Shown: positions 1 to 50,027 of the stretch, piece after piece | Layout of the letters: each line of letters starts with the position of its first letter | How positions within the stretch are numbered: the stretch's first letter is position 1 | Source of the DNA: an uncultured Bacilli bacterium | Lineage (GTDB): Bacteria; Bacillota_I; Bacilli_A; RF39; UBA660 | DNA: 50,027 nucleotides | Direction: 5' to 3' | Assembly: GCA_947625625.1 (NCBI GenBank) | Contig: CANQPC010000006.1 | Coordinates: 1-50,027, forward strand | Position numbers and translations under genes: made by a program | The notes under the pieces: generated by a model | What the model was told of the DNA's origin: nothing | Databases searched by the model: none | Seen by the model: the letters and a program-made list of their open reading frames with translations, nothing else

Positions 1-131
1 CATTTTGTATAAAAAGAAAAGCCTAATTTCAATAGAAATTAAACTTTTTTTATTTCTTCATCTGTCAAACTCGGGTTCACCCACCTGTGACAAACGCCGC
101 GGGTTTTATCTTACAGAGTCGGTCCACTGGG
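1..131 (+). ncRNA. rnpB: RNase P RNA, 3' end (partial)
   Basis: The stretch CTTACAGAGTCGGTCCACT at about 111-129 closely matches the 3' end of type B RNase P RNA (B. subtilis ends CTTACAGAACGTTAGACCACT). It is followed at once by a T-run (132-140), as expected if the closing P1 helix and U-tract act as terminator. The catalytic RNA matures the 5' ends of tRNAs. The 5' part, including the partner strand of P1, lies outside the window, so the fold cannot be checked; the part before about position 80 is assigned by position only. A reading frame crosses this region but has no ribosome binding site here. Confidence 0.72.
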
Positions 132-153
132 TCTTTTTTTTATTGTCTAATTA

Positions 154-162
154 TGCTATAAT
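154..162 (+). promoter_or_regulatory. Extended -10 promoter for the ycxB-like/tcdA pair
   Basis: TGCTATAAT is a perfect extended -10, 17 bases before the ATG at 179. No good -35 is visible (T-run at the expected place). The same TGCTATAAT occurs before 3354 and 13504. Confidence 0.6.
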
Positions 163-178
163 TAAAAAGAGGTGTGTT

Positions 179-685
179 ATGAAGGAAATAGAGACAACTA
201 CTACTTATGATGAAGAATTAATTAAAAACTTTTTAAATTATTTTTATTTTGATCGAACAAAAATAGTTAGACTTATTCTAAATATATTAATACTTGTAGT
301 TATAATACATTTTATTACCCTAGATCATACTAGTATTATGGATTATATCACTTTTATAATATGCATATTTGGCATTATTGAAATCAATAGTAGTATATTA
401 CCTAGACTAAATTTTTACAAATTAAAGAGAAAAGATAAGCAGACTATCGATTCTAAAATAAAGTATACTTTTAAGAGTAATAATTTTAAAGTTACTATCG
501 ATAAAGATAAATATATTAACTATAAAGATTTACATAAAGTTATCGAAAAAGATGACGTCTACTATTTATACATTAATAAATCACATGCTTATATCTTAAG
601 TAAGAAAGATTTAAAACAGAGTGAAATTGAAAAGCTTACTAAAGTATTTCAAGAAAAAGTACCCACCTATAAAAATATAAATTAA
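179..685 (+). CDS. YcxB-like membrane protein
   Basis: A 168-residue protein with two membrane segments (about residues 30-47 and 53-72) and a soluble C-terminal half. The pattern there (KDDVYYLYINKSHAYILSKK) resembles the YcxB-like C-terminal domain found in many Firmicute membrane proteins of unknown role. The frame stays open back to position 5, but that would run through the RNase P RNA end and the -10 box at 157-162. The ATG at 179 has AAAGAGGTG just upstream and is the start. Its stop overlaps the next ATG by one base (TAATG), so it is translationally coupled to tcdA. Confidence 0.6.
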   Translation: MKEIETTTTYDEELIKNFLNYFYFDRTKIVRLILNILILVVIIHFITLDHTSIMDYITFIICIFGIIEINSSILPRLNFYKLKRKDKQTIDSKIKYTFKSNNFKVTIDKDKYINYKDLHKVIEKDDVYYLYINKSHAYILSKKDLKQSEIEKLTKVFQEKVPTYKNIN

Positions 686-1359
686 TGTTTTCGCGTACTA
701 TTTCATTAATCGGTCAAGATAGTTACTATAAATTAAAAAATAGTCATATTCTCGTATTGGGAGTAGGTGGAGTAGGGGGATATGCTATTGAAGCTTTAAT
801 AAGAAGTGGTATTGAAAATATTACGATTGTCGATTACGATAAAATTGATATTACAAATATTAATAGGCAGATTATTGCTACGACAGAAAATATTGGCAAA
901 TTAAAAATAGGCGAATTTAAAAAAAGAATTTTAGCAATTAATCCTAATGTTAAAGTTACCTCTATTAAAGAGAGAATTACTGAAGATAATATCGATATTT
1001 TATTTAATGATAAGTATGACTTTATTATTGATGCTTGTGATACTATCAGTGTCAAAAAGTTGCTTATAAAGAAGTGTCATGACCTTAATATTAACTTAAT
1101 TACAGTTTGTGGAATGGGAAAAAGAACTGAACCTAATAAAATTAAAATATGTGATATTAGAGATACTTCTTATGATGCCATTGCCAAAATACTCAGAAAA
1201 TATGTCAAAGATGAAAAAATAACCGAAAAAGTACCTTGCGTGTTTTCTTCGGAAAGTCCTACTAAAAGGGAAGTCGATTTCATTCCTTCGATGGTTTTTG
1301 TTCCAAGTGTTGCAGGAATTATAGCTGCTAAATATGTTATCGATAATATTATAAAATAA
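685..1359 (+). CDS. tcdA: tRNA threonylcarbamoyladenosine dehydratase (TcdA/CsdL family)
   Basis: E1/ThiF-like enzyme that cyclises t6A37 in ANN-decoding tRNAs to ct6A using ATP. Seen: glycine-rich nucleotide loop GVGGVGGYAIEALIRSGI (residues 27-44), the Asp and Arg of VDYD and NINRQ, and the VCGMGKR segment matching the conserved C-terminal region of TcdA. At 224 residues it is slightly short for the family (about 250-270). It is coupled to the upstream ycxB-like gene and ends in a hairpin shared with convergent rarA. MoeB/ThiF relatives are less likely because no zinc CxxC pairs or ThiS partner are present. Confidence 0.85.
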   Translation: MFSRTISLIGQDSYYKLKNSHILVLGVGGVGGYAIEALIRSGIENITIVDYDKIDITNINRQIIATTENIGKLKIGEFKKRILAINPNVKVTSIKERITEDNIDILFNDKYDFIIDACDTISVKKLLIKKCHDLNINLITVCGMGKRTEPNKIKICDIRDTSYDAIAKILRKYVKDEKITEKVPCVFSSESPTKREVDFIPSMVFVPSVAGIIAAKYVIDNIIK

Positions 1360-1385
1360 AGGAATATCTAACTAGGTATTCCTTT
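1358..1385. terminator. Bidirectional hairpin between tcdA and rarA
   Basis: AAAGGAATA (1358-1366) pairs perfectly with TATTCCTTT (1377-1385) across a 10-base loop, between convergent stop codons. The T-run is better in the - direction. Confidence 0.65.
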
Positions 1386-2593
1386 TATAATTCCTTTAAT
1401 TTATTCATAATATCTTTTAAGATTTTTTCATTACGATTATCTTTTGGTTTATAGTACTCTCGGCCAACTAGCTTATCGGGAAGATATTGCTGACGGACAT
1501 AATCATTTTTATAATTATGAGGATATTTATAATCAGGTGAAGGATTTCTTAAATGGCTTGGAACATCACCAATATCTATTGTTCTGACATCATTTAAAGC
1601 TTTATCAATAGCGGTAACTGCCGAATTACTTTTTGGTGATAGAGCTAATTCGATTACTATTTCCGAAAGAGGAATTTTAGCTTCGGGAAGTCCCAAACGT
1701 AAAGCGGCGTTGATAGCGGCCTCTACTCTCGGACCCATATTAGGATTAGCGAGGCCGATATCTTCATAGACAATAACCGATAATCTCCTTATAATAATAT
1801 CGATATCTTCGGCATCAATTAATCTAGCTAAATAGTGAAGAGAAGCATGAACGTCACTTCCTCGAATAGACTTCTGAAAGGCCGAAATGACATTGTAGTA
1901 ACCATCACCATTTTTATCATGAAAATTATTTCTTCGCTTATTTACCCCTTTGATAACATCGATATTTACTGTCTTATCTTCGTTATAATAATAAGCAATC
2001 TCCAATAAATTGTAGGCATAGCGTAAATCAGAACCACTAATTTCTGCAATAAAAGAGATAGTGTCATCATCTATTTTAATTCCTTCTAAATAGTTAGAAT
2101 TGACCGCTCTAATAATTCCCTTTTTAATATCAGATGTTTCGAGGTCTTTTAATTCGAACATCTGGCATCTACTTCGAATAGCAGGATTAATAGCATGATA
2201 AGGATTAGCGGTCGTCATACCTATTAAGGTAATTAATCCTGTTTCTAAATAGGGTAGTAAAATATCTTGCTTATCTTTATTCAAACGATGAATTTCATCG
2301 ACAATTAAAATCATTTCACCATACATTTTAGCTTCTTCAATTACGACGTCAAAATCTTTTTTATTATTGACAACGGCATTTAAAAAGCGATAGCGCATAT
2401 CTAAATCTTTAACGATTGCAAAGGCAATACTTGTCTTTCCAACGCCAGGATGACCGTATAAAATCATTGAAAATAATTTTTTATTTTTAACTAAATTATA
2501 GATAACTTTTCCTTTCGCGATAAGATGCTCTTGGCCGATAATATCTTCTAGTTTATTTGGTCTTAATTTTTCTGATAATAATTCTTCCATCAT
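1385..2593 (-). CDS. rarA: Replication-associated recombination ATPase RarA (MgsA)
   Basis: AAA+ ATPase of the clamp-loader type that acts at stalled replication forks. Seen: Walker A GHPGVGKT (47-54), Walker B ILIVDEIHRL (about 95-104), the SRC arginine-finger segment (IRSRCQMFEL), and the C-terminal RarA tetramerisation region (DVHASLHYLARLIDAEDIDIIIRRL) with the conserved PSHLRNP and YKYPHNY motifs. The 402-residue length is near the family's usual 420-440. Two adjacent ATGs follow GAGAGGAAAATA, so start may shift by one codon. It has its own promoter, divergent from the lipoprotein gene. Confidence 0.93.
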   Translation of the reverse strand: MMEELLSEKLRPNKLEDIIGQEHLIAKGKVIYNLVKNKKLFSMILYGHPGVGKTSIAFAIVKDLDMRYRFLNAVVNNKKDFDVVIEEAKMYGEMILIVDEIHRLNKDKQDILLPYLETGLITLIGMTTANPYHAINPAIRSRCQMFELKDLETSDIKKGIIRAVNSNYLEGIKIDDDTISFIAEISGSDLRYAYNLLEIAYYYNEDKTVNIDVIKGVNKRRNNFHDKNGDGYYNVISAFQKSIRGSDVHASLHYLARLIDAEDIDIIIRRLSVIVYEDIGLANPNMGPRVEAAINAALRLGLPEAKIPLSEIVIELALSPKSNSAVTAIDKALNDVRTIDIGDVPSHLRNPSPDYKYPHNYKNDYVRQQYLPDKLVGREYYKPKDNRNEKILKDIMNKLKEL

Positions 2594-2611
2594 TATTTTC
2601 CTCTCTCATCT

Positions 2612-2640
2612 ATTATAACTTATTTATCATTTTATGTAAA
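2612..2640 (-). promoter_or_regulatory. Sigma-A promoter of rarA
   Basis: On the - strand TTTACA (2640-2635), 17 bases, then TATAAT (2617-2612), about 20 bases before the ATG. Confidence 0.75.
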
Positions 2641-2659
2641 TATTGTTAAAATTAGCTTC

Positions 2660-2688
2660 TTGACATATTACTAGCTTCAGCATATAAT
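2660..2688 (+). promoter_or_regulatory. Consensus sigma-A promoter of the lipoprotein gene
   Basis: TTGACA (2660-2665), 17-base spacer, TATAAT (2683-2688): a perfect consensus, back to back with the rarA promoter. It places the RNA start near 2695, so the ATG at 2696 would be leaderless and the ATG at 2711 is preferred. Confidence 0.85.
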
Positions 2689-2710
2689 AGAGACTATGTT
2701 GGAGGTAATC

Positions 2711-3244
2711 ATGAATAAATCATATAAATATATAAAGTATACTTCGGGAGCATTAGCTTTTCTAATAGCGTTGACGTCGCTAACTGGCTGTCAAAGAAGA
2801 AATAATAGTGCAAATTATAATAGTAATGAAGGTTATTATCTTTCAGATGAAAATGGAGAAATTTCTTATGAAAAAGCCGCTAATTGGTATGTAATAAAAG
2901 TTCATAATAAATGTAATGATAATAGCGACATTTATATAGCCAAAATAAGTCAGTTAAGAGAAAATGATAAAGATAATTATACCGTCTATACTAATGTCTT
3001 TAATGGAGAACATATTATCGCAATTGATACTGATGGTAATAGTAAAGATAAAGACTTTGAATTATTAGGAATAAAATTATTTGAAGATTACTTAATTAGC
3101 TATAATTTTGTAAAAAATTCATACAGCTATAGTGATATTGAAAGATTTTTAAATGTGATAAGAGAAGAAGATGAAACTAGAAGTAGTAAGCCTTCTCTAA
3201 AAGTATTAAAACAATCCAGTAATATGCAAAATATGTCTATCTGA
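2711..3244 (+). CDS. Small lipoprotein of unknown function
   Basis: 177 residues starting MNKSYKYIKYTSGALAFLIA, with a type II signal peptide ending in the lipobox LTGC; the mature protein begins at that Cys. GGAGGT at 2701-2706 fixes the start at 2711. The mature part is hydrophilic, rich in Asn, Asp and Ser, with no family I recognise. It has its own perfect promoter and a terminator, so it is monocistronic and likely well expressed. It would be anchored on the outer face of the cell membrane. Confidence 0.7.
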   Translation: MNKSYKYIKYTSGALAFLIALTSLTGCQRRNNSANYNSNEGYYLSDENGEISYEKAANWYVIKVHNKCNDNSDIYIAKISQLRENDKDNYTVYTNVFNGEHIIAIDTDGNSKDKDFELLGIKLFEDYLISYNFVKNSYSYSDIERFLNVIREEDETRSSKPSLKVLKQSSNMQNMSI

Positions 3245-3255
3245 TAATAAAAACT

Positions 3256-3290
3256 GTTCTTTATATAGGAGAACTTTTTTTCTTTTTTTT
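3256..3290 (+). terminator. Terminator after the lipoprotein gene
   Basis: GTTCT (3256-3260) pairs with AGAAC (3270-3274), followed by a T-rich run to 3290. The stem is short but the U-tract is long. Confidence 0.6.
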
Positions 3291-3303
3291 AACCTAAAAA
3301 TGA

Positions 3304-3332
3304 TTGAAAAAGGTTATTTTGTCTGCTATAAT
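3304..3332 (+). promoter_or_regulatory. Sigma-A promoter of the xer gene
   Basis: TTGAAA (3304-3309), 17 bases, TATAAT (3327-3332) with the TGC extension. It lies inside the longest reading frame and shows that the true start is downstream, at 3354. Confidence 0.82.
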
Positions 3333-3353
3333 AAAATTGAAAGTAGAGTAGTT

Positions 3354-4274
3354 ATGATTAATATTGAGAGAATGAACTTAAATAAAAAAGATAAAGATAT
3401 TATTGATAAGTACCAAATTTATCTTATTACTGTCAAACACCGAAAAGAAGATACTACTGTCTTTTCATATATAGAAGATATCTATAAATATTTAGAATAT
3501 ATGGAATCAAAAAGGGTAGATAGTGCTCTAAAGATAAGTTATGATAATATTAATTCATATATTGAGTATATTAAAAATAATGACTATGAAGTTACCTCTA
3601 TTATGCGAAAGATAGCCGCTATTAAGTCTTTTCATAAATATTTAGAAAAAGAGTATCATATTTCTGATTCTAGTGAAAAAATTGAAAATCCTAAATATCA
3701 TCGAAAGCTTCCCAATACTCTTACTATTGAAGAAGTAGATAAATTACTCGATATAAAATTAGAAACACCATTTGATTACCGAAATAAGGCTATGTTAGAA
3801 CTTATGTATGCTTCCGGATTGCGAGTCAGTGAATTAATTAATTTAAAACTTTCTGATGTTGACTTAAATAATAAATATGTCAGATGTTTTGGTAAAGAGA
3901 GTAAGGAAAGAATCGTTCCCTTTGGAGAAGTTGCGGGAACTTATTTACAAATATATATTGATGAGTATCGAGACAGTATGAAAAAGGGCTATTATACTGA
4001 AAATATTTTCTTGAATAATCATGGTAAGAATATGACAAGACAAGGCTTTTTCTTAATAATTAAAAAAATAGCCGAAGAAAAAAAGATAAATAAAAATATT
4101 ACTCCTCATACTCTCAGACATTCTTTTGCTACACATTTACTAAATAATGGAGCTGATCTTCGTACTATTCAAGTGATGCTCGGACATTCTAATATATCGA
4201 CAACGCAGATATATACAAATGTAAGTACGGAAGTATTAAAAGAAAATTATGAATTATATAAAAGAAGGGACTGA
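3354..4274 (+). CDS. Xer-family tyrosine recombinase, probably the dif recombinase
   Basis: 306 residues: N-terminal SAM-like core-binding domain (about 1-105) and C-terminal catalytic domain. Catalytic residues seen: Arg in ASGLRVSELINLKLSDV, Lys in the GKESKER hairpin, H252 and R255 in HTLRHSFATHLL, H278 in LGHSN and nucleophile Y287 in TTQIYTNV. Length is that of XerC/XerD (about 300); XerS and XerH are about 350. It lies 1.76 kb from the dif site. The phage encodes no integrase and would need this enzyme or its partner. Which of XerC or XerD it is cannot be told here. The hexomutase follows after 5 bases. Confidence 0.85.
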   Translation: MINIERMNLNKKDKDIIDKYQIYLITVKHRKEDTTVFSYIEDIYKYLEYMESKRVDSALKISYDNINSYIEYIKNNDYEVTSIMRKIAAIKSFHKYLEKEYHISDSSEKIENPKYHRKLPNTLTIEEVDKLLDIKLETPFDYRNKAMLELMYASGLRVSELINLKLSDVDLNNKYVRCFGKESKERIVPFGEVAGTYLQIYIDEYRDSMKKGYYTENIFLNNHGKNMTRQGFFLIIKKIAEEKKINKNITPHTLRHSFATHLLNNGADLRTIQVMLGHSNISTTQIYTNVSTEVLKENYELYKRRD

Positions 4275-4279
4275 TTACA

Positions 4280-5650
4280 ATGAAATTAAATAAAGAAATA
4301 TTTAGAGAATATGATATAAGGGGAATATATGGTACAGATATAGATGAAGAAGTATCTTACTATATTGGTAGAGCATACGCTACTAAATTACTTAGTCTAG
4401 GCAAAGACAAAATGATTGTCGGCCATGACAATCGTTCTTCGTCAGAAATTATCGAAAAGAACCTTATTAGAGGACTTACTGATAGCGGTGTTTCTGCCGT
4501 CAAATTAGGTCTAGTTACAACTCCTATGTATTATTATGCTTGGGACAAATTAAATATTAAATGCGGTATTATGATTACAGCTTCTCATAATCCTAAAGAA
4601 TATAACGGCTTTAAATTCTCATACAACGGTATTAGTAATGCCTGTGGTGATGAAGTACTAGAATTATATTATATTATTATAAATAATATTTATGCCGAAG
4701 GTAAGGGTAGTATTAGCTCTGTCGATATTAAGGACGACTATATCGAAATGATAAATAGTCATATTAATATGGGTAATAATAAATTAAAAGTTGTCTATGA
4801 CTGCGGTAATGGTACGACTTGTATCGTTGCCAAAGAGATATTCAAATCAACTGATAAAATTGAGTATATACCATTATTTGCCGATTCTAATCCTGATTTT
4901 CCCAATCATCATCCCGATCCTGCCGTTGAAGGTAACCTAAAACAGCTAAAAGAAAAAGTGCTCGAAGTTCATGCCGACTGTGGTATTGCCTTTGATGGAG
5001 ACGGAGACCGTATTGGAGTTGTCGATGATAAGGGAAGAATGATTGCTATCGATAAATATATGGCAATTATTTGGAAAGATATTTATGATAAAGTTGCTAT
5101 TAAAAAGTGTTTCTATGATGTAAAATGCTCTCGTCTTCTCGAAGATGAACTAAATAAATTAGGAGTTGAACCTGTATGTGTAAGAACCGGGAACTCTTAT
5201 ACCAAACAAATATCGATCGAAGGAAATTATCCGCTCGGTGGCGAGTTTTCAGGTCATGTATATTTTCGTGATCGCTTCATAGGAACGGATGATGGTATCT
5301 ATGGCGGACTAAGGTTTGTCGAACTTCTCTCTCGAAGCCAAAATAAAGCTTCTGAACTACAAGATTCACTAGTCAAGTATTATTCTACTACCGAAGGAAA
5401 ATGGGAAGTAGAAGATAGTAAAAAGGCAGAAATCGTCAGTAGAGTAGAGGAGTACGTCAAAAATAAAGGCTATAAATATCTTACTATTGATGGTGTAAAA
5501 GTTTTATTTGATGATGGTTTTGCATTAATTAGAAAATCGAATACTGGACCTCATATCGTAACTAGATATGAATCAAAATCGGAAGAAAAACTTAAAAAAA
5601 TTGAAGAAGAATTTGATACACTACTTCGTAAATTAAAAGAAGAAGAATAG
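4280..5650 (+). CDS. Phosphomannomutase/phosphoglucomutase
   Basis: Alpha-D-phosphohexomutase (ManB/AlgC type) that interconverts hexose 6- and 1-phosphates, giving precursors for nucleotide sugars. Seen: N-terminal FREYDIRGIYGTD, phosphoserine loop TASHNPKEYNG with S102, metal loop FDGDGDRIGVVDD, sugar loop GGEFSGHVYF, and the C-terminal phosphate-binding stretch near SNTGPHIVTRYE. Its 456 residues match the family. It follows xer in the same operon. ManB versus PgcA substrate preference cannot be settled from sequence; the DIRG start and length favour the bifunctional PMM/PGM type. Confidence 0.88.
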   Translation: MKLNKEIFREYDIRGIYGTDIDEEVSYYIGRAYATKLLSLGKDKMIVGHDNRSSSEIIEKNLIRGLTDSGVSAVKLGLVTTPMYYYAWDKLNIKCGIMITASHNPKEYNGFKFSYNGISNACGDEVLELYYIIINNIYAEGKGSISSVDIKDDYIEMINSHINMGNNKLKVVYDCGNGTTCIVAKEIFKSTDKIEYIPLFADSNPDFPNHHPDPAVEGNLKQLKEKVLEVHADCGIAFDGDGDRIGVVDDKGRMIAIDKYMAIIWKDIYDKVAIKKCFYDVKCSRLLEDELNKLGVEPVCVRTGNSYTKQISIEGNYPLGGEFSGHVYFRDRFIGTDDGIYGGLRFVELLSRSQNKASELQDSLVKYYSTTEGKWEVEDSKKAEIVSRVEEYVKNKGYKYLTIDGVKVLFDDGFALIRKSNTGPHIVTRYESKSEEKLKKIEEEFDTLLRKLKEEE

Positions 5651-5669
5651 GGAAGGCACCTATTCTTCT
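5641..5669. terminator. Bidirectional hairpin after the hexomutase
   Basis: AGAAGAATAGG (5641-5651) pairs with CCTATTCTTCT (5659-5669); the stop codon lies inside the stem. In the - direction it is followed by a T-rich stretch, so it can also end the Cys-rich gene. Confidence 0.7.
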
Positions 5670-5678
5670 ATTTAAGTA

Positions 5679-5840
5679 CTAAAAATTATTGTTGTTATCT
5701 TTAGTACAAGAAGTGCAGTTATTATCTTTACTGCAATCACAGCTAACATCATGAGTAGTCATATCATTTAAATGACTATTTTTATTCATATTATTATTGT
5801 TTGAATTGTTTGATTTAGCTTTTGAATTTTTCTTACTCAT
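5679..5840 (-). CDS. Small Cys-rich, Asn-rich protein of unknown function
   Basis: 53 residues starting MSKKNSKAKSNNSNNNN, preceded by GGAGGTAAATAATT and the ATG. The basic, Asn-rich N-terminal half is low complexity. The C-terminal half has four cysteines, C34, C36, C42 and C45, in a CxC-x5-CxxC pattern that could bind a metal. There is no signal peptide or membrane segment. It sits between the hexomutase and dif, alone on the - strand. I know no family for it; the good ribosome binding site and clean stop support a real gene. Confidence 0.6.
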   Translation of the reverse strand: MSKKNSKAKSNNSNNNNMNKNSHLNDMTTHDVSCDCSKDNNCTSCTKDNNNNF

Positions 5841-6029
5841 AATTATTTACCTCCATTTATAGTATTAACAATGAAAAAAAATATATACTAATAATAGAGT
5901 AAAGAAAAATATTATCTAATTTCCCGAATAATTCAGATAAATTAAGATTATTCTACTATTTTAAATAATATAATGTACTATTCTTTAATTAATTTCTTTT
6001 TATTGACCTTTTTAACTTTCTTCTATAGA

Positions 6030-6057
6030 ACTTAACATAATATTAATTATAGGAACT
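6030..6057 (-). other. dif site / attL (reconstituted host dif)
   Basis: Read on the - strand: AGTTCCTATAA, centre TTAATA, arm TTATGTTAAGT. This is close to the B. subtilis dif arms ACTTCCTAGAA and TTATGTAAACT with a 6-base centre. The outer arm (6030-6040) is host DNA. The other arm is identical in attR, so the left site restores a full host dif after integration and chromosome dimer resolution could still work. Confidence 0.85.
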
Positions 6058-6080
6058 TTGATAATTTTTAATATAGACGA

Positions 6081-6662
6081 TTATTTGACCGTCTGACGAA
6101 GTTCTGCTAATTTTTTTTGATATTTATGTCGCTTTGAAGTAATATAAGTATTTAAAAATAATGTATGAGTTGTTGCAACATTCCAAAGCTCCATAAAATC
6201 ATTTTCCATTAAATAATCTAATAAATCACTATATTCGTAAATATCATTTTCTAAAATTAAAATCTGAATTTCTTTTAGAGACTGAAAAACTTCAAAACTG
6301 TTAATAACATCAGTTACATCAAAACCGTTGTATAATTCTATTTCTCTTTTGTCGTATTGATATTTTTCAGGGTTATCTTGATGTGTAAAGTATCTATAGT
6401 ACCCTCTTACACTCTCTAATGGAATAGGTAAGGGTTGATTAAGTTCATCCATTATTTGCTTAACTGTCTTATCAGTAGTTGGACCAGTGAAAGATAATAT
6501 TATGTGATAATGGGCTTTCTTAAGTTCTCCTGTAGGGTTAACATCTTTATCATGTAAAGGACTAACGGCAAAACTAATTCCCTTTAATTTTAATATTTCT
6601 TTCCAGTCGTCTGGTGCACTTTCCGGGTAAACTACTCCACCCCAATTTCGTTTTTTTAACAT
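6081..6662 (-). CDS. rep: Rolling-circle replication initiator, RepB/Rep_2 (pMV158) family
   Basis: 193-residue HUH endonuclease that nicks the double-strand origin to start rolling-circle replication. Seen: VVYPESAPDDWKEIL and FAVSPLHDKDVN near the N-terminus, matching pMV158 RepB, the metal motif HYHIIL, and a tyrosine region GYYRYFTHQDNPEKY corresponding to the RepB catalytic-tyrosine segment (YLYLTHE in pMV158). GGAGGTTTATAAT before the ATG at 6662 fixes the start; the upstream ten codons precede this binding site. The matching nick sequence lies 40-68 bases upstream in a hairpin. It is the last gene of the phage operon. Confidence 0.9.
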   Translation of the reverse strand: MLKKRNWGGVVYPESAPDDWKEILKLKGISFAVSPLHDKDVNPTGELKKAHYHIILSFTGPTTDKTVKQIMDELNQPLPIPLESVRGYYRYFTHQDNPEKYQYDKREIELYNGFDVTDVINSFEVFQSLKEIQILILENDIYEYSDLLDYLMENDFMELWNVATTHTLFLNTYITSKRHKYQKKLAELRQTVK

Positions 6663-6701
6663 ATTATAAACCTCCATTTTATATAATTTCACATTTCACA
6701 C

Positions 6702-6730
6702 CATTGGGGGGTCGTAGTACGCCCCCAATG
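6702..6730 (-). promoter_or_regulatory. Double-strand origin hairpin with pMV158-type nick sequence
   Basis: CATTGGGGG (6702-6710) pairs with CCCCCAATG (6722-6730). On the - strand the loop reads GTACTACGAC, containing TACTACG/AC, the established RepB nick sequence of pMV158-family plasmids. This fits the Rep type encoded next to it. An A-rich tract (6743-6760 on the opposite strand) flanks it. Confidence 0.85.
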
Positions 6731-6771
6731 AAATTACACCCATTTTTTTTATTTTTTTTAAGTAGTACCAA

Positions 6772-6802
6772 ACGAAAAGCACCTATAACGGACTTTTCGT
6801 TC
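6772..6802 (-). other. Second hairpin in the phage origin region
   Basis: AACGAAAAG (6772-6780) pairs with CTTTTCGTT (6794-6802), with a further CC/GG pair in the loop. It has no adjacent T-run on either strand. It may be a single-strand origin or packaging signal. The rest of the 240-base zot-rep gap (6663-6901) shows no gene; a partial nick-like GTACTAC also lies at 6763-6769 on the - strand. Confidence 0.5.
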
Positions 6803-6901
6803 CGAATACCAATTATCTTTCCACTATGTTTGTAAATGTCTTTCGCGGCATAAATGCAGTAGCTTTATTCCACGGAACATTGACAAACAGTTAAATAGTG
6901 C

Positions 6902-7639
6902 CTAAATCTTATTTCGGTAAATAAATCTTATATCTTCTACATTTAAATCTAAACCGTTAAACTCCCCCATTTCATATAATGGCTTATCAATATTAAGTAC
7001 TTTTAAATATTTAGAATGATAAGACTTAAATACTTTACTAGATAAAAACAATGAATATTTATTTTTGACATCATAGGTCCTACTTTCTCTTCTTGGATGA
7101 TGATATTTGCCATAATCTTCTCTTTCGAAGTATCTAATGATATGCATGAATCCTATATTGATAAATGGTATATTAATAAATGTCTTTACCTTATCGAATT
7201 CAGATGCTAAAATGCAAAGCTTTTTCATAATACGACTCGGATGTTGGCTTATATAATATATATCTGAAATATCAAAATGACGGTGGAACTGATTAAAGAC
7301 CGCTATCTCTTTTGGAAAGTTCTTATACTCTTCACTATCATAAAAAGCCTGTGTCTCATCAATGATTATAAGCGCATTTTTCTTAAATCTATTATCAGGA
7401 ACTAAATCAAATATAGTAACTTTATTACTGTAAATACTTCCTAATTTAGATTTCCTATGCCGCTTTTTTAATAAAATAGGATAAGTACTATAAACATTAT
7501 TTACCCATACTTCCCTATGAAGAATCAGACGAAAGAATCTTTTCAAAAGACCATTTTCTTTTTTAAAATGTTTTAAGGCAATATATGTAGCACGGACATT
7601 TTTACCACTACCTGGAATACCACTTATACAAGTAACCAT
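6902..7639 (-). CDS. zot: Zot-like phage assembly ATPase (pI analogue)
   Basis: 245-residue P-loop ATPase that drives extrusion of filamentous phage through the membrane. Seen: Walker A GIPGSGKN (residues 7-14), Walker B ALIIIDETQAFY, and the Zot signature NQFHRHFDISDIYYISQHPS. Most Zot/pI proteins carry a membrane segment after the ATPase domain; none is obvious here, and small membrane proteins encoded just upstream may supply the anchor (inference). GGGAGAGTG sits before the ATG, which is 2 bases after the previous stop. Confidence 0.88.
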   Translation of the reverse strand: MVTCISGIPGSGKNVRATYIALKHFKKENGLLKRFFRLILHREVWVNNVYSTYPILLKKRHRKSKLGSIYSNKVTIFDLVPDNRFKKNALIIIDETQAFYDSEEYKNFPKEIAVFNQFHRHFDISDIYYISQHPSRIMKKLCILASEFDKVKTFINIPFINIGFMHIIRYFEREDYGKYHHPRRESRTYDVKNKYSLFLSSKVFKSYHSKYLKVLNIDKPLYEMGEFNGLDLNVEDIRFIYRNKI

Positions 7640-7641
7640 TA

Positions 7642-7851
7642 CTAATCACTCTCCCAAAAATTAGCACTAGCACCACTTAACTTTTTATTCTCATTTTTCA
7701 AATAAGTATTTTCTTCTTTTAATTTCTCTATCTCAAATTCACTAAAATACTTTAAATCAAAATACTTATAAAACACAAATAATATGAAACTAACTATAAT
7801 ATCAAATGATATCAAACATAATATACAGAAGAAAAAAAGTAAACCATTCAT
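7642..7851 (-). CDS. Phage membrane protein with a coiled-coil tail
   Basis: 69 residues: one hydrophobic segment (about 3-28) followed by a charged stretch (EFEIEKLKEENTYLKNENKK) that looks like a short coiled coil. GGGAGAGG lies 7 bases before the ATG at 7851, which overlaps the previous stop as TGATG, so the longer frame from 7869 is not used. Its place directly before zot suggests a partner in the assembly complex. No family recognised. Confidence 0.65.
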   Translation of the reverse strand: MNGLLFFFCILCLISFDIIVSFILFVFYKYFDLKYFSEFEIEKLKEENTYLKNENKKLSGASANFWESD

Positions 7852-8051
7852 CAGAAAAACCTCTCCCATACTCTATTAAAAATTTTAAGTGAAATATAAA
7901 TTATAAAACCCCAAAATAAGAAGAAATATAAATTAGCAGCTATCATTAAAATAGTAGTTTGATAAGAACTAAGTCCAGATAAATCTAAACTAAAAGTATT
8001 AGATAAATAAGTAATGACAACATCTGGACTATATGGAAAAAATATACTCAT
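7851..8051 (-). CDS. Small phage membrane protein
   Basis: 66 residues with one strong membrane segment (about 35-58) and a basic C-terminal end (FNRVWERFF). AGGAAGTGAG precedes the ATG. It overlaps the next gene by one base. It could be a minor coat protein of the pVII/pIX/pVI class or part of the export complex; size and place fit, sequence alone does not decide. Confidence 0.6.
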   Translation of the reverse strand: MSIFFPYSPDVVITYLSNTFSLDLSGLSSYQTTILMIAANLYFFLFWGFIIYISLKIFNRVWERFF

Positions 8052-8058
8052 TATAAAC

Positions 8059-8334
8059 TCACTTCCTATCTAAATATTTTTTAGAATGTCTACCTACATA
8101 CTCATGCTTACCTACATATCTACCAAATATTGATTCTCCTCTATCATATCTTTCATCTACTTCATCAACTACTACTACTTTAAGAAATCTAACTATAAGT
8201 AAAACCATAGGTAAGAAAATAAATACTACACACATTAAACCACCAAGAGTCATATTATGACCGATATCTATTGTAAATAACATACTAATAAACTTTACAA
8301 CTAAATTTAAAAGAAAAGATAAACATTCTAACAT
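8059..8334 (-). CDS. Phage membrane protein, two membrane segments
   Basis: 91 residues starting MLECLSFLLNLVVKFISMLF, with membrane segments at about 5-24 and 34-57 and a charged C-terminal tail (DERYDRGESIFGRYVGKHEY). GAGAGGTGG lies before the ATG at 8334; the TTG start further upstream overlaps this binding site. It ends in TGA 7 bases before the next ATG. Probably a structural or assembly protein of the phage. Confidence 0.6.
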   Translation of the reverse strand: MLECLSFLLNLVVKFISMLFTIDIGHNMTLGGLMCVVFIFLPMVLLIVRFLKVVVVDEVDERYDRGESIFGRYVGKHEYVGRHSKKYLDRK

Positions 8335-8351
8335 AAAACCACCTCTCAATC

Positions 8352-8389
8352 ATGAAGTGGCCCAAGCGCCGCTTGGGGCCACTTATCAT
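8352..8389 (-). other. GC-rich hairpin in the phage structural region
   Basis: AGTGGCCC (8356-8363) and AAGCG (8364-8368) pair with CGCTT (8370-8374) and GGGCCACT (8376-8383) with one bulged base; ATGA (8352-8355) and TCAT (8386-8389) can extend it. It is by far the most GC-rich stretch of the prophage. No T-run follows, so it is not an ordinary terminator. A packaging signal or mRNA processing/stability element is possible. Confidence 0.6.
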
Positions 8390-8535
8390 TTATCTTTGAT
8401 TAATTTTATAGGTATATAAAAAAGTTGAAACAAGAAAGTAATTAATAAAGCTCCCAAAACTAAAGTAAGAATTGCATATATAAAAGTAAATTCAGGAGGC
8501 AATTCTCCTATTAAATTTTTTACTATATCATACAT
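8386..8535 (-). CDS. Very small phage membrane protein
   Basis: 49 residues (starts MYDIVKNLIGELPPEF, ends PIKLIKDK) with one membrane segment at about 18-42 and a basic tail. AAGGAGTGTGGTTTT precedes the ATG. Size, topology and place between the adsorption gene and other small membrane genes fit a minor coat protein (pVII/pIX or pVI class), but there is no sequence proof. Confidence 0.65.
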   Translation of the reverse strand: MYDIVKNLIGELPPEFTFIYAILTLVLGALLITFLFQLFYIPIKLIKDK

Positions 8536-8548
8536 AAAACCACACTCC

Positions 8549-10108
8549 TTATAATAAAATTTTTATGATACCCAAAACAATTGCTAATGAAAAACTAGCA
8601 AACAAAATAGATTGTAAAGCTGGAGGCAATAACGCAATAAAAGCAGTAATAATATCAAATACTGAAACAATAGCACTCCATAAATCTTTAAGAAAATCTA
8701 AAGGAGAAGAAAAAACATCAGAAAAATCAAACTTTTCAGAAGAACCACTATTATAACCCTCATCTTCACTCTTATTAGAAGTATCAGTTAAATCATCAAA
8801 AGGAATAGTAGAATAACATTTCCCATCAATACATACTTCAGGATTATTTTTATTTTCTTCAGTAATGTAAGTTATATCAAAAATAGAAGTATCAACTCTA
8901 ACTATATTTTCTCTTGATTTATCATGACTTTTTAAATAATAAATAGAATGATTTTTCAAATCACTATCTAATAAGTAAGTCCTAACAGGTGTAAAATTAT
9001 CATAATAAGGACTACATCTATCTATTTGAGTACCAGGTAAAACGTCTTTTCTTTCAGTAGTTCCATAATTATAAACTGGTGTTAAACAGTACTGACCTTT
9101 TACATATACAGTAGTATTAAATTCTTTAACATTATAATCTTTAAGTGACAAAGCTACATAAGCATAATTATTTAAATTTATCTCTGCATAATTAGGAGGA
9201 AATACATCTTCTGATGGAGCAACAGAATTAATATAAGTATCTAATGTAAATCTATCATCAGAAGAAATAACTCTATGCTTACCACTAACATCGATTAATT
9301 CAAAATAAGAAGTCTTTATTCCTAAATCAGTACCATTAAACTTATAACCATTTTTAGGTGCTGGAACAATAAAATCATAATTAGAATAATAATACATATA
9401 AGGTAAATAAACTCCATTCAAAGAATAATCAAAAGTTTCAGAAGAATTAAAATTATCAATAAGATTATCTTTATCTCCATCTAAAGAAACCATCATAAAT
9501 GGAACCTCTAACATATAATTATAAATATAATTAGAACCTCCAAGAGAAGAATTAACAGCACCAAAACAATTACTATCAGAACCATATAAATATTCACCAG
9601 TACAAAAGTTAAAATTATAACCACGTTCATATAAACCAAAATAATCAAATTTATCAAGACGATAATCTAAATCACTAGAACGCATATGAAAAAAATAATA
9701 AATAAATTGACCTCTATTAGTATTAGGCTTCACATAAGAAAGTGAAGAACTACCAGATGGATAAAAACCACTCCAAGAACCAGTTAATTTTTCTTGATGA
9801 AAAAAAAGTCGAATAGTAAGACCCGGTTCACTACCTTCATATACAGAACCCCCACCACGATATACTGAAATATAGTAATAAGGATAAGTTTCTGAATAAT
9901 TACTATTATAATAAGAAACAATATCAGAAATAGCACTATTAAATCTATCTTCTCCAATCTTTTCAATAATCTCTTTTACATCCCCTCTTACATCTCCATA
10001 CTGTGGCTTAATATAAACTTCTTCAGGAACACGTAATTTAGCATAAGAAACTAATGGAATAGAAAAAATACAAAGAAAAGTAAAAGCTAAATACAATACC
10101 TTTTTCAT
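8549..10108 (-). CDS. Putative phage adsorption/minor coat protein (pIII-like)
   Basis: 519 residues: signal peptide (MKKVLYLAFTFLCIFSIPLV, cleavage near SYA-K), a long exported region rich in Tyr, Ser, Asn and Gly with several cysteine pairs (for example PEVCIDGKC), and a hydrophobic C-terminal end (about 470-519). This is the layout of filamentous-phage receptor-binding proteins that stay membrane-anchored until virion release. TAGGAGGTTGTT precedes the ATG, which overlaps the previous stop (ATGA). Function is inferred from layout and gene order. Confidence 0.6.
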   Translation of the reverse strand: MKKVLYLAFTFLCIFSIPLVSYAKLRVPEEVYIKPQYGDVRGDVKEIIEKIGEDRFNSAISDIVSYYNSNYSETYPYYYISVYRGGGSVYEGSEPGLTIRLFFHQEKLTGSWSGFYPSGSSSLSYVKPNTNRGQFIYYFFHMRSSDLDYRLDKFDYFGLYERGYNFNFCTGEYLYGSDSNCFGAVNSSLGGSNYIYNYMLEVPFMMVSLDGDKDNLIDNFNSSETFDYSLNGVYLPYMYYYSNYDFIVPAPKNGYKFNGTDLGIKTSYFELIDVSGKHRVISSDDRFTLDTYINSVAPSEDVFPPNYAEINLNNYAYVALSLKDYNVKEFNTTVYVKGQYCLTPVYNYGTTERKDVLPGTQIDRCSPYYDNFTPVRTYLLDSDLKNHSIYYLKSHDKSRENIVRVDTSIFDITYITEENKNNPEVCIDGKCYSTIPFDDLTDTSNKSEDEGYNSGSSEKFDFSDVFSSPLDFLKDLWSAIVSVFDIITAFIALLPPALQSILFASFSLAIVLGIIKILL

Positions 10109-10830
10109 AACAACCTCCTAAAAATAAGTCTAAAAATAAATATCAAAATGAAAATAACTATAATTGATAAATAAATATAATTGCTTGAAATAACATCACA
10201 TAAATAAAGTAACTTATCTATAACTAACATATAAAACGAAGTAACTTTCTCAGTCTCCTCTTTATGAACTAAATCATCATCTCCTATAAATTCATTATAC
10301 TTTTTATAAAAATCATACAAAGTAGGAAATATATCATTTTTTTTAACTTCATAAGTAAAATCTTTATATTTTAAATTTATAATCTCATCAGAAGTATATA
10401 TTAAATCAATATTACTAAATAAAATCATACTAACAAAATCATCAGAATCATAAAATAAAAAACCATGACCAATACCACTACTACCACCAGAAAAAGAATC
10501 AACGTTTAAGGAAAAACGTTTATAACGATAAGTACACCACCATCTCAAATTAGTACTATAAGAAAGATATTGAGTATTTAATGTGGAAGAACCAGAGGAA
10601 CCAATAGAATAAAAATAATATTTACCATCTTCAAAATAAATAACATAATTATTAGATAAAGAATCATCACTTTCTATATATGCTTTAAATTCTTTTTCTT
10701 GTTCTAATAAATCTTCATTTATTAAGTTCAAATAATCATCAGGAATAACAACATCTAAGGCTTTAACATTTGAACTTAATAAAAAAAAGGAAGATATAAC
10801 AAAAGTCATTATAATAAATAATTTCTTCAT
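10105..10830 (-). CDS. Exported phage protein with C-terminal anchor
   Basis: 241 residues starting MKKLFIIMTFVISSFFLLSS: signal peptide with cleavage near VKA-LD, an exported domain, and a C-terminal membrane segment (YIYLSIIVIFILIFIF) followed by Arg residues. AAAGGAAGTGTAACA before the ATG at 10830 fixes the start; the TTG start at 10848 lies inside this leader. It is translationally coupled to the 519-residue protein. It is probably a second minor coat protein or a pVI-like partner. Confidence 0.6.
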   Translation of the reverse strand: MKKLFIIMTFVISSFFLLSSNVKALDVVIPDDYLNLINEDLLEQEKEFKAYIESDDSLSNNYVIYFEDGKYYFYSIGSSGSSTLNTQYLSYSTNLRWWCTYRYKRFSLNVDSFSGGSSGIGHGFLFYDSDDFVSMILFSNIDLIYTSDEIINLKYKDFTYEVKKNDIFPTLYDFYKKYNEFIGDDDLVHKEETEKVTSFYMLVIDKLLYLCDVISSNYIYLSIIVIFILIFIFRLIFRRLL

Positions 10831-10848
10831 TGTTACACTTCCTTTCAA

Positions 10849-11031
10849 TTAAAACATTCTTTTTACAAAAGATACTACAGCAAATGCAATAGGTATGCAA
10901 AAACCAATTAATAAAAGTGGATTTTTAGAAATAGTATCGCAGATACTACCAACATAGCCAATCATTGACTCAAATACACTACCAACATTTTCTAAAACTG
11001 TAGATAAAGTAGTCTCCATATTATTAACCAA
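10849..11031 (-). CDS. Putative major coat protein (pVIII-like)
   Basis: At most 60 residues: an amphipathic N-terminal half without Lys or Arg, a membrane segment (PLLLIGFCIPIAFAVVSFV) and a short basic end KRMF. This is the classic filamentous-phage coat layout: acidic N-terminus outside, basic C-terminus facing DNA. There is no cleavable signal peptide, as in the Pf3 coat protein. The listed start is TTG; an ATG four codons later (11019) is possible (56 residues). AAAGGAG lies upstream of both. Confidence 0.75.
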   Translation of the reverse strand: MVNNMETTLSTVLENVGSVFESMIGYVGSICDTISKNPLLLIGFCIPIAFAVVSFVKRMF

Positions 11032-11073
11032 CCCCTTTCTCCTTTAATTTCTATCAAAATTGATTTTTATCAA

Positions 11074-11256
11074 TTAAAAAGGCATTTTATTCTTTTTTTC
11101 ATCTCTCGAACTTAATTTTAAAAGTTCTAACTCTGCTTGGTCTAAAAAAACAAGTTTTTCCAAATTATCAGTAAGCTTTATTACTAAAACTTCATACTGA
11201 GAACCTTTTTTACTAGTTCGTGTTTCCAATGTAGCTTTAAATTCTTTACTATTCAT
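11074..11256 (-). CDS. Small phage protein, candidate ssDNA-binding protein
   Basis: 60 residues, soluble, starting MNSKEFKATLETRTSKKGSQ. AAAGGAGTGTAAAG precedes the ATG, which overlaps the previous gene by 8 bases. Alternating strand-like residues (EVLVIKLTDNLEKLVFLD) and its place just before the coat gene suggest the gene V-type single-stranded DNA-binding protein, but I see no decisive motif. Confidence 0.5.
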   Translation of the reverse strand: MNSKEFKATLETRTSKKGSQYEVLVIKLTDNLEKLVFLDQAELELLKLSSRDEKKNKMPF

Positions 11257-11512
11257 TCTTTACACTCCTTTCTAAAAACTTGATAAGTTTCCTAACAAGT
11301 CTTTCTTTTAATGAGATATCAAAATTATCAAAATAGTCATGTATAGATTTACAATTAATGAGCTTATCATTATCAGAAATATAAAACATGCAAACTATAA
11401 TATGACCGTATTGATTAATATAGCCGACTTTATATTCACTATGCCAAAAAGCTGACTTTAAAAGTTTAGAATAATAGACGTCTTTATTAGGATTATAAAA
11501 AACCGCTATCAT
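11249..11512 (-). CDS. Phage protein of unknown function
   Basis: 87 residues, soluble, starting MIAVFYNPNKDVYY. GAGGTGTCAT lies before the ATG at 11512, so the GTG at 11521 is part of the binding site. Rich in Tyr and Lys with a basic C-terminal helix (KERLVRKLIKFLERSVK). Early-region position suggests a replication or regulatory role; no family recognised. Confidence 0.5.
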   Translation of the reverse strand: MIAVFYNPNKDVYYSKLLKSAFWHSEYKVGYINQYGHIIVCMFYISDNDKLINCKSIHDYFDNFDISLKERLVRKLIKFLERSVKNE

Positions 11513-11558
11513 ATATGACACCTCTTTATTAAAACATTTCTGTTTTAACCAATTTTAT

Positions 11559-11813
11559 TTAAATAGTACTATAAGTATTTGAAAGAACTTCCCAGCCATC
11601 AGTACCATCAAAAAATTTTCTTAAACGATATTTATGAAGAGAAGAACCATTTAGAAAACAGTCAACAATATCTGTTGTAGGGAAATGAATAATAGAAAGT
11701 TTATCTCCAGTATGGTCTGTTATAGTAACAATATAATCTCCAATCAATTCAACATCAAAATACTTTAAATTAAAATTATCATTAACGAATTTTTCTAAAT
11801 ATTTATCTTTCAT
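11559..11813 (-). CDS. First gene of the phage operon, unknown function
   Basis: 84 residues, soluble, starting MKDKYLEKFVNDNFNLKYFD. AAAGGAGTTTG precedes the ATG. It is the first gene after the rightmost phage promoter, the place of a cro-like or anti-repressor gene, but it shows no helix-turn-helix. No family recognised. Confidence 0.5.
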   Translation of the reverse strand: MKDKYLEKFVNDNFNLKYFDVELIGDYIVTITDHTGDKLSIIHFPTTDIVDCFLNGSSLHKYRLRKFFDGTDGWEVLSNTYSTI

Positions 11814-11837
11814 ATCTTTTCAAACTCCTTTAAATGT

Positions 11838-11921
11838 GACATTGTTGTCTCATTTGCAATTCCATTATAGCACAAATGGGGCATACTTGTCAATGTAATA
11901 ATGAGACAAACTTGGTACAAT
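11838..11921. promoter_or_regulatory. Divergent phage promoter/operator region
   Basis: On the - strand TTGACA (11893-11888), 18 bases, TGC-TATAAT (11869-11864) drives the structural operon. TTGTCTCATT (11845-11854) and its exact inverted copy AATGAGACAA (11900-11909) flank this promoter; a further TTGTC at 11887-11891 makes a palindrome with GACAA at 11905-11909. A -10-like TACAAT (11916-11921) points to the repressor gene. This looks like a lysogeny switch bound by the adjacent repressor. Confidence 0.7.
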
Positions 11922-11939
11922 TTTTCTAGAGGTGTAAAA

Positions 11940-12143
11940 ATGCTTAAAGAATATAGAAAAAGAGCTAAAATATCACAAGAAAAACTTGAAGAAATAACAA
12001 ATTTAGATAGAAAAACAATATTCAGAATAGAAAATGATTTAAATATACCATTACTTGATACTTTCGCTAAAATAGTTATAGCATTAAACATGAGTGATGA
12101 AGAAATAGCAAAAGAAGTAAAAAAGACAATAATAAAAAAATGA
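11940..12143 (+). CDS. Phage repressor, XRE-type helix-turn-helix
   Basis: 67 residues, starting MLKEYRKRAKISQEKLEEIT. The helix-turn-helix is clear (ISQEKLEEITNLDRKTIFRIEN). There is no protease or dimerisation domain, so it is a minimal Cro/CI-type regulator. AGAGGTGTAAAA precedes the ATG at 11940; the longer frame from 11901 would start inside the operator. It is the only phage gene on + and likely represses the divergent operon. Confidence 0.75.
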   Translation: MLKEYRKRAKISQEKLEEITNLDRKTIFRIENDLNIPLLDTFAKIVIALNMSDEEIAKEVKKTIIKK

Positions 12144-12182
12144 CCGATAAGGACATTTTTTTTAATTATAAGCGATTTTTAT

Positions 12183-12210
12183 AGTTTACGTTGTATTAAT
12201 TATAGGAACT
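12183..12210 (-). other. attR (hybrid dif-like site)
   Basis: On the - strand: AGTTCCTATAA, centre TTAATA, arm CAACGTAAACT. The first arm and centre match attL exactly; the last arm (12193-12183) is phage DNA and differs from the host arm TTATGTTAAGT at several bases. It defines the phage attP sequence. Confidence 0.82.
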
Positions 12211-12484
12211 TAAATATAATTACTTTAGATGGTTAATTTATTCACTTAAATTCTAAATAAAAAAACTTATTATAAAATACATATTTAATTATTTAAATTT
12301 TAATCTTTTATTTAATAATAAATTTATTTAAAAATTAATTTTATTAATTAAATATTATTTTTAATAATTATTTTCTCTTTCTTTTATTTAATTGTAATTC
12401 AATAATATAATATTATTTTAATTATCATTCCATCATCTTATCAATTATTTTTTTATTAAATGATAATATTAATATAAAAATAAA
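12211..12484. other. Extremely AT-rich non-coding stretch next to attR
   Basis: About 270 bases made almost entirely of A and T, with no reading frame that has a ribosome binding site, no clear hairpin and no promoter I trust. It is host DNA just outside the prophage, on the terminus side. Confidence 0.6.
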
Positions 12485-12527
12485 AAGTCCCCTAGTCTTT
12501 TCCTTAAAATGGAAAGTAGGGGGGCTT
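12472..12527 (-). terminator. Terminator of the 262-residue regulator gene
   Basis: On the - strand AAGCCCCCC, then CTTTCC, pairs with GGAAAAG and GGGGACTT (12527 down to 12485), followed by TTTATTTTTA. A long, GC-capped stem in AT-rich surroundings. Confidence 0.75.
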
Positions 12528-12530
12528 AAT

Positions 12531-13319
12531 TTAAATTTTACCAGAAACAATTTCCGCTATTTTATCAAATACTTCACTAGCATTTTTTTCGTTTATTGTA
12601 GTGTAGCCTAATTCTCTAAGAGCCTGTATTTTAGCAGTATTTAACTCTTGAGTACGACTTAATTTTTCTTCTTTTTTGGAAGCTAAAACCGTTTCCCATC
12701 TTTTATGTGATTCAGCTAATTTTGTTCGAGATGCTCCACCATTACTGTATAATGTCATAGCAGAAAACATTATACTTTCAAAAATATATTGATTATCTTC
12801 GTCGAAAGCAAAATAATTAGGATCAGTATAACCATTGTTTTTTGAAAAATAGCCTAAAATGTATTTTAATTCTTTTGTAGAAGGAATATTTTGAAGAAAT
12901 TGATATAAATAAGTAATCAAAGTAAAAGTCTCATTTTCTTTACTACTCCCCTTCTCTTCTTCTAAATAATCTTTTAATAGATATACTATATCACTAATTA
13001 AATTAAATTCTTCTTTTTTTAAATCCGATAATTCTATTACACTTTCTTTTTTACTGCTTATTTTATTTGAATCAAATATTTTGCTACCGACACTTTGAAG
13101 GTAATCGTCAGTAATATTTATATTTAAGACCTCTTCAGCACTGCTTACATTAAGAAGTGTAAATAGTAATTGACACTTTTCATTAGGAAGTTTTGACAAG
13201 TTATCACCATCTAAATAATTGTAAACCATTTGCCTAGATACTCCTAAGTATTTAGCCAAATTCACTTTGGAAATATTTGCCTTTTTTAAAATTAGATTAA
13301 TTTTTTCAACGACATTCAT
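12531..13319 (-). CDS. Helix-turn-helix regulator of unknown target
   Basis: 262 residues. The N-terminal 65 form an XRE-like DNA-binding domain (KVNLAKYLGVSRQMVYNYL). The rest is mostly helical, polar, without membrane segments or a known sensor motif; a Lys/Glu-rich stretch near 210-230 may form a coiled coil. AGGAGGAAGAACAT precedes the ATG. Its -10 region is nearly palindromic, suggesting autoregulation. It lies directly outside attR, so it is a host gene, though former prophage cargo cannot be excluded. Confidence 0.65.
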   Translation of the reverse strand: MNVVEKINLILKKANISKVNLAKYLGVSRQMVYNYLDGDNLSKLPNEKCQLLFTLLNVSSAEEVLNINITDDYLQSVGSKIFDSNKISSKKESVIELSDLKKEEFNLISDIVYLLKDYLEEEKGSSKENETFTLITYLYQFLQNIPSTKELKYILGYFSKNNGYTDPNYFAFDEDNQYIFESIMFSAMTLYSNGGASRTKLAESHKRWETVLASKKEEKLSRTQELNTAKIQALRELGYTTINEKNASEVFDKIAEIVSGKI

Positions 13320-13349
13320 TATGTTCTTCCTCCTACTTCGTACATATAT

Positions 13350-13379
13350 ATTGTATCATTTTTAATAAAAATATGTCAA
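13350..13379 (-). promoter_or_regulatory. Promoter of the 262-residue regulator
   Basis: On the - strand TTGACA (13379-13374), 18 bases, TGA-TACAAT (13355-13350). TACA (13341-13344) and TGTA (13352-13355) around an AT core make a near palindrome overlapping the -10, a likely operator. Confidence 0.7.
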
Positions 13380-13450
13380 GTGAAATAGAAAAAATGTATT
13401 AAAAGTATAATTCTAAAAATACCCCTAAAATATTATCTTCTAGATATTAA

Positions 13451-13479
13451 TTGCAAAATAGACGATTATATGCTATAAT
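13451..13479 (+). promoter_or_regulatory. Sigma-A promoter of the 216-residue gene
   Basis: TTGCAA (13451-13456), 17 bases, TATAAT (13474-13479) with the TGC extension. Confidence 0.75.
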
Positions 13480-13503
13480 AGCTAACTCGTAAGGGGGAAA
13501 TTT

Positions 13504-14154
13504 ATGTATAAAATAAGTAAAATTATTAGTAATCTTCACGATAATGGAGAGGTTAATTTATTCCTTTTATCAGGTGAAATAACTCTTAATGGCTACATTA
13601 TCAATATAACTACAGATAGTGATGGTAACTTAAAAATAACAAAAAGAATTCCATGTTATAATGCTATTTTAAAAAATAACAGGAAAATGACTAGTCTTCT
13701 CGATATACCGAGTGTTTCGACAAAAATAGTAACGGGAAGAGAAGCACTTATAAATATTTCACGTATTTTAATGTGTGCTTACTCAGATAAAGCTTTTTTG
13801 GAAGATAATGGTAATATTAAAGGAAAAGATAGTAGTAACGATACTGCTGTAGCAGACCTTTATAATATTATTTCGTCCATGCTTAGTTTAGACAATTTAG
13901 ACTTACTTAAGTTAGCTATGGCAAAGAATATTTGTAGAGAGGGAATTTTAGCAGATACTGCATGTAGAAATATTCATAACGAAGGTCCTTTACCAGCAAA
14001 TTTTGAAGATTTAATTGATGAAAAGTGTACTGAATTAGAAAAGCACTATGCAGATATTAAAAAAGCATTAGATGAAGGACAGGCAAGTAAAATACTAACG
14101 GAAGGCTACTCTAAGAGAAGAAAAGAAAATATAAGAAAAAGAGTATTAAGTTAA
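13504..14154 (+). CDS. Conserved-looking soluble protein, unknown function
   Basis: 216 residues with no signal peptide or membrane segment. The first 60 residues are strand-rich with a repeated NxYIINITTDSDGN type pattern; the C-terminal end is a basic helix (SKRRKENIRKRVLS). AAGGGGGAAATTT precedes the ATG, and the promoter upstream is strong. It is a single-gene unit ending in a shared hairpin. I do not recognise a family. Confidence 0.55.
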   Translation: MYKISKIISNLHDNGEVNLFLLSGEITLNGYIINITTDSDGNLKITKRIPCYNAILKNNRKMTSLLDIPSVSTKIVTGREALINISRILMCAYSDKAFLEDNGNIKGKDSSNDTAVADLYNIISSMLSLDNLDLLKLAMAKNICREGILADTACRNIHNEGPLPANFEDLIDEKCTELEKHYADIKKALDEGQASKILTEGYSKRRKENIRKRVLS

Positions 14155-14168
14155 TTAGTACTCTTTTT
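14136..14168. terminator. Bidirectional terminator between the 216-residue gene and mnmA
   Basis: AAAAAGAGTA (14136-14145) pairs with TACTCTTTTT (14159-14168) across a 13-base loop, between convergent genes. Confidence 0.75.
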
Positions 14169-14170
14169 AA

Positions 14171-15250
14171 TTATTTAAATACTTCTTTGATTATTCCCCC
14201 ACCTAAACATATTTCCCCATCATATAAGACCGCAAACTGTCCCGGTGTTACAGCTTTGGAGCCAGCATATTTTAAAGTAATAGTGTTTCCTTTATCGTAT
14301 ATGACATTAACGGGTATATCTTCCTGACGATATCTAAACTTACAATAGCAATTATCTGGACGACTATCAGTAAGAAAATTAAAGTCTTCGACTATAGCTT
14401 TTGTCGAGAAAAGATATTTATTATCATCTCCCATTGCTACATATAAAATATTCTTTTCTAAATCTTTTTTTACTACAAATGTTCTATCTTTAGTACCACC
14501 AATATTTAATCCTCTTCTCTGCCCTATTGTATAATACATAAGTCCAATATGTTTACCTAGAACTTTACCGCTATCGATATCAATAATATCACCAGGCATA
14601 TTCGGTAAGTAATTTTCTAAAAATTTAGTAAAATTTCTTTCCCCGATAAAACAGATTCCCGTTGAATCTTTCTTTTTGGCAGTAATCAAATCATAATCTT
14701 CGGCAATTTTTCTAACTTCTGGCTTAGTAATTTCTCCTAAAGGAAATAAGACATCTTTAAATACATCTTTATTTACATAGGCAAGAAAATAAGACTGATC
14801 TTTATTTTTATCGATAGCTTTAGCTAATTTACCATCAATTAGTCTAGCATAATGACCGGTAGCAATATAGTCAGCTTTCAATTCTTTTGCTTTCTTGATA
14901 AATAAGTCAAACTTAATATATTTATTACACATGACATCTGGATTTGGGGTTCTTCCCTTTTTTAATTCATCGAGAAAGTATGTAAAAACAAAATCCCAAT
15001 ATTCTTTTACAAAATCAACTCGGTGAAGAGGTATATTTATTTTATTACATACAGCTAAAGCATCATTATAATCTTCTTCTTGAGGACATATATCATTATT
15101 CAAATTAGGATTTCCAAGATAATCATTGTTAATCGTACTGTCCCAGTTACGCATAAATAAGCCAATAACATTATAACCAGCTTTTTTTAACATAATAGCG
15201 GCGACAGAACTATCGACACCACCAGACATTCCAATTACTACTGTTTTCAT
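14171..15250 (-). CDS. mnmA: tRNA-specific 2-thiouridylase MnmA
   Basis: ATP-dependent enzyme that puts the 2-thio group on U34 of Lys, Glu and Gln tRNAs. Seen: PP-loop GMSGGVDSSVAA, the nucleophile region TPNPDVMCNKYIKF, the second cysteine in DSTGICFIGERNF, and the C-terminal beta-barrel (RYRQEDIPV, AVTPGQFAVLYDGE, CLGGGII). 359 residues is normal. The ATG at 15250 has AGAGGTG 9 bases upstream; the GTG at 15262 overlaps that site. Confidence 0.95.
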   Translation of the reverse strand: MKTVVIGMSGGVDSSVAAIMLKKAGYNVIGLFMRNWDSTINNDYLGNPNLNNDICPQEEDYNDALAVCNKINIPLHRVDFVKEYWDFVFTYFLDELKKGRTPNPDVMCNKYIKFDLFIKKAKELKADYIATGHYARLIDGKLAKAIDKNKDQSYFLAYVNKDVFKDVLFPLGEITKPEVRKIAEDYDLITAKKKDSTGICFIGERNFTKFLENYLPNMPGDIIDIDSGKVLGKHIGLMYYTIGQRRGLNIGGTKDRTFVVKKDLEKNILYVAMGDDNKYLFSTKAIVEDFNFLTDSRPDNCYCKFRYRQEDIPVNVIYDKGNTITLKYAGSKAVTPGQFAVLYDGEICLGGGIIKEVFK

Positions 15251-15291
15251 ATTACAAAACACCTCTAGATAATTATATCACAATTTACTTT

Positions 15292-15924
15292 TTAAATAAA
15301 TATTTTGACAAATAGTTTCGTAATAGAAGGAACGAGAAAGCTTTCGCTAGCGGCCGCGATAAGTGATAGACATAAGGCAATAATAAGAATTATAAAATAT
15401 TTACGTAAAAACCGGTGCATACTATTAGACTTGTCCCTCATAAAAAGCATTCTAAATAAATAAGAAGTTAAAATGAAAGAATATACACCTACTATCAAAG
15501 TTATTATGATATTTATTATTCCCCCGGGAAACATATATATAAACGAAGAAATTATTCCTTTATATTTGTATGTTAAAATAAATGACGATATAGTAAAACC
15601 GATTGTAAATCCCTTAAAATAAACTAGAAAGATATTTACAAATATACCAATTATCGAAAAACCAAATACCCAAATTATCATAATGAAAATAAAATTAGAA
15701 ATAATCGCATTTTTAAAAGCTTCTAAATTATTAATATTATTAGTATTGATATTATTCATAAAAGTTGTTATTTTATTTATTACTAAGCTTTTATCATCTT
15801 TACTTAGTACCACTAAATAAAGTGAACCAGATATTATTCCAAGCAGTATGAGAAAAGTTACAAATAAATTAATACGTTTTGAGGGAAGTATTGTTGCTAA
15901 AGCTCTACTAAAATTTTTATTCAT
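15292..15924 (-). CDS. SpoIIM/DUF95-like membrane protein
   Basis: 210 residues with about five membrane segments. The central pattern (FVNIFLVYFKGFTIGFTISSFI, then FPGGIINIIITLIVGVYSF) matches SpoIIM, which in B. subtilis is needed with SpoIID and SpoIIP to remodel the septum and engulf the forespore. SpoIIM-like proteins also occur in bacteria not known to sporulate. No spoIID or spoIIP is in the window. It precedes mnmA with a 41-base gap. Confidence 0.72.
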   Translation of the reverse strand: MNKNFSRALATILPSKRINLFVTFLILLGIISGSLYLVVLSKDDKSLVINKITTFMNNINTNNINNLEAFKNAIISNFIFIMIIWVFGFSIIGIFVNIFLVYFKGFTIGFTISSFILTYKYKGIISSFIYMFPGGIINIIITLIVGVYSFILTSYLFRMLFMRDKSNSMHRFLRKYFIILIIALCLSLIAAASESFLVPSITKLFVKIFI

Positions 15925-15958
15925 TTTCTTATCACCAATAGACTATATGAAAAAAAGA

Positions 15959-15987
15959 TTGAAAATATGAATATTTTTTAGTATAAT
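15959..15987 (+). promoter_or_regulatory. Sigma-A promoter of the 47-residue gene
   Basis: TTGAAA (15959-15964), 17 bases, TATAAT (15982-15987). Confidence 0.8.
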
Positions 15988-16008
15988 TAAATAGAGGTGT
16001 ATCAAATA

Positions 16009-16152
16009 ATGAGTAAAAATAATACAAATAAGCCAAAAAAAAAGAAAAAGAAAATAAAAAATTTAGGTCAAAAGATATTTGCTTACATTATGGTTGTAAT
16101 TGCCATAGTATCGGCATTATCATCAGTACTAGCATACGCACTCTCAAAATAA
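16009..16152 (+). CDS. Small membrane protein, DUF4044/Prli42-like
   Basis: 47 residues: a very basic N-terminal part (NKPKKKKKKIKNLGQK) and one membrane segment (IFAYIMVVIAIVSALSSVLA). The layout matches DUF4044, whose Listeria member Prli42 anchors the stressosome. AGAGGTG precedes the ATG, the promoter is near consensus, and the terminator overlaps the stop. The family call is from pattern only; no stressosome gene (rsbR, rsbS, rsbT) is in the window. Confidence 0.6.
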   Translation: MSKNNTNKPKKKKKKIKNLGQKIFAYIMVVIAIVSALSSVLAYALSK

Positions 16153-16172
16153 AATTGAGAGTTTTTTATTTG
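16140..16172 (+). terminator. Terminator of the 47-residue gene
   Basis: ACTCTCAA (16140-16147) pairs with TTGAGAGT (16155-16162), then a T-run (16163-16167). The stem includes the stop codon region. Confidence 0.8.
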
Positions 16173-16909
16173 ATAAATATAAATAATAGCAATAAACTTA
16201 TCGTAAAAGAGATTATTCCAAGAAGAATATAAGATACATATCCTCCTGAATTACCATTTTTATTATCAGCAGGCTTATCAGCTGCTACCTCTGATTTAAC
16301 CATACTATCGAATGTTTGCGTTTCTAATTCGACTGTTTTAGCAAGCTCGGGATTATCATTTTTACCGACAACAAAATTAATATTAGGAGTTTTAACGACA
16401 TTATAACTGCTAAAAGTTCCATCTTGATTAGCTAATTCGATAAGAGTCTTATATTCAATACGATTATTGTATCTAGAAACAAACCAATTAGTAAAATTTT
16501 TAAATGAATCATTATTAATTACATAGATATTACTATTTACTTTAATATTATTTTTCATTAAAAATTTATATGCTTCATTAAAAATATTACCAAGATAGCG
16601 GTCTAATTTTTGATATAGTTCCATATCGTTTACAGTTCTAATACGAAGTAAAACATCATCATAAAATACTGGTAAAATTAATGTAATATTAAAATTATCG
16701 ATACATTTATAATAATTAATAAGCTCATTAGTAACATCATTTAAAGAATTTTTACTTAAATCATAATTTTGATAATTACTTTTCAATCTAATTGCTATAT
16801 TAGTAACGTTATATTCTTTATAAGGAGTTAATATATAGAAACTACAATTAGCATCACTTAGATAATAAATATAATGTTTTTCAAGACTGCATATAAAAGT
16901 TTCCTTCAT
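16166..16909 (-). CDS. Tail-anchored protein of unknown function
   Basis: 247 residues: a cytosolic domain (about 1-190) with no motif I recognise, a Lys/Asn/Gly linker (ADKPADNKNGNSGG) and one C-terminal membrane segment (YILLGIISFTISLLLLFIFI) ending in a Lys. With no signal peptide it should be tail-anchored with the domain inside the cell. TAGGAGGGTAATT precedes the ATG. Confidence 0.6.
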   Translation of the reverse strand: MKETFICSLEKHYIYYLSDANCSFYILTPYKEYNVTNIAIRLKSNYQNYDLSKNSLNDVTNELINYYKCIDNFNITLILPVFYDDVLLRIRTVNDMELYQKLDRYLGNIFNEAYKFLMKNNIKVNSNIYVINNDSFKNFTNWFVSRYNNRIEYKTLIELANQDGTFSSYNVVKTPNINFVVGKNDNPELAKTVELETQTFDSMVKSEVAADKPADNKNGNSGGYVSYILLGIISFTISLLLLFIFIK

Positions 16910-16995
16910 AATTACCCTCCTATATTACTATAATAAGTATAGCAAAAAAAAGTGAATTTGTCATCACTTTTTATCTAAATTATTTTATAATCTTT

Positions 16996-17946
16996 TTATT
17001 GTAGCTTTAAAGATTTTAATTCTTCCTTACTGAGCTTATTTTTTAATCCTTTAGGAATAGTAAGACCAAAGTCCTGAAAAATTTTTGCCTGATTATAATA
17101 ACTAGTACTTTTTTTAATTGCATTAATCAGATTTAAAAAATCTTTCTTAAGTTTTTCATTTTCGATACTTAAATTATGATTTTCAGACTTAAAGATATTT
17201 AGCTTAATATTATTTTGACATGATAAAAGGGCTATCTTGTCAAAGTCTTCGACAACTATTTTATTTGAGCGGTCTCTAATAATTTCTCCTGTATTGGAAA
17301 TTATATATGCTAGAGGAAATAATTTTTCAATTTGTTTAACAATTGTATCATCTAGTATTAACTTATCTCCCAAGATAATTCCGGAAATACAGTTCGAAGG
17401 AACTCCCACTAATAGAGCACTGTCAGTAAGATTATCTTTTTTCTGATGATAATCGATAATATTTTTAATATCTAATCGTTCATCAAATTTATCATCTAAT
17501 AAATCATAATATAGTAGTCCCCCTATTCTACTTGATGGATTTATTATAAAAGCAATATTGTCATTAATACCATCAAAAGGAAAATGTATATCAGAAGTAA
17601 ACTCTTTACTTAATTTTTTAACATATACATCTTGAATTATTTTTTTAAAATTTACACAGTAATAATTTTTATCTTCTTTTTTATAGCCCTTAAATTCATT
17701 AGCTAATATTCCCCTACTACTTATTTCTTTTACTAACTCTTTACTATATTTAATACCATATAGTAAAGTATCTTTAGTAAAATAGACATTTCTATTATCG
17801 TCAAGATATAATTGATACTGTATATTATCTAACTTTAATTTTTGAATGCTTAAAAACTTTCTGATTTGACTTTCGATTAATTTTGCTTGTTCTTCAGTAA
17901 GCTTTTTATCATAAACTATTCCTTTAAAAAAGTCTTTATCGTTCAT
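16996..17946 (-). CDS. Hypothetical soluble protein
   Basis: 316 residues starting MNDKDFFKGIVYDKKL. No signal peptide or membrane segment. The C-terminal third is helical with a possible coiled coil (NHNLSIENEKLKKDFLNLIN). GGTGATGAAT before the ATG at 17946 is a moderate binding site; the frame could extend to 17976 without a better one. Followed by the ZIP transporter gene upstream on the same strand. No family recognised. Confidence 0.5.
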   Translation of the reverse strand: MNDKDFFKGIVYDKKLTEEQAKLIESQIRKFLSIQKLKLDNIQYQLYLDDNRNVYFTKDTLLYGIKYSKELVKEISSRGILANEFKGYKKEDKNYYCVNFKKIIQDVYVKKLSKEFTSDIHFPFDGINDNIAFIINPSSRIGGLLYYDLLDDKFDERLDIKNIIDYHQKKDNLTDSALLVGVPSNCISGIILGDKLILDDTIVKQIEKLFPLAYIISNTGEIIRDRSNKIVVEDFDKIALLSCQNNIKLNIFKSENHNLSIENEKLKKDFLNLINAIKKSTSYYNQAKIFQDFGLTIPKGLKNKLSKEELKSLKLQ

Positions 17947-18042
17947 ATATTCATCACCATAAATATATTTTACCACTAATTTAAAGTATTTAAAATAAGT
18001 ATATCGTTATTTTCTAAAAAAGCTTAGAGGCTAATAATCTTT

Positions 18043-18801
18043 TTATATAATAAATTTGGCTAACATAAATAATACTCCTACCGAGAAAAATATTATCAAA
18101 TACTTACTGTTATTATATTTTTTAGCGGTTGGCAGTAGTTCACAGAAAGATATTTGTAACATGATTCCCGCAATTATGGAAAATAAAATTCCCAGTACTA
18201 AGTCACTCATAATTTTTCTTAAAAACAAAAAGGCTAATAGAGCTCCAAAGGGTTCTGACAATGCGGAAACTAAGGTATATAATAGAGCCGTTTTTTTACT
18301 GCCCGTCGAATAATACAGTGGAATGGAAATACTTATGCCTTCGGGAATATTATGCATAGTAATAGCGATAAAAAGAGCTAAGCCTAATTTTGTATCACTA
18401 GTAGTTGCGATAAAAGTAGCAATTCCTTCGGGAATATTATGTAAAATAATAGCAATCATCGAGATTATTCCTACTTTAAAAAGAGAACTATTCTTTTCGT
18501 TAGCAATAGGTCTTTCAGGTAGATAATAATCAATTATCATCGAAATAGTGGCTCCTAGTAATATACCTAGTAAAGAGATTAAAATTAGACTTATTCCCGT
18601 TAGACTCTCACGAAGTAATTTTATACCTTCGGGTACTAAATCAGTTACCGAAACAGTAATCATAACTCCTGCGGCAAAAGCTAAAGATGATAAAATTATT
18701 TTTTCATAATTTTTATTTTTAATAAAGATAATAACTGTTCCAATCATCGTCGATAAGCCCGCCATCGTCGTTAAAATAAATGCCAATAAAGTTGTATTCA
18801 T
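18043..18801 (-). CDS. ZIP-family divalent metal transporter (ZupT/GufA type)
   Basis: 252 residues with eight predicted membrane segments. The two metal-binding signatures are both present: LHNIPEGIATFIA and TMHNIPEGISISIPL, with the later SEPFGALLAF helix. Members import zinc, and often iron or manganese, across the cell membrane. GTGGTGATAAT precedes the ATG. Metal preference cannot be read from sequence. A manganese riboswitch elsewhere in the window shows that the cell senses Mn, but nothing links it to this gene. Confidence 0.88.
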   Translation of the reverse strand: MNTTLLAFILTTMAGLSTMIGTVIIFIKNKNYEKIILSSLAFAAGVMITVSVTDLVPEGIKLLRESLTGISLILISLLGILLGATISMIIDYYLPERPIANEKNSSLFKVGIISMIAIILHNIPEGIATFIATTSDTKLGLALFIAITMHNIPEGISISIPLYYSTGSKKTALLYTLVSALSEPFGALLAFLFLRKIMSDLVLGILFSIIAGIMLQISFCELLPTAKKYNNSKYLIIFFSVGVLFMLAKFII

Positions 18802-18825
18802 ATATTATCACCACTAAAATATATG

Positions 18826-18852
18826 AAAAAAAAGAAGGAGTTAACCATCTTT
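18826..18852 (-). terminator. Terminator of the CAP-domain gene
   Basis: On the - strand AAAGATGG pairs with CCTTCTTT (18852 down to 18831, one T-T mismatch), followed by a T-run. Confidence 0.6.
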
Positions 18853-18860
18853 TTAGTATT

Positions 18861-20093
18861 TTATGCCGAAAAAATTTGTACCCAGTAGGTCGTTCCATCG
18901 ACCGTAGCCATTCCAACCCCTATTTTATTAAAGTCCGCACTTATCATATTACTATAGTGGCCTGGAGAATTTTTCCAACCATTAGATACGGAAGCCGCAT
19001 CATAGTAACCTGCAGCAATATTTTCACCTGCTGATAATATTACAATTCCGAGATCATCTAAAACGGTAAAACATGATGTTCCATTAGGTCGATCGTGAGA
19101 AAAGTTTTTCGACCAACCCATTTCCAAAGCTCGAACACTAGCGGCAATATTAAGATTATTATCCATTGTAATTGGACTTACGTTTACTTCACTGCGGTAC
19201 ATATTGACATATGATACGACACTAGAAGCAATATTATAATTACTGTTAGCTAAACTAGTAGCTTCCGCTAGTAAGTCACTAGTAGAGGCATTAAAATTAT
19301 TGTAATTATAAGAGCTTGTCGTACTACGATCAACTTCTTTTTTACTTCCATCACTATAAACATCATAATATATAGTTGTCGTCGTATCTAAAGTAACACC
19401 ATATTTATAATTACTACTCGTCGTATTAGTTTCAGTAACTGTTTTAATTTTTACTACACTAGAAGAATTGTCTACTAAATTATCTTCTTTCTTTTCATCT
19501 TTTTTATTGATAGTTAATTTAGCATTTTTAGAAATATTTTTATTACCAACAGAAGCTACAATAGTAATACTATATTCACCGCTATCGGAGTATTTAGCCA
19601 TTTTTTCTTCTTTAAAAGAATAAGTACATGCTCCTAAAGAACTTTTACAGCTCTTAACAAAATCATCAGCCTTATATTCTTTACCATAATCGATAGTAAT
19701 ATCTTGAACTTCTAATTCAATTTCTCTAGTAGATTTCTTGATAATTAACTTGGAATTATACTTTTTATCGCCTACTTTTATCAAAGCCAAGTATTCTCCC
19801 TCAGTATTAGTATTTTCAAGTTTTACCTTTTTATTATTGAAATAATAATCAATTGTTATCTTTTCACTACATTTTTTGACAAAATCGTTAGCGGTAGGAA
19901 GACTATCGCCAGTCTCTATTTCTAAAGTATTAATAATTTGACATTTTCCCTTAAGGCTTATTTTCTCACCTTTATTAGAATTATCATCTTTAAAAATGAC
20001 AATTAAAGTAAGTGCTATACTAATAAAAAGCAATATAGCTAAAACTACAATAACAATTTTCTTCTTTTTACTTAATTTTCTTTTTTTTGACAT
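18861..20093 (-). CDS. Membrane-anchored CAP/SCP-domain protein (YkwD type)
   Basis: 410 residues: short basic cytosolic start, one membrane segment (about 13-31), two Ig-like strand-rich domains (about 50-125 and 130-200), a Ser/Thr-rich linker, and a C-terminal CAP domain (about 285-410). CAP motifs seen: SFxHDRPNG-type FSHDRPNG, AGENIAAG and NSPGHYSNMI. Bacterial CAP proteins are secreted, of mostly unknown function. GGGAAGGGAAATGAG precedes the ATG; an extended -10 TGATATAAT lies upstream. Confidence 0.82.
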   Translation of the reverse strand: MSKKRKLSKKKKIVIVVLAILLFISIALTLIVIFKDDNSNKGEKISLKGKCQIINTLEIETGDSLPTANDFVKKCSEKITIDYYFNNKKVKLENTNTEGEYLALIKVGDKKYNSKLIIKKSTREIELEVQDITIDYGKEYKADDFVKSCKSSLGACTYSFKEEKMAKYSDSGEYSITIVASVGNKNISKNAKLTINKKDEKKEDNLVDNSSSVVKIKTVTETNTTSSNYKYGVTLDTTTTIYYDVYSDGSKKEVDRSTTSSYNYNNFNASTSDLLAEATSLANSNYNIASSVVSYVNMYRSEVNVSPITMDNNLNIAASVRALEMGWSKNFSHDRPNGTSCFTVLDDLGIVILSAGENIAAGYYDAASVSNGWKNSPGHYSNMISADFNKIGVGMATVDGTTYWVQIFSA

Positions 20094-20144
20094 CTCATTT
20101 CCCTTCCCTATACAATACTATTATATCATATTGCTAAAAAAATG

Positions 20145-20182
20145 ATAAAAAAAATAACTATTTACTTAAATTAGTGAATAGT
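20145..20182 (-). terminator. Terminator of the 95-residue gene
   Basis: ACTATT-ACT (20157-20166) pairs with AGT-AATAGT (20173-20182) around a 6-base loop; on the - strand a long T-run follows. The stop codon is inside the hairpin. Confidence 0.72.
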
Positions 20183-20458
20183 AGTTCTTTTTTTTCTCTT
20201 TTTAGTAGGCACTTCTTCTTGAAACTTCATGAGTAAATAGTTATAATCATCATTATGCTCCGAAGGATCAGTATGAATAAGAGTATTTTTTATAACGTAG
20301 TCTTCAAAAGCATTAGTATAACCTTCTAACTTATAACTGGCAAAAGATAATAAATCTGTATATAAAATACCATTATTACTATATAAAACTAACTGCTCAT
20401 CATATGATTTTTTTCTTTTAAAATGTCTGACAGTTCCAACATAAAAATTATCTTCCAT
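20171..20458 (-). CDS. Small basic protein, unknown function
   Basis: 95 residues, soluble, Tyr-rich, with a very basic C-terminal end (PTKKRKKRTTIH). The N-terminal VGTVRHFKRKKSYDEQLVLY may be a strand-rich fold. Overlaps the upstream gene by 11 bases; AGAGAGGAAAATT precedes the ATG. No family recognised. Confidence 0.55.
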   Translation of the reverse strand: MEDNFYVGTVRHFKRKKSYDEQLVLYSNNGILYTDLLSFASYKLEGYTNAFEDYVIKNTLIHTDPSEHNDDYNYLLMKFQEEVPTKKRKKRTTIH

Positions 20459-20777
20459 AATTTTCCTCTCTTCTAAATAGAGAATTTTTAATTAGACGCA
20501 TATCTATTTCAAAATAAAAATTTTTAATTTTTAAAGTATTTTTAATATCAAAAATAATATTTCTATAATTAATAATTACTTTTAAAAAATTATAACTAGT
20601 ATAAGATATAAATAATATACAAATAATATTACTATAAATGTTATTTATAATACCATTTATTATTAAACATATCGATATTTTAAAAAGAAATTCTAATATT
20701 TTAACGATTATTTTAGTTAAAAAATAATTAATATTTTCTTTAGCTAAGTCTAATTGTTTCTTAAAAAAACTATACAT
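20448..20777 (-). CDS. Small membrane protein, unknown function
   Basis: 109 residues starting MYSFFKKQLDLAKENINYFL, with two membrane segments (about 20-65) and a basic C-terminal half. GGGGAATTGGG just before the ATG at 20777 suggests this start over the ATG at 20795. Overlap with the next gene points to joint translation. No family recognised. Confidence 0.5.
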   Translation of the reverse strand: MYSFFKKQLDLAKENINYFLTKIIVKILEFLFKISICLIINGIINNIYSNIICILFISYTSYNFLKVIINYRNIIFDIKNTLKIKNFYFEIDMRLIKNSLFRREENYGR

Positions 20778-20924
20778 CCCAATTCCCCATTTCATTTATA
20801 GATATATATAATACACTATTTTTGTTTATTAGTCAAGGCTGGAATATTTTATCTTTCATATATTAGTAATTAAGGTAAATAATAATAATGTAGTCTGTGA
20901 AAATATATAAAGGAGATGTATTTT

Positions 20925-21923
20925 ATGTTTTTTAAAAAAATAAAAAACAACCTGCTTCTTTTACTTTTAACTACTACTTTTATTATTCCCAGCAGTGTTC
21001 TTGCTTATTCCGACTATGTGATAGCAGGAGGAGAAAATATTGGTATCGAATTAAACTCTAACGGTGTACTAATAGTGGGAACATACGAAGTAAACGGAAC
21101 TAATCCTGCTAAAAAAGCTAATCTCCAAAACGGAGACAAAATCATTAAGATTAACAATCAAGAAATTTCTAATATTGAAGATATGCTCGATGTCATCGAT
21201 AATTCTTCTGATAAAGAAAATATAGCAATTACCTTTCTTCGTGGAAATAAAGAAAATGTAACGAATCTTAATTTAATCAAAACAGATAACAATATCTATA
21301 AGACAGGGTTATATGTCAAAGATAGCATAACAGGTGTAGGAACACTGACATATATCGATCCTAATACTAAATTATTTGGCGCCTTAGGTCACGAAATAAT
21401 TGAAAAGACGACAGGGCAAAAACTCGAAATAAAAGATGGAAAGATATATAGTTCTACTGTAACGGGAATTACTAGAAGTGATAATGGTAATCCTGGAGAA
21501 AAAAATGCCAAATATGATTCAAATGAGATATTTGGTTCCGTAAAAGAAAATACCACCAGCGGTATATTTGGAACATATACTGATGATATTCCCAATAAAA
21601 AGACTTATCCTGTCGGAACAGTTAAAGATATTAAAATGGGAGAAGCGACAATTTTGACAGTAATTGAAGGTAGTAATGTCGAAGAGTTTTCGATAAATAT
21701 CTTAAAAGTTAATAGCAATCAAAATTCATCAAAAAATATTCTTTTCGAAATAACTGATGAAAAGTTATTAGAAAATGCCGGAGGTATCGTTCAAGGAATG
21801 AGTGGTAGTCCTATTATTCAAAATGGTTATATTATAGGAGCAGTGACGCATGTAGTCGTCGATGATCCTACCAAGGGTTATGGTATTTTAATTACCAAAA
21901 TGCTCGAAGAAGCAGAAAACTAA
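20925..21923 (+). CDS. SpoIVB-like serine protease (family S55) with PDZ domain
   Basis: 332 residues: signal/anchor segment (about 9-28), PDZ domain (about 35-115), and an S55 peptidase domain. Likely triad H156 (ALGHE), D278 and S293 (GIVQGMSGSPI); the 15-residue Asp-Ser spacing equals that of B. subtilis SpoIVB. The block GAVTHVVVDDPTKGYGI is also typical. In spore formers SpoIVB crosses the forespore membrane and triggers sigma-K processing. No SpoIVFA/FB is nearby. AAGGAGATGTATTTT fixes the ATG at 20925; the ATG at 20916 lies in that binding site. Confidence 0.85.
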   Translation: MFFKKIKNNLLLLLLTTTFIIPSSVLAYSDYVIAGGENIGIELNSNGVLIVGTYEVNGTNPAKKANLQNGDKIIKINNQEISNIEDMLDVIDNSSDKENIAITFLRGNKENVTNLNLIKTDNNIYKTGLYVKDSITGVGTLTYIDPNTKLFGALGHEIIEKTTGQKLEIKDGKIYSSTVTGITRSDNGNPGEKNAKYDSNEIFGSVKENTTSGIFGTYTDDIPNKKTYPVGTVKDIKMGEATILTVIEGSNVEEFSINILKVNSNQNSSKNILFEITDEKLLENAGGIVQGMSGSPIIQNGYIIGAVTHVVVDDPTKGYGILITKMLEEAEN

Positions 21924-21945
21924 AAAGAGGAATAATTCCTCTTTT
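21923..21945. terminator. Bidirectional terminator
   Basis: AAAAGAGGAA (21923-21932) pairs with TTCCTCTTTT (21936-21945) with a 3-base loop, between convergent genes. Confidence 0.8.
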
Positions 21946-21946
21946 A

Positions 21947-24421
21947 TTAATTTTTACTTACTAATACTAAATCACTACGAGAACTTTGAGAAGTACAACA
22001 TGACCATCGATAATATGTAATGACTGGTTTTTCGACGCCATTAAATAATTTTGTTCGTCCAGGCATATTACAGTTAGTATTTTTTTTAATGGTTTGACCG
22101 TTGCAAGTAACAGTTTCGATTATATTACAAGGGTTATTTATAGAAGAACCATTCCAGTATGCATCTTCAATAATATCGTAACATAAAGAATTACTTGTAG
22201 TAGTACTATATCTATAGGAATATGTTGATGAATGTCCCGAATTACTTTTACAAGTGATATCGATATTCGGACGTTTATTAGGATTCCAATAATGACTAGA
22301 TTTCTTATTACCATTGCTTTCATTGGAAATCGTTCCGTTTCCACTTACACTATCATAAGTCTTAAACTCGCTTACTCCGCTATTACTAGAACAACTGAAA
22401 TAATAATAATTACCACTGTTGCCATCAAATGTGACGATAGGAAAATCATCATCTATCTTAAAAGTTACATCTGGTTTAGAACAATTTCCAGCAGTATCGC
22501 ATATTTCGTAATATACATATCTTTGTCCTGAAGAATTAATTTCTCTTTCAAATGTACCGCTATCATCTAGATTCTTTTTTTCTCCACTTGTGTTAGAAAT
22601 CGTTTTATCTAGTTTATTATAAATGAAAGCTCTATTGTAGTAAAGTTTTCCTGCTTTTTCAAGACCACTTAAACTATCTTTAGAAGTAAAACTTAAAGTT
22701 ACATAATCTCCAAGCCAGTTTTTATATATATATGAATTATTATCTTGCGTTAAAGAAATATTTTTATTATTTGAAGTATATCTCATTTTTACTGAAACAG
22801 TTGGTGGTGTAGTATCTAAATTAAAATATAAATCATTAGTAGCACAATTTCCAGCATTATCACATATTTCCATCATTATATGTCTGCTTCCATCTGTAGT
22901 AATGTTTTCACTATGACTTCCATTAGTCGATATTGTTCTTGTAGTAGTAGTTAATTCACCATTCCAAGATGTTAAATTTCCTTTATTGTAACTATATGAA
23001 GCCGTAGGATTTATACCGCTATAAATATCAGAATATTTATAATTTAATACTACTGATTTAGTTAGCCAATTATCATATGTATACGATTCTCCAGTAGTTG
23101 CCGAAGGATTAACGATAGAACCACCCGATAGAAGATTAGATGCTATTACTGGAGGAGTTTTATCTAATTTTACCTCATAACTGACTATATCACTACAATT
23201 ATTTTGATAGCAGGCTTTTGCATAGTATGTAAGAGATTTAGTCTCAGAAGTAATCGGTATAGTTATCGGTTTATTATCAGCAGATAGATTAGTTAAATTA
23301 TTTTTATTTGTTCCATAGGCATATGTAATACCATTCTTATTATTACTACTTATCGATAAATCAAAATTATTTTTATGCCATGCTCCACTACTTATTCTAT
23401 CGCTAGCAGTTATAATAGGATCGAGTATGTCTTCCGCTGCTGGAACATTATCAATAAGTTTTTCTACCGATTTCTTATTATAGCCGTCATTATTTTCGGC
23501 TGTTACTGTAAATCTTGTCCCATAATCGACTTTAGACGTATCGAGAAGTACTTCTTTTATACTAGCAGTATATTTTTTGCCATTTTCTAATTGCGTTGGA
23601 TTTCCTACAATACCAGAGCCAGAACTATTTACTACCTTTGAAGTTCCTACTTTTAAAGTACTTGTGATAAAATCATAATCATGATTATAGTTTATTGTTA
23701 TATTTCCTTTAGATGACACAATGGTAGGAGTCGGTAATTCAATTGTTTTAGCTCTGTCTTCAGCAAGAGCATATCCATATTCATTTGAAGAGCAAAATAC
23801 CGAAACTTTGTAACTACTATTATCTTTATTATCTGTAAAAGTATAGAGATTACTATCATTTGCACCTTTACTGATATTATCAATATAATAAATATATTTA
23901 ATATCACTAGGAACCGTATTTTTAACTTTACATTCTGCATTTACTTCAATATCTTTAGTAGTAGTATTTACAATATTGATATTTGCATGCAAAGTATTAG
24001 CGCAGTCAGAAGCTTCTTCATCATCATATGAAAAAATCTCTTCAGACGTTATATTTTTAGTATTATCTCTTTTTAAAATGATAACATCACTACTATTTAA
24101 TTTATATTCATCAGTACTATTAATGCCTATACTAAAGTCTTCTTTTTTGAGATAACCTTTATTGATAAGCCACTGAATAGATACACAAGACTTCTCTTCA
24201 TCATTATCATTTTCTAGTGGTACCCAATCGATATCAGTTAAAAATTCGTCAGAATAAAGTTTTGCAGAACTTAATACACTATTTTTGGTAATTTCAAAAG
24301 CTTTTTTCTTAGAAGATTCAATAGCTTTCATTACTCCAAAAGTTCCTATAGCTATGACAAGAGAAACAATCAAAATAGTAACGAGTAATTCTACTAAAGT
24401 AAATCCCTTTCTATTCTTCAT
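21947..24421 (-). CDS. Large surface protein with type IV prepilin N-terminus
   Basis: 824 residues. The start MKNRKGFTLVELLVTILIVS is a class III (prepilin peptidase) signal: cleavage after Gly6, Phe7, Glu at +5 of the mature protein, then a long hydrophobic helix. The rest is Ser/Thr/Asn-rich with repeated Ig-like units; two share a (DNWLTKSVVLNYKYSD / KNWLGDYVTLSFTSKD) start and a (MEICDNAGNC / YEICDTAGNC) end followed by a DTTPP or DDDFP linker. A Cys-rich C-terminal domain follows. No LPxTG-type sorting signal. No pilus ATPase or prepilin peptidase gene is in the window. Probably a pseudopilin-anchored adhesin (inference). Confidence 0.75.
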   Translation of the reverse strand: MKNRKGFTLVELLVTILIVSLVIAIGTFGVMKAIESSKKKAFEITKNSVLSSAKLYSDEFLTDIDWVPLENDNDEEKSCVSIQWLINKGYLKKEDFSIGINSTDEYKLNSSDVIILKRDNTKNITSEEIFSYDDEEASDCANTLHANINIVNTTTKDIEVNAECKVKNTVPSDIKYIYYIDNISKGANDSNLYTFTDNKDNSSYKVSVFCSSNEYGYALAEDRAKTIELPTPTIVSSKGNITINYNHDYDFITSTLKVGTSKVVNSSGSGIVGNPTQLENGKKYTASIKEVLLDTSKVDYGTRFTVTAENNDGYNKKSVEKLIDNVPAAEDILDPIITASDRISSGAWHKNNFDLSISSNNKNGITYAYGTNKNNLTNLSADNKPITIPITSETKSLTYYAKACYQNNCSDIVSYEVKLDKTPPVIASNLLSGGSIVNPSATTGESYTYDNWLTKSVVLNYKYSDIYSGINPTASYSYNKGNLTSWNGELTTTTRTISTNGSHSENITTDGSRHIMMEICDNAGNCATNDLYFNLDTTPPTVSVKMRYTSNNKNISLTQDNNSYIYKNWLGDYVTLSFTSKDSLSGLEKAGKLYYNRAFIYNKLDKTISNTSGEKKNLDDSGTFEREINSSGQRYVYYEICDTAGNCSKPDVTFKIDDDFPIVTFDGNSGNYYYFSCSSNSGVSEFKTYDSVSGNGTISNESNGNKKSSHYWNPNKRPNIDITCKSNSGHSSTYSYRYSTTTSNSLCYDIIEDAYWNGSSINNPCNIIETVTCNGQTIKKNTNCNMPGRTKLFNGVEKPVITYYRWSCCTSQSSRSDLVLVSKN

Positions 24422-24842
24422 CTTCCTCCTCCTTCATTATTTCATAAGTAACTTTACTAGCGGCCGTAATATCTTTATCGATAGAAGAAGTTAAGTTAAT
24501 TACATTATTAGGTTCAATATCAGTATCATCATATATGAATAGCTCGCTAACTAATGTGTCATTATTATCGTAAAGTTTAAGACTTACACTGCCAATTTTT
24601 TTAGTTTCTTTAAAGTTATTTTTTATTTCTAAAACTATATTGCTAAAACCATCCTCGTAATTTATATCTAATATTTTAAATTGCCAATTATCTAGACTCG
24701 TTTCTTCATATAGTTTCTCATTAATATTTTTATCTTCCCTATTTTGTCTATTTGATATTACGATATACATAATTATAGTAATAAAGGCTAGGATTATAAC
24801 TATTATCGGGCATAATAAAATTATCTTTTTTTGTTTTTTCAT
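24411..24842 (-). CDS. Membrane-anchored extracellular protein
   Basis: 143 residues: basic start, one membrane segment (about 8-29) and an exported strand-rich domain with a pattern (FSNIVLEIKNNFKETKKIGSVSLKLYD) like FxLYD/DUF-type beta-sandwich domains of Firmicute surface proteins. Ends in an acidic tail (EEEDEE). Overlaps the prepilin-like gene by 11 bases, so the two are likely made together. Confidence 0.6.
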   Translation of the reverse strand: MKKQKKIILLCPIIVIILAFITIIMYIVISNRQNREDKNINEKLYEETSLDNWQFKILDINYEDGFSNIVLEIKNNFKETKKIGSVSLKLYDNNDTLVSELFIYDDTDIEPNNVINLTSSIDKDITAASKVTYEIMKEEEDEE

Positions 24843-24913
24843 TTACCATTACACTTCCTATCATACAAAGATATCTTACCATAATTATAATAGTTTTACA
24901 AGAAGTCTAGGGA

Positions 24914-24942
24914 ATAAAAAAAGTAAATTAATAATGCTTACT
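24914..24942 (-). terminator. Weak terminator after xseB
   Basis: On the - strand AGTAA (24942-24938) pairs with TTACT (24926-24922), followed by seven Ts. The stem is only 5-6 bases and includes the xseB stop. Confidence 0.45.
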
Positions 24943-25168
24943 CTTCGACAGTAAAGTCTTCTAATTTTCCATTTTCGAGCATTATTTTATTTACTTTATC
25001 AGTTACTTTAGTTAATCTTTCAGAACAATCTTTGACTAATTTCATTGCTTCAGTATATTTATTTATAGCTTCTTCTAAAGGAACTTCACCACTTTCGAGC
25101 TCTTTTACTATTTCTTCTAAAAGCTTAATTTTTTCTTCAAAAGTTACTTCTTTTTTATTATCGGCCAT
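24938..25168 (-). CDS. xseB: Exodeoxyribonuclease VII small subunit
   Basis: 76 residues starting MADNKKEVTFEEKIKLLEEI. The core (LEEIVKELESGEVPLEEAINKYTEAMKLV) is the typical XseB helical hairpin. It binds XseA to form ExoVII, which degrades single-stranded DNA from both ends. Overlaps xseA by 11 bases; AGGTGAAG lies before the ATG at 25168, so the upstream GTG is not the start. Confidence 0.92.
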   Translation of the reverse strand: MADNKKEVTFEEKIKLLEEIVKELESGEVPLEEAINKYTEAMKLVKDCSERLTKVTDKVNKIMLENGKLEDFTVEE

Positions 25169-26450
25169 TTTCTTCACCTACTTTCGTTATTTTTCCAGTT
25201 ACCCTACCATCTTTAAATTCAATGTCGATAATATCGTCTCTTTTAACATTTTTAATACTCGATATTATTTTACCATCTTTCTTAGTCATTGTATAACCTC
25301 TACTTAACGTATTGAGAGGATTTAAAACATTTAACTTCGAAATAATATGCTCTAACTTCTGACTACTATATTTATATAAAATATCTGGATTATTAAGTAT
25401 GTAACTATTTTTAATAGTATATAATTTTATTTTATTATTTTCCAAAACCCTACTTACAGCTCTATTTAAGTTATCGATTAATATATCTAATTTTTGTTCT
25501 TTTACTTCATAAATAGAAGTTGGTTTAGATAGAATATACGTATTTTTTATATTATCTAGTTTCTTTGTCTTATCATTTATTATATTCTTAAGTGAATTAT
25601 AACATCTTACTGTAGCATTATCTAAATAAGTTATAATAGTATTAATATCAGGAACGGCAAGTTCTCCTGCCGCAGTAGGTGTCGGAGCTCTAAGATCCGC
25701 TACATAATCAGAAATTGTTATATCAATTTCATGGCCGACTGCCGATATGACAGGTAATTCGGATTCATAGATAGCTCTTGCTACTATTTCTTCATTAAAA
25801 GGCCATAAATCTTCGAGCGAACCTCCGCCACGACCGACTATTAAAGTATCGATTTGATAAATATCTTTATATGTATTTGCTAATTTTATCTTTGCAGCGA
25901 TATCTTTAGCGGCTTCTTCTCCTTGGACGAGAGCAGGAAACAAAATAGTTTCACATACGGGGAATCTTCTTTTAATAGTAGTAAGTATATCTTTAATTGC
26001 CGCCCCAGTAGGAGAAGTTACGATACCGACTCTTTTAGGAACTCTTCTTATTTTCTTTTTCTTGTCTTTGTCAAAAAGTCCCTCTTTTGATAATTTTTTC
26101 TTTAATTCTTCAAATGCTACATATAAAGCCCCTATTCCATCTTCCATCATATCTTCAACATAGATTTGATATGAGCCCGAAGCTTCGTAGACATCAATTT
26201 TACCACTTACTAAAACTTTCATTCCATCATATGGTGTAAATTTCAAATTACGATTGTTAAAGGCAAACATCACAGCCGCTATTCGGCTATTTTCATCTTT
26301 TAAAGTAAAATAATAATGACCTCTCGAATGCGCTTTAAAATTAGAAATTTCACCCTTTATATATACTTTTCGAAGAAGCAAATCTTCGTTTATAATTTCT
26401 TTTATATATTTATTTATCTCAGTAACGGTAATATAATTACTATTTTCCAT
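25158..26450 (-). CDS. xseA: Exodeoxyribonuclease VII large subunit
   Basis: 430 residues: N-terminal OB fold (about 5-100, VYIKGEISNFKAHSRGHYYF), catalytic domain with the conserved GIVTSPTGAAIKD, DTLIVGRGGGSLEDLWPFN and SAVGHEIDITISDYVADLRAPTPTAAGE blocks (the last split across the active site), and a helical C-terminal part. GAGAGGGAAGATA precedes the ATG at 26450, which overlaps the nusB stop by 11 bases. Operon nusB-xseA-xseB. Confidence 0.95.
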   Translation of the reverse strand: MENSNYITVTEINKYIKEIINEDLLLRKVYIKGEISNFKAHSRGHYYFTLKDENSRIAAVMFAFNNRNLKFTPYDGMKVLVSGKIDVYEASGSYQIYVEDMMEDGIGALYVAFEELKKKLSKEGLFDKDKKKKIRRVPKRVGIVTSPTGAAIKDILTTIKRRFPVCETILFPALVQGEEAAKDIAAKIKLANTYKDIYQIDTLIVGRGGGSLEDLWPFNEEIVARAIYESELPVISAVGHEIDITISDYVADLRAPTPTAAGELAVPDINTIITYLDNATVRCYNSLKNIINDKTKKLDNIKNTYILSKPTSIYEVKEQKLDILIDNLNRAVSRVLENNKIKLYTIKNSYILNNPDILYKYSSQKLEHIISKLNVLNPLNTLSRGYTMTKKDGKIISSIKNVKRDDIIDIEFKDGRVTGKITKVGEENGR

Positions 26451-26880
26451 TATCTTCCCTCTCATGGTATATCTTATCTAATACACCATTAATCATTTTA
26501 GCAACTTTTTCATCTGAATAACGTTTAGCTAGTTCAATAGCTTCGTTGATACATACTAAATCAGGAGTATCAGTATAAATAAGCTCATATACAGAAATTC
26601 TAATAATAGCTTGATCGGTTAATCCAAGTCTTTCAATCGTCCAATTTTCTAAATATTTTAAAATATATTTATCTATTTCTTCAATATTGTCAATAACTCC
26701 ATTTATTAGATTTTCTAAAAATTCTGTATCAATTTTTTTTCTTTCTTCTGGCTCGATATCTCTTAACATCTCGTCAGTAACATCTTTTACATTACAATTA
26801 ATTTTATTCTTTTTATATAAAAAAACTTGATACAAAATAGTCATAGCTTTTTCTCTAGTAATTGTTCTATTTGCTTTCAC
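26440..26880 (-). CDS. nusB: Transcription antitermination factor NusB
   Basis: 146 residues, all-helical RNA-binding protein that works with NusE and NusA in rRNA antitermination. Seen: REKAMTILYQVFLY near the start and NEAIELAKRYSDEKVAKMINGVLDKI at the end, the standard NusB signature. AAGGAGG lies 8 bases before a GTG at 26880, which is the start; the longer frame begins inside the binding site. A TGCTAAAAT -10-like box lies upstream. Confidence 0.9.
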   Translation of the reverse strand: MKANRTITREKAMTILYQVFLYKKNKINCNVKDVTDEMLRDIEPEERKKIDTEFLENLINGVIDNIEEIDKYILKYLENWTIERLGLTDQAIIRISVYELIYTDTPDLVCINEAIELAKRYSDEKVAKMINGVLDKIYHEREDNGK

Positions 26881-26904
26881 TTCAAACACCTCCTTATCAT
26901 TTTA

Positions 26905-26937
26905 GCACAAAAAAAGAATATTTTAAATATATTCTTT
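26905..26937 (-). terminator. Terminator of the 285-residue gene
   Basis: On the - strand AAAGAATAT pairs with ATATTCTTT (26937 down to 26913), followed by a T-run just before the nusB leader. Confidence 0.75.
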
Positions 26938-26952
26938 AATTTTCTTTTAATT

Positions 26953-27810
26953 TTACATCTTGATCGATATAATTCGGTGTCTTTCTCTATCTTTATTTAA
27001 TAATTCATTAGGATTTTCATATACACTAGATAGACGCTTAGTAATCATATTTCTAAAGATATCATCACTCATAAGTTCATTAAAAGTATCTTGATTCATC
27101 ATACATAGTGCTGTTCTGATAAGTAATAGATCTGTTATATTTGACTCATTACCTATTTTGTTATTCTTATTAGATGTCATCTTAAAAAGTTCCTTTATTG
27201 AGATAATATTTCTAATATCAGTATAGTCTCTACTACTCATACCATCTAAATTAGCTAGTCCTTGATAATCTAAATACAAATTATATGGAGTATAAAAATC
27301 GCGGTCGATTAATCTTCTTTGGAAAAAATAATTCGAGCTTAAAATACAGGCATACTTAGTATTTACAATATTACTACGAATTAATGGTTTTTTTAAACTA
27401 CTAGTATTTTTTAAAGTTAATAATTCATCGATGAACGATAAAAAGATATCTCTCTGTTCTGTTCCTAATAACATAGCTATATATTCATTTTTTTCTTGAA
27501 TTAAAGAATTTCCTTTTAGTTCGAGAATTTTAGGTATTGACAAGAACAGAGGACTATTTTGACTACTTTTTTTAAATAATCTTGCTCGGTAGATAAGATA
27601 TTTATTTAACATTTCTTTTTCTTCATCACTCAAAGACATTAAAAGTTTTTCTTCGTCTTTGAGAAAAGATTTAAATGAACTTTTAATCGATAGTAATTCA
27701 TGGTCGGGAACTTTCTTATTAAATATTTCATATTCAGCTAATTTACTTAGCATTTCGACCGCTGCTAACTCAGTTATAATAATATCGTCAAATTTTTTAA
27801 AAGAATCCAT
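26953..27810 (-). CDS. Hypothetical helical protein
   Basis: 285 residues, no signal peptide or membrane segment, rich in Leu, Lys and Ser, largely helical. The first half has a Lys/Glu-rich possible coiled coil (FLKDEEKLLMSLSDEEKEML). GAGGGAAATCTT precedes the ATG. Single gene with its own terminator, between the sortase and nusB. No family recognised. Confidence 0.5.
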   Translation of the reverse strand: MDSFKKFDDIIITELAAVEMLSKLAEYEIFNKKVPDHELLSIKSSFKSFLKDEEKLLMSLSDEEKEMLNKYLIYRARLFKKSSQNSPLFLSIPKILELKGNSLIQEKNEYIAMLLGTEQRDIFLSFIDELLTLKNTSSLKKPLIRSNIVNTKYACILSSNYFFQRRLIDRDFYTPYNLYLDYQGLANLDGMSSRDYTDIRNIISIKELFKMTSNKNNKIGNESNITDLLLIRTALCMMNQDTFNELMSDDIFRNMITKRLSSVYENPNELLNKDRERHRIISIKM

Positions 27811-27853
27811 AAGATTTCCCTCTTTCTACGTGCTAATATACTATCATATCAAA

Positions 27854-27888
27854 GAAAAAAAGTCAAAATATTATTTTGAACTTTTTTT
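27854..27888 (-). terminator. Terminator of the sortase gene
   Basis: On the - strand the A-run and GTTCAAAAT pair with ATTTTGAC and the T-run (27888 down to 27854, one bulge). The stop codon lies in the loop. Confidence 0.65.
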
Positions 27889-28959
27889 AATTAATTTAGC
27901 ATGAACGACAGTTCTTTCAGTATCTGAATAGCAGGTACTTAAAGTTAATATTTTATCACTAGTAGTAAGATTAGTATTAAAGTCATGTATACTTCGCGAT
28001 TTTAAAGTATTAAGAAATTCCTCATAATCGCTCGTACTTCCAAAATTTGTCGTTATGTAATATGATTCTTCTTTAATTTTATAGACGGAAAATATTTGCC
28101 ATAATGTATTTTCTGTCTCGGTAGATAATCTTATGATATGATTATCTTTGTTAGAATACCAACTTGAACTTAAGACTTTACTTAATGAGCCAAACATTGT
28201 CTTGTCTAACCTACTGTGAGCGTAAAGTATAGTATTTTCATCACTAAAATATTGGTCATTGCGGTAGTCCATAAATACCCAGCCAGCTTCGTTACTTGAC
28301 TTATCGAAGGAATGATTTAAATAGTAATCATTATCAGTAGTTTGAACGAATGGATAGTTAATATTAGTATTATTTACATTTATCCAACCTATAGTATCGG
28401 CATTTTTCTTTTTTAGTTCAGTAAAATCGACATTAATTAATGGAAAAGTTATATAATACCAATAGTCACTTGATTTATCTTCATCTTCACCAATAAGTTC
28501 TGTATTATCGTCATCTTCTTGTTCGACAACATCAACGTCATCACTTATCTTATCGATAATTTTACCAGTATTACTATTGTCTTTACTCCAAAAAAAGATT
28601 TTTAAAGCCGACAAAATGATTATAATAACAAAAATTATAATAAATACTTCCCATACCCATTTTTTTAGAGTTCTCTTTTTTCTCCTTACTTTTTTTTTAC
28701 TATTTTCAGTAACTACTTTTTTATCTATAGAAATACTGCTCTTTTTTAATGGTATATCAGAAGCTTTATTGCCGCCATGATTATCATCTACAGCACTAAC
28801 TACTTTATGACTATTAAAAAAATCATCACTGTTTTTTATATCTTTATCTTCATTATTTTCAATATTATCCATAGTATTAAAAACACTATTATAGTCTTTA
28901 TAAGTATTGGAATGTCTAGGAACATAATTATTGTCTTCTTCATCATATTTATTATTCAT
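27871..28959 (-). CDS. Class B sortase
   Basis: 362 residues: long Asn/Asp-rich cytosolic part (about 1-90), basic stretch, one membrane segment (about 96-116), acidic linker, and a sortase domain. Class B features: GWINVNNTNINYPFVQTTDN, GWVFMDYRND, catalytic His in LYAHSRLD, Cys in LSTCYSD and Arg in SDTERTVVH. Sortases link sorting-signal proteins to the cell wall or pili; I see no LPxTG or NPxTN-type substrate in this window. TGAGGGCAAAT before the ATG at 28959 sets the start. Confidence 0.88.
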   Translation of the reverse strand: MNNKYDEEDNNYVPRHSNTYKDYNSVFNTMDNIENNEDKDIKNSDDFFNSHKVVSAVDDNHGGNKASDIPLKKSSISIDKKVVTENSKKKVRRKKRTLKKWVWEVFIIIFVIIIILSALKIFFWSKDNSNTGKIIDKISDDVDVVEQEDDDNTELIGEDEDKSSDYWYYITFPLINVDFTELKKKNADTIGWINVNNTNINYPFVQTTDNDYYLNHSFDKSSNEAGWVFMDYRNDQYFSDENTILYAHSRLDKTMFGSLSKVLSSSWYSNKDNHIIRLSTETENTLWQIFSVYKIKEESYYITTNFGSTSDYEEFLNTLKSRSIHDFNTNLTTSDKILTLSTCYSDTERTVVHAKLIKKSSK

Positions 28960-29080
28960 ATTTGCCCTCAATTCTATTAAAAGTATATCACAAAATACTA
29001 TCAAAGTAAACTAGTAGATGTATTAGTAGCAAACTAATTTAAATAAAAAAAGAACAAAAAAATTAATTACACTGTCTAGT

Positions 29081-29164
29081 ATGATATATATTATTCTAAT
29101 TTCATGTATCGTTATTTTAACTACTATTTTTATAATAATGAATAAATATAAAAAACAAAAATAG
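29081..29164 (+). CDS. Possible 27-residue hydrophobic peptide
   Basis: Reads MIYIILISCIVILTTIFIIM followed by a basic NKYKKQK end: one membrane segment plus positive tail, as in type I toxin peptides or small membrane regulators. No convincing ribosome binding site precedes the ATG, so this may be chance. The rest of 28960-29198 shows only the sortase promoter (TTTACT, 17 bases, TATACT on the - strand). Confidence 0.25.
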   Translation: MIYIILISCIVILTTIFIIMNKYKKQK

Positions 29165-29198
29165 ATACCAAGTAAAATTTACCTGACATCTTTTATTA

Positions 29199-30083
29199 TT
29201 ATAATGGCAAAGCTTGTTTGCTATTTACTTTATTTTCAATATATTTAAGATTGTTAAATGACTTGTTATTTTTTAATAGTTCCATTTGCTTTCTTGCTAT
29301 GTTATTTAATTTAGTAAGTCTGTCACTTTGTGGTATTTTCATTTCAATTAATTCGGCATTAATATTTTCAAGATTATTTAAGATAACTAAATGTAGTAAA
29401 TCAGTATAATCTCTAATATTTCCTTTATCTGCTATTTCAGGATTACTTTCTCTCCATTCTTTAGCAGTCATTCCAAATAAAGCAACATTTAAAACATCTG
29501 CTTCTTCTGCATATACAAATTTCTTTTGTTTTTCAGTTAAAGTAGGTACAATTATACTTTTAATAGCATCTGTATGAACTACATAGCTTACTTTAGCTAA
29601 AACTCTATTAGCATGCCAATCAATTTTATTTTGATATGCTTCGTTTTTCTTTAATCTTTCAAATTCAGTAATTAAATAAAGTTTAAATTCAGGAGAAAGC
29701 CAACTTGCAAATTCAAAAGCAATATCAGAATGAGCAAATGTTCCTTGACTATATTTACCGCTACTTGGAACTATACCAATAGCATTAAATTTTTCTTTCC
29801 ATCTTTTAGGTGTCATAGTAAATCTGTTATATGGAACTTCTTCATTTTTAATTACGTGGGATTCCACGGAATTAAAATTAGGATTATTTATTTCTTCCCA
29901 CAATGAGTAAAATTCAAATGAGTTTTTATTTGACATCCAGTTTCTTATAACACCAGATGGATCTTCTTTATTTACATATCTAGCTAAATCAGTTAGCGAT
30001 ATATATTCTTTATTATCAATTATCATAACATTAACTTTTTGCCCTTTTACTATTATTTCGGCTTTTATATTGTCTTTATTCAT
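29199..30083 (-). CDS. KilA-N domain protein (phage-type)
   Basis: 294 residues. N-terminal strand region (KAEIIVKGQKVNVMIIDNKE), then the KilA-N core with YISLTDLARYVN, IRNWMSNKNSFEFYSLWE, and GTFAHSDIAFEFASWLSPEF; the C-terminal part is helical. KilA-N genes are DNA-binding proteins of phages and mobile elements. A decayed paralogue lies upstream. Both sit 3' of two tRNA genes, so they may be leftovers of an element once inserted there (inference). Confidence 0.75.
   Translation of the reverse strand: MNKDNIKAEIIVKGQKVNVMIIDNKEYISLTDLARYVNKEDPSGVIRNWMSNKNSFEFYSLWEEINNPNFNSVESHVIKNEEVPYNRFTMTPKRWKEKFNAIGIVPSSGKYSQGTFAHSDIAFEFASWLSPEFKLYLITEFERLKKNEAYQNKIDWHANRVLAKVSYVVHTDAIKSIIVPTLTEKQKKFVYAEEADVLNVALFGMTAKEWRESNPEIADKGNIRDYTDLLHLVILNNLENINAELIEMKIPQSDRLTKLNNIARKQMELLKNNKSFNNLKYIENKVNSKQALPL
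29500..29666 (-). repeat. Direct repeat shared with the KilA-N pseudogene
   Basis: 167 bases nearly identical to 30238-30404 (offset 738), with only a few mismatches. Marks a recent duplication or gene conversion between the two KilA-N copies. Confidence 0.8.
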
Positions 30084-30184
30084 GAATCACATCCTTTCTA
30101 TCATTGAATAAAGTTTCTTAATTATTTATTTTATCACATATCTGTTATTTTTAATCAAATTATCTCTCAAATCATCATCTTTTT

Positions 30185-30715
30185 TGTTCTATAAAAATCT
30201 TCAGCTGCTTCATCAGTTACATATTTAAATGCTTAATGCTTCTTCTGCATATACAAATTTCTTTTGTTTTTCAGTTAAAGTAGGTACAATTATACTTTTA
30301 ATAGCATCTGTATGAACTACATAGCTTACATTTGCTAAAACTCTATTAGCATGTCAATCAATTTTATTTTGATATGCTTCGTTTTTCTTTAATCTTTGAA
30401 ATTCTTGAATAACATACAATTTAAACTCAGGGCTTAACCAAGAGACGGCATTTTAAAAGTGTTACTTCCAGCTTCATTTTTAAACGTGTCGAATTCGCCC
30501 CCTTTAAAATTTTCGTTATGTATACTTTCCCATAATCCTAAATAAGAAATTACTTCTTTGCTTCTCATCCAATCCCTAATAGGAAGTCTTGGTTCATCAT
30601 TATCTGCATATCTAGCCAAATCTGTAAGAGAAATATATTCTTTATTTCCTATTCTTATTACATTAATTTTATTATTATTCACATTAATTTCTGATTTTAT
30701 TATTTCTTTATTCAT
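30185..30715 (-). pseudogene. Decayed KilA-N paralogue
   Basis: The N-terminal part (30715 down to 30434) starts MNKEIIKSEINVNNNKINVI with GAGGGGGG before the ATG and has the intact YISLTDLARYAD and IRDWMRSK blocks. It then loses about 90 codons by deletion and goes out of frame. The later part (30404-30238) is nearly identical to the intact gene but carries TGG to TGA in the IDWHANRVL stretch, then fuses to unrelated coding-like sequence (30237-30185). Clearly broken. Confidence 0.82.
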
Positions 30716-30816
30716 ATTTTCCCCCCTCAATTACTAAGATTATTATGTCATAAATTATTGAATAATAAAACTCGAACTTATCAAATAATTTAAAAAGTCC
30801 GAGTTTAGTATCTTTC

Positions 30817-30904
30817 TGGTGCAAGAAAGGAGATTTGAACTCCCACGGCCATTACAGCCACTACCCCCTCAAAGTAGCGCGTCTACCTATTCCGCCATCC
30901 TTGC
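30817..30904 (-). tRNA. tRNA-Leu (GAG)
   Basis: 88 bases with encoded CCA. Acceptor GCAAGGA pairs with TTCTTGC; anticodon stem CTACT/GGTAG with loop TTGAGGG gives anticodon GAG; long class II variable arm (GGC/GCC); T-loop TTCAAAT. It is 8 bases from the next tRNA. Confidence 0.92.
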
Positions 30905-30912
30905 ATAAATAA

Positions 30913-30986
30913 TGGTGCCAAATGTAAGAATCGAACTTACCTCTAAGCATTACGAGGGCCTTGTTTTACCACTAAACTAATTTGGC
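30913..30986 (-). tRNA. tRNA-Thr (CGT)
   Basis: 74 bases with encoded CCA. Acceptor GCCAAAT pairs perfectly with ATTTGGC; D-stem GTTT/AAAC; anticodon loop CTCGTAA gives CGT; T-arm GTAAG TTCGATT CTTAC. The anticodon stem is weak (one G-T and one C-T mismatch at the loop end), unusual but the rest is clean. Confidence 0.88.
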
Positions 30987-31040
30987 AGAAAATCTTTCTA
31001 TATAATTATATCACAAATAGAAAGATTATTCACTATTTTT

Positions 31041-34000
31041 TTATAGTTTTTGAAGAGTATTTTCCATTACTGAATATAAATATATTTCTACCGGTTTATG
31101 AAAAATACTAAAAATATAATCTTTGTACCCATTTAATTGTTTTAAGTATTCTTCATCAGTAATATCTTTTAATTTATAATCAATTATCTTAATTTTACTA
31201 CTATATTCGAGCATAAGGTCAATAATTCCATGATAAGTAGTATCATCTTTATCATAAATAAATTCATATTCCTTATATATATTAGCATCTTTAATATTTA
31301 TTATATTAATAAAGTTACTTACATACTCTCTCTCTTTCGAACTAAGTAAGTAATAATTAGGATTATTAAAATCAATCATTTCGAATATTTCATGAATTCT
31401 TTTTCCATATTCCATAGCATGTTCCTTATCTTTTGTGACAAGTCTAGTTATTTTTTTAGAAAAAGCCTTATTTAGATCCTCTTTAGTATCAATAGCAATT
31501 TCCGAAACATCAATTTTTTTATCTATTATATGTAGTTCTTTTTGATAATTATTATTCTTAATAAGATTATATTTTTTAGTTAAATTTAAAGTTTCCAAAT
31601 CAATATAATTATAATTATCTTTTATTATTCCTTCGAGAGAATACAATATACTAGCAAAAGAATTATACTTTCTTCTTATGTCAATATCGATAATACTCGT
31701 ACAAATATTATTTTTTTCTTTATTATTTTGCGGAAGAAGAAAAATCATCTTTTCTCTTGCTCTCGTCTGAGCCACATAAAATAGTCTTATCTGTTCGCTG
31801 ATATTTTCCTTTACGTAGCTACGATAGCTCAAATAGTGATAAATAGTATTTTTTATAAATTTATCTTTATATGGAATAATTAGACCATACTTTTCATCAT
31901 AAGAAAATTTACTTATAGCATCACTAATATTAAACTTACTATATAATCCAGCAAAGTAACAAAGGCCAAATTCTAATCCCTTAGAAGCATGAATTGTCAT
32001 AATCTTTACTGTATTACTATTAGTATCATTAATTTGATATTCAATTTTTAAATTATTTTTAATAATATCTTCAAGATAGTTATAATATTCATAAATAGAA
32101 TAATCTAAACCAATTAAATTTTTTGTCACTTCTTTTAATTTTTCAATTATTGTTATATTAGTATGATAATTACCTATTAAAATTAATTTATTATAGAAAT
32201 CATAATTTTCAATAATAATATCTATAAGTTTATCTAGCGGTATATCATCAGCTACATCTGATATATTAGAAGTTATCTTATATATACTGCTGTCATCAAA
32301 GTTACCTTTAGCATAATAATTAAATAATTCATTATCGGGAATATTAAAGAGAAAACTTCTGCCAAGAGAAATAAATAGTTTTTTAAACTCCGCATCAAAT
32401 ACTTTCTCTTTTATCTTGATTATCAAACCGATAATATTTTTTATTATCATTATAATTTCACTATCTACTAAGTTACTCGTTTTTACAATACTGGTAGGAA
32501 TATTTTGATATTCGAGAATTTTTTTAAATAATTCAAAGTTTTTACTATTACTAATTAAAATAGCAAAATCACTATAGTTAATATTTCTATTTTGATTTAG
32601 TTTATTATCAAATACTTTATAATTATTATCTATCTTATTTTTAATATCACTAGCAATAATAAATGCTTCTATTTCTTCTTTTTTAAATATTTTATCAGCG
32701 GGATAAGTATAGACACTAAAATTATTGTTTTGATTATTAAATCCATCAGTAATATAGGCATTATTGCCAAATATCATCTGGTGACTTTCAGTATATGAAG
32801 CTCCCCCTATCTCATCATCCATAATTCTATTGAAGAAGAGGTTGATATTAGATACTACTTCTTCCCTACTCCGAAAATTTTTAGTTAAATCAATCTTAAT
32901 ACCATCAATATTTTTACTATACTTGTCGTATTTATTCTTAAATATGTATGGATTAGCATTTCTAAAACGATAGATTGACTGTTTTATGTCACCGACCATA
33001 TAGACATTATTATTTGCTATATAAGAAATAAATTCTTCTTCAATATCACTTGTATCTTGATATTCATCAATTAAAATTTCATTTAAATTATTTTTAATAT
33101 TTTCACGAATTGATAAATTTTCACGAACGAGCTTAATAGCTAAATTTGATATATCATGATATTCGTAGTAATCATATTTTTCTTTATATTCATTTACTTT
33201 ACTATCTAATTTTTTAATAATATCTATTATTACTTCGATATAATTTTTAGTAATTAAAATACTATTTTTTATCTCTTTCTCTTCAGTATAAACAGTTAAG
33301 TCTTTTAGTTCTTTAATTGTATTGGTAATTTTATCTTTATACTTCTTAGTAATATCAGATACTCCTTTGGCAATAGGAAGTTTTACTTCGAGATTAGCCT
33401 TTATTTCATCATAGCTTTTACTATTCAGTAGAGGATTTAATGCTTCTTCTAATTTATTTAAATAATCCTGGTCGTCGATATTTTCGAGATAATTAGCTAT
33501 TTTAGTAATTAACTTTAATAGTTCAGATCTAAATAAGGCAATATCATCTTCGATTTTATTATCATTAAAAGTTAAATCTAAATAATTATCTAAATATTCT
33601 AGTTTGTTACTCTTTAAATCTAATTTACTATTTACTAACAATATGAACGAAAATAGCTCTCTATCATCTTTTAAAAAGTATTCTTTTATTAAAGATAAAA
33701 AAGTTTCATCTTTACTTGAATATAAATCTTCAAAAATCTCTTCAAGAATTTTTCTTTTTTGTAATTCTATGACAGTTGGTTCAATAATACCAATATCTTT
33801 AGAGACATTTAACACATAATGATACTTTTTAACTAGTGACAAGGCATAGGCATCAAAAGTTACAATATCGGCTGAAGGTAAGTTTTTTAATTCTTCAGTT
33901 AAACCTTCCTTTTTTAATTTACTTTCTATTCTTTCGCGCATTTCTTTCGCAGCCATATTAGTAAAAGTTAAAATGAGAAGATTCTTAAGAGAAATTCCTC

Positions 34001-34127
34001 TCTTTACTTTTTCGAGGACTCTTTCAGTTAGGACAGCCGTCTTTCCCGATCCTGCTCCTGCCGAGACAATTATATTAGAATTATCTTTATAGATAGCATC
34101 TCTTTGTTCATCAGTCCAACTTGGCAT
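31041..34127 (-). CDS. addA: ATP-dependent helicase/nuclease subunit A (AddA)
   Basis: 1028-residue UvrD-like helicase fused to a RecB-type nuclease, partner of AddB in double-strand break resection. Seen: Q-motif WTDEQRDAI, Walker A SAGAGSGKTAVLTERV, motif II ILIDEYQDTSDIEEEF, motif III YMVGDIKQSIYRFRNANP, motif V MTIHASKGLEF, motif VI FYVAQTRAREKM, and nuclease residues GIIDLMLEYSSKIKIIDYK. Shorter than B. subtilis AddA (about 1230). Overlaps the small gene upstream by 17 bases. Confidence 0.95.
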   Translation of the reverse strand: MPSWTDEQRDAIYKDNSNIIVSAGAGSGKTAVLTERVLEKVKRGISLKNLLILTFTNMAAKEMRERIESKLKKEGLTEELKNLPSADIVTFDAYALSLVKKYHYVLNVSKDIGIIEPTVIELQKRKILEEIFEDLYSSKDETFLSLIKEYFLKDDRELFSFILLVNSKLDLKSNKLEYLDNYLDLTFNDNKIEDDIALFRSELLKLITKIANYLENIDDQDYLNKLEEALNPLLNSKSYDEIKANLEVKLPIAKGVSDITKKYKDKITNTIKELKDLTVYTEEKEIKNSILITKNYIEVIIDIIKKLDSKVNEYKEKYDYYEYHDISNLAIKLVRENLSIRENIKNNLNEILIDEYQDTSDIEEEFISYIANNNVYMVGDIKQSIYRFRNANPYIFKNKYDKYSKNIDGIKIDLTKNFRSREEVVSNINLFFNRIMDDEIGGASYTESHQMIFGNNAYITDGFNNQNNNFSVYTYPADKIFKKEEIEAFIIASDIKNKIDNNYKVFDNKLNQNRNINYSDFAILISNSKNFELFKKILEYQNIPTSIVKTSNLVDSEIIMIIKNIIGLIIKIKEKVFDAEFKKLFISLGRSFLFNIPDNELFNYYAKGNFDDSSIYKITSNISDVADDIPLDKLIDIIIENYDFYNKLILIGNYHTNITIIEKLKEVTKNLIGLDYSIYEYYNYLEDIIKNNLKIEYQINDTNSNTVKIMTIHASKGLEFGLCYFAGLYSKFNISDAISKFSYDEKYGLIIPYKDKFIKNTIYHYLSYRSYVKENISEQIRLFYVAQTRAREKMIFLLPQNNKEKNNICTSIIDIDIRRKYNSFASILYSLEGIIKDNYNYIDLETLNLTKKYNLIKNNNYQKELHIIDKKIDVSEIAIDTKEDLNKAFSKKITRLVTKDKEHAMEYGKRIHEIFEMIDFNNPNYYLLSSKEREYVSNFINIINIKDANIYKEYEFIYDKDDTTYHGIIDLMLEYSSKIKIIDYKLKDITDEEYLKQLNGYKDYIFSIFHKPVEIYLYSVMENTLQKL

Positions 34128-34419
34128 TTTTAATCCCTCTCACTTTAGATTTTTTGTTTCTTATAACAAAAGTATCGTATGTATCTGACATAGTTATTTC
34201 TTTCGAAGGCATAACATAGGAAATAACTTTAGCTATTTGATTTCCTTTAAAACCTGCAAAAGATATTCTACTATCAGTTGAATTTATATTATTTATATAA
34301 TCGATAAGATTGTAAATACTACCAATATTATCAATATAAAATTCAGTAGAAGTAGTATGAAATGAAAAAATATTTTCAAGTCGATTTGTCTTACAATAAC
34401 AAAAAATATAAGAATCCAT
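34111..34419 (-). CDS. Unknown small protein between addB and addA
   Basis: 102 residues, soluble, starting MDSYIFCYCKTNRLENIFSF. AAAGGAAGGTGAG lies before the ATG at 34419; the GTG at 34428 is part of the same stretch. Overlaps addA by 17 bases, so its translation is tied to the nuclease genes. Pattern FYIDNIGSIYNLIDYIN suggests an alpha/beta fold. No family recognised. Confidence 0.6.
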   Translation of the reverse strand: MDSYIFCYCKTNRLENIFSFHTTSTEFYIDNIGSIYNLIDYINNINSTDSRISFAGFKGNQIAKVISYVMPSKEITMSDTYDTFVIRNKKSKVRGIKNAKLD

Positions 34420-34424
34420 TTGTC

Positions 34425-34898
34425 TCACCTTCCTTTCACTTTTTCACTTGGAAATTTTCTTAACTCATCCATAATTTTATCGTTTATTTTTGCAGTCGCT
34501 TCATAATTCATAAACGAAGAAAATACGAGTGAGGAAAGATCTACATATAGAGCACCATCAGTATCTGGAACAGATAGTGATATTATTCCTTCATTAAACT
34601 CATTTGTTAGCTTACTATCTTCTTCAGGTGATAATCTACCATTATCAAAAAGAATTAAATTAGCGGCATTACCATTCTTATCAGCCCAAATAAATACGTT
34701 GTCAGTAATTTCGTATGTCAAAGTAGCACTATCTTTTATTACTCTATCAATACCATTTATATTTCTTTGCATAATCGTTCCATGATAATTAGCCATATCG
34801 TATAATTTAAGGGATTTCCCATTTGGAAGAACAACTTCCGAGTAGTGGTTTTCAAATGTTTGAAACGGCATTTTCTTCATCTTCTTTCTCTTCATCAT
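34425..34898 (-). CDS. Unknown protein overlapping the addB end
   Basis: Up to 157 residues, soluble. It overlaps addB by 47 bases at the maximal start; ATGs at 34895, 34880 or 34871 (MPFQTFENHYSE) are also possible and no clear binding site decides. The body from MPFQTFENHY on is strand-rich (VVLPNGKSLKLYD, LTYEITDNVFIWADKNGN), then a helical end. Not part of the usual addAB operon. No family recognised. Confidence 0.6.
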   Translation of the reverse strand: MMKRKKMKKMPFQTFENHYSEVVLPNGKSLKLYDMANYHGTIMQRNINGIDRVIKDSATLTYEITDNVFIWADKNGNAANLILFDNGRLSPEEDSKLTNEFNEGIISLSVPDTDGALYVDLSSLVFSSFMNYEATAKINDKIMDELRKFPSEKVKGR

Positions 34899-37170
34899 TT
34901 ATGTAATTAATATCTTCTTCTCGACGGTAACAAATATCTCGATATTCACAAAAAGAACAGCTGACATTTTCACCATTAATTACTTTAGGATTTATTTCAA
35001 AATCGGCCTCTAAAATATTATCGATCGAATCATCAATAGAGGTAGTGACTGCCTTTAAAAGATTACTAATCTCCTCTTCACTTAAAACTTTACTGTTTTT
35101 ATAAAAATCACCATTCGCCGTAACTTTCATTCCTTTTATCAATTTTGAATCACTATATGTCTTGTCAAATTTCGATAGTATATTTTGATTATCTAGCGAG
35201 TAACCTTCGAGTTTTAAACTATCTTCACGAGCTTCGTCATAATCTTTTTTATTATTGATATTATTACTTAAAATTTTCTGAAGATAGAAGCCGACAATTT
35301 GCATATTTGGAAAATTTAAATTGGACGATAAGTACAAATAAATTGGTAATTGCATATCGAGACCATATTTAATATTTTTTAATTTGAGGCTTGGATTACC
35401 AGTCTTATAGTCAATTACTACGATAAAGGTAGTGTTATCTTCTTCTTTATATAGAAGTTTATCGATAATACCTTTAAATGAAACTTTAATCTTTTTATCG
35501 ATATTTACATATACTTCTTTTTCATATAATTTCTGATCGAAAGTTGTGTATGTAAGCTGTTTCTTAATCGTATCAATAATGAAAGCAAGTTCATCTTTAA
35601 GGCAATCGAGAAGAAACTTTTCTCGGTTAGTTAATTCCAGCTTATTTTCATCTCGTAAGTATTGATCGAAATATTTAGAAATAGTAAAATCTTCTTTATC
35701 AATTTTAGATAAAACATAATGGCAGACATTGCCGATAAGTTTAGAAAAATCATCACGGCCACTTTTTACTTCCAAAATTCTTGCTATATAGAATTTAAAC
35801 TTACACTGATTATAATTATTTAACGAAGAATATGATAGTAATAGTTTATTTTTTAATTTTTTATAAAGATTATCTTTTTCGATACCAGTAAATTTATTAC
35901 TATATTTTCTATAGGGGACACTACTATAGTTACTATATAGTAAATCTAAATCTTTATCTTTAATATTATAGTTTACTAAATTGTCTAACTTTTCGGTAAG
36001 AAAAATTTTATTCATAATTACACTATTTACATAAGTATTATTTTCTATTTCAACTATTTGGAGAGAATCAAAAAGATCACTTATAGTATAATTTGCAGTA
36101 CTACTATAATCTTTAGTTGTAATAGTTAAATTTTTAATACTTCGAATATTACTAATAGTTTTTTCTTTTTCTAAAATATTAATTTCAGTACTCGTATCGA
36201 GATTTAAAGTAATTTTTTCTCGGTCATTAAAATAATCATCATCTTTTTGAACTTTAGGAAGATTCTCTTTATTATAACCTAAGAGAAAAACATAATCATC
36301 ATCACTAAAATAACTATCTAGAGAAACTACTTCGATACCATCTCTAATTTGATTAGTAATATACGTTTTCTTAAAGTCATTCTCGATTAGTTCTCTTACT
36401 TCTTCTTTATTTTCTATAAAACTATAATTATTTAAAACATTTATAATTTTTTCGTATAGAGGACTATCTTCGATAGTTTCGAGAACGGCCTCTAAATTAC
36501 CTAAATTATTTAATACTTTCTTACACGTATAAGATGAATATAGCGAAGTTCTTTTAATGCTAATTGGTAGATGATATAGTTCGAATATTCGGCTTACTAC
36601 TTCTTCATATTCATTCCATAAAATAACTTTTATATTATTAATGGCAACATTATTCTTAATTAATTCTGATATTTTATTCGCAACAAATATTACTTCATCA
36701 TCGATACTGGCAGCATGAAATATTTTATCTAGATTATATGATACTTTGGTTATCTTTATCTCTCGGTAATTATAATTAGAGAGAATTTTCTTTTGATATT
36801 TAGTTAAATAATCGTAACCATATAAAACTATTTCTTTATTTTTAATACTCTCTTTAAAAAGATAATCATACTTGAGAAGTTTTTTATCATCTAAATCTTT
36901 CTTTATCTCTTTTAAAAACTCCATTTTTGAATTAATTATTTTATCGTCAATATATGGTAAATTTTTCAAATAGACCGAAGCAGAGCTATACTTCATTTGA
37001 TATTTCTTCATAACGTGATAAACAGCTTGATTATCATAGTCAAAAGTACATCTCTTAATAAATTCTTCGATCGATAAGAACTTTATATCGTAATTAAAAT
37101 ATTTTTCCCGAACTTTTTTAATAATAAATTTTTTTATTTTATTAGGAATTATTAATACATAACTTTTCAT
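34852..37170 (-). CDS. addB: ATP-dependent helicase/nuclease subunit B (AddB), short form
   Basis: 772 residues. The C-terminal RecB-type nuclease is clear: SSLNNYNQCKFKFYIARIL, VIDYKTGNPSL, and Fe-S cluster cysteines: one in YNQC plus C738, C741 and C747 in CSFCEYRDIC. The N-terminal half is helicase-like but shows no Walker A motif, and the protein is about 400 residues shorter than B. subtilis AddB. It may be a reduced structural and nuclease partner of AddA. AAGGAGTATC precedes the ATG. Confidence 0.82.
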   Translation of the reverse strand: MKSYVLIIPNKIKKFIIKKVREKYFNYDIKFLSIEEFIKRCTFDYDNQAVYHVMKKYQMKYSSASVYLKNLPYIDDKIINSKMEFLKEIKKDLDDKKLLKYDYLFKESIKNKEIVLYGYDYLTKYQKKILSNYNYREIKITKVSYNLDKIFHAASIDDEVIFVANKISELIKNNVAINNIKVILWNEYEEVVSRIFELYHLPISIKRTSLYSSYTCKKVLNNLGNLEAVLETIEDSPLYEKIINVLNNYSFIENKEEVRELIENDFKKTYITNQIRDGIEVVSLDSYFSDDDYVFLLGYNKENLPKVQKDDDYFNDREKITLNLDTSTEINILEKEKTISNIRSIKNLTITTKDYSSTANYTISDLFDSLQIVEIENNTYVNSVIMNKIFLTEKLDNLVNYNIKDKDLDLLYSNYSSVPYRKYSNKFTGIEKDNLYKKLKNKLLLSYSSLNNYNQCKFKFYIARILEVKSGRDDFSKLIGNVCHYVLSKIDKEDFTISKYFDQYLRDENKLELTNREKFLLDCLKDELAFIIDTIKKQLTYTTFDQKLYEKEVYVNIDKKIKVSFKGIIDKLLYKEEDNTTFIVVIDYKTGNPSLKLKNIKYGLDMQLPIYLYLSSNLNFPNMQIVGFYLQKILSNNINNKKDYDEAREDSLKLEGYSLDNQNILSKFDKTYSDSKLIKGMKVTANGDFYKNSKVLSEEEISNLLKAVTTSIDDSIDNILEADFEINPKVINGENVSCSFCEYRDICYRREEDINYINDEEKEDEENAVSNI

Positions 37171-37221
37171 GATACTCCTTATAGATTAATATTATTTTAT
37201 AGTTATTTAAAATAAAAAAGT

Positions 37222-37944
37222 TTAATTAGCTAGGCTACTTTCTCCCGTCTTATAATCGATTGTTATTCCATCTTGTACGTTGTAGACAAAGACATTAAAC
37301 TTTATACCTTTTCCATTATCTTCGACCGATAAAGCTTCGATTTGTACTCCTGTTGCAAGAAGATTATTTTCTTTATAAATAGGTGTAACACGATATAGGA
37401 CATGGTTATCCGTTCTCTTTATGTAATCTGCAACTTGATTTTCAAATTCTAGCATACCGACAGTATTCATATACCTAGTACACGTAATTAAATTTTTTTC
37501 ATTAGCATTTTCGCCAGTTAGCTGATAGCCAATTAAGTGGCAGCGGTTATATAAGTATTTTCCATCGACAATATCGTATTTGACTGTATGCCAGCCCGAT
37601 GGCTTTATCATTCCGATCGACTCTCTATCTTTAGTAGGCATCAGCTCTTTAGATATGTTAGCACTCGCCGGACCACATCTTCCGAGAATATCTAAATCAC
37701 TATATTTTTCAAAAGAATTTGTGTTTATTTCTTCTTCAGTAAAATCGGGAATATTATTATTTATATATATATAAGGCTCTCCTTGATATTCGGGAAGATC
37801 AGTTATGACATAACTTTCCGCAAAAGTAGCTTTAAGTAGAAAATTATCAATCTCATCTTTATAGTTATTGTATACTAGTACTCCTACTAGCAATAAAGAA
37901 ATGACAATTAGTTTAGCTATCCTTTTCTTTCTTTTTTTCTTCAC
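37222..37944 (-). CDS. Membrane-anchored DNA/RNA non-specific endonuclease
   Basis: 240 residues: basic start (MKKKRKKRIAK), one membrane segment (about 10-25), then a beta-beta-alpha metal nuclease domain. The motif NRCHLIGYQLTGENANEKNLIT takes the place of the DRGH motif and matches the EndA/Spd group (NRSHL...KNLITGT). It would face outside and degrade nucleic acid there. GAGGTATTGTC precedes a GTG start at 37944. Followed by addB 51 bases further on. Confidence 0.82.
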   Translation of the reverse strand: MKKKRKKRIAKLIVISLLLVGVLVYNNYKDEIDNFLLKATFAESYVITDLPEYQGEPYIYINNNIPDFTEEEINTNSFEKYSDLDILGRCGPASANISKELMPTKDRESIGMIKPSGWHTVKYDIVDGKYLYNRCHLIGYQLTGENANEKNLITCTRYMNTVGMLEFENQVADYIKRTDNHVLYRVTPIYKENNLLATGVQIEALSVEDNGKGIKFNVFVYNVQDGITIDYKTGESSLAN

Positions 37945-37967
37945 GACAATACCTCATTTCCACTTTC

Positions 37968-38414
37968 TTATACCGCTTCTTTTTCGAGCATAATAGTAAC
38001 AGGACCATCATTTATTAATGAAACTTTCATATCTGCTCCAAATATACCTGTTTGAATTTTAAGTCCCTTATTACTTAGTTTTTGATTAAATTCATCATAT
38101 AATTTACAGGCATCATTACCATTTAGAGCTTTTACATAGGAAGGTCTTCGGCCTTTACTAGTATCAGCATATAATGTAAACTGACTTACTGATAAGATAC
38201 TACCACCAATATTTAAGAGAGAATTATTCATGACACCATTTTCATCATCAAAAATGCGAAGATTAATTACTTTATCGACGAGATAATTTATTTCTTTACT
38301 AGTATCAGTATCAGTAAAACCTACAAATAAGAGAAGTCCCTTACCTATTTCACCTACCGTCTTACCATTTACTCTAACTTTAGCTTCTAATACTCTCTGA
38401 ACTAAAACCCGCAT
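37968..38414 (-). CDS. dtd: D-aminoacyl-tRNA deacylase
   Basis: 148 residues. Removes D-amino acids wrongly loaded on tRNA. Seen: MRVLVQRVLEAKVRVNGKTV start, SVSQFTLYADTSKGRRPS (the catalytic SQFTL block) and the NDGPVTI block at the end, all family hallmarks. Its ATG overlaps the relA stop (TGATG), a common pairing in Firmicutes. Confidence 0.95.
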   Translation of the reverse strand: MRVLVQRVLEAKVRVNGKTVGEIGKGLLLFVGFTDTDTSKEINYLVDKVINLRIFDDENGVMNNSLLNIGGSILSVSQFTLYADTSKGRRPSYVKALNGNDACKLYDEFNQKLSNKGLKIQTGIFGADMKVSLINDGPVTIMLEKEAV

Positions 38415-40582
38415 CAGTTCATAGCCCTTTCTACCATATTTACAAAGTTTAAATTTTTCAAATCATTCATAAATTTTTCCAATTTTTCTTTATTTTCTAC
38501 TAGAACGACCATACTGTATACCTTATAATTGCTTTTGTTAATTGTCGAAATACTATCAATTATAATATTACTAGTCGAAGCTTTCGTAATGATATCGAGA
38601 AGATTGTCGTTAGCATTAGTGTAAATAAGAATATCAGTAGCATATTTTTTGGTTATGTTCTTATTCCATTTGACCGCGATTAAACGCTCTTCAGTATCGA
38701 CAATATTATGGCAACTAGTACGATGAATTGTAATACCAAAGCCACGAGTGATATACCCGATAATATTGTCGCCCGGCACTGGCTTGCAGCAATCGCTAAT
38801 AGAAGCTTTTATCTCACTCATACCTTCAACTAAGATATCGTTTTCACTACTTCTTTTCTTTGTATAATTAGTAGTCTCTTTTATTTTACTAGATAGTTCT
38901 TTCTTCGTTTTGTCTCTATTAGTAATAATTCGAATAACACTAATTGGCGTATATTTACCGAGACTTATATCGATATAGAGAGAATCTAAATCTTTTTCTT
39001 TTAATTCTGACAATATAAGATCGACATTTTTATTAGTAAAAAACTCGGAATAAGGAATTTCTTGCTTCTTTAAGGCTTTCTCTAAAAGAGTCATTCCTTT
39101 TTCGATATTGTCATCTTTTTCAAGTCGATTAAAATAAGATCGTATTTTATTTTTCGCTCCCGAAGTAGCTACAAAGGTTAGCCAATCTTTATTAGGTTTA
39201 GAAGCTTTATTAGTATTGGCTTTAATTATATCGCCATTATTTAGCTTATAGTCTAGAGGGACGATACTATCATTGACAATGGCCCCGACAATATGGTCTC
39301 CAACTTCACTATGAACTTTGTATGCAAAATCGACAGGAGTTGAACCAGTCGGAAGTTCGATTACGTCTCCTTTCGGTGTATAGACATAAATCACTTCGTC
39401 CGATAAAATATCTTTCTTGACTGAAGTCACAAATTCTTCCGGTGTCGACGAATCTTCATTTAATTCGATAATACTACGAAAAATTTGAAGTTTCTCTTCC
39501 ATTCCATCTTTAGCTATTTTCGAAGCATCGACACCACTTTTATAAGACCAATGTGAAGCAATACCAAATTCCGCTATTTTATCCATCTCATAAGTTCTAA
39601 TTTGAATTTCAAAAAGATTACCATCAATACCAAAGACAGTCGTATGAAGTGACTGGTAGAGATTTGTCTTCGGCATTGCAATATAATCTTTAAATCTTTT
39701 AGGAACAGGCTTATATTTAGAATGAATAAGTCCCAGTGCAAGATAACATTCCTGTTCGGTATCGACAAAGACACGTAGAGCTAAAATATCGTATATATCG
39801 TCGAAGCGTTTTCCTTTCGACATCTTGTTGTAAATACTATATATACTCTTACTTCTTCCCTTTATTTCATGAGGTATATTATGTTCGGTAAGAAGTGACG
39901 AGACATCATTTAGCATTTTATTAACTACTTCATCTCGCTCCGCTTTCTTTTGATTTAATTTTTCGACGATATCAAAATAAGCATCAGGTTTTAAATATCT
40001 AAGTGATAAATCTTCGAGCTCACTTTTTATTTTATAAATTCCTAATCTATGTGCTACGGGAGTTAATATTTCCAGTGTCTCTTTAGCCTTCTTTTTTTGC
40101 TTTTCTTCCGATAGGACGTGAAGAGTTCGCATATTGTGAAGACGATCAGCTAGTTTGATAATAATTACCCGAACATCTTCCGATAAACCGACCAAAATCT
40201 TACGTTGATTAGCAGCCGAAGCTTCAGAATCAGAGTTAAAATTTATCTTATTAATTTTCGTAACACCATCAACTAAAAGAGCTATTTCTTTACCAAACAA
40301 TGCTTCAATTTCCTCTTTGGTAGCATCAGAATCTTCAATAGTATCATGAAGAAGAGCCGCCGAAATACATTCGGCGTCAGCGGATATTTCGGTTAAAATG
40401 TCCGCTACATTTAATGGATGGAGAATATAATCTTCTCCGGAAATTCTCTTCTGCCCGAAATGCTTCTTTAGAGCATATTCGTAAGCTCTCCTTATAAGAG
40501 CTAAATCATCAAGATTAGAATCATAGATACTTATTTTTTTAATTAAATCATCAATAGTAATATTGACTGTCTTTTTACTCAT
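38414..40582 (-). CDS. relA: Bifunctional (p)ppGpp synthetase/hydrolase (Rel)
   Basis: 722 residues. Domains in order: HD hydrolase (about 25-180, HPLNVADILTEISADAECIS, ALLHDTIEDSD), synthetase (about 230-340, GRSKSIYSIYNKM, YQSLHTTVFG), TGS (about 390-450, VYTPKGDVIELPTGSTPVDF), zinc-finger/conserved-Cys region (SDCCKPVPGDNIIGYITRG, HRTSCHNI), ACT (about 645-720). Both hydrolase and synthetase motifs look intact. Controls the stringent response. AAGGAAGATAATC precedes the ATG. Confidence 0.95.
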   Translation of the reverse strand: MSKKTVNITIDDLIKKISIYDSNLDDLALIRRAYEYALKKHFGQKRISGEDYILHPLNVADILTEISADAECISAALLHDTIEDSDATKEEIEALFGKEIALLVDGVTKINKINFNSDSEASAANQRKILVGLSEDVRVIIIKLADRLHNMRTLHVLSEEKQKKKAKETLEILTPVAHRLGIYKIKSELEDLSLRYLKPDAYFDIVEKLNQKKAERDEVVNKMLNDVSSLLTEHNIPHEIKGRSKSIYSIYNKMSKGKRFDDIYDILALRVFVDTEQECYLALGLIHSKYKPVPKRFKDYIAMPKTNLYQSLHTTVFGIDGNLFEIQIRTYEMDKIAEFGIASHWSYKSGVDASKIAKDGMEEKLQIFRSIIELNEDSSTPEEFVTSVKKDILSDEVIYVYTPKGDVIELPTGSTPVDFAYKVHSEVGDHIVGAIVNDSIVPLDYKLNNGDIIKANTNKASKPNKDWLTFVATSGAKNKIRSYFNRLEKDDNIEKGMTLLEKALKKQEIPYSEFFTNKNVDLILSELKEKDLDSLYIDISLGKYTPISVIRIITNRDKTKKELSSKIKETTNYTKKRSSENDILVEGMSEIKASISDCCKPVPGDNIIGYITRGFGITIHRTSCHNIVDTEERLIAVKWNKNITKKYATDILIYTNANDNLLDIITKASTSNIIIDSISTINKSNYKVYSMVVLVENKEKLEKFMNDLKNLNFVNMVERAMN

Positions 40583-40596
40583 GATTATCTTCCTTC

Positions 40597-42882
40597 TTAA
40601 CAGTTTATTCCTTTAATTTTTATTTCTTCAACTTCTTCGCGATTATTTTTTTCTTTTTTAGGTCTCGATATTTTAATTCCTTCAAAGATAATCCATAATT
40701 GATTAGATACAAATATTGAAGAGAAAGTACCACATACAAAACCAATTAATACAGCAATATTAAAGTTAAATATTTCTTTTGAACCAAAAATTATCAAAGA
40801 TATGACAGGAATAATAGTCGTCACGGTCGTCATAATTGTACGGAAAAAAGTTAATCTTACCGAATCGTTGACAATACTTTCCAATTCTTTCTTGGTAACA
40901 TCTTTTTTATTTTGATAATTCTTTCGCACCATATCAAAAGTAACAATCGTATCATTAATCGAATAACCGATAATAGTTAAGATAGCGGCGATAAAAATAG
41001 AATTTATTTCTAGTTTTAATACTCCAAAACAGATAATAGTCATAATTACATCATGAATTAATGCTATAATACCAGAAATAGCATAATTAAATTTGAATCT
41101 AATACTAACGTAGATAATAATACCGACAAAAGAAATTAAAAGGGCAATAATAGCATTTTTAATTAATTCTTTTTTTACCATATCAGAAACGACAAAAATA
41201 TTAGTAGAAGCATGGTATTTTTCTTCGAGACTATCTGTCAAAGCATTGATTTCATCTTTATTAAGTTTTTCTTCGATAACGATAGTTACGGTATCATTAT
41301 TTTTATTTATTTTACGAATGTGATAATCATCACCCAAAGAAATATCTTCGCCGCTATTGACAGTAATACTAGTACCGCCAGTAAAGTCGACGGCAAAATT
41401 AAACTTTGTCATCACCGAATAAGCCATTCCTCCGAGAAGAACTACTAAAATAATTGGTAAAAGAACCTTTCGAGATTTGACAAAATCGATATTTTGGAAA
41501 GGAATGCGTACATCTTTACTTGGAATGATTTTCTTCTTAGATAAACCAATAAATAGATATGGTTTTTTATCGAAGTAACCAATTTTAGCAAATAAATAGA
41601 TAATATACTTAGATAGAAAGACGAGAATTATTACAGTTAAAATAATATTAATTATTAACATAGTAGCAAAGCCTTTTACGGAAGATTCACCGAAAATGAA
41701 GAGAATTATTGCTACAATTATCGTCGTTATATTAGCATCGATGATACTAGACAAAGACTCTCTATTACCAATCTTTACTGATGACAAGAGGCCTTTACCT
41801 ATTTTTAACTGGTCTTTGATACGTTCAAAAGTAATAATCGAAGCATCAACTGCCATACCTATTCCCAGTAACATGGCCGCTATTCCAGGAAGAGTTAATG
41901 TTCCTTCGATTAGATAAAATACTAAAAAGGAAAGCATTGTATATAATGTAAGTGCCATACCCGCTATAAAGCCACTAAACTTATATATGATAATTAGAAG
42001 GACAATTACTAAAATCAAACCGATAACTCCAGCAAATAAAGTTTTCTCAAGTGAAGAAGAACCATACGTAGCTTCTACTGTACGTGATGATATTTCGTTT
42101 AATTTAGTTGGCAAAGAACCAGAATTAATAAGTTCAACTAATGACTTTGCCTCTTCAGCTGTAAAATTACCTTGAATAATAACATCAGATGCAAAGGCTT
42201 CATTCACGCTAGCGGCCGATAGGCATTTCGAGCTAGAAAGAGAGCCACATTTTCCCTCTTCTTTGAAGAAAGAATCTTCCCCAACTGAAAAATCGAGCCA
42301 GATAACTATAATATTATGCTCCATGTCTTTTACTTCACTTGTCACCTGATAAAATTTATTGGTATCTTTTATAGGTAGACTGACAGCGGGTCTTCCATAT
42401 TTATCAGTAACTACTTTAGCAGTACCACCTAAAACATCCGAATTCATAAGAAGATTATCATTATAATCTCGAAAAGTTAACACTGCAGCCTTACCTATCA
42501 CTTCTCTTGCTTCATCTTTATTAGATATACCCGCAAGAGCTATTCTTATTTTATTACCATCTTCGATAGTAATTTCCGGTTCACTGACGCCTAGAATATC
42601 AACTCTCTTTAAAATAGCCTTATAAGTATTATATACCATATCACTATCGAGAGTATTACCATCTAAAGCTTCTATTTCATATAGAACTTCAAATCCTCCC
42701 TGTAAATCCAATCCATATTTAATATTTTTAAAAATAGGTACAATTAAATATGCAGAGGTAAACATAACAATTAGACATAATAAAAATCCTAAAGCAGTCT
42801 TTATTTTTTTACCTTTACATTTGATACAAACAATTAAACTAATTAGAGATATCACTCCCAGCAATATTAAAATTATTTTCAT
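40597..42882 (-). CDS. secDF: SecDF fusion protein-export subunit
   Basis: 761 residues with 12 predicted membrane segments. SecD part: YGLDLQGGFEVLYEI and the periplasmic-type P1 domain, then GIGMAVDASIITFERIKDQL. SecF part from about 480: FNFAVDFTGGTSITV, then IGYSINDTIVTFDMVRKN. The fused form is usual in Bacilli. It uses proton flow to help SecYEG export. GGAGAAACTAAA precedes the ATG; comN lies 15 bases upstream, as in B. subtilis. Confidence 0.95.
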   Translation of the reverse strand: MKIILILLGVISLISLIVCIKCKGKKIKTALGFLLCLIVMFTSAYLIVPIFKNIKYGLDLQGGFEVLYEIEALDGNTLDSDMVYNTYKAILKRVDILGVSEPEITIEDGNKIRIALAGISNKDEAREVIGKAAVLTFRDYNDNLLMNSDVLGGTAKVVTDKYGRPAVSLPIKDTNKFYQVTSEVKDMEHNIIVIWLDFSVGEDSFFKEEGKCGSLSSSKCLSAASVNEAFASDVIIQGNFTAEEAKSLVELINSGSLPTKLNEISSRTVEATYGSSSLEKTLFAGVIGLILVIVLLIIIYKFSGFIAGMALTLYTMLSFLVFYLIEGTLTLPGIAAMLLGIGMAVDASIITFERIKDQLKIGKGLLSSVKIGNRESLSSIIDANITTIIVAIILFIFGESSVKGFATMLIINIILTVIILVFLSKYIIYLFAKIGYFDKKPYLFIGLSKKKIIPSKDVRIPFQNIDFVKSRKVLLPIILVVLLGGMAYSVMTKFNFAVDFTGGTSITVNSGEDISLGDDYHIRKINKNNDTVTIVIEEKLNKDEINALTDSLEEKYHASTNIFVVSDMVKKELIKNAIIALLISFVGIIIYVSIRFKFNYAISGIIALIHDVIMTIICFGVLKLEINSIFIAAILTIIGYSINDTIVTFDMVRKNYQNKKDVTKKELESIVNDSVRLTFFRTIMTTVTTIIPVISLIIFGSKEIFNFNIAVLIGFVCGTFSSIFVSNQLWIIFEGIKISRPKKEKNNREEVEEIKIKGINC

Positions 42883-42897
42883 TTTAGTTTCTCCATT

Positions 42898-43152
42898 CTA
42901 TGATAATTTTATTTCTTTTTCTTGTGAAGATTTTTTAATAAAGTCCATAACTTTACTTGCATCGACAGAAATTATATCATTTACCATTTCTGATATCGAT
43001 AGATTTTTATCTTTGGACCATTTATTAATTTTAAGATAATTCCAAATATCGATACTCTGAATATCGGCATATCGATTTTTAGATAGTCTTATTTTTACAT
43101 TAAATGCACCTTTTAAATAATTATATAATTTCTGCAATTTTAAATCATTCAT
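42898..43152 (-). CDS. comN: ComN-like post-transcriptional regulator
   Basis: 84 residues starting MNDLKLQKLYNYLKGAFNVK. Pattern IRLSKNRYADIQSIDIWNYL and KDKNLSISEMVNDIISV matches the ComN/YrzD family (post-transcriptional regulator), which in B. subtilis lies next to secDF and controls comE mRNA. AAGAGGAATGAAG precedes the ATG at 43152. A promoter at 43173-43201 shows that the upstream ATG at 43182 cannot be used. Confidence 0.78.
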   Translation of the reverse strand: MNDLKLQKLYNYLKGAFNVKIRLSKNRYADIQSIDIWNYLKINKWSKDKNLSISEMVNDIISVDASKVMDFIKKSSQEKEIKLS

Positions 43153-43172
43153 CTTCATTCCTCTTCTTACTA

Positions 43173-43201
43173 ATTGTATCATATTTATTTTATTTTGAAA
43201 A
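43173..43201 (-). promoter_or_regulatory. Promoter of the comN-secDF-relA run
   Basis: On the - strand TTTTCA (43201-43196), 17 bases, TGA-TACAAT (43178-43173). Same -10 form as the regulator at 12531. Confidence 0.6.
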
Positions 43202-43272
43202 CATATATAATTTAGATATTTAAAATTTTCTTAGGTCATTTTTACAACAAAAAAATAAATAATCATATTTGA

Positions 43273-43509
43273 CTATTTATTTTTTTCAAAAAGTAACGAT
43301 ACATCAATGTCAAGTGCATTAGCAATATTACTTACTGCATCTATCGAAAAGTTTTTCGTTGTGTTTGGTGCCTCGATTCGGCGGATAAACTCATGTGAGT
43401 ACTCTGCTTTCTCGGCTAATTCAGCTTGCGTCATTTTTCTCTCTTTACGATAGAATTTAATATTACTTGCAATAACTTCATAAATATCATCTTTGTTTTT
43501 CTTTTTCAT
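43273..43509 (-). CDS. XRE-family helix-turn-helix regulator
   Basis: 78 residues starting MKKKNKDDIYEVIASNIKFY. The helix-turn-helix is complete (MTQAELAEKAEYSHEFIRRIE), with the usual tail (SIDAVSNIANALDIDVSLLF). AAGGTGGTTAC precedes the ATG at 43509. It has no sensor domain. An AT-only hairpin around its stop codon (43245-43272) may end transcription. Target unknown; it follows the sigma-factor gene. Confidence 0.8.
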   Translation of the reverse strand: MKKKNKDDIYEVIASNIKFYRKERKMTQAELAEKAEYSHEFIRRIEAPNTTKNFSIDAVSNIANALDIDVSLLFEKNK

Positions 43510-43602
43510 GTAACCACCTTGATTTAATTGTCTCATATATTTTCTCTTTTTTATGTAACCTATTTGTTTACATTTTGCCTTATTTTGCCATTTTTTGGTA
43601 AT

Positions 43603-44271
43603 TTATGCAGCATTTTGATAATGTTCTTGTATTTTTTTGAGTGTTTTTTTCTCACTTCGCGAGATACTAACTTGATTTTTGCCTAATATATTAGCTACTT
43701 CACTCTGTGTCTTATCTTCATAATAGCGCAGATAAATAATTCTTTTTTCTTCGGGAGGAAGATTTTGTAGTTCCTCTCTAAGTAACATAATATCTATATC
43801 GTAGTAATCTTTTTTATCTTGAATAGTTTCTTTTAAAGTAATATCTTTTCCATCATTATAAATTACTCTATCGATACTTTCCGTTCCCAGCGATAAATTA
43901 TATACTGAAGAAATAATATCTGGTTCTACTTCGAGGAAACTAGCTAATTCTAAAATATTAGGTTCTTTCATGAGATGCTGACTTAAAATACTTCTAGCTT
44001 CGTTAATTTTTTTAAGCAAAGTAGCATTTTCTTTCGATACTTTAATCATTCTACTCTTATTTATATAAGCATAAATTTCTCCGTAAATATACTTGAATGC
44101 ATAAGTTGAAAATTTAGCATTTTGTCCTTCTTTATAGTTATCATAAGCTTTTATTATTCCTATTATTCCTACTTGATAAAGATCTTCGACATCATAGTTA
44201 TAAAAATATTTCTTTATTATCATATAGACCATTCCACTACAAGCATCAATGACTTCATCATATTTATTCAT
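43603..44271 (-). CDS. Sporulation-type sigma factor (SigF/SigG/SigB group)
   Basis: 222 residues. Region 2 (DVEDLYQVGIIGIIKAYDNY, then FSTYAFKYIYGEIYAYINK), region 3 (MKEPNILELASFLEVEPDII) and region 4 helix-turn-helix (KTQSEVANILGKNQVSISRSE) are all present, as in SigF, SigG and SigB; region 1 is absent. AAAGGATG precedes the ATG, which follows directly on the STAS stop. In spore formers sigF follows spoIIAA and spoIIAB; here spoIIAB is missing. No matching -35/-10 targets were identified by eye. Confidence 0.85.
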   Translation of the reverse strand: MNKYDEVIDACSGMVYMIIKKYFYNYDVEDLYQVGIIGIIKAYDNYKEGQNAKFSTYAFKYIYGEIYAYINKSRMIKVSKENATLLKKINEARSILSQHLMKEPNILELASFLEVEPDIISSVYNLSLGTESIDRVIYNDGKDITLKETIQDKKDYYDIDIMLLREELQNLPPEEKRIIYLRYYEDKTQSEVANILGKNQVSISRSEKKTLKKIQEHYQNAA

Positions 44272-44577
44272 CTAAATCATCCTTTCAAATAATTTAAAGG
44301 CATCATATTCATTATCTATTTTAGGTATTTCTTTTAATAACTTTTTAGAAGCATTAAATTTATCACAGATAATAATCTTAGCTTTTTTTCTTTCAAATAT
44401 TCGATATAATTTATTTATATAATCGATACTGTAACTATCTATTGAGTACATATCGTTGATATTTAAAACAATATATTTAAAATCATCAAATGTAACATTC
44501 TTAATCGTATTTTTATTTAAATCACCTTTCACTCTTATAAAAAGTATACCTCTTTGAAACTCCATACTAGTTTTTAA
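44272..44577 (-). CDS. STAS-domain protein (SpoIIAA-like anti-anti-sigma factor)
   Basis: 101 residues starting (GTG) MLKTSMEFQRGILFIRVKGD. The STAS fold is suggested by the LFIRVKGDLN strand, YIVLNINDMYSIDSYSIDYI and KAKIIICD. The usual DSSG phosphorylation loop reads DSYS: the Asp-Ser is kept, the next Ser-Gly is changed. GAGGTGAAGAAAGA precedes the GTG at 44577. TATAAT at about 44630 on the - strand with TTGTCT 16 bases before is the likely promoter. Coupled to the sigma gene with no gap. Confidence 0.75.
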   Translation of the reverse strand, partial: LKTSMEFQRGILFIRVKGDLNKNTIKNVTFDDFKYIVLNINDMYSIDSYSIDYINKLYRIFERKKAKIIICDKFNASKKLLKEIPKIDNEYDAFKLFERMI

Positions 44578-44655
44578 CACTCTTTCTTCACCTCGTTTAT
44601 AATTTAGCATATTTTTAGTTTTAATTATACCGTTTCGACAAATGTAGACAAAAGT

Positions 44656-45741
44656 TTAATTCGACATTTTTTGCATTTTTACTATGAATATGACAATAAT
44701 TCCCGAAATTAAAAGGGGAATTAGAGACAAAAGATAAGCTAATTTTCTTTTCCCATGTCCTTTATAACCAGTTTCCACTACTTCCTCAAAAGCTTTCTCA
44801 TCTAATATTTCAGAAGGAATATTATTGCCAGAATTAAGTTCTAGATCGTTCGAATCTTCCTCGGGAATAATTTCATCTTCTAGCTTTAAGTATTTGTAGT
44901 ATACTTTATAATCAGCTTCATCCTTTACGTACGAAGAATCATCCACCGAAGTATGATAATTATTATCATAATACTTTTTATTTAAATTGTAGCGGTATGT
45001 CAATATTTCTTTTTCGATACACATTTCCTTTTCTTCCAAAGGGTATTTAACATAATCCCTCTCTACCTTCTCATCTGAATAATATGTCTCTTTGAAATTA
45101 TTATATTGATAACTATAATCATCTATCAAATATTCATTCTTCATTGATGATAGTATTTTATTAATTATCTGTATAGAATTTTCGTCATAGAAATAAGCAT
45201 AATAAGCAAAGCTATTAGTATTTTCCTGTTCGACGACAAGCCTAATATTTCCTACAGTTAATGGCTCGTCAAAAACTATCGACATACTACCGCCAGCTTT
45301 AATTGTAGTGCCGCTACAAGTAGTACAGTTTTTTATATCGTAGCTTACTTTCTCCTCATTATAATAAATATCAATCTTTTTAATATTCAAATTACTTGGT
45401 ATATTTCCTAATTTTAAATATTTTGCCTTTGGAATAATCTTATAAGGGTATACTATCTTTTTTTCGACAATAACATTATCATTCCCAGCCGAGCAGCTAT
45501 CTTTATAATCGCCAATATTACGATAAATTATGTCATCATTATCTTCATAATCATATTTATCATTTACCTCTCCTTTCTTAAAATAATCCCCTTCTTTTTC
45601 CTCTCGATAAAATCGAAATCTCTTTTCTTCTGCCAATATTTCTCGTCCGTCTATCTTCTCATCACTCCAAAAATATTCTAGAGCATGTACTCTAGATAAA
45701 CTGATGATAAAAATAAAGGCAACTAATATTATTTTTTTCAT
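44656..45741 (-). CDS. Exported protein with C-terminal anchor, unknown
   Basis: 361 residues: signal peptide (MKKIILVAFIFIISLSRVHA-LE), a large acidic, Tyr- and Lys-rich exported domain with a CTTCSG pair and several other cysteines, and a C-terminal membrane segment (YLLSLIPLLISGIIVIFIV). AAGGAGGAAAAAG precedes the ATG. It takes the place between dacF and spoIIAA-like genes. No sorting motif. No family recognised. Confidence 0.6.
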   Translation of the reverse strand: MKKIILVAFIFIISLSRVHALEYFWSDEKIDGREILAEEKRFRFYREEKEGDYFKKGEVNDKYDYEDNDDIIYRNIGDYKDSCSAGNDNVIVEKKIVYPYKIIPKAKYLKLGNIPSNLNIKKIDIYYNEEKVSYDIKNCTTCSGTTIKAGGSMSIVFDEPLTVGNIRLVVEQENTNSFAYYAYFYDENSIQIINKILSSMKNEYLIDDYSYQYNNFKETYYSDEKVERDYVKYPLEEKEMCIEKEILTYRYNLNKKYYDNNYHTSVDDSSYVKDEADYKVYYKYLKLEDEIIPEEDSNDLELNSGNNIPSEILDEKAFEEVVETGYKGHGKRKLAYLLSLIPLLISGIIVIFIVKMQKMSN

Positions 45742-45795
45742 CTTTTTCCTCCTTCATACTTATATACAACTTTTTTTTCAAAAATTCCCAAGTTT

Positions 45796-45834
45796 TACGA
45801 AAAAAAATAAAAAAAGATCTAAAAATTTAGACCT
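45796..45834 (-). terminator. Terminator of the dacF-like gene
   Basis: On the - strand AGGTCTAAA pairs with TTTAGATCT (45834 down to 45815, one G-T), followed by two T-runs. The stop codon lies in the stem. Confidence 0.82.
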
Positions 45835-46970
45835 TCTGTCAAAATATCGCGAATATTTCGCATTAGAACAGTGAAAAAATCTGCTTTATCTATATTTTTA
45901 CTTACGGTTGCATCAATTGAAGATATCTTTTTACCATCCTCGATAATATCAATTATTCCTACTTTATCTCCTACTTTAACAGGAGCAATTATTTTATCAA
46001 TCTTAGCTTCATAAGTTATATTTCTTGAATTTTCACTTTTTTTACTCAAAATAGTAATAGCCTCTTTAGGAACAATATCGGCTTCTAATTCCTTTCCTAA
46101 TTCTACTTTAGCTTTCTGAATCATTGTATTTTTACTGATAATATTTTTAACCATATAAATATTATAACCATAATCGAGCATTTTAGTAGTATCGGCACTT
46201 CTTTCATTACTACTAGGTTCATTCATAACTACTGTGATTAAGCGCATATTATCTTTTTTAGCAGTCGCGGTAAGACAATAGCCTGCCGTATCGGTAAAAC
46301 CAGTCTTTAATCCATCTACTCCCTGATAAAACTTGACAAGGCGATTAGTATTGACGAGCCAAAACGGACTAGAACTATCTTTTCGTAAGTACTCCTCATA
46401 AGTTCCGGTAAATTCTAATATTTTTTCGTGTTTAACTAATTCTTTAGCAATTATCGACATATCGTAGGCACTCGAGTAATGATTATCGATATCTAACCCA
46501 GTAGCATTAGAAAAATGGGTATCTTTTAGCCCTAAATCTTTTACTTTATCATTCATCTTTTTAACAAAAGATTCTTCACTTCCCGCTACTCGTTCGGCCA
46601 TAGCGACAGTAGCGTCGTTTCCCGAGCCGATAGCTATGCCTTTTAGCATCTCTGTCACGGTCATTTTTTCTCCGGGCTCTAAAAAGATTTGACTTCCACC
46701 CATACTAGAAGCATAAGGAGAAGCAGTTATTTTCTCGTCCCATTTTAAATTACCTTTTTCTATTTCTTCCATAATTAAAAGCATACTCATCATCTTTGTC
46801 ATCGATGCAGGTGCAAGTCTTTCATGAGCGTTTTTTTGAAATAAAATTTCCCCAGTTGATGCTTCGATCATAATTGCTGCTTTAGCATTAGGAGCTAAGT
46901 CTTCGATATCTTCAGCATATACTATTGTTACTGAAAAAAAGAATAAAAAGAAAATAAATATTTTTTTCAC
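45819..46970 (-). CDS. D-alanyl-D-alanine carboxypeptidase (DacF/PBP5 type)
   Basis: 383 residues: signal peptide (about 1-19), S11 peptidase domain with S56-x-x-K59 (PASMTKM), SGN motif (IGSGNDATVAMAE) and KTG motif (GLKTGFTDTAGYC), then a C-terminal PBP5-like beta domain (about 275-370). It trims the last D-Ala from peptidoglycan. Start is the GTG at 46970 after AGGTGATATGT. In B. subtilis dacF lies upstream of spoIIAA-spoIIAB-sigF; the neighbourhood here is similar. A leader hairpin (CTTTTATT/AATAAAAG, 47008-47028) precedes it. Confidence 0.92.
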   Translation of the reverse strand: MKKIFIFFLFFFSVTIVYAEDIEDLAPNAKAAIMIEASTGEILFQKNAHERLAPASMTKMMSMLLIMEEIEKGNLKWDEKITASPYASSMGGSQIFLEPGEKMTVTEMLKGIAIGSGNDATVAMAERVAGSEESFVKKMNDKVKDLGLKDTHFSNATGLDIDNHYSSAYDMSIIAKELVKHEKILEFTGTYEEYLRKDSSSPFWLVNTNRLVKFYQGVDGLKTGFTDTAGYCLTATAKKDNMRLITVVMNEPSSNERSADTTKMLDYGYNIYMVKNIISKNTMIQKAKVELGKELEADIVPKEAITILSKKSENSRNITYEAKIDKIIAPVKVGDKVGIIDIIEDGKKISSIDATVSKNIDKADFFTVLMRNIRDILTEGLNF

Positions 46971-47173
46971 ACATATCACCTAATAAAAATTATGCAAGTA
47001 TTTGTCTTTTATTCTCCAAATAAAAGCCCTATAATCAAATTAAATTTTTACCATTATAGACAAATATTAATTATACTAAACATAACCAATAGTATTTATT
47101 TATATTATTAGTTTCTTTAATTTTCTTTGTTTGACTATTTTCTAATTAATATTCGTTATAAAATCTTTTTAGC

Positions 47174-47208
47174 ATACAAAAAAGGGAAATTAAATCCCTT
47201 TTTTGTAT
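47174..47208. terminator. Perfect 14-base-pair terminator hairpin
   Basis: ATACAAAAAAGGGA (47174-47187) pairs with TCCCTTTTTTGTAT (47195-47208), loop of 7. It ends the 188-residue gene. The remaining 46980-47170 stretch is AT-rich dacF leader with a TATAAT (about 47063 on the - strand). Confidence 0.8.
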
Positions 47209-47240
47209 TATTTCTATAATTTTTATTTTTTTACTTTTTT

Positions 47241-47807
47241 TTAAGGTTGATTTTCTTTAGTGTATGTCGAGTCAAAAGCACCTTGTTCGATAGTATTATA
47301 ATCATTTTCTTCAGTATTATAAGTTACTATATAACTACCAGCTAAACATACTGCATATGCACCCCAAACTGTCATTATCATTACATTTTCATCCACTTGT
47401 GTAAGTAATCTAGAATCATCTACTGGCGTCCAGTCTATACCATTGTTATTCATTATATAAGTTTTAAAAAATCTATCTTTTTTAACTATGTATTGTTCGT
47501 TTGATGTACTTGATATGTTAGTTACTACAATATCTATGCCTTCTTCTCTTTCTTTTACGGTACTTTCTTCCTCTCTTAATATGTACTCTTTTCCATCTAC
47601 AAACGTTTTTAGTACAGTATGTATTTTTTCTCCTACTTGACCTTGTCTAGCTTGAACGACACCATTCTTATATGCATAAAATTTCCTATCTTCTGGTATT
47701 GTAGCTAAATATTCTCCAATTTTATCATTTGGTATTACCTTACACTCTACTTCTAAATCTGGATATTCTTCAGGATGCATACTTTTTAAAATTATTTTTA
47801 CTTTCAT
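47241..47807 (-). CDS. Protein of unknown function under a Mn riboswitch
   Basis: 188 residues, soluble, no signal peptide. One moderately hydrophobic stretch (VMIMTVWGAYAVCLAGSYIV, about 142-161) might be a buried strand-helix or a single membrane segment. The N-terminal half is strand-rich (VKIILKSMHPEEYPDLEVEC, FYAYKNGVVQARQGQVG). AGAAGGAGAGTG precedes the ATG. It lies directly after a yybP-ykoY-type leader. It does not resemble MntP, TerC/YoaB, UPF0016 or P-type ATPases usually controlled by this riboswitch. No family recognised. Confidence 0.65.
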   Translation of the reverse strand: MKVKIILKSMHPEEYPDLEVECKVIPNDKIGEYLATIPEDRKFYAYKNGVVQARQGQVGEKIHTVLKTFVDGKEYILREEESTVKEREEGIDIVVTNISSTSNEQYIVKKDRFFKTYIMNNNGIDWTPVDDSRLLTQVDENVMIMTVWGAYAVCLAGSYIVTYNTEENDYNTIEQGAFDSTYTKENQP

Positions 47808-47874
47808 ATTTTTTCACTCTCCTTCTATTATTTCCTTTTTATTTCTTCTCTTTTAAATGTGTGAAAATCTTGAA

Positions 47875-47924
47875 AAGTAAAAAACAAGACTAACACACAT
47901 CAAATATTGTGTGAAAGTCTTGTT
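47875..47924 (-). terminator. Riboswitch expression-platform terminator
   Basis: On the - strand AACAAGACT (47924-47916) with CACACA pairs with TGTGTG and AGTCTTGTT... ending at 47883 and followed by six Ts. Its 5' arm contains the last strand of aptamer helix P1, so aptamer and terminator exclude each other. Confidence 0.85.
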
Positions 47925-48007
47925 CAATAATATTATTATTTAGTCCGAATGTTATACATTGAGGTGACAACTAAATCCATCTTATATGGTAACTACTCCC
48001 TTTCAAC
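47912..48007 (-). ncRNA. yybP-ykoY manganese riboswitch aptamer
   Basis: P1 TGAAAG (48005-48000) pairs with CTTTCA (47917-47912). Then the conserved AGGGAGTAG loop, P2 (CCAT/ATGG), P3 (ATTTAGT/ACTAAAT) holding TTGTCA and TTCGG (TCGTCA and CCGG in the L. lactis RNA), a short P4 (AATAAT/ATTATT) and the conserved CAAGACTTT end (CAAGACCTTT). Order and spacing match the known Mn2+ aptamer throughout. Mn2+ would stabilise P1, block the terminator and switch the 188-residue gene on. Confidence 0.88.
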
Positions 48008-48014
48008 GACACAT

Positions 48015-48043
48015 ATAATGACACCCAAAGCCAATTTTGTCAA
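48015..48043 (-). promoter_or_regulatory. Promoter of the riboswitch transcript
   Basis: On the - strand TTGACA (48043-48038), 17 bases, TGT-CATTAT (48020-48015); RNA would start about 48008, exactly at the aptamer's 5' edge. Confidence 0.75.
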
Positions 48044-48144
48044 GACTATTTTGCGGAAACTACAAAATTTTGAGTTAAATCTAAAAAGATTATCTTCAAT
48101 TTTTTCATCTTTATAACATATTAATGTTATCGTAGATTTAGATT

Positions 48145-49992
48145 TTAGACAACTACTATATTTTTATAATTTGGAAATCTTTCTAGTAACCATTCTTTTT
48201 GAGTAGTATCTTTAACATATATGTACGAGGAAGCGGGAACACCAGCAAACATACTACTATAATCAGTTACATTTAAAAAATCAGCATTTCGAAAATCAAT
48301 TTCTTTTAAATTTTTACAGTCACCAAACATTACAGACATATTTGTAACTTTTTCGGTAGTGAAACTACTTAAATTTAAATTAGTTAAATTAGTACAACCG
48401 CGAAACATATCAGACATTCCTATCACACTTGAAGTATCAAAATTACTTAAATCTAAGGTTATTAAAGAAGAGCAATCCATAAACATTTGCCACATAGTTG
48501 TTACTTTTTCAGTCTTAAATTTACTTAAGTCTAAACTAATCAAACTAGAACACCCAGTAAACATTCTTCGCATATCGTTTACATTAGAAGTATCAAAATT
48601 ACTTAAATTTAAGCTCTTTAAACTAGAGCAGCCATGGAACATACTAGCCATATTAGTTACACTTGGTGTATAAAAACTACTTAAATCTATATTTACTAGA
48701 CATGGACAGTCTCTAAACATACTTATCATATCATTTACTTCTAAGTTACTGAAATTTCTTAAGTCTAAATTTACTAAAGTTGAACAATTACGAAACATTT
48801 GATACATACTAATTACTTTAGATGTATCAAAATTACTTAAATCGAGAGTTGTTAAACTAAAGCAGGCAGTAAACATACTATTCATATCAATTACACTTGA
48901 TGTATTAAAATTACTTAAATTTAAGCTTGTTATATTTTTACATCCATCAAACATACCAGACATATCGGTTACTTTAGAGGTATTGAAATTGCTTACATCT
49001 AAGTTTAATACTTTGTAGCAATAAGCAAACATCATTTGCATTGATGTTACTTTAGATGTATCAAAATTACTTATATCTAAATTTGCCAGATTATTGCAGT
49101 TTGAAAACATATAACTCATATTAGTAACTTTTGATGTTTCTAATTTAGATAGATCTATTTCGATAGCATTAGTAAGATTAGCAAATAAATATCTACTATT
49201 AGCATTTAGTTTTATTTGACCGCTAGAACTTCCCATATATACTTCATATAAATTATTACTATTTGCGTCTTCATACCAGAGCATGACACTTCCATCACCT
49301 TTTGATGATATATCAAATGATTTACTAATACTTTCTGGTACAATATTAGTATCTACTGTCTTAATACTTTCGATTTCTTCTCTTTTGATGTCAGTATTTA
49401 AAAATAATGAATCAGCATTAGTATCACCTGTTGCCCTAATATAATTCTCTTCATAGATAGCATCTTCTCCTTCGCCATAGAGACTAAATTTAAAAGGTTT
49501 ATTACTCATGGCGATAGGATTGTCTTTTTTACCATCGATATAGATATATAAAGTATACTTTAACTCCTTGTCTGTTACAATCTCATTTTCTAATAACGTT
49601 ACATTTTTTCCTTCACTCTTACCTTTAAAATTATCACTTATAATTAATTTATCTTCTTGATACAATTCATAGATAAAAGTATCCTCCTGTAACTCCTTAG
49701 GTAGTAAGTCTAATGTCATATATAAATTCATAATAGCACTGTCGCCATCTTGACATAACTTATTTAATTTAACACTTATTTCTTTTTTTAGTCCATTTTC
49801 TTTTGATAAGACTGGTATTAAGCCTTCACCGTTTATAGTGGATCCTCCGACAAAAGTAATAATAGGAGCACATACTTCTAGATTTACTATAGCATTCGTA
49901 GTACTTCTCCATATATATAGAGCTAGAGTACTACTTATCGAAAAGACTAGTATACTAATCGAAATAAACATATATAGTTTAGCTTTATTCAT
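48145..49992 (-). CDS. BspA-like surface protein (DUF285 repeats)
   Basis: 615 residues: signal/anchor segment (about 7-28), a strand-rich exported region with TasA/camelysin-like features (SISSTLALYIWRSTTNAIVN), then twelve 26-residue repeats of the type LxxLDLSNFDTSKVTxMxxMF. These are DUF285/BspA-type leucine-rich repeats found in surface proteins of gut and oral bacteria and mycoplasmas, often adhesins. It ends YKNIVVV with no sorting signal. GTGAGGAAGTACT precedes the ATG. The window ends just upstream, so its promoter is not seen. Confidence 0.85.
   Translation of the reverse strand: MNKAKLYMFISISILVFSISSTLALYIWRSTTNAIVNLEVCAPIITFVGGSTINGEGLIPVLSKENGLKKEISVKLNKLCQDGDSAIMNLYMTLDLLPKELQEDTFIYELYQEDKLIISDNFKGKSEGKNVTLLENEIVTDKELKYTLYIYIDGKKDNPIAMSNKPFKFSLYGEGEDAIYEENYIRATGDTNADSLFLNTDIKREEIESIKTVDTNIVPESISKSFDISSKGDGSVMLWYEDANSNNLYEVYMGSSSGQIKLNANSRYLFANLTNAIEIDLSKLETSKVTNMSYMFSNCNNLANLDISNFDTSKVTSMQMMFAYCYKVLNLDVSNFNTSKVTDMSGMFDGCKNITSLNLSNFNTSSVIDMNSMFTACFSLTTLDLSNFDTSKVISMYQMFRNCSTLVNLDLRNFSNLEVNDMISMFRDCPCLVNIDLSSFYTPSVTNMASMFHGCSSLKSLNLSNFDTSNVNDMRRMFTGCSSLISLDLSKFKTEKVTTMWQMFMDCSSLITLDLSNFDTSSVIGMSDMFRGCTNLTNLNLSSFTTEKVTNMSVMFGDCKNLKEIDFRNADFLNVTDYSSMFAGVPASSYIYVKDTTQKEWLLERFPNYKNIVVV
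48236..49145 (-). repeat. 78-base tandem repeats coding for BspA-like units
   Basis: Twelve in-frame units of 78 bases. For example the TATCAAAATTACTTAAA element recurs at 48435 and 48591, exactly two periods apart. Units are diverged enough to be stable. Confidence 0.8.
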
Positions 49993-50027
49993 AGTACTTC
50001 CTCACTTTCTAAGTGAAGAAAAAGACT

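Follow-up and report, generated by a model that had tools for sequence, protein, structure and literature searches.

In sporulating bacteria, the switch formed by SpoIIAA, SpoIIAB and SpoIIE, which acts on sigma-F, is the textbook means of restricting expression to a single member of a pair of sister cells. The locus described here resembles the spoIIA operon of Bacillus and other Bacilli (dacF-spoIIAA-spoIIAB-sigF) in having dacF upstream, a gene for a SpoIIAA-like STAS protein followed by that for a SigF-type sigma factor, and putative control by Spo0A, as well as, in some relatives without the STAS gene, in carrying spoVAC 3′ of the sigma gene. It differs from that operon in that spoIIAB is absent from both operon and genome and SpoIIE is absent, in that its family of STAS proteins has lost the phosphorylation site and the kinase contacts, and in that the Spo0A box accompanies a promoter of the sigma-A type. 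A second parallel is SypA of Vibrio fischeri, also a single-domain STAS protein that acts downstream and not as an antagonist of an anti-sigma factor, although SypA retains a kinase, SypE, and a phosphorylatable serine (PMC10120452).

The gene lists for RF39, the GTDB order in which the present family probably lies, reported by Field et al. (2024; PMC10868615) give spoIIAB and spoIIE as reduced or absent, and spoIIGA, spoIIM, spoIIP and spoIIQ as present; these authors predicted spore formation for RF39, with a markedly different regulation. As far as that RF39 gene set goes, it covers gene presence and absence, and does not deal with the STAS-sigma operon, the lost phosphorylation site, the Spo0A box or the forms without STAS. 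Inventories of genes had therefore already revealed the loss of the kinase, whereas we found no prior description in the literature of the retained and altered STAS protein, of its promoter or of the STAS-less forms.

Layout of the locus and its spread among relatives

The window, i.e., the whole stretch of DNA analysed, is a contig of 50,027 bases from a draft genome of 1.16 Mb that is 91.8% complete. The spoIIA-like locus lies on its minus strand, with four genes arranged head to tail, as the initial annotation had described: a DacF-type D-alanyl-D-alanine carboxypeptidase (45819-46979; Peptidase_S11, E 1.9e-84, and PBP5_C), an exported protein of 361 aa with a predicted signal peptide and C-terminal membrane anchor (44656-45741), a SpoIIAA-like STAS protein (44272-44580) and a SigF-type sporulation sigma factor of 222 aa with Sigma70 regions 2, 3 and 4 (43603-44271). 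The exported protein had no match in Pfam or NCBIfam, and its homologs adjoin the STAS gene in part of the relatives; it is probably a neighbor that stands outside the switch. The ATG of the sigma gene directly follows the stop codon of the STAS gene, with no gene between them. A ribosome-binding site, GAGGTG (44589-44594, minus strand), precedes the GTG at 44580, which is for this reason the most likely start of the STAS gene and agrees with the start of its relatives; the predicted product is thus of 102 aa, and an alternative length of 112 aa was dropped.

Two further regions of the window were recorded. Two genes occupy positions 42898-43536, between the sigma gene and a secDF gene: one encodes a regulator of Cro/CI type and the other a ComN-like protein (Post_transc_reg). 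Proximity of comN to secDF is also seen in Bacillus. At the other end, positions 48145-49992 encode an exported protein of 615 aa with many VTxMSxMFxxCxxLxxLDLSNFDTS repeats, of a kind known from BspA-like surface proteins.

Relatives of the STAS protein were clear in 62 of 98 genomes of the same family with a single query, and in 74 of 96 with a profile. The gene was joined to the same kind of sigma gene in 29 of the 30 loci of the first set and in 75 of 80 named loci, with distances between the two genes, from stop to start, mostly of -11 to +13 nt; the change seen in the window is therefore family-wide. The genome is a draft, 91.8% complete, which could suggest that the missing spoIIAB gene is an artifact of assembly or annotation, but this explanation is refuted, and can practically be dismissed, since 75 of 80 independent records show the genes arranged in the same way. 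Ten loci have the sigma gene and lack STAS (L103, L125, L127, L133, L144 and L227-L231); in L227 the sigma gene is followed at its 3′ side by spoVAC (150 bits, NCBIfam), as it is in others judging from sequence likeness.

Additional genes of related kinds were found in some relatives. A second sporulation sigma gene lies beside the STAS-sigma pair at L104:2844-3545, and similarly in L095, L102, L112 and L149; the copy in L104 corresponds to SigK (305 bits, NCBIfam). Likewise, a second, shorter STAS-like protein of around 80 aa, weakly related to SpoIIAA (22.7 bits), is encoded at L219:1936-2172 and also in L218, L220, L221, L223 and L225; its gene adjoins one resembling Mur ligases, and several relatives have it directly 5′ of yqfC-yqfD, of the sporulation set.

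The remainder of the early sporulation program is present in these genomes, with Spo0A in 52 of 58, SpoIIGA in 37 of 41 and SpoIIR in 36 of 41. Comparison of the genome of the window with NCBIfam gave 270.6 bits for Spo0A (cut-off 200), 357 bits for SigG (cut-off 372), 326 bits for SigE (cut-off 339) and 103 bits for SpoIIGA (cut-off 210), while SpoIIR was looked for in this genome and not found. Four of the 41 genomes (G005, G033, G036 and G038) lack sporulation sigma factors, including the sigma-F-type gene, and also STAS, and they are exactly the four without SpoIIGA. This coincident absence indicates that the module belongs to the sporulation program.

Loss of the switch proteins and changes in STAS and sigma

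We found no match to PF13581 (HATPase_c_2) in the genome of the window, and none of the 241 genomes of the order, this one included, had a match to the spIIAB model (TIGR01925) above its curated cut-off. The same search over 198 genomes at class level retrieved 40 clear cases, of 141-186 bits, showing that the method works. Nearly all of the weak spIIAB matches, among those listed, were in frames of histidine-kinase length. A single GHKL frame of 146 residues, in one genome (G028), was considered as a stand-alone kinase and rejected: it is the rear portion of a histidine kinase that is split over two reading frames (L033:823-1818), next to a response regulator, and that profile searches can mistake for a stand-alone GHKL kinase. 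SpoIIE was absent above cut-off from 58 genomes, with the Bacillus subtilis control being matched. In a genome that is 91.8% complete absence alone is no proof, so it is the order-wide absence that carries the claim that SpoIIAB is missing. The absence of SpoIIAB noted in the initial annotation thus extends to the order and, with the anti-sigma kinase gone, the module must indeed work differently.

The sigma protein gave its best NCBIfam matches with models of the SigF/SigG family, at 166 bits and below their cut-offs of 311-321. The SigF models scored 166 bits, those for SigG 128 and 116 bits, and SigB 80 bits; among sporulation sigma factors, the protein appears closest to SigF, and the genome has separate SigG and SigE genes. 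Position 149 in Bacillus numbering (D118 in the window, region 3) is Glu in 83% of the homologs that coexist with the kinase and random in the family. The position after it would, by alignment, be equivalent to E156 of sigma-G. Changing E156 of sigma-G to Lys renders it refractory to SpoIIAB (PMC3174212).

The fold of the 102-aa protein agrees with its annotation as a STAS protein. AlphaFold2 predicted a STAS domain (pLDDT 91.9, pTM 0.82) whose nearest solved structure is SpoIIAA in its complex with SpoIIAB (1th8_B, TM 0.76), and the Pfam STAS match falls just below the cut-off (E 2.4e-4; 21.3 bits vs. 22.6). We compared 98 members of the family with 28 SpoIIAA proteins from Bacilli bearing the kinase, using SpoIIAA numbering; the sequences of SpoIIAA and SigF from B. 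subtilis serve only for numbering. The loop is changed, as initially annotated, from MDSSG in SpoIIAA to IDSYS in the window. The phosphorylated serine, S58, is Ser in all 28 proteins with kinase and is Ser in 16 and Thr in five of the family members (21/98); the window protein keeps a serine at the phosphorylation site (S49). Two other loop positions are retained by most of the family, D57 by 89% and G60 by 81%. The DSYS of the window is therefore one variant among many of this loop, in which the serine can vary freely.

The variation extends to other residues of the switch. G62 and R67 are present in 100% of the proteins with kinase and scattered in the family, D23 goes from 96 to 14%, and F55 (96% with kinase) and G95 (100%) are both lost. 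As a group, the kinase-facing residues E21, D23, F55 and R67 are conserved at 89-100% where the kinase is present, but the family has lost them. Positions equivalent to E21, D23 and F55 bind the kinase (PMC10120452), and R67 participates in the interface with the kinase and in that with the phosphatase alike (PMC11418112). Conversely, other positions are nearly invariant only in the family: E8 (94%), G12 (97%), F15 (94%), R17 (94%), C81 (91%) and E106 (95%). From these patterns, the protein is probably a descendant of SpoIIAA no longer able to act as an antagonist switched by phosphorylation.

The initial annotation had also considered a distant kinase, an idea that does not hold, given that no SpoIIAB/RsbW-type protein was found in the genomes searched and that members of the family conserve neither the phospho-serine nor the residues in contact with the kinase. 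More generally, a hidden partner of STAS or sigma, be it a very divergent GHKL kinase or an anti-sigma factor of CsfB/Gin type, would respond to an apparent need for some control of sigma-F. Sigma position 39, which excludes CsfB in Bacillus (PMC3174212), is not kept in the family and would also be compatible with such a partner, and a search for CsfB/Gin left the control genomes likewise without a match. Nevertheless, with no stand-alone SpoIIAB-like kinase above cut-off in 241 genomes and with a target serine that is not conserved, we consider a hidden partner improbable.

The loss of STAS from five of 37 genomes bearing sigma-F, and its sub-threshold Pfam score, might be taken as signs of a decaying remnant, maintained for the translational coupling of sigma. 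However, dN/dS for STAS is 0.08-0.24 among close relatives, which share 69-85% identity in this protein vs. 55-74% in sigma; these values indicate that STAS is not a decaying gene and, together with the residues that are nearly invariant across the family, they disfavor the remnant, which we regard as very unlikely.

The losses and gains described above would also suit a STAS protein that serves another sporulation partner, for instance a protein of the membrane or of engulfment, and that stands in the operon for historical reasons. The shorter STAS-like gene at the yqfC-yqfD cluster of relatives favors this idea, in that STAS-like proteins may do other work in sporulation, yet the nearly invariant adjacency of STAS to sigma (75/80) speaks against it, and we regard it as less likely than not.

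Spo0A box and promoters

A Spo0A box, TTTGTCGAA, lies upstream of the STAS-sigma pair (44634-44642, minus strand) and is conserved in loci of the family, and beside it there is a possible second, degenerate half-site, TTTGTCTAC (44644-44652, minus strand). Of 103 loci, 81 carried the exact box within the 120 nt upstream of STAS and 101 carried it with at most one mismatch, whereas shuffled sequences are expected to contain 0.2 exact boxes and around six with one mismatch; in many cases the distance to the box was measured from an internal Met, and is around 15 nt too long, with little effect on these counts. Between the box and the gene, an extended -10 element of the STAS-sigma promoter, TGCTAAATT (44601-44609, minus strand), was recognized by its position and by its agreement with TGNTAWADT, found 5′ of STAS and after the Spo0A box in 42 of 75 relatives vs. 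6.25 expected. Preceded by this box, and in a genome that encodes Spo0A, the STAS and sigma genes most probably form a Spo0A-controlled operon, to which Spo0A itself would bind.

In nine of the ten STAS-less loci, the Spo0A box, with at most one mismatch, is found directly before the sigma gene. It appears, from the position of the box, that these lineages lost STAS while control by Spo0A stayed. STAS is not essential, given that there are lineages in which it is gone while the box and sigma both persist.

A different pattern, G.ATA-N15-20-CA.TA, similar to promoters of forespore sigma factors, precedes SpoIIR in 14 of 26 cases vs. 0.5 expected, and it was found in none of 75 STAS promoters. 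The dacF gene of the window is preceded by a promoter-like stretch (46988-47014, minus strand) with GAATA, a spacer and CATAATT, which resembles forespore sigma promoters, and the CATA element recurs 5′ of dacF in relatives. Nonetheless, the forespore-type pattern was not enriched before dacF (1/15, not significant).

Proposed supply of sigma-F without a partner switch

We interpret this locus, with a probability of roughly 70%, as a spoIIA operon that has been stripped of its partner switch, and in which the supply of sigma-F is set by transcription driven by Spo0A. The kinase and anti-sigma factor SpoIIAB and the phosphatase SpoIIE are gone, leaving STAS as a changed descendant of SpoIIAA. 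Phosphorylated Spo0A would bind the box observed before the STAS-sigma pair and activate the sigma-A-type promoter, and the resulting sigma-F would be active without an inhibitor. Against this, restricting an uninhibited sigma factor to a single cell compartment would be difficult, and an inhibitor that escaped notice may exist. The SpoIIR promoters suggest that sigma-F would then feed the SpoIIR-SpoIIGA-sigma-E signal, whose genes are kept; that SpoIIR was not found in the genome of the window counts against this reading. STAS would be made together with sigma through the tight coupling of their genes, and would have acquired a new accessory role; such a role is suggested by this coupling, by purifying selection and by the new near-invariant residues. 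We tentatively picture STAS as an accessory, coupled modulator of sigma-F, most likely stoichiometric, that may act on sigma-F or on the holoenzyme; to this role by itself we give less than even odds.

A stronger version makes STAS a direct regulator, either an anti-sigma factor or a chaperone, which binds sigma-F and replaces SpoIIAB. The tight coupling of both genes, a purifying selection on STAS at least equal to that on sigma, the near-invariant residues gained in the region of strands one and two and the loss of STAS together with sigma are all in line with this possibility, to which we likewise give less than even odds. On the other hand, several lineages that bear sigma-F have no STAS, and an AlphaFold2 model of an in-frame STAS-sigma read-through, with the TAG codon as Q, reached a pTM of 0.38 with no confident arrangement, which is a weak test given its 16 sequences and forced linker. 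A full reversal of roles, in which a whole lineage begins forespore development without any partner switch, sigma-F being restrained jointly by synthesis under Spo0A and by a onetime anti-anti-sigma factor that binds sigma-F itself, seems unlikely.

The preferred reading, of a spoIIA operon relying on Spo0A-driven supply, implies that a sizeable family of uncultured bacteria living in the gut has kept Spo0A, sigma-F, SpoIIR, SpoIIGA, sigma-E and sigma-G, and has dropped the switch. Such a family raises the question of the minimum needed for cell-specific expression, and its natural variants with and without STAS allow that minimum to be tested.

Follow-up and report, generated by a model that had tools for sequence, protein, structure and literature searches.

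Members of the yybP-ykoY riboswitch class are known to precede cation-transport genes (PMC7266159), among them yrbG in Vibrio vulnificus (PMC13274385). In crystal structures, A41 of the Lactococcus lactis RNA and A48 contact Mn2+ (PMC6754395). P1.1 of the L. lactis riboswitch is stabilised by Mn2+; failing that, its 3′ segment is taken up into a terminator (PMC11087558). Control of Escherichia coli mntP is described as translational and Rho-dependent (PMC11647493). Here we describe a leader of this class found in a stretch of 50,027 nucleotides (hereafter, the window) from an uncultured gut bacterium of the Bacilli. A sequence-only reading had placed at 48043-47241 of the minus strand a manganese riboswitch followed by a gene for a protein of unknown function; these coordinates are correct, and the promoter, leader, terminator, ribosome-binding site and open reading frame of 188 codons were all found there (Table 1). 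The best explanation of the locus, to which we assign a probability of roughly 75%, is a yybP-ykoY Mn2+ riboswitch acting by transcription antitermination in front of a likely accessory Mn-stress protein within a wider regulon.

The first homologous leaders (L006 and L013) were obtained by blastn against relatives, with most matches discarded as low-complexity AT stretches paired with each other. A pattern derived from three leaders was then applied to 386 genomes of the window's bacterial family; it picked out 17 homologous leaders, spread over 16 genomes, whereas the reversed pattern matched none. The covariance model R1 (see below) identified 30 leaders, distributed over 24 of the 291 family genomes scanned, all with E ≤ 1.5e−5. 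Sixteen leaders of the family make up alignment A1, on which a structure consisting of P1, P1.2, P2, P3.1, P3.2 and P4 was written by hand, being derived by comparison; the covariance model built from A1 alone is referred to as R1. The hand-written structure pairs 86.9% of cells in the 16 leaders, a percentage that leans towards the structure because it was written on the same alignment. Covariation counts are stronger evidence: 22 of the 30 pairs changed on both sides among the 16 leaders (P4 being the weakest helix), and covariation reached 0.305 versus 0.142 in shuffled alignments, none of 500 shuffles scoring as high. The signal was lost when partners were slid by 1-3 columns. Plain RNA folding prefers the terminator over the aptamer and does not recover the latter; folded alone, the aptamer is no better than shuffled sequences. 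The layout of the promoter recurs immediately 5′ of nearly all related leaders.

Table 1. Features of the riboswitch locus and of neighbouring regions of the window
Feature	Position	Strand	Details or evidence
Sigma-70-type promoter	48043-48015	-	TTGACA 48043-48038, 17 nt, TG-CATTAT 48020-48015; 10/12 consensus positions
yybP-ykoY-class aptamer (P1, L1, P1.2, P2, P3.1, L3, P3.2, P4)	48007-47911	-	R1, 82.8 bits, E = 4.2e−17 in own genome
L1 5′ strand, GGGAGUAG	47993-48000	-	GGAGUA invariant, 64/64 leaders
L3 5′ strand with preceding U, U-GUCACCUC	47961-47969	-	Includes A47965; P3.1-closing C missing
L3 3′ strand, CGG	47945-47947	-	Leader alignment
Switching strand CAAGAC (aptamer L1 3′ strand and terminator 5′ arm)	47917-47922	-	Continues into CUUUC of P1
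Intrinsic terminator, ACAAGAC..GUCUUGU, then U-tract	47879-47923	-	−19.0 kcal/mol, z = −7.0
Ribosome-binding site, AAGGAG	47819-47824	-	11 nt 5′ of ATG; sequence
Gene of 188 codons (apparently cytosolic beta-protein, weakly PGDYG-like)	47241-47807	-	ORF
Remnant KKVKK codons 3′ of stop	47226-47240	-	Homologues run on with a basic tail, e.g. QKKLKK; TAA here
DUF285 leucine-rich-repeat protein, 615 residues	48145-49992	-	
Row of four genes ending in a sporulation-type sigma factor	43603-46979	-	
KilA-N protein and truncated second copy	29199-30730	-	
ZIP-family metal transporter	18043-18801	-	
Rolling-circle Rep (Rep_OBD) and Zot-family ATPase	6081-10848	-	

Several neighbouring features of the window can be recorded in their own right. 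The leucine-rich-repeat protein encoded directly 5′ of the leader is probably surface-exposed. The row containing the sigma factor also encodes a D-Ala-D-Ala carboxypeptidase, an unnamed protein and a weak STAS-domain protein, and resembles dacF-spoIIAA-sigF without a spoIIAB gene. The two KilA-N copies lie beside two tRNA genes, a possible scar of a mobile element, while the Rep and Zot-family proteins, with adjacent membrane proteins, probably belong to an integrated filamentous-phage-like element.

For assignment of the leader to a class, the sequence-only reading had proposed a search with the Rfam model RF00080. No match was obtained even at E ≤ 10 in the window leader or in its own genome, and nothing usable came from L006, L013 and the 291 family genomes. 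However, RF00080 gives the proven mntP leader of E. coli 41.6 bits against its own gathering cut-off of 45, and the E. coli alx leader is absent from its matches at E ≤ 10 in E. coli K-12. In the alignment of release 15 (L081, L082) the P1 strands are unpaired, the model having no helix at P1. Since mntP falls short of the cut-off and alx goes unlisted, although both are proven members, the silence of RF00080 here is not a valid refutation; RF00080 is a poor instrument for this question.

R1, run unfiltered on 6.5 kb of E. coli DNA, detected both mntP (32.2 bits, E = 1.2e−6) and alx (23.5 bits, E = 1.9e−4), the third-best match scoring 6.8 bits. Leaders matching R1 occur in 57 of 247 genomes of the bacterial class. 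When 64 leaders, including alx, were aligned jointly, GGAGUA and AGA of L1 proved invariant, and an equivalent of the Mn2+-contacting L3 adenosine was present in 61, including that of the window (A47965), which corresponds to L. lactis A41. Because R1 finds mntP, alx and leaders of cation transporters throughout the class, with a shared L1/L3 core, the window leader is, by homology, a yybP-ykoY riboswitch, a divergent but clear member of the known class. The sequence-only reading thus assigned the class correctly.

The overlap of aptamer and terminator noted in that reading was borne out as well: in each of the 38 leaders checked, the 3′ strand of L1/P1 doubles as the terminator's 5′ arm. Given this dual role, ligand binding is expected to switch the gene on, as that reading foresaw. 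In the absence of Mn2+, CAAGACUUUC (47922-47913) would pair with the downstream GUGUGUUAGUCUUGU, forming the terminator at which RNA polymerase stops. In excess Mn2+, L1 (GGGAGUA/AAGA) would dock on L3 (GUCA..CGG) and stabilise P1, so that the aptamer would retain CAAGACUUUC, allowing synthesis of the 188-residue protein. We infer both Mn2+ as the ligand of the window copy, by homology, and the ON direction in vivo.

The sequence-only reading had also held that the leader matches the aptamer in every conserved block. This is true of L1, the A41 equivalent and CGG, but not of the C that closes P3.1 beside L3, which is present in 63 of 64 leaders and missing only from the window; at this place the two orthologous leaders closest to it read UCGUCAAUUC, against UGUCACCUC in the window. 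In the Xanthomonas oryzae structure the P3.1-closing pair is the A-minor receptor of A10 (PMC6754395), the correspondence being that given by our alignment. As the closing C adjoins the L1-L3 docking site, the response of the window switch may be weakened; alternatively, the missing C may be an assembly error, and a U·G pair may substitute for the missing C-G. The window protein has in addition lost its basic C-terminal tail through a single TAA, past which the match to homologues runs on. Together, the missing C and the lost tail could reflect relaxed function or an assembly error.

The protein encoded behind the leader has no Pfam, NCBIfam or PHROG family above cut-off. As the sequence-only reading stated, it lies outside the known Mn exporter families searched with Pfam and NCBIfam (MntP, TerC, UPF0016, P-type ATPase, CDF and Na_Ca_ex). 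No metal-binding signature stands out. Inspection by eye found no signal peptide or transmembrane stretch, so that a cytosolic location is likely and a surface location unlikely. Of the roles suggested in that reading, a new manganese-response protein is plausible because eight of nine close homologues keep the leader, and a part in Mn tolerance is conjectural.

A first single-sequence search with the protein produced no convincing relatives, and homologues were obtained through the leader and profile searches. Nine distinct close homologues, at least 54% identical, were distinguished (the window, L038/L094, L044, L095, L096, L097, L067/L100, L069/L098 and L099). The leader precedes eight of them, the window included, while L099 has no detectable leader. 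More distant homologues (L087-L093 and L101) are also without it, L041 being the exception. Judged from these sequences, no fewer than eight related bacteria of the gut have kept leader and gene together. The dN/dS values, 0.17-0.31 (about 0.2 versus the nearest homologues), show purifying selection on the protein. One copy, L044, carries an in-frame TAA that breaks the gene.

AlphaFold2 produced confident beta-rich models with pLDDT of 88.7 (5 sequences) and 93.3 (14 sequences); we describe the product as soluble, rich in beta structure and apparently cytosolic. In the structure search proposed by the sequence-only reading, Foldseek retrieved for neither model a solved structure from the PDB at E ≤ 1e−3, and PDB sequence searches gave chance matches only. 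A second look with VIA gave no more than Z ~3, partly to small SH3-like barrels, and we claim no fold. On the other hand, five viral proteins of no known function matched the model at E ≤ 0.001, with E-values from 1e−9 to 5e−7. These phage and giant-virus proteins (BFVD A0A345MMK3, A0A2I2L347 and others) have a similar predicted fold over ~170 residues, with TM-scores of 0.57-0.61, but are only 16-24% identical to the window protein. For the homologue L089, records of phages and plasmids yielded no match. There is also a weak likeness to PGDYG (PF14083), matched by the window protein at E = 0.096 and by four of 14 homologues (best E = 0.0095). With 13.5 bits for the window protein against the Pfam gathering cut-off of 27, we treat it as a weak lead and do not claim membership; a literature search found no paper naming PGDYG. 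Judged by its regulation alone, the protein is most likely an accessory Mn-stress protein that would act through binding of a protein or a ligand.

In the window's bacterial family we examined the genes that follow 35 leaders, the window included. Four precede transporters, namely three Na_Ca_ex exchangers and one P-type ATPase (L070 and L072 by Pfam scan, L073 and L074 by 77-80% identity to L070), and the other 31 precede non-transport genes. Among the latter are members of the 188-residue family, proteins of the SPFH and NfeD types, a peptide deformylase, nucleoside-deoxyribosyltransferase-like proteins and several lipoprotein-like proteins that look like surface lipoproteins; many have no Pfam family. 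Outside the family but within the bacterial class, genes were read behind 24 of 26 loci (L102-L127). Pfam identified ten P-type ATPases and five Na_Ca_ex exchangers, to which sequence similarity added two P-type ATPases (L125, L126) and an exchanger (L115). The remaining loci comprise two CNNM/CorC proteins (L105 by Pfam, L107 being near-identical to it), one CitMHS, one Na/Pi cotransporter, one OAD_beta and one SPFH. Transport-type genes thus make up 23 of 24 outside the family versus 4 of 35 inside (Fisher p = 2.6e−11), a value that is overstated because R1, trained on leaders of non-transport genes, biases the family search towards such leaders, and because related leaders are not independent.

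In the window's own genome no Na_Ca_ex or MntP protein was found, and its five P-type ATPases have no leader (best R1 score 13.5 bits, E = 0.17). The ZIP-family transporter of the window likewise has no riboswitch, a single leader being all that R1 detects in this genome. SPFH proteins of the stomatin/flotillin type recur behind the riboswitch in unrelated genomes (L047, L037 and L118), in one case with NfeD, and a literature search found no paper linking yybP-ykoY with flotillin, SPFH or NfeD genes. The adenosine of L3 that contacts Mn2+ is replaced by U in L061 and L063 (1501-1596, plus strand) and by G in L064 (1501-1589, plus strand). All three leaders precede lipoprotein-like genes, and they are candidate natural variants of metal specificity. 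Tentatively, and at odds somewhat short of even, we propose that in this family of gut Bacilli the Mn2+ riboswitch runs a wide-ranging Mn-stress programme, carried out mostly by uncharacterised soluble, lipoprotein and SPFH proteins, in which the 188-residue family is recurrent and a few copies carry a changed discriminator base for another ion.

Such changed bases bear on an alternative for the window itself, namely that its leader is a yybP-ykoY variant sensing another divalent ion, which would account for the unusual downstream genes. Variants of this kind are expected where genes are inconsistent with Mn2+ (PMC7266159). The discriminator is indeed altered in the family (U for A in L061 and L063, G for A in L064), and most genes behind family leaders do not encode Mn exporters. 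We nevertheless regard this as unlikely, since the window leader and its orthologues retain the A41 equivalent, the L1/L3 core is common to leaders of P-type ATPases and exchangers, and the same family also places the riboswitch before P-type ATPase and Na_Ca_ex transporters. Slightly less probable again is that the class is right but the window copy is decaying and no longer switches, leaving the gene at a low, terminator-limited level. That would fit the P3.1-closing C missing from this one leader of 64, the KKVKK end of the protein lost to a stop, and the in-frame TAA of the related copy L044. Yet the promoter, terminator overlap, L1, A41 equivalent, CGG and ribosome-binding site are intact, the reading frame is open over 188 codons with dN/dS of about 0.2 versus the nearest homologues, and a U·G pair could stand in for the missing C-G.

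An ordinary attenuator or terminator resembling yybP-ykoY by chance would agree with the silence of RF00080 and with the unremarkable folding of the isolated aptamer. It can be given next to no credence, being already refuted by homologous leaders that covary, present in 24 of 291 genomes of the family, the independent R1 matches to mntP and alx, and the leaders of cation transporters across the bacterial class. We retain the Mn2+-responsive antitermination switch as the preferred reading. Because this class of RNA has a known ligand, each conserved gene behind such a leader becomes a candidate for a role in the Mn response, for which an assay already exists, and the window points to a family of uncultured gut Bacilli whose leaders mostly precede non-transporter genes without a Pfam name. 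As RF00080 misses both proven and new members, annotation based on it undercounts the regulon.

Compared with described systems, the window leader resembles that of L. lactis yoaB in its four-helix layout, in L1 (GGAGUA/AAGA) and L3 (GUCA..CGG), and in a P1 3′ strand common to the terminator, with a transcriptional ON switch predicted for the window (PMC6754395, PMC11087558). It differs in lacking the P3.1-closing C and in that its gene does not encode a P-type ATPase. In addition, its P1 helix (GGG/CUUU) is one pair shorter than that of L. lactis (GGGG/CCUUU). The mntP and alx leaders of E. coli are both detected by R1, and alx has UCGUCAUUACG..CCGG in common with the window, but these leaders precede Mn exporters. 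What is new in the present locus is the conserved pairing of the riboswitch with a soluble protein of no known family, together with the unusual regulon to which it belongs.
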